DNA of 11,594 nucleotides, taken from assembly GCA_026785745.1 (NCBI GenBank), contig JAJAZO010000224.1, positions 1 through 11,594 on the forward strand. The letters run 5' to 3'. The stretch comes from Chitinophagaceae bacterium. GTDB taxonomy: Bacteria; Bacteroidota; Bacteroidia; Chitinophagales; Chitinophagaceae. Position 1 is the stretch's first letter. Every line of letters begins with the position of its first letter. Made by a program: the position numbers and the translations under genes. The notes under the pieces were generated by a model. The model was not told the origin of the DNA and did no database searches. It saw only the letters and a program-made list of their open reading frames with translations. Below, piece after piece: positions 1-11,594 of the stretch.

Positions 1-279
1 CAATTTATCCATCGCTTCTTTTACTTTCGGGTTGGGTGGAGGAGGAGGTGGAGGCGGATTATCTTTACGAAGCTTATCTTCTGCTGTAAAGAATTTTTTA
101 AATGCAGTTTCAATGGCCGTTTTCTGTGCGGCATTTAATTGTATTTCTTTTTGCAGCACTTCATTTGTTTTCTTTATCCGTTCCTCAATACTTGGTGGCT
201 TGGGCGGACCGGGTGGTTGCTGTGCTTTTACAGCGATAGCAAATAAAACAAGTGCTGCCGCAATAATCGTTCTCTTCAT
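1..279 (-). CDS. Secreted Pro-rich Spy/CpxP-like protein, C-terminus cut by window edge
   Basis: An open frame of 93 codons runs from an ATG at 277-279 off the left edge with no stop. Residues 1-20 form a signal peptide (basic MKR, then an Ala/Val/Leu core ending VKAQ). The mature protein begins with a Pro-rich stretch (QQPPGPPKPP), then a charged helix containing IQLNAAQKTAIETAF. This helix resembles the LTxxQ-type repeat of Spy/CpxP periplasmic proteins. A run of seven prolines follows near residue 80. It lies 55 bases after the CnrX/Spy-like gene on the same strand and is probably the last visible member of the sigma-factor operon. I infer an envelope-stress or metal-related periplasmic role. 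The identity is family-level only because the C-terminus is missing. Confidence 0.6.
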   Translation of the reverse strand, partial: MKRTIIAAALVLFAIAVKAQQPPGPPKPPSIEERIKKTNEVLQKEIQLNAAQKTAIETAFKKFFTAEDKLRKDNPPPPPPPPNPKVKEAMDKL

Positions 280-334
280 AATAATCTTTTTATATAGATG
301 AGTGAGTGGTTGAAAATCCTTCTGCAATAAAAAT

Positions 335-895
335 TTATTCTTCCGGTGGCGGTGGTTTATCACCATGCTGCCCGTTGGGTGGAGGAGGTCTATCGCCATC
401 CGGTCCTCCCGAAGGTGGCCCACCCGGACCCATTGGTGGCCGTTGTTGTCCCATCATACCTGTTACCTGGTGAATGATTGTATCAAATTTTTTCTGCTGC
501 TCCGGATTGCAGAAGGCTCTTACTTTCTGAAAATGATTTAATGTAAGCAGGTCTATTTCTTCTGTAATAACACTAACAGCGGCGGCGGCGTTTCTCTTTG
601 TACTGTCTGAAACATTTTGCTCTTTCAGTAAATCAAACAGATTATCCTTTGCCCCTTTTATTTTTTCACGGAGTTGTTCAACGGCTGCACGGTGTTCTTT
701 TACCAATACTTCAAATTGTGCTTGTTGATTGGTGTCCAATTTTAATTTCTTTATTAAAAAATCCTTGGGTTGCCTTTTTGGTTGTACCGGCTGTTTTGGT
801 TTGCCCAACCAAAACATTGTAATGGTAGCTGCGTTTGCGATGAGCAGTATCACAACCAGCCATGTCAGTACTTTATTTTTAGCTGTGTGGTTCAT
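335..895 (-). CDS. Membrane-anchored periplasmic sensor, CnrX/Spy-like, with Pro-rich tail
   Basis: The protein has 186 residues. A hydrophobic segment at about 9-30 fits an uncleaved N-terminal anchor. Residues 45-145 form a helical hairpin-type domain, and the tail after 150 is low complexity (Pro, Gly, Asp, with PPPP runs). From remembered sequence, the domain aligns along its length with the metal sensor CnrX of Cupriavidus: KLKLDTNQQAQFEVL matches its PLDANEREILEL region, and LNHFQKVRAFCNPEQQKKFD matches [20 protein letters not shown]. His121 falls where CnrX has metal ligand His119. The two N-terminal CnrX ligand histidines are not obvious, while His68 and Cys129 are additional possible ligands. 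It follows the anti-sigma gene by 10 bases. Likely role: a periplasmic signal input to the sigma/anti-sigma pair, or a Spy-like chaperone. The ligand is unknown. Confidence 0.72.
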   Translation of the reverse strand: MNHTAKNKVLTWLVVILLIANAATITMFWLGKPKQPVQPKRQPKDFLIKKLKLDTNQQAQFEVLVKEHRAAVEQLREKIKGAKDNLFDLLKEQNVSDSTKRNAAAAVSVITEEIDLLTLNHFQKVRAFCNPEQQKKFDTIIHQVTGMMGQQRPPMGPGGPPSGGPDGDRPPPPNGQHGDKPPPPEE

Positions 896-905
896 AATTT
901 ATGTT

Positions 906-1235
906 TCAATAAGATGATGTAATGGTTTGGTCATACGACTCGGCAAAGTTTTGCAGCGAAGATGACGATGCGGTCATAGTTGAATTCTTTGCTTTAAACT
1001 GTTGTGCCAGCATAATACCGTTTACTGCCAGCAACAATGCCAATGTACCAACCACCCATACCGGTTTTAACGGAAAGCTCCAGCCTTGCTGCGGGTTGTC
1101 TTTTTCCCCGCCTGATTGGCGGGCAAGCATTCTTGCCTTCAGCCTAGTATAAAAGAAATCATCGGTACCGGCTTCCTGCATTCTCACAATACTTTGCAGG
1201 TGTTCATCAACTAATGGTGTAGATTTTTTTTCCAT
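906..1235 (-). CDS. Small single-pass membrane protein, probable anti-sigma factor
   Basis: The protein has 109 residues. The N-terminal ~50 residues are soluble and charged (probably cytoplasmic), one TM helix spans about 57-77 (VWVVGTLALLLAVNGIML), and the C-terminal ~30 residues are Ser/Thr-rich and would be periplasmic. It sits directly downstream of the ECF sigma gene and upstream of the CnrX/Spy-like sensor, the usual place of a membrane anti-sigma factor. The ATG at 1233-1235 starts the frame. No zinc-binding HxxxCxxC (ZAS) motif is visible, so the assignment rests on size, topology and position. Codons 38-43 (ARQSGG) are encoded by a CCCGCC/GGCGGG palindrome that looks inserted into the linker before the TM helix. 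Confidence 0.6.
   Translation of the reverse strand: MEKKSTPLVDEHLQSIVRMQEAGTDDFFYTRLKARMLARQSGGEKDNPQQGWSFPLKPVWVVGTLALLLAVNGIMLAQQFKAKNSTMTASSSSLQNFAESYDQTITSSY
1107..1123. repeat. Short palindrome inside the anti-sigma gene
   Basis: CCCGCC (1107-1112), loop TGATT, GGCGGG (1118-1123): a perfect 6-bp stem. It is GC-rich against an AT-rich gene and lies in a non-conserved linker. It resembles the CCCGCC...GGCGGG intergenic palindromes common in Bacteroidota chromosomes (family resemblance from memory). Confidence 0.5.
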
Positions 1236-1260
1236 ATTTTTTATTTTAGTCTCACCCCGG

Positions 1261-1280
1261 CCCTCTCCTGACGGAGAGGG
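1261..1280. repeat. Intergenic palindrome, CCCTCTCC hairpin
   Basis: CCCTCTCC, loop TGAC, GGAGAGGG: a perfect 8-bp stem, preceded by CTCACCCCGG at 1251-1260. This matches a repeat seen widely between genes in Bacteroidota (from memory). It lies in the 85-base gap between the sigma stop and the anti-sigma start, so an RNA hairpin here could attenuate downstream expression or protect the mRNA. That effect is inference; there is no T-run typical of a terminator immediately after it on the minus strand. Confidence 0.6.
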
Positions 1281-1320
1281 AGTATCAGGACTCCGCTGTT
1301 ATATAATTTCTTATCGTTCA

Positions 1321-1887
1321 TTATTGCGCACTATAATAATCTTCTAATAGCTTTTGCAAATTCACTTTTGCCCTGGTGATTAATGATTCGACTGCCTTTA
1401 CATTCTGTTGCATCACTTCACAGGCCTCTTCGTAATTCATGCCCTGTACTTTTATCAGCGTAAAAGCCAGTTTTTGTTTTTCGGGTAACGATTGAATGGC
1501 TTTAAATAAGATTGCTGCCTTTTCTTTATTCTCTGCCGCTATACCCGGGTGATGAAAGGTTTCCTCCGCACTTTTCTTTTCTTCCGGCATCCACCACGGC
1601 AATATTTTATGCAGTTTCTGTCTTGTCTTTCGTCTTCTTATTTTATCCAAAGCCTTTCTTGTTGCTATCCGGTATATCCAGGTAGAAAGCGATGATTCTT
1701 CTTTAAAAGTGCCTATTGATTCAAAGACCTGTATAAAAGTTTCCTGCGCCGCATCTTCCGCCTCTTTACTGTCCTGTAAAATGTTGAGTACAGTATGAAA
1801 CACCCGGTTGCGGTAGGTTTGTACCAGCCACCGGAAAGCAGGTTCGTTTCCCTGTCTTAGTTGCTGTATCAGCTCCTGTTCACTCAA
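1321..1887 (-). CDS. RNA polymerase sigma-70 factor, ECF subfamily
   Basis: The protein has 188 residues with both ECF domains. Sigma region 2 spans about 15-85 and includes DAAQETFIQVFESIGTF and the SLSTWIYRIATRKALDKIRRRK segment that contacts core and the -10 element. Sigma region 4 spans about 122-182, with LPEKQKLAFTL and a helix-turn-helix YEEACEVMQQNVKAVESLITRAK. The linker (91-120) is longer than usual and contains PWWMPEE. The only standard start is TTG at 1885-1887. An in-frame TAA lies nine codons further up with no ATG or GTG between them, so the TTG is the best start. It heads a minus-strand operon with the anti-sigma and CnrX/Spy-like genes, so it is probably held at the membrane and released by an envelope signal, then autoregulates (inference). 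Confidence 0.93.
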   Translation of the reverse strand: MSEQELIQQLRQGNEPAFRWLVQTYRNRVFHTVLNILQDSKEAEDAAQETFIQVFESIGTFKEESSLSTWIYRIATRKALDKIRRRKTRQKLHKILPWWMPEEKKSAEETFHHPGIAAENKEKAAILFKAIQSLPEKQKLAFTLIKVQGMNYEEACEVMQQNVKAVESLITRAKVNLQKLLEDYYSAQ

Positions 1888-2048
1888 TGTTGGTTGATGT
1901 ATTGACGCATCAAGTTAGATAATCCTTCGCTGGTTTTAGAACATACAGACAGTACGATCAGGGCAGACGACCTTCTCCCATAAAAATTTTATTTTTAGCC
2001 ATATGTTGCCGCCGAAACCAAAGACGGCTCTTTCTTACCCCGGTACAG

Positions 2049-2189
2049 GCAAATGTTGCTGGAGCTGGTTATATCCGCAGAAGAGAATTAAATTATGTAC
2101 GTCACACCGGAGAATTCAGTGAAGAATTAATCAGGGAGAGGGAATGGGAGCTTGATCTGGAAGAGGCAAGGCTAAATGGTTCGGTTTAA
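2049..2189 (+). pseudogene. C-terminal relic of a CPA1-type Na+/H+ antiporter (probable)
   Basis: In one plus frame the last 45 codons before the TAA at 2187-2189 read as a plausible protein end: YIRRRELNYVRHTGEFSEEL followed by IRERE and WELDLEEARL. The final block matches the C-terminal signature (RxIERELDLEEARL-like) of Bacteroidota CPA1 Na+/H+ antiporters as I remember them. There is no start codon, no transmembrane part and no ribosome site upstream. The frame above about 2049 loses any resemblance. I therefore call it a degraded gene tail left by deletion. The family call is from memory and moderate. Confidence 0.45.
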
Positions 2190-2348
2190 TGCAGGTGCAT
2201 TGCCTGATTGAAGTTACTATCAACTCTTTTACTTTAATTGGAAATACCAGGTTGTGGTAGGAAAGGGCAAATTCAAAATATAATGTAGAATTTATTCCCC
2301 AAAAATATTTAATCACTACATCAATAAGGGGGGAAATTTTTTGGCCTG

Positions 2349-2379
2349 ATTATATTATAATATACATTGATAATATAAT
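2349..2379. promoter_or_regulatory. AT-rich inverted repeat upstream of the small exported-protein gene
   Basis: ATTATATTAT (2349-2358) and ATAATATAAT (2370-2379) are perfect 10-base inverted arms separated by 11 bases. They end 28 bases before the ATG at 2408, where a promoter or operator would be. All arm bases are A/T, so chance or simple AT richness is a real alternative. The function is inferred. Confidence 0.3.
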
Positions 2380-2407
2380 ATTTTTTTCATATTAAAAAAC
2401 CAACAAA

Positions 2408-2677
2408 ATGAAAAAGAATCAGGGTATAGTTTATTCTTACATTCTCACTTTTGCTTTGTGCTGTATGCAATTAATGGTGGGTGCACAGGATAGTACTTCC
2501 ACAAGCCGGTCAACAACCATTACAACAGAAACCAGTTCAACTTCTGATTGGTATATGGAGCCATGGGTATGGGTAGTAGGCGGTGCAGTGTTGCTCATTA
2601 TTCTTGTAGCACTTTTACGGGGAAGTTCTAACAATAAAGAGGTTTCCAAAACAACGATAATTAAAGATGACAGGTGA
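2408..2677 (+). CDS. Small exported single-TM protein, function unknown
   Basis: The protein has 89 residues and I do not recognise a named family. Residues 1-26 form a signal peptide (MKKNQ, hydrophobic core, ending VGAQ). Residues 27-47 are a Ser/Thr-rich linker. A TM helix runs from about 53 to 70 (WVWVVGGAVLLIILVALL), followed by a short polar tail with lysines and a final DDR. If the signal is cleaved, the protein would be anchored by its second helix with a short periplasmic N-terminus. The A-rich leader before the ATG is typical of Bacteroidota genes. The gene stands alone with a hairpin terminator after it. Similar small WYxxPWVW...GG proteins occur in this phylum (from memory). Confidence 0.7.
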   Translation: MKKNQGIVYSYILTFALCCMQLMVGAQDSTSTSRSTTITTETSSTSDWYMEPWVWVVGGAVLLIILVALLRGSSNNKEVSKTTIIKDDR

Positions 2678-2722
2678 TATAGATAAGTAATAGTTTTTAT
2701 TCCGGACTTTTATATAGATAAG

Positions 2723-2750
2723 AATGCCATTCAATTGAGTGGCATTTTTT
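2723..2750 (+). terminator. Rho-independent terminator after the small exported-protein gene
   Basis: AATGCCA (2723-2729) pairs with TGGCATT (2740-2746), with an inner TCAA/TTGA pairing, followed by a T-run to 2750. It lies 46 bases after the stop codon at 2675-2677. Confidence 0.8.
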
Positions 2751-2811
2751 ATAATTTAACTATTTGGGATTAGTTATTTAAAAAATTAGTAGTCCGCATT
2801 AAGAAAATTTA

Positions 2812-2819
2812 CATCTTTG
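2812..2819 (+). promoter_or_regulatory. Possible -7 box of the MFS gene
   Basis: CATCTTTG matches TAnnTTTG at 7 of 8 positions and lies 14 bases before the ATG at 2834. No clear -33 TTG is seen, so this is tentative. Confidence 0.3.
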
Positions 2820-2833
2820 AAGAATTAATTTTT

Positions 2834-4069
2834 ATGGCAAATCCCAGGAAAGCAGCTGTCGGTTTTATTTTTATTACTCTTCTTATTGATGTAATGGGCT
2901 GGGGGCTTATCATTCCGGTAATGCCTAAACTGATTTCGGAACTAAAACATATTCCGGTTAATGAAGCAAGTTCTTATGGTGCATTATTGCTTTCTGTCTA
3001 TGCCATTACACAATTTTTGTTTGCGCCGGTAATTGGCAGTCTTAGTGATAGATATGGCCGTCGCCCGGTGTTGCTTTTATCCATGCTGGGTTTTGGAATT
3101 GATTATATTTTTTTAGCTCTTGCTCCTTCGTATGGCTGGTTATTTGTTGGCCGCATCATAGCTGGTTTCACCGGTGCCAGTTTTACTACAGCCGCCGCAT
3201 ACATTGCTGATGTAAGTACAACTGAAACAAGAGCAAAAAATTTTGGAATGATTGGTGCTGCCTTCGGATTGGGCTTTGTTATTGGCCCGGCTCTCGGCGG
3301 TCTCTTAGCCGGTTGGGGAGTAAGAGCTCCTTTTTATGCAGCTGCAGGTCTTTGTTTATTAAATGCGTTGTATGGTTATTTTGTTTTGCCCGAATCGTTG
3401 GACAAAGAACATCGCCGTCGTTTTGAATGGAAAAGAGCTAACCCACTTGGTTCGCTAAAGTTCTTACAAAAAACTCCCGGTATTGGTGGCCTGGCTGTTT
3501 GTTATTTTTTAATATACCTCGCTGCACAGGCAGTACAGGGCAATTGGAATTTTTTTACCATCTACCGTTTTAGCTGGAGTGAAAAAATGGTTGGTATTTC
3601 TTTAGCTGTTGTAGGCTTGCTGGTGGGTGCTGTGCAAGCCGGATTAACAAGAGTTCTAAATCCAAAACTGGGCAATGAAAAAAGTATTTACCTCGGTTTA
3701 TTTTTTTATACCGTCGGATTAATATTATTTGCTTTTGCTACAGAAGGCTGGATGATGTTTGCTTTTCTTGTTCCCTATTGTTTGGGTGGTATTGCCGGGC
3801 CATCCCTGCAAGCCACTCTTGCCAAACATGTGCCGCCCAATCAGCAGGGAGAACTACAAGGAGCATTAACCGGGTTGATGAGTCTTACTACCATTATCGG
3901 CCCGTTGATGATGAATAACCTGTTTTCTTTTTTTACCAGCGAAAAAGCACCGTTTCATTTTCCGGGTGTTGCTTTTTTATTAGCGGCTTTGTTCATGCTG
4001 TGCAGCCTTATCATCGCCTTGGTTTTCATGAAAAAAGAAACTGTACCTGCTGCACAAAAAATTATTTGA
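2834..4069 (+). CDS. TetA-like MFS drug/H+ antiporter
   Basis: The protein has 411 residues with about 12 hydrophobic helices. TM1 carries LIDVMGWGLIIPVMPKL, matching the LDAxGxGLIMPVLP segment of TetA-type exporters with its membrane Asp. Motif A, GSLSDRYGRR, is at 68-77 in the loop between TM2 and TM3. GRIIAGFTGASFTTAAAYIA is followed by DVSTTETRAKNFG, and then GLGFVIGPALGGLL matches motif C of antiporters. Length fits the family (about 400). It probably exports a hydrophobic compound in exchange for protons. Tetracycline as the actual substrate cannot be concluded, because chromosomal Bacteroidota relatives are mostly uncharacterised. The 3' end converges with the ArsC-like gene and overlaps it by 8 bases (4062-4069). 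Confidence 0.88.
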   Translation: MANPRKAAVGFIFITLLIDVMGWGLIIPVMPKLISELKHIPVNEASSYGALLLSVYAITQFLFAPVIGSLSDRYGRRPVLLLSMLGFGIDYIFLALAPSYGWLFVGRIIAGFTGASFTTAAAYIADVSTTETRAKNFGMIGAAFGLGFVIGPALGGLLAGWGVRAPFYAAAGLCLLNALYGYFVLPESLDKEHRRRFEWKRANPLGSLKFLQKTPGIGGLAVCYFLIYLAAQAVQGNWNFFTIYRFSWSEKMVGISLAVVGLLVGAVQAGLTRVLNPKLGNEKSIYLGLFFYTVGLILFAFATEGWMMFAFLVPYCLGGIAGPSLQATLAKHVPPNQQGELQGALTGLMSLTTIIGPLMMNNLFSFFTSEKAPFHFPGVAFLLAALFMLCSLIIALVFMKKETVPAAQKII

Positions 4070-4430
4070 CCGCTTGCTTCAACGCTGCTACTGTTTTCTT
4101 TTCGTTGCCAATAAATATTTTGTCCCTGATGATTGTAACCGGTCGCTTCAAAAAAGTGTATTCATCGAGGATGAATTTCCGGTAATCTTTTTCTTCCAGC
4201 TTTTTATCCTTTAAGCCAAGTTCTTTATACTTAATAGCCCGGCGGCTGAACAATGCTTCGTAGCTGCCAGCCATTTTTTTCATTTCTTCCAGTTGTGCCG
4301 GCGTTATTTTTTCTTCTTTTATATTCTGCATCTCAAAGCCACCCTGAGCTTGCCGAAGGGTATCAATTCCGGTTTCTTTAATAATGGCCTGGCAGGTGGT
4401 GCAGTTGCCAAGATGATACATTTTTTTCAT
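4062..4430 (-). CDS. ArsC/Spx-family thioredoxin-fold protein carrying a 21-base in-frame repeat
   Basis: The protein has 122 residues from the ATG at 4428-4430. A TTG six codons upstream could extend it, but MKKMYHLGNC is the usual beginning. It begins with a thioredoxin-like beta strand and the redox motif CTTC (Cys10, Cys13) in HLGNCTTCQAII. Then come NIKEEKITPAQLEEMKKMAG, EALFSRRAIKYKELGLK, and EEYTFLKRP-like DEYTFLKRPVTIIRDKIFIG, all as in the ArsC/YffB/Spx family (KRP before the last strand). Likely a glutathione- or thioredoxin-linked reductase; true arsenate reductase activity is not established. Residues 24-30 (TLRQAQG) are encoded exactly by a 21-base palindromic repeat, so the protein has an extra surface insertion before strand two. 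It overlaps the MFS gene tail-to-tail. Confidence 0.8.
   Translation of the reverse strand: MKKMYHLGNCTTCQAIIKETGIDTLRQAQGGFEMQNIKEEKITPAQLEEMKKMAGSYEALFSRRAIKYKELGLKDKKLEEKDYRKFILDEYTFLKRPVTIIRDKIFIGNEKKTVAALKQAVK
4341..4361. repeat. 21-bp TLRQAQG-encoding palindromic repeat inside the ArsC-like gene
   Basis: The unit starts ACCCTGAGCTTGCC and ends GAAGGGT, with ACCCT/AGGGT arms. Length is exactly seven codons (residues 24-30). The translation LRQAQG is the recurrent signature of the CAAGCTCAGGGT-type repeat scattered through many bacterial genomes (from memory). Its exact codon phase and position between conserved blocks point to an in-frame insertion. Confidence 0.7.
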
Positions 4431-4481
4431 ACTGATAATACGTTTCAAATGGGCTGTTGGTTCTCTAAATTTTAAATTGCT

Positions 4482-4489
4482 TTACTTTG
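4482..4489 (+). promoter_or_regulatory. Possible promoter of cmoA
   Basis: TTACTTTG matches TAnnTTTG at 7 of 8 positions, 18 bases before the ATG at 4508, with TTGG at 4457-4460 about 22 bases further up as a -33 candidate. The 77-base gap between divergent starts would then hold promoters for both genes. The box overlaps the upstream TTG and argues against starting translation there. Confidence 0.4.
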
Positions 4490-4507
4490 TGGCTCTTAAT
4501 TTATACT

Positions 4508-5236
4508 ATGGGCAAAGATGAAGTTTTCAGGGAAGAAATTGAGCAAGCCAGCGACTTTAAATTCAGTGCTAATGTGGCCAAAGTTTTTGATGACATGGTG
4601 AACCGATCCGTTCCTTATTATGGAGAAATGCAGCGGATGATGGCAGAACTGGCCGCCAACCATGCTGCCGAAGGCACTTTTGTTTATGACCTCGGCTGCT
4701 CCACCGGTACCACTATGATTGGTATGAATACAATGGTGGATCAGAACATACGGTTTATCGGTATTGACGATTCGCAGGAGATGCTGGATAAATGCAAGTC
4801 AAAGCTGATGGAGCTTGGTTTTTCCCGTCCCTATGAATTGCAATGCGCCGATTTGGGACAAGGTGTAAAAGTCGAAAATGCTTCTGTGGTTGTATTGTGT
4901 CTTACCCTTCAGTTTGTTCGGCCTATTTACCGGGAACAAGTGCTAAAAAATATTTATGATGGATTAAATTCCGGTGGTGTTTTGATACTGGTAGAAAAGA
5001 TTCTGGCAGAAGAAAGCAATTTCAACCGTGACTTTATTGAATACTATTATAATTATAAACGCCGCAATAATTACAGCGAAATGGAAATTTCGCAGAAAAG
5101 AGAGGCGTTGGAAAATGTGCTGGTACCTTACAAGCTTAGTGAAAACATTACGCTGCTCCGGGACAAAGGCTTTGCTCATTGCGAAGTATTTTTTAAATGG
5201 TATAATTTCGCCGGCATCATTGCTGTAAAAAAATAG
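4508..5236 (+). CDS. cmoA: Carboxy-S-adenosyl-L-methionine synthase
   Basis: CmoA converts SAM and prephenate into carboxy-SAM, the carboxymethyl donor CmoB uses to make cmo5U at tRNA position 34. The 242-residue protein aligns with E. coli CmoA (247) over its whole length: KVFDDMVNRSVPYYGEM, FVYDLGCSTGTT (SAM loop, 58-69), GIDDSQEML, ENASVVVLCLTLQFVRP, and YSEMEISQKREALENVL. Tyr38 and Arg198 match E. coli Tyr39 and Arg199 at the carboxy-SAM site. The residue matching Asn132 is Cys131, a notable change at a ligand position. I chose ATG 4508 over TTG 4487 because the family begins near here and a promoter-like box covers the TTG. It is three bases from the methyltransferase gene downstream, so the two are probably co-transcribed. 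cmoB is not in the window. Confidence 0.92.
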   Translation: MGKDEVFREEIEQASDFKFSANVAKVFDDMVNRSVPYYGEMQRMMAELAANHAAEGTFVYDLGCSTGTTMIGMNTMVDQNIRFIGIDDSQEMLDKCKSKLMELGFSRPYELQCADLGQGVKVENASVVVLCLTLQFVRPIYREQVLKNIYDGLNSGGVLILVEKILAEESNFNRDFIEYYYNYKRRNNYSEMEISQKREALENVLVPYKLSENITLLRDKGFAHCEVFFKWYNFAGIIAVKK

Positions 5237-5239
5237 GTA

Positions 5240-5974
5240 ATGGTTAGTATCGGCAATTTCTTTTTCAAGTATCGCAACTGGATTTTCATTCTCTTTTACG
5301 GAGCATTATTTATTCCATCATGGCCGTTGTTTTCTCCAAAGCAGTTTGGTCCCGATAGCTATCGGGATTATTATATATGGCCAATCAGCATTGGTTTATT
5401 CATCACCTGTCTTGGGCAGTTGATTCGTGGGCTGACAATCGGCCTTGCTTATATTGTTCGTGGTGGCAAAGAAGGCAAGCCTTATGCAGAAGGATTGGTG
5501 ACCGAAGGAATTTTTAATCACTGCCGCAATCCATTGTATGCAGGAAATATTTTGATGCTGCTTGGTGTCGGTATCCTTGCTAATTCGTTAGTGTATGTGG
5601 CAATTGTTATTCCGGTATTTTTATTCATTTACCAGGCAATAGTTTTAGCAGAAGAAAATTTTTTACGGGGAAAATTTGGCCCTGGCTTTGATGAATACTG
5701 CAAAAAAGTAAACCGATGGTTTCCTAGCCTGAAAGGCATCGGCAAAACTTTTGGCAGTATGGCGTTCAACTGGAAACGCTGGATTCTGAAAGAGCATACT
5801 ACACAATTTATCTGGCTGATTGGTATTACGCTGCTGCTTTTATTAAATTATCCGGTATTAACGGGACATGATGAAAAGCTCCGCAATATTCTGATTGGGG
5901 TTATTCTTGGAACACTACTCCTTATTTATATCCTGATCCGATACTTGAAAAAAACGGGGAAATTCAAAGAATGA
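5240..5974 (+). CDS. ICMT/PEMT-like integral membrane methyltransferase with extra C-terminal helices
   Basis: The protein has 244 residues. Hydrophobic segments lie at about 13-30, 44-70, 102-135, 188-206 and 216-234. The catalytic core of the isoprenylcysteine carboxyl methyltransferase / phospholipid methyltransferase superfamily is at 86-163: GLVTEGIFNHCRNPLYAGN (His94, Arg96, Asn97, Pro98, Tyr100), then AEENFLRGKFGPGFDEYC and KKVNRWFP. These bind the SAM carboxylate and adenine in the family. The substrate is unknown, possibly a lipid or small thiol. The two helices after residue 185 are additional to the minimal domain. Codons 37-43 (GPDSYRD) lie on a perfect 18-bp palindrome. It starts three bases after cmoA, implying co-transcription, although a shared pathway is not evident. 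Confidence 0.82.
   Translation: MVSIGNFFFKYRNWIFILFYGALFIPSWPLFSPKQFGPDSYRDYYIWPISIGLFITCLGQLIRGLTIGLAYIVRGGKEGKPYAEGLVTEGIFNHCRNPLYAGNILMLLGVGILANSLVYVAIVIPVFLFIYQAIVLAEENFLRGKFGPGFDEYCKKVNRWFPSLKGIGKTFGSMAFNWKRWILKEHTTQFIWLIGITLLLLLNYPVLTGHDEKLRNILIGVILGTLLLIYILIRYLKKTGKFKE
5350..5367. repeat. Perfect 18-bp palindrome inside the membrane methyltransferase gene
   Basis: TCCCGATAGCTATCGGGA is fully self-complementary. It encodes the centre of GPDSYRD in the loop between the first two TM segments. The same sequence is known to me as a recurrent intergenic and intragenic palindrome in Bacteroidota (memory, not searched). Confidence 0.75.
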
Positions 5975-6065
5975 GCCATCAATTACATGGATTACCACAG
6001 ATTCAATAAAAAAAAAGCTGCTGACGCAGCTTTAATAATTTGTGTTAATCCGTGTAATCTGTGGC
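5975..6065. repeat. Inverted-repeat element of the CACAGATTACATGGATTAA type
   Basis: The left arm 5975-6003 (core ATTACATGGATTACCACAG) and the right arm 6037-6065 (core GTTAATCCGTGTAATCTGTG) are inverted copies with several mismatches. Between them lies the hairpin at 6014-6033. The element begins right at the stop of the methyltransferase gene. The same arm sequence recurs at 8362-8390 and 8500-8528. Confidence 0.75.
6008..6033 (-). terminator. Hairpin with T-tract on the minus strand
   Basis: AAAGCTGC (6014-6021), loop TGAC, GCAGCTTT (6026-6033): a perfect 8-bp stem. Read on the minus strand, the stem is followed by nine T residues, the form of a strong intrinsic terminator. On the plus strand only TTT follows. 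It could work in both directions after the methyltransferase gene, yet its better orientation is against the neighbouring plus-strand genes. Confidence 0.6.
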
Positions 6066-6136
6066 CAAAAACTCCTTTAGCGGCTGTTTCCCGCCTTCGT
6101 AAACATTACCCGGAAAATCTTGTTATTTTTGTTCAT

Positions 6137-6160
6137 CCACCGAAGCTTTAGCGTAGGCGG
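6137..6160. repeat. Imperfect GC-rich palindrome upstream of nfu
   Basis: CCACC...GGCGG arms surround an inner GCT/AGC pairing (CGAAGCTTTAGCGTAGG core). It resembles the recurrent CGCCGAAGCTTTAGCG-type Bacteroidota repeat (memory). A half-similar CCCGCCTTCG lies at 6090-6099. The palindrome occupies the place where a -33 element for nfu would be expected. Confidence 0.5.
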
Positions 6161-6165
6161 GCAAC

Positions 6166-6173
6166 TAAATTTG
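6166..6173 (+). promoter_or_regulatory. Promoter -7 box of nfu
   Basis: TAAATTTG is a full match to TAnnTTTG, ending 6 bases before the ATG at 6180. Transcription would start at or very near the start codon, giving a leaderless or nearly leaderless mRNA. No -33 TTG is seen at the normal spacing. Confidence 0.5.
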
Positions 6174-6179
6174 TGAGCT

Positions 6180-6776
6180 ATGATTAAAACAGGCAACCCC
6201 ATTATCAGCATTTATACGGAAATGACTCCTAACCCGGAGACCATGAAGTTTGTGGCTAACAAGCTGTTATACCCTGGTAAGAGTATTGATTTTCCCGATG
6301 CGGAGAGTGCAAAGCCATCGCCTTTGGCAACAGAGTTGTTTGGTTTTCCTTTCATCAAAGCCGTATTTATTGCCAGCAATTTTGTAACCCTGACCAAGGT
6401 TACTGATATTGATTGGAATGATGCTATCCCTTCCGTTCGCCAGTTTTTAAAAGAATACCTGGAAGAAGGTAAGGCTGTTATTAATGAAGAAGAGTTAGCA
6501 GCAGTAAAACAAACAAGCAGCAATGAAGTAAGTGCCGATGATGATGATGTGGTAAAAAGAATTAAAGAGTTGTTAGATAATTATGTTCGTCCTGCAGTTG
6601 AAATGGACGGCGGTGCAATTCAATTTAAAAGCTATGAAGCAGGTACGGTGAACCTCGCCATGCAGGGAAGTTGCAGCGGTTGCCCTTCATCCATGATAAC
6701 TTTAAAAGCAGGTATTGAAGGTATGATGAAGCGGATGATACCGGAAGTGAAGGAAGTGGTGGCTGAAGCGGACTAA
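6180..6776 (+). CDS. nfu: Nfu-type iron-sulfur cluster carrier
   Basis: The protein has 198 residues and the two-domain layout of eukaryotic NFU1 and many Bacteroidota proteins. The N-terminal Nfu_N domain spans about 9-95 (SIYTEMTPNPETMKFV, then ELFGFPFIKAVFIASNFVTL and W79). An acidic linker follows (ADDDD at 119-123). The C-terminal NifU-like domain spans about 124-195, with DNYVRPAVEMDGGAIQF and the cluster-binding CSGC (Cys165, Cys168) in GSCSGCPSS. Two molecules are expected to hold one [4Fe-4S] cluster through these cysteines and pass it to target enzymes. It has its own upstream promoter-like box and downstream terminator, so it is probably a single-gene unit. It differs from E. coli NfuA, whose N-terminal domain is A-type-like. 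Confidence 0.93.
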   Translation: MIKTGNPIISIYTEMTPNPETMKFVANKLLYPGKSIDFPDAESAKPSPLATELFGFPFIKAVFIASNFVTLTKVTDIDWNDAIPSVRQFLKEYLEEGKAVINEEELAAVKQTSSNEVSADDDDVVKRIKELLDNYVRPAVEMDGGAIQFKSYEAGTVNLAMQGSCSGCPSSMITLKAGIEGMMKRMIPEVKEVVAEAD

Positions 6777-6814
6777 GAAGAACAACGATTAGCAATATTT
6801 AAATAGATTATTAG

Positions 6815-6842
6815 AAAAAGGTAGCAGTTGCTGCCTTTTTTA
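6815..6842 (+). terminator. Rho-independent terminator of nfu
   Basis: AAAAAGGTAGCA (6815-6826) pairs with TGCTGCCTTTTT (6829-6840) over a GT loop, with one T-G wobble. The T-run continues to 6842. It lies 38 bases after the nfu stop. The A-tract on the other side means it could also act on the minus strand. Confidence 0.82.
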
Positions 6843-6873
6843 TTTTTCAGCTGTTCTGTTTTGAGAAAAACAT

Positions 6874-7161
6874 TTATTGAACATGAAATATTCGTTTGTA
6901 AATTTCCTTTTGTACATTGTTATTTTTCTTCGTAAGGTCTTTATCAAATAAACGGTTCAGGTTATTCCCTGCCAGCTCTTCCAGCTTCGATTCGATTTCA
7001 ATTGAATAATCACCGGAGCTCTATGAATTAGTCGGCGTAAAATTTAACATTGTTTCTTGAGCTTCTGATTCAATAACACTGTTTACAATAGTACCGGTAT
7101 TATCAACGACACGAATTGCATTTTTTAGCAACAAATAATCAAGCGGTTCGTGTAATTCTAT
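6874..7161 (-). pseudogene. C-terminal relic of an exported Ig-like (Big_5/SbsA-type) protein with a nonsense codon
   Basis: The minus strand reads through 96 codons with one internal TAG at 7021-7023. Before it: IELHEPLDYLLLKNAIRVVD, then NTGTIVNSVIESEAQETMLNFTPTNS. After it: SSGDYSIEIESKLEELAGNN, then LNRLFDKDLTKK and a stop at 6874-6876. The pattern (EPLD..LL...I.V....G..V......E....F.P...W..G.Y.L.....LEDLAGN...F..D) is that of Ig-like C-terminal domains in exported proteins as I remember them. The internal stop lies where a Trp is expected, so one TGG-to-TAG change explains it. The N-terminal part is absent; the frame runs into the 3' end of the dehydrogenase gene. It is probably a dead fragment of a larger gene. 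Confidence 0.6.
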
Positions 7162-7163
7162 TT

Positions 7164-8294
7164 TTAATGGTTGTTTGCTTCCTGCTGACTCATTTTCCAA
7201 TTCACTTTCCTTTGTTCAAGGTAATCCATCACAAAATCAAAGCATTTCTTGTCTTTTGCTACCAGTTCGGGTGGAAAAACACCTTTCTCATTAAACAATC
7301 CTTTTGTGATGAGGTTTACAGCGGCAGTACAGGTATAGCCAGTTGTTCTGGCCATTGAAGATGTTTTTGTCTCCTTGTCGTAGCGGTCGAGTAAATTATA
7401 TTCAACCGTTTTGCCCTCGCCTTTTACTATTACTTTCATTACAGTGAACTCTTCTTCTTCAGGCTCAAGCTTCCATTCATTTACCAGTAGCTTCGATGTA
7501 AAATCTAACGGAGAAATATCAACTTCTTTAATTCGCAATGCCGTTGTATCAAAAAAACCAGCTTCCTGCAACGCAATGATCAGGTCAACATGGCCGGGAT
7601 AACGTAATGTCTTTTCCTTCATATCCGGAATATGTCCCATTGTATAAATTAATGAACGAAGTCCGTCAGTGTTAAATGCTTCGAGTTCTCCAACTTCATC
7701 AAAACGCATCAACTCTCTTTCGCTTAATGCTGGCTTGGTAACGATGGTTCCGTTCTCCATCAATCTTGAAGGACGGATATATTCCTGTATCACATCCACC
7801 GGGGAAAAAGGTGCTTTGTAATAAAAAGGCGGTTTGGGATTTTGAGGCAGGCCGCCCACATAACATTCGAATGAATCAATCTTCATTTCTTCATTGTAGC
7901 GGCCAATAATAAAATTGCTGACACCGGGAGCTACGCCGCAATCAGTAATTGCAGTCACTCCTTTTTCTTTCGCCAATTTATCCAATTGCAAAACATCTTC
8001 AGGAAAGAAAGAAATGTCCACTACATTTTTACCGGCGTTAATAACTGCTTCAAGAGTTTTATAGCCAATAAAGCCGGGCACAGCCGTTACAATAATGTCA
8101 AAAGGTGAAAACCAGTTTTCGTATTCGGCAAATTGAGAAAGATCGGCAGCAACTGTTTGAATTGATTTGTTCCTGCTTTTTAGTTCGTCAAGATTAACAG
8201 CGTTAAGGTCAAAAGAAGTGACTGAATAATCTTTAGCAAGGTCTAAAGCAATGGCACGGCCTACCATTCCGGCACCTAATACAGCAATCGTCAT
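7164..8294 (-). CDS. Saccharopine dehydrogenase family protein, lysine-6-dehydrogenase-like
   Basis: The protein has 376 residues. An N-terminal Rossmann domain carries VLGAGMVGRAIALDL (Gly-rich loop at 7-12) and Asp29 at the end of strand two. DCGVAPGVSNFIIGRY (118-133) and YVGGLPQNPKPPFYYKAPFS (145-164) follow, then FDEVGELEAFNTDGLRSLI, KTLRYPGH and, near the C-terminus, MARTTGYTCTAAV. The order and spelling closely follow Geobacillus lysine 6-dehydrogenase (DLGVAPGM, YVGGIPxxPEPP, MARATAYT), which oxidises the epsilon-amino group of lysine with NAD. A related carboxynorspermidine or saccharopine reductase function cannot be excluded. The last ~10 residues (MSQQEANNH) run past the conserved domain into relic DNA and may be a read-on extension. 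A TAAATTTG promoter box lies upstream. Confidence 0.83.
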   Translation of the reverse strand: MTIAVLGAGMVGRAIALDLAKDYSVTSFDLNAVNLDELKSRNKSIQTVAADLSQFAEYENWFSPFDIIVTAVPGFIGYKTLEAVINAGKNVVDISFFPEDVLQLDKLAKEKGVTAITDCGVAPGVSNFIIGRYNEEMKIDSFECYVGGLPQNPKPPFYYKAPFSPVDVIQEYIRPSRLMENGTIVTKPALSERELMRFDEVGELEAFNTDGLRSLIYTMGHIPDMKEKTLRYPGHVDLIIALQEAGFFDTTALRIKEVDISPLDFTSKLLVNEWKLEPEEEEFTVMKVIVKGEGKTVEYNLLDRYDKETKTSSMARTTGYTCTAAVNLITKGLFNEKGVFPPELVAKDKKCFDFVMDYLEQRKVNWKMSQQEANNH

Positions 8295-8311
8295 GTGAGA
8301 TAATTAAGAAG

Positions 8312-8319
8312 CAAATTTA
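8312..8319 (-). promoter_or_regulatory. Promoter -7 box of the dehydrogenase gene
   Basis: On the minus strand, TAAATTTG fully matches TAnnTTTG and lies 17 bases above the ATG at 8292-8294. No convincing -33 TTG is seen; the upstream sequence is the repeat island. Confidence 0.5.
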
Positions 8320-8327
8320 CGGGAGCG

Positions 8328-8528
8328 GCCACGAATTACACTAATGAATACAAATAATACAAGCCACAGAGTAGATGGATTAACACAGATTAATACATGT
8401 ACGCCACGAAATCACACCAATTTACAACAAAGTAAAACTGTATTCATTCGTGTAGTTTTGTGTAATTTCGTGGCTCAAAAAATGTGTTAGCAGTTTTTCA
8501 TCTGTGTTAATCCATGTAATCTGTGGCT
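8328..8528. repeat. 201-bp island of nested inverted repeats
   Basis: The outer pair is 8362-8390 and 8500-8528 (core ATGGATTAACACAGAT), 27 of 29 positions complementary by eye. A second family is GCCACGAATTACACTAATG at 8329-8347, GCCACGAAATCACACC at 8403-8418 and inverted TGTAATTTCGTGGC at 8461-8474. The inverted copy TATTCATTCGTGTAG (8441-8455) pairs with the left copy TGAATAC (8345-8351). The island fills nearly the whole gap between the DUF6986 and dehydrogenase genes and overlaps the DUF6986 stop codon. It has no coding content. RNA from it would fold into long hairpins, so termination is possible. Confidence 0.8.
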
Positions 8529-9957
8529 AACTCTTTCTTCTTCCCTGCAATATTTTGTAAAATGACCGGCTGCGGATTTCATCTATCGTTAACCCGGTTG
8601 CCATAGCTTCTTCTTCACTGATGGCTCCACAGTTCATCGCTTTCAAAAAGAAGTTGAGTAATCCCTGTCCCGTTGCTGCGTCATCAAAAATATCTCCGGT
8701 TAGTGTGGAGATAGCAGCTCTGTCAACAAATGTTTTCAACCGGTGAGTGGCGTCAGTAATGCTGCTTAAAAAGAAATTATACGTAGCTGCATAACGCATG
8801 GGCAGTTGTGCAGGGTTTAAATCCCAGCCCTGGTAAAACCCATTGATGAGTGAATGCATGGAATGATTGTATCCAATTCGCCAGGCATTCTGTACCGATT
8901 GCCGGTTTTCTTTTAATTGTTTTGAAGTTTGTTTTTCCCCGCGTTGAAGGCAAACGGGCATTACATAGTTGGCGCGGTCTGATAAAAATATTCCGGTGCC
9001 ACCTAATGCTACTTTGGTCATGTGATGGGCAAAGTCGCAAACAGGGTGAGCCATTGTCTGATATTTGGCGGTGATACCGCAGGAAGCTGTATAATCATAC
9101 GTACCAAAATGAGCCGCAATCAATCTTCTTTCGCCGGCTCTTATAATTTTCATTAATGGATTTCTTCCTTCATCATCCATAATAATTTGGGTGGCTTCCA
9201 CCATTGTTTCCATCTTTAAGGTGCCGGGAGTCAAATTATTTTTCTTCTCAATGATCTCGAATAAACGAACCATTGTGGTAACCTGTTCTGGTATGGTTAC
9301 TTTTGGAAGCATCACAATGAAATTGCCTGGAAGCTTCCCTCCTGTTTTTTCCAATAACGTAGTTAAGAAAATATCCATAGTTCTGACACCACGGCTTTTT
9401 AAATCTTCGGTGAAAGGCTTTATTCTTATTCCAATGAAAGGAGAAATTGTTTTTTCATTCATTCCTATTGCCAGTTCGTTAGCCGCATTGACGGCTGTTG
9501 CATCCTCCTCCTCGTCGGGGCGATTACCAAAGCCGTCTTCAAAGTCAATGCGAAAGTCTTCTACTGCTTCTGTTTGCAATTTTTGTACGATCTTATTATA
9601 TACAGTATAAGAAAGCCAGGCCGGGTGTTGCCTTCTTTCTGTTTCTTCCATTTTATTTAATTTTTTAATCAGTTTGTCTGCCTTCTTTTCATCATCGGGT
9701 AGTTTGTCACAACCTTCAAATTTTAATACGTTGGCTAATGTGATGAAATCAGGCGAATAGGTTTGTAAACTTTTCAATGCTATCTCACCCATCTTAATAC
9801 AGGTATCTGATTTGAAAAGATTAGCTCCGCCATAGACCGTATGCACGGCCTGCCTGTCTGGTTTATCTCCCGGATAGGTTTGTTGAAATTTAAGATTAGC
9901 TGTTTGTAAAGAATTAAGCAGTATTTCTGTTTCGATGTCTGCAATGCTGAAATTCAT
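8527..9957 (-). CDS. DUF6986 protein, CitE/HpcH-like aldolase-lyase superfamily
   Basis: The protein has 476 residues. The TIM-barrel core shows family landmarks in order: YGGANLF (42-48), FRIDFEDGFGNRPDEEED (135-152), GIRIKPF (176-182), VMLPKVT (215-221), LKMETMVEATQII (248-259), HFGTYDYTASCGI (283-295), HPVCDFA and FYQGWDLNPAQLPMRYAA (374-391). In the CitE/HpcH superfamily a Glu and an Asp like Glu250 and Asp288 hold Mg2+. These proteins are often labelled phosphoenolpyruvate kinase or aldolase, and occur with ureide-degradation genes in actinobacteria (memory). Its place after uraD and uraH suggests use of glyoxylate from ureidoglycolate, for example as an alternative to malate synthase. 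The reaction is not known and this is inference. The start ATG is 9955-9957; the TAG stop falls inside a repeat arm. Confidence 0.8.
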   Translation of the reverse strand: MNFSIADIETEILLNSLQTANLKFQQTYPGDKPDRQAVHTVYGGANLFKSDTCIKMGEIALKSLQTYSPDFITLANVLKFEGCDKLPDDEKKADKLIKKLNKMEETERRQHPAWLSYTVYNKIVQKLQTEAVEDFRIDFEDGFGNRPDEEEDATAVNAANELAIGMNEKTISPFIGIRIKPFTEDLKSRGVRTMDIFLTTLLEKTGGKLPGNFIVMLPKVTIPEQVTTMVRLFEIIEKKNNLTPGTLKMETMVEATQIIMDDEGRNPLMKIIRAGERRLIAAHFGTYDYTASCGITAKYQTMAHPVCDFAHHMTKVALGGTGIFLSDRANYVMPVCLQRGEKQTSKQLKENRQSVQNAWRIGYNHSMHSLINGFYQGWDLNPAQLPMRYAATYNFFLSSITDATHRLKTFVDRAAISTLTGDIFDDAATGQGLLNFFLKAMNCGAISEEEAMATGLTIDEIRSRSFYKILQGRRKS

Positions 9958-9972
9958 AGAAATAAGTTTTTT

Positions 9973-9989
9973 AGGAACACAAAGAACAC
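9973..9989. repeat. Left inverted arm flanking the GxxExxY gene
   Basis: AGGAACACAAAGAACAC is complementary at 16 of 17 positions to GTGTCCTTTGTGTTCCT at 10432-10448. It touches the stop codon of the GxxExxY gene. Confidence 0.7.
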
Positions 9990-10321
9990 TAAGAAGTGCT
10001 TTGATTTATTTTTGAATCAAACCCATTTAATACTATTTTAATACCATTTTTTAACAGTACGGTTTTAAAGTTTAGTATAAGGCCATGTCTTAAATTTAAA
10101 AATCGCAGATAAGTTAAAATCTGAGCTATATGAATATCCGCAATTGCTTCAATATTCTTTGTCTCAACAATAACCTTCTTTTCTACAAGAATATCTACTT
10201 TATAGCCACACTCCATCCTTATTTCTTCAAAAATTACCGGAAAAGGCTTTTCTGTTTCTACATTTAACCCTCTTTGTCTAAGACGATGGGCCAGGCAAGT
10301 TTGGTAAACACTTTCTAACAT
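9989..10321 (-). CDS. GxxExxY family protein, PD-(D/E)XK nuclease-like, start codon uncertain
   Basis: From the ATG at 10319-10321 the protein has 110 residues and begins inside the family's conserved block: MLESVYQTCLAHRLRQRGL. The nuclease-like core follows, with YKVDILVEKKVIVETKNIEA (Asp43, Glu54 and Lys56 are the D...ExK triad) and ILTYLRFLNLRHGLILNFKT. The family name motif normally sits just before, as G-P-G-L-L-E-S-x-Y. Here 24 more codons upstream (10322-10393) read in frame as INEEEIIKIILDEAFYIHK plus TIGPG, the expected N-terminal helix, but they begin with ATA and not a standard start, with TAA two codons above. So the start may be ATA, or the gene has lost its ATG and is decaying. 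Inverted repeats flank it. The function of the family is not established. Confidence 0.75.
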   Translation of the reverse strand: MLESVYQTCLAHRLRQRGLNVETEKPFPVIFEEIRMECGYKVDILVEKKVIVETKNIEAIADIHIAQILTYLRFLNLRHGLILNFKTVLLKNGIKIVLNGFDSKINQSTS

Positions 10322-10411
10322 TCCGGGCCCGATAGTTTTGTGAATATAAAAAGCTTCGTCCAGAATTATTTTAATTATCTCTTCTTCATTTATCCGTTAT
10401 TTAATTTTCAT

Positions 10412-10449
10412 TGTGTCCTTTGTGTTGCGTTGTGTCCTTTGTGTTCCTT
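10412..10449. repeat. Tandem 19-bp repeat, right arm flanking the GxxExxY gene
   Basis: TGTGTCCTTTGTGTTGCGT (10412-10430) and TGTGTCCTTTGTGTTCCTT (10431-10449) are adjacent 19-base copies differing at the last few bases. The second copy forms the inverted partner of 9973-9989. It ends at the uraH stop codon. Confidence 0.75.
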
Positions 10450-10803
10450 TTAAGATCCCCTGTAAGTAGAATATCCAAACGGATTCAACAACAGTGGAAC
10501 ATGATAATGCTCATTGCCTGTTATCGTAAAAGTTATTTCAACAAAAGGATAAAAAGTTACCAGGGCTTGTTTCTCGAAGTATTCCTTTGTTTCAAATTTT
10601 AACCGGTAAACGCCTGGCTCCAATATCGTTTCTTCTGCCAGAAAGCCGGCAATACGTCCATCGGTATCGGTAGTTCCGATAGCAATCTGCCTCCAGCCAA
10701 CCGTTACGGGGTCTTCTGGTTGTTGCAGAAATAAAAAAATTGTAATTCCTTCGGCAGGCTTGCCTTTCGAAGTATCAAGAACATGTGTAGTAAGCTGACT
10801 CAT
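10450..10803 (-). CDS. uraH: 5-hydroxyisourate hydrolase (transthyretin-like)
   Basis: UraH hydrolyses 5-hydroxyisourate, the product of urate oxidase, to OHCU. The 117-residue protein is the usual single-domain length, without a signal peptide, so it is cytoplasmic. Signature blocks are LTTHVLDTSKGKPA (His7 of the active site), TTDTDGRIAGF (Arg50), HYHVPLLLNPFGYSTYRGS (His101) and the C-terminal YRGS tetrapeptide that distinguishes HIU hydrolases from true transthyretins. The ATG overlaps the uraD stop in an ATGA arrangement, so the two are translationally coupled and co-transcribed. The repeat-flanked GxxExxY gene follows immediately. Confidence 0.96.
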   Translation of the reverse strand: MSQLTTHVLDTSKGKPAEGITIFLFLQQPEDPVTVGWRQIAIGTTDTDGRIAGFLAEETILEPGVYRLKFETKEYFEKQALVTFYPFVEITFTITGNEHYHVPLLLNPFGYSTYRGS

Positions 10804-11303
10804 TCCAATAATTTTTCAAGCCGGAGTTTAGTAATCATATTTTGTTCGTCTGCAGCAATCTGCATTTCTTCGTTGGGGCTATTGCTTAGTCTTGATTTTA
10901 ACAAGCCCAGCATTTCTTCTGCTGATTTTCCGGTAGCACAAACGATGAAGATATAGCCGAACTTCTCATGATACAAGCGGTTGCCTTCGGACAATGCCTG
11001 GATTGTTTCTTTAGCAGCAATGTTTACGCCACTTTGTTCTCCGGATGCCCATGCGGCTGTGGAAGCAAATTTTTTAGTAAGTGATTCTACATCTCCAATT
11101 TTCGGATGATGAGTAAATGCTTCTTTCCAGTCCTCCTTGTTACATGCATACCACATTTCTTCTGCATCTTCCAGTAATTCAACCAGGTCATCTGCCGGAA
11201 AATATGCCATCATCATTTTTACCCATGTGGAGGAACCACAACATTTCAGCAACTCTTCTTTGAGTTGTGGCTGACTTAATGTATTTAGTTCGTGTAATGT
11301 CAT
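10800..11303 (-). CDS. uraD: OHCU decarboxylase
   Basis: UraD decarboxylates 2-oxo-4-hydroxy-4-carboxy-5-ureidoimidazoline to S-allantoin, the step after UraH. The 167-residue protein shows FTHHPKIGD (catalytic His66), STAAWASGEQSGV (Glu89 region), NRLYHEKFGYIFIVCATGKSA and ITKLRLEKL with Arg161, all as in the family. I start at ATG 11301-11303. A GTG ten codons upstream would add VPPYAGWEG, but those codons come from an intergenic palindrome (TCCCGC/GCGGGA), so the longer start is unlikely. It overlaps uraH by four bases and follows allantoicase on the same strand, together covering late urate breakdown. Urate oxidase and allantoinase are not visible here. Confidence 0.96.
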   Translation of the reverse strand: MTLHELNTLSQPQLKEELLKCCGSSTWVKMMMAYFPADDLVELLEDAEEMWYACNKEDWKEAFTHHPKIGDVESLTKKFASTAAWASGEQSGVNIAAKETIQALSEGNRLYHEKFGYIFIVCATGKSAEEMLGLLKSRLSNSPNEEMQIAADEQNMITKLRLEKLLE

Positions 11304-11312
11304 ACCTTCCCA

Positions 11313-11329
11313 TCCCGCATAAGGCGGGA
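11313..11329. repeat. Intergenic palindrome TCCCGC/GCGGGA before uraD
   Basis: TCCCGC (11313-11318), loop ATAAG, GCGGGA (11324-11329), followed by CCACCTGA. It matches a frequent Bacteroidota hairpin repeat (memory). It lies 10 bases above the uraD ATG and could fold at the ribosome entry region. Confidence 0.6.
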
Positions 11330-11439
11330 CCACCTGATCACAGCCATAGCTTTTTTAGTATTCGCCATTAGGTTTAAAATATTTTTCTTCAATTAGAAAT
11401 AATTAACCCAAGCCTCTTCTCCACAGCAGAGGTCGTTGG

Positions 11440-11594
11440 TTATTTTATCTTTCCCCACAGTCTCATCCTGCTTACTCCGCCATCCGGAAATATACTTAGC
11501 CTCACATGAGAAAACGGACCCTTATTAATATTTGCTTCTTCAAAAAAATGCTCCTTGTCTGCACTTAGTTTTGATTGTGGTAATAAGGTTACCC
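11440..11594 (-). CDS. alc: Allantoicase, C-terminal 50 residues
   Basis: A frame enters from the right edge and ends at the TAA at 11440-11442. The visible part reads [19 protein letters not shown], then [20 protein letters not shown] and [11 protein letters not shown]. The block [20 protein letters not shown] is the hallmark of the second allantoicase repeat. Allantoicase hydrolyses allantoate to ureidoglycolate and urea. The gene lies 136 bases above uraD in the same direction and is probably the upstream member of the same ureide operon. The start and the first domain are outside the window. Confidence 0.92.
   Translation of the reverse strand, partial: [50 protein letters not shown]

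Follow-up and report, generated by a model that had tools for sequence, protein, structure and literature searches.

The window, by which we mean the whole 11,594-nucleotide stretch analysed here, is a contig (C224) of a 2.82 Mb assembly that comprises 483 contigs and is 73% complete. It carries an insert, a GxxExxY/PDDEXK_3 gene sited between uraH and DUF6986 within inverted short-repeat arms, which shares its direction with uraD, uraH and DUF6986 (Table 1). An earlier note on this DNA had claimed that the cassette splits uraH from the DUF6986 gene, and the TIGR and Pfam profiles that identify these genes agree with it.

The arms are 17 nt each, AGGAACACAAAGAACAC at 9973-9989 and its complement at 10432-10448, matching at 16 of 17 positions (94%) and separated by 442 nt. 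On the uraH side, the arm is extended by a tandem duplication of 19 nt, whose copies (10406-10424 and 10425-10443) are 89% alike. The uraH stop codon (10450-10452) lies immediately outside this arm, while the GxxExxY stop codon (9989-9991) shares one base with the DUF6986-side arm. The earlier note had described the arms, the duplication and their contact with both stop codons in the same way.

The open frame of the insert scored 129 bits against TIGR04256 GxxExxY (cut-off 35) and 125 bits against PF13366 PDDEXK_3 (cut-off 22), and it carries the G, E, Y, D, E and K of the GxxExxY motif and PD-(D/E)XK-type residues. Besides PF13366, no other Pfam match was obtained in the insert, and no HUH (Y1) transposase was found there. 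The sole in-frame ATG upstream of the motif (10411-10409) begins a run of four codons that ends at an in-frame TAA, and there is no ATG, GTG or TTG between that TAA and the motif. The window copy may be a pseudogene, have an unusual start or reflect an assembly error, and may itself be decayed.

Other intergenic gaps of the window hold gene-less hairpin-like repeats, those with CACAGAT and those with CACGAAT/CACGAAA words being interleaved at 8327-8528. For the window's own words, no convincing further hairpin was found in its genome, where seven places came up, three of them the cassette itself, against five for a reversed control.

Table 1. Positions of the cassette, its neighbours and the gene-less repeats in the window.
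Feature	Position	Strand	Profile or detail
Gene-less hairpin-like pair, CACAGAT-type words	5976..6068		Found by inspection
Interleaved gene-less inverted pairs, CACGAAT/CACGAAA-type	8327..8474		8334-8352 with 8439-8457; 8403-8426 with 8451-8474
Gene-less inverted pair, CACAGAT-type words	8362..8528		Arms 8362-8393 and 8497-8528, 91% complementary
DUF6986 gene, downstream neighbour	8527..9957	-	PF22484
DUF6986-side arm, 3' of the gene (inverted copy)	9973..9989		
Open GxxExxY/PDDEXK_3 frame including stop, without canonical start before the motif	9989..10396	-	
ATG, three codons and in-frame TAA ahead of the open frame	10397..10411	-	ATG within the arm
Arm on the uraH side (5' of the gene) with 19-nt tandem duplication	10406..10448		CACAAAG/CACAA words, 9-10 nt spacing
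uraH, hydroxyisourate hydrolase, upstream neighbour	10450..10803	-	TIGR02962, PF00576
uraD, OHCU decarboxylase	10800..11300	-	TIGR03180, PF09349

Inverted arms and word arrays in the GxxExxY family

Of 58 relatives, 36 had PF13366 matches, 110 in total and five of these in the window's genome, with G008 and G052 showing a fragment match only; the gene is absent from 22 of the 58. We took 94 of the 110 matches as loci and dropped five whose flank was shorter than 150 nt, leaving 89 for a flank test in which 300 nt of the 5' flank was aligned locally with the reverse complement of 300 nt of the 3' flank, at a threshold score of at least 14. Five of the 94 genes (L005, L038, L040, L071 and L094) lie less than 150 nt from a contig end, as if repeats had broken the assemblies.

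Inverted arms scoring at least 14 were found at 64 of the 89 GxxExxY genes of related genomes. The same threshold was reached by 3 of 114 neighbouring ORFs, by 1.4% of 7969 random placements, by 2.3% of mismatched flank pairs from the related genomes and by none of the shuffles. The result for the family is far beyond chance, and the ORF, placement and shuffle controls refute chance or composition as its source; with none of 30 ParE genes at the threshold, a property of any small mobile-looking gene is ruled out too. The window pair scores 14.5, which taken alone is only suggestive, given how often neighbouring ORFs and random placements also reach 14. The remaining 25 of the 89 genes scored below 14. 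When 13 low-scoring or dropped loci were read, words were found on at least one side in 11, and none were recognised around the flanks of L032 and L043.

A second, wider set was taken from a scan of genome contigs, the relatives being of a narrower clade. In this set (best 80 of 584), 53 of the 76 genes with usable flanks scored at least 14, as did 22 of 27 outside Bacteroidota, or 18 of 20 when Ignavibacteria and Chlorobi are counted in Bacteroidota. Those 20 genes, again from the best 80 of 584, belong to Planctomycetes, Verrucomicrobia, Acidobacteria, Chloroflexi, a betaproteobacterium, Nitrospirae, Nitrospinota and a Methanophagales archaeon. Mismatched pairs reached the threshold in 10.5% of cases (best 80 of 584) because similar words are common within this clade, and single cases may be wrongly binned contigs, since most records are metagenome bins. 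The named isolate genomes of Runella, Alkalitalea and Natronoflexus display the same pattern. The earlier note had stated that GxxExxY genes elsewhere lie beside similar repeats, which proved true and extends beyond Bacteroidota. Phage records gave no GxxExxY match, and plasmid records gave eight.

The arms are built from short words, among others CACAAAG, CACAGAT, CGCAAAG, CCGCAGAG, CACATAG, CACGAAA, CGGGAAG and GAGAAAAAG. Across 70 arm pairs, self-matching peaked at 8, 9 and 10 nt (z of 6.7, 5.0 and 4.5, respectively), and the purine-rich strand of the words faces inward. Using a strand-sense regular expression, which was written after the arms had been seen, we found inward arrays on both flanks at 30 of 89 genes in the related genomes, against outward arrays at 3 of 89; the corresponding figures in the second set (best 80 of 584) were 40 and 13 of 76. 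Spaced-word arrays on both flanks were found at none of 30 PF05635, 30 ParE and 30 Y1_Tnp genes.

Arm similarity rises with protein identity among the 65 genes with arms (Mantel rho 0.31, 0 of 999 permutations), also for pairs below 60% protein identity (rho 0.24, 0 of 999 permutations). With protein identity held equal, arm pairs from the same genome resemble each other hardly more, if at all, than pairs from different genomes, which rules out repeats that simply follow the genome. Word classes, assigned by regular expressions in 62 of the 65 genes, change 15 times on the protein tree, compared with at least 36 times in 200 shuffles. The arm type thus follows the protein and not the genome. 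The window's genome itself holds five GxxExxY genes with five different words, the second flank of one of them (L005) being cut by a contig end. At orthologous sites, similarity is 85% for the arms, 62% for the adjoining spacer and 55% for shuffled sequence, a comparison that leans towards the arms because the groups were chosen for a common word type.

Among 21 GxxExxY sequences, G, G, E, Y, D, E, K and F are invariant and Q and Y nearly so, a set of residues that we take to be consistent with an active, RecB/Cas4-like PD-(D/E)XK site. Solved structures gave no sequence match at E ≤ 1. The protein is under strong purifying selection, with a median dN/dS of 0.058 that was computable for 10 of 36 pairs (70-97% identity), the others being saturated. 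An in-frame stop is present in 14 of the 110 PF13366 matches.

Calling neighbours as longest ORFs, a rough method, we found the cassette directed with both neighbours at 53 loci and against both at 7 (both neighbours called at 79 of 94 loci); in the second set (best 80 of 584), it was 43 with and 5 against (58 of 80 called). Arm mismatches that keep a G-U pair numbered 62 and those that break the pair 66, with 72 and 68 in the second set (best 80 of 584). Recognition of the arms as DNA is favoured by this lack of an RNA-pairing sign.

Gene-less repeats and orthologous junctions

Of the 36 gene-positive genomes, 18 have CRCAAAG triplets at places away from PF13366 genes; none of the 22 gene-negative genomes has any. 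For CACAGAT triplets the numbers are 9 of 36 and 1 of 22, or 8 of 36 without places adjoining PF13366 genes; those of G018 are arms of its own gene only and were set aside, and in the single gene-negative case the triplets belong to an 8-nt microsatellite with which a contig begins. Reversed word patterns were found in none of the 58 genomes. A covariance model built from eight hairpins of the genome G022 matched 19 of the 36 gene-positive genomes and none of the 22 gene-negative ones, counts that are rough because palindromes match on both strands and no more than 80 candidates were scored per genome. Checked by hand, all genomes behind the counts of 18 and 19 have one or more listed places that do not adjoin a PF13366 gene. 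Taking any of the three word tests, 22 of 36 gene-positive genomes are positive against 1 of 22 (p = 1.6e-5); the co-occurrence is weaker among genomes of at least 2.5 Mb (21 of 34 against 0 of 5, p = 0.015). The small genomes of the genus (1.5-2.1 Mb) have no PF13366 gene, as if it had been lost with genome reduction.

Gene-less copies are abundant in the gene-bearing genomes G001 and G022. Of 16 CACAAAG regions read in G022, 11 start with the outer end TCCC[AG]C[AT]AA, which is also found in the arms of gene L070 of this genome. At least 18 of 36 hairpin copies in G001 (L343-L372) are near-identical and lie inside a larger MITE-like element with the ends GTAGTGTATC and GACACTAC, while the remaining copies have unrelated flanks; some hairpin copies in G022 are likewise embedded in MITE-like elements. 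The near-identical G001 hairpins are not taken as proof of self-mobility, their near-identity coming from the enclosing element.

Three gene junctions in congeners hold either the gene, gene-less repeats or neither. Eight of the genus's 42 genomes gave a DUF6986 match, and in seven of these eight, the window included, the gene is visible adjacent to uraH, L102 showing a partial DUF6986. Only the window has GxxExxY at this junction, which is kept without the gene in six congeners. In three of them, the gap contains gene-less words of another or a related type, namely a CACGAAGGACACAAAG word array with an inverted copy (L096), CTCTGTG words (L097) and one TTGCGTCTTTGCGG (L098); in L099, L100 and L101, the gap is short and has no recognisable words.

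The junction between ssb and a helicase gene was compared at 20 loci with both genes visible, L401 and L405 being one region. Twelve have a GxxExxY match, one of which (L390) is a fragment beside a hairpin, three (L386, L394 and L400) have gene-less word hairpins, and no words were seen at the remaining five. The words vary by species (CACAGAT, CACGGAT, CACGAAA, CACGAAT), and at the loci compared both arms change together between species. At the VWA-AAA junction, with both genes visible in 22 of 24 loci, five loci carry GxxExxY genes of two kinds, which share 28-36% protein identity and each have their own arms. L290 has a gene-less hairpin bearing the words of one of the two kinds, L280 and L283 have hairpins of 7-nt period, and the other 14 have short gaps or other sequence. 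In one of these VWA-AAA gaps (L285, genome G004), a GxxExxY cassette adjoins 7-nt-period remnants of AAAAGTA type, so that both repeat classes use the gap.

Inverted ends are present, and no target duplication was recognised by eye at the two junctions read. Many cassettes are common to congeners at one site, which suggests that movement is at best rare.

Interpretation and alternatives

The association of the gene with the repeats is established by computation. We regard it as reasonably probable that the cassette belongs to a widespread system of a gene and its cognate repeats, similar to RAYT/REP but based on a PD-(D/E)XK nuclease. The unit would be a hairpin of 7-mers such as CACAAAG, CACAGAT, CGCAAAG and CACATAG, spaced by 8-10 nt, with the GxxExxY gene in its loop, and gene-less hairpins with the same words would be its non-autonomous or dead form. 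From the arrangement of genes and repeats, we infer that the protein's most likely target, for both recognition and cutting, is its own words in double-stranded DNA. Such cutting would allow hairpins, whether or not they hold the gene, to be acquired, copied and replaced, much as in RAYT/REP though with an unrelated enzyme, and the window copy may have functioned in this way in the past.

The earlier note had proposed a mobile or repeat-processing unit whose protein acts on the repeats. The repeat association, which is beyond chance across genomes, the gene-less junctions and the co-occurrence of words and gene bear out part of this proposal, and at the uraH-DUF6986 site we saw neither a lack of association nor a cassette fixed across distant relatives. 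Target duplications were not recognised at the junctions read, congeners share many cassettes at one site and some gene-less hairpins have spread within other MITE-like elements, so that action on the repeats and self-movement stay putative.

A resident host module, meaning a domesticated DNA-binding or DNA-trimming system that serves a chromosomal task, is inherited with the genome and has the hairpins as its sites and not its offspring, would fit the many cassettes that congeners share at one site, the purifying selection, and arms that are kept while the neighbouring spacer drifts (in groups picked for a common word type). However, one site holds two gene-plus-arm pairs whose proteins are so dissimilar, other congeners show gene-less repeats or nothing, 22 of 58 relatives lack the gene and 14 of 110 matches have an in-frame stop, which together make such a module rather unlikely. 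The embedding of at least half of the examined G001 hairpins and some of those of G022 in MITE-like elements with unrelated ends is what would be expected if ordinary transposons, MITEs or RAYT-type transposases carried the gene and hairpins as passengers, GxxExxY having no role in their spread. Yet the other G001 copies have unrelated flanks, words or hairpins are present in G008, G029 and G055, which gave no Y1_Tnp match, and an arm type that tracks the GxxExxY protein is not expected of a passenger. The Y1_Tnp genes of the same genomes are flanked by different, G+C-rich palindromes and in none of 30 cases by spaced words on both sides, which rules out that the repeats belong to RAYT, and we judge transport as a passenger improbable.

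Base pairing between the arms within the RNA, serving to insulate the gene in the host operon or to excise it from there, a role that stems have in 23S rRNA intervening sequences, would explain why the cassettes are mostly co-directional with their neighbours (53:7, and 43:5 in the best 80 of 584). Against such an RNA stem, G-U-keeping mismatches are no commoner than breaking ones, and the near-constant word spacing in the arms would not be needed for pairing alone, which leaves a device at the RNA level very improbable. Chance or an assembly artefact might be suspected from the window pair by itself and from the metagenomic, fragmented assemblies, but the ORF, placement, ParE and Y1_Tnp controls and the recurrence of the pattern in named isolate genomes reduce its probability to almost nothing.

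Going beyond the cognate gene-repeat system that we prefer, it is plausible, though we advance it tentatively, that the GxxExxY genes of Bacteria and at least one archaeon form a separate gene-repeat class, in which the nuclease reads a series of 7-mers set roughly one turn of the helix apart, changes its specificity in step with both arms and acts as the driver of a population of gene-less hairpins. If so, this class would explain a large number of the repeats of CACAGATTA, CACAAAGGACAC and CGCAAAGGCGC type that are dispersed in such genomes. The association offers interspersed repeat families from Bacteroidota to Planctomycetes a possible origin and a protein that may recognise them, and it makes a named protein family of unexplained function testable. 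Should the protein read its words, the diverged protein-word pairs, which include different words at one orthologous site, would provide data on how PD-(D/E)XK specificity changes.

Comparison with known systems

In the literature covered, which included few subscription papers and preprints, we found no report of a link between GxxExxY and repeats, although an earlier one may exist elsewhere. In PMC8934634, GxxExxY appears in the context of a CRISPR-linked reverse transcriptase, and PMC12085832 also names it. The pairing of gene and repeats in many microbes points to a type of element that has been little noticed and is gained and lost in genomes.

The closest likeness is to the REPtron, which unites a RAYT/TnpA-REP transposase with REP/REPIN repeats (PMC3686654, PMC8266576). 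As far as these descriptions go, both have a small gene that its own repeat flanks in inverted orientation, further copies of the repeat dispersed without the gene (for GxxExxY at the level of the family, as in G001 and G022) and several protein-repeat pairs evolving together. In contrast to the GxxExxY protein, a relative of PD-(D/E)XK nucleases, the RAYT of these descriptions is an HUH, tyrosine, single-strand transposase. The GxxExxY repeats are series of 7-nt words, unlike the G+C-rich palindromes at the Y1_Tnp genes of the same genomes. When these genes (L444-L473) served as a positive control for the flank test, their own inverted palindromes were picked up in 14 of 30, presumably reflecting the known RAYT/REP arrangement.

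With MITEs and insertion sequences, the unit shares short, palindromic, intergenic and gene-less copies, but it encodes none of the known classes of transposase, the junctions that were read revealed no recognisable target duplication, and some hairpins are simply nested in such elements. A homing endonuclease gene likewise places a nuclease gene in the middle of its putative own recognition site, of which the arrangement alone is seen here; however, one site can hold cassettes with different arms, which homing through shared sequence does not explain.

PF05635 genes, which encode the four-helix-bundle protein of 23S rRNA intervening sequences and are multi-copy in 44 of the 58 genomes, are also small genes with inverted periodic arms in the same genomes, and 24 of 30 loci (L103-L132) scored at least 14. 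They differ in their unrelated protein, in a strict 7-nt period and in the lack of spaced CACAAAG-type words on both flanks at all 30 loci. These genes and their arms are possibly a second gene-repeat class, which would run parallel to that of GxxExxY if the latter is indeed a separate one. Their 7-nt-period arms may also bear on unexplained heptanucleotide repeats elsewhere. Beggiatoaceae have heptanucleotide TAACTGA repeats, the role of which is unsettled (PMC4679880). The 23S intervening sequence sits in an rRNA gene with PF05635, whereas the window insert sits between uraH and DUF6986 with PF13366.
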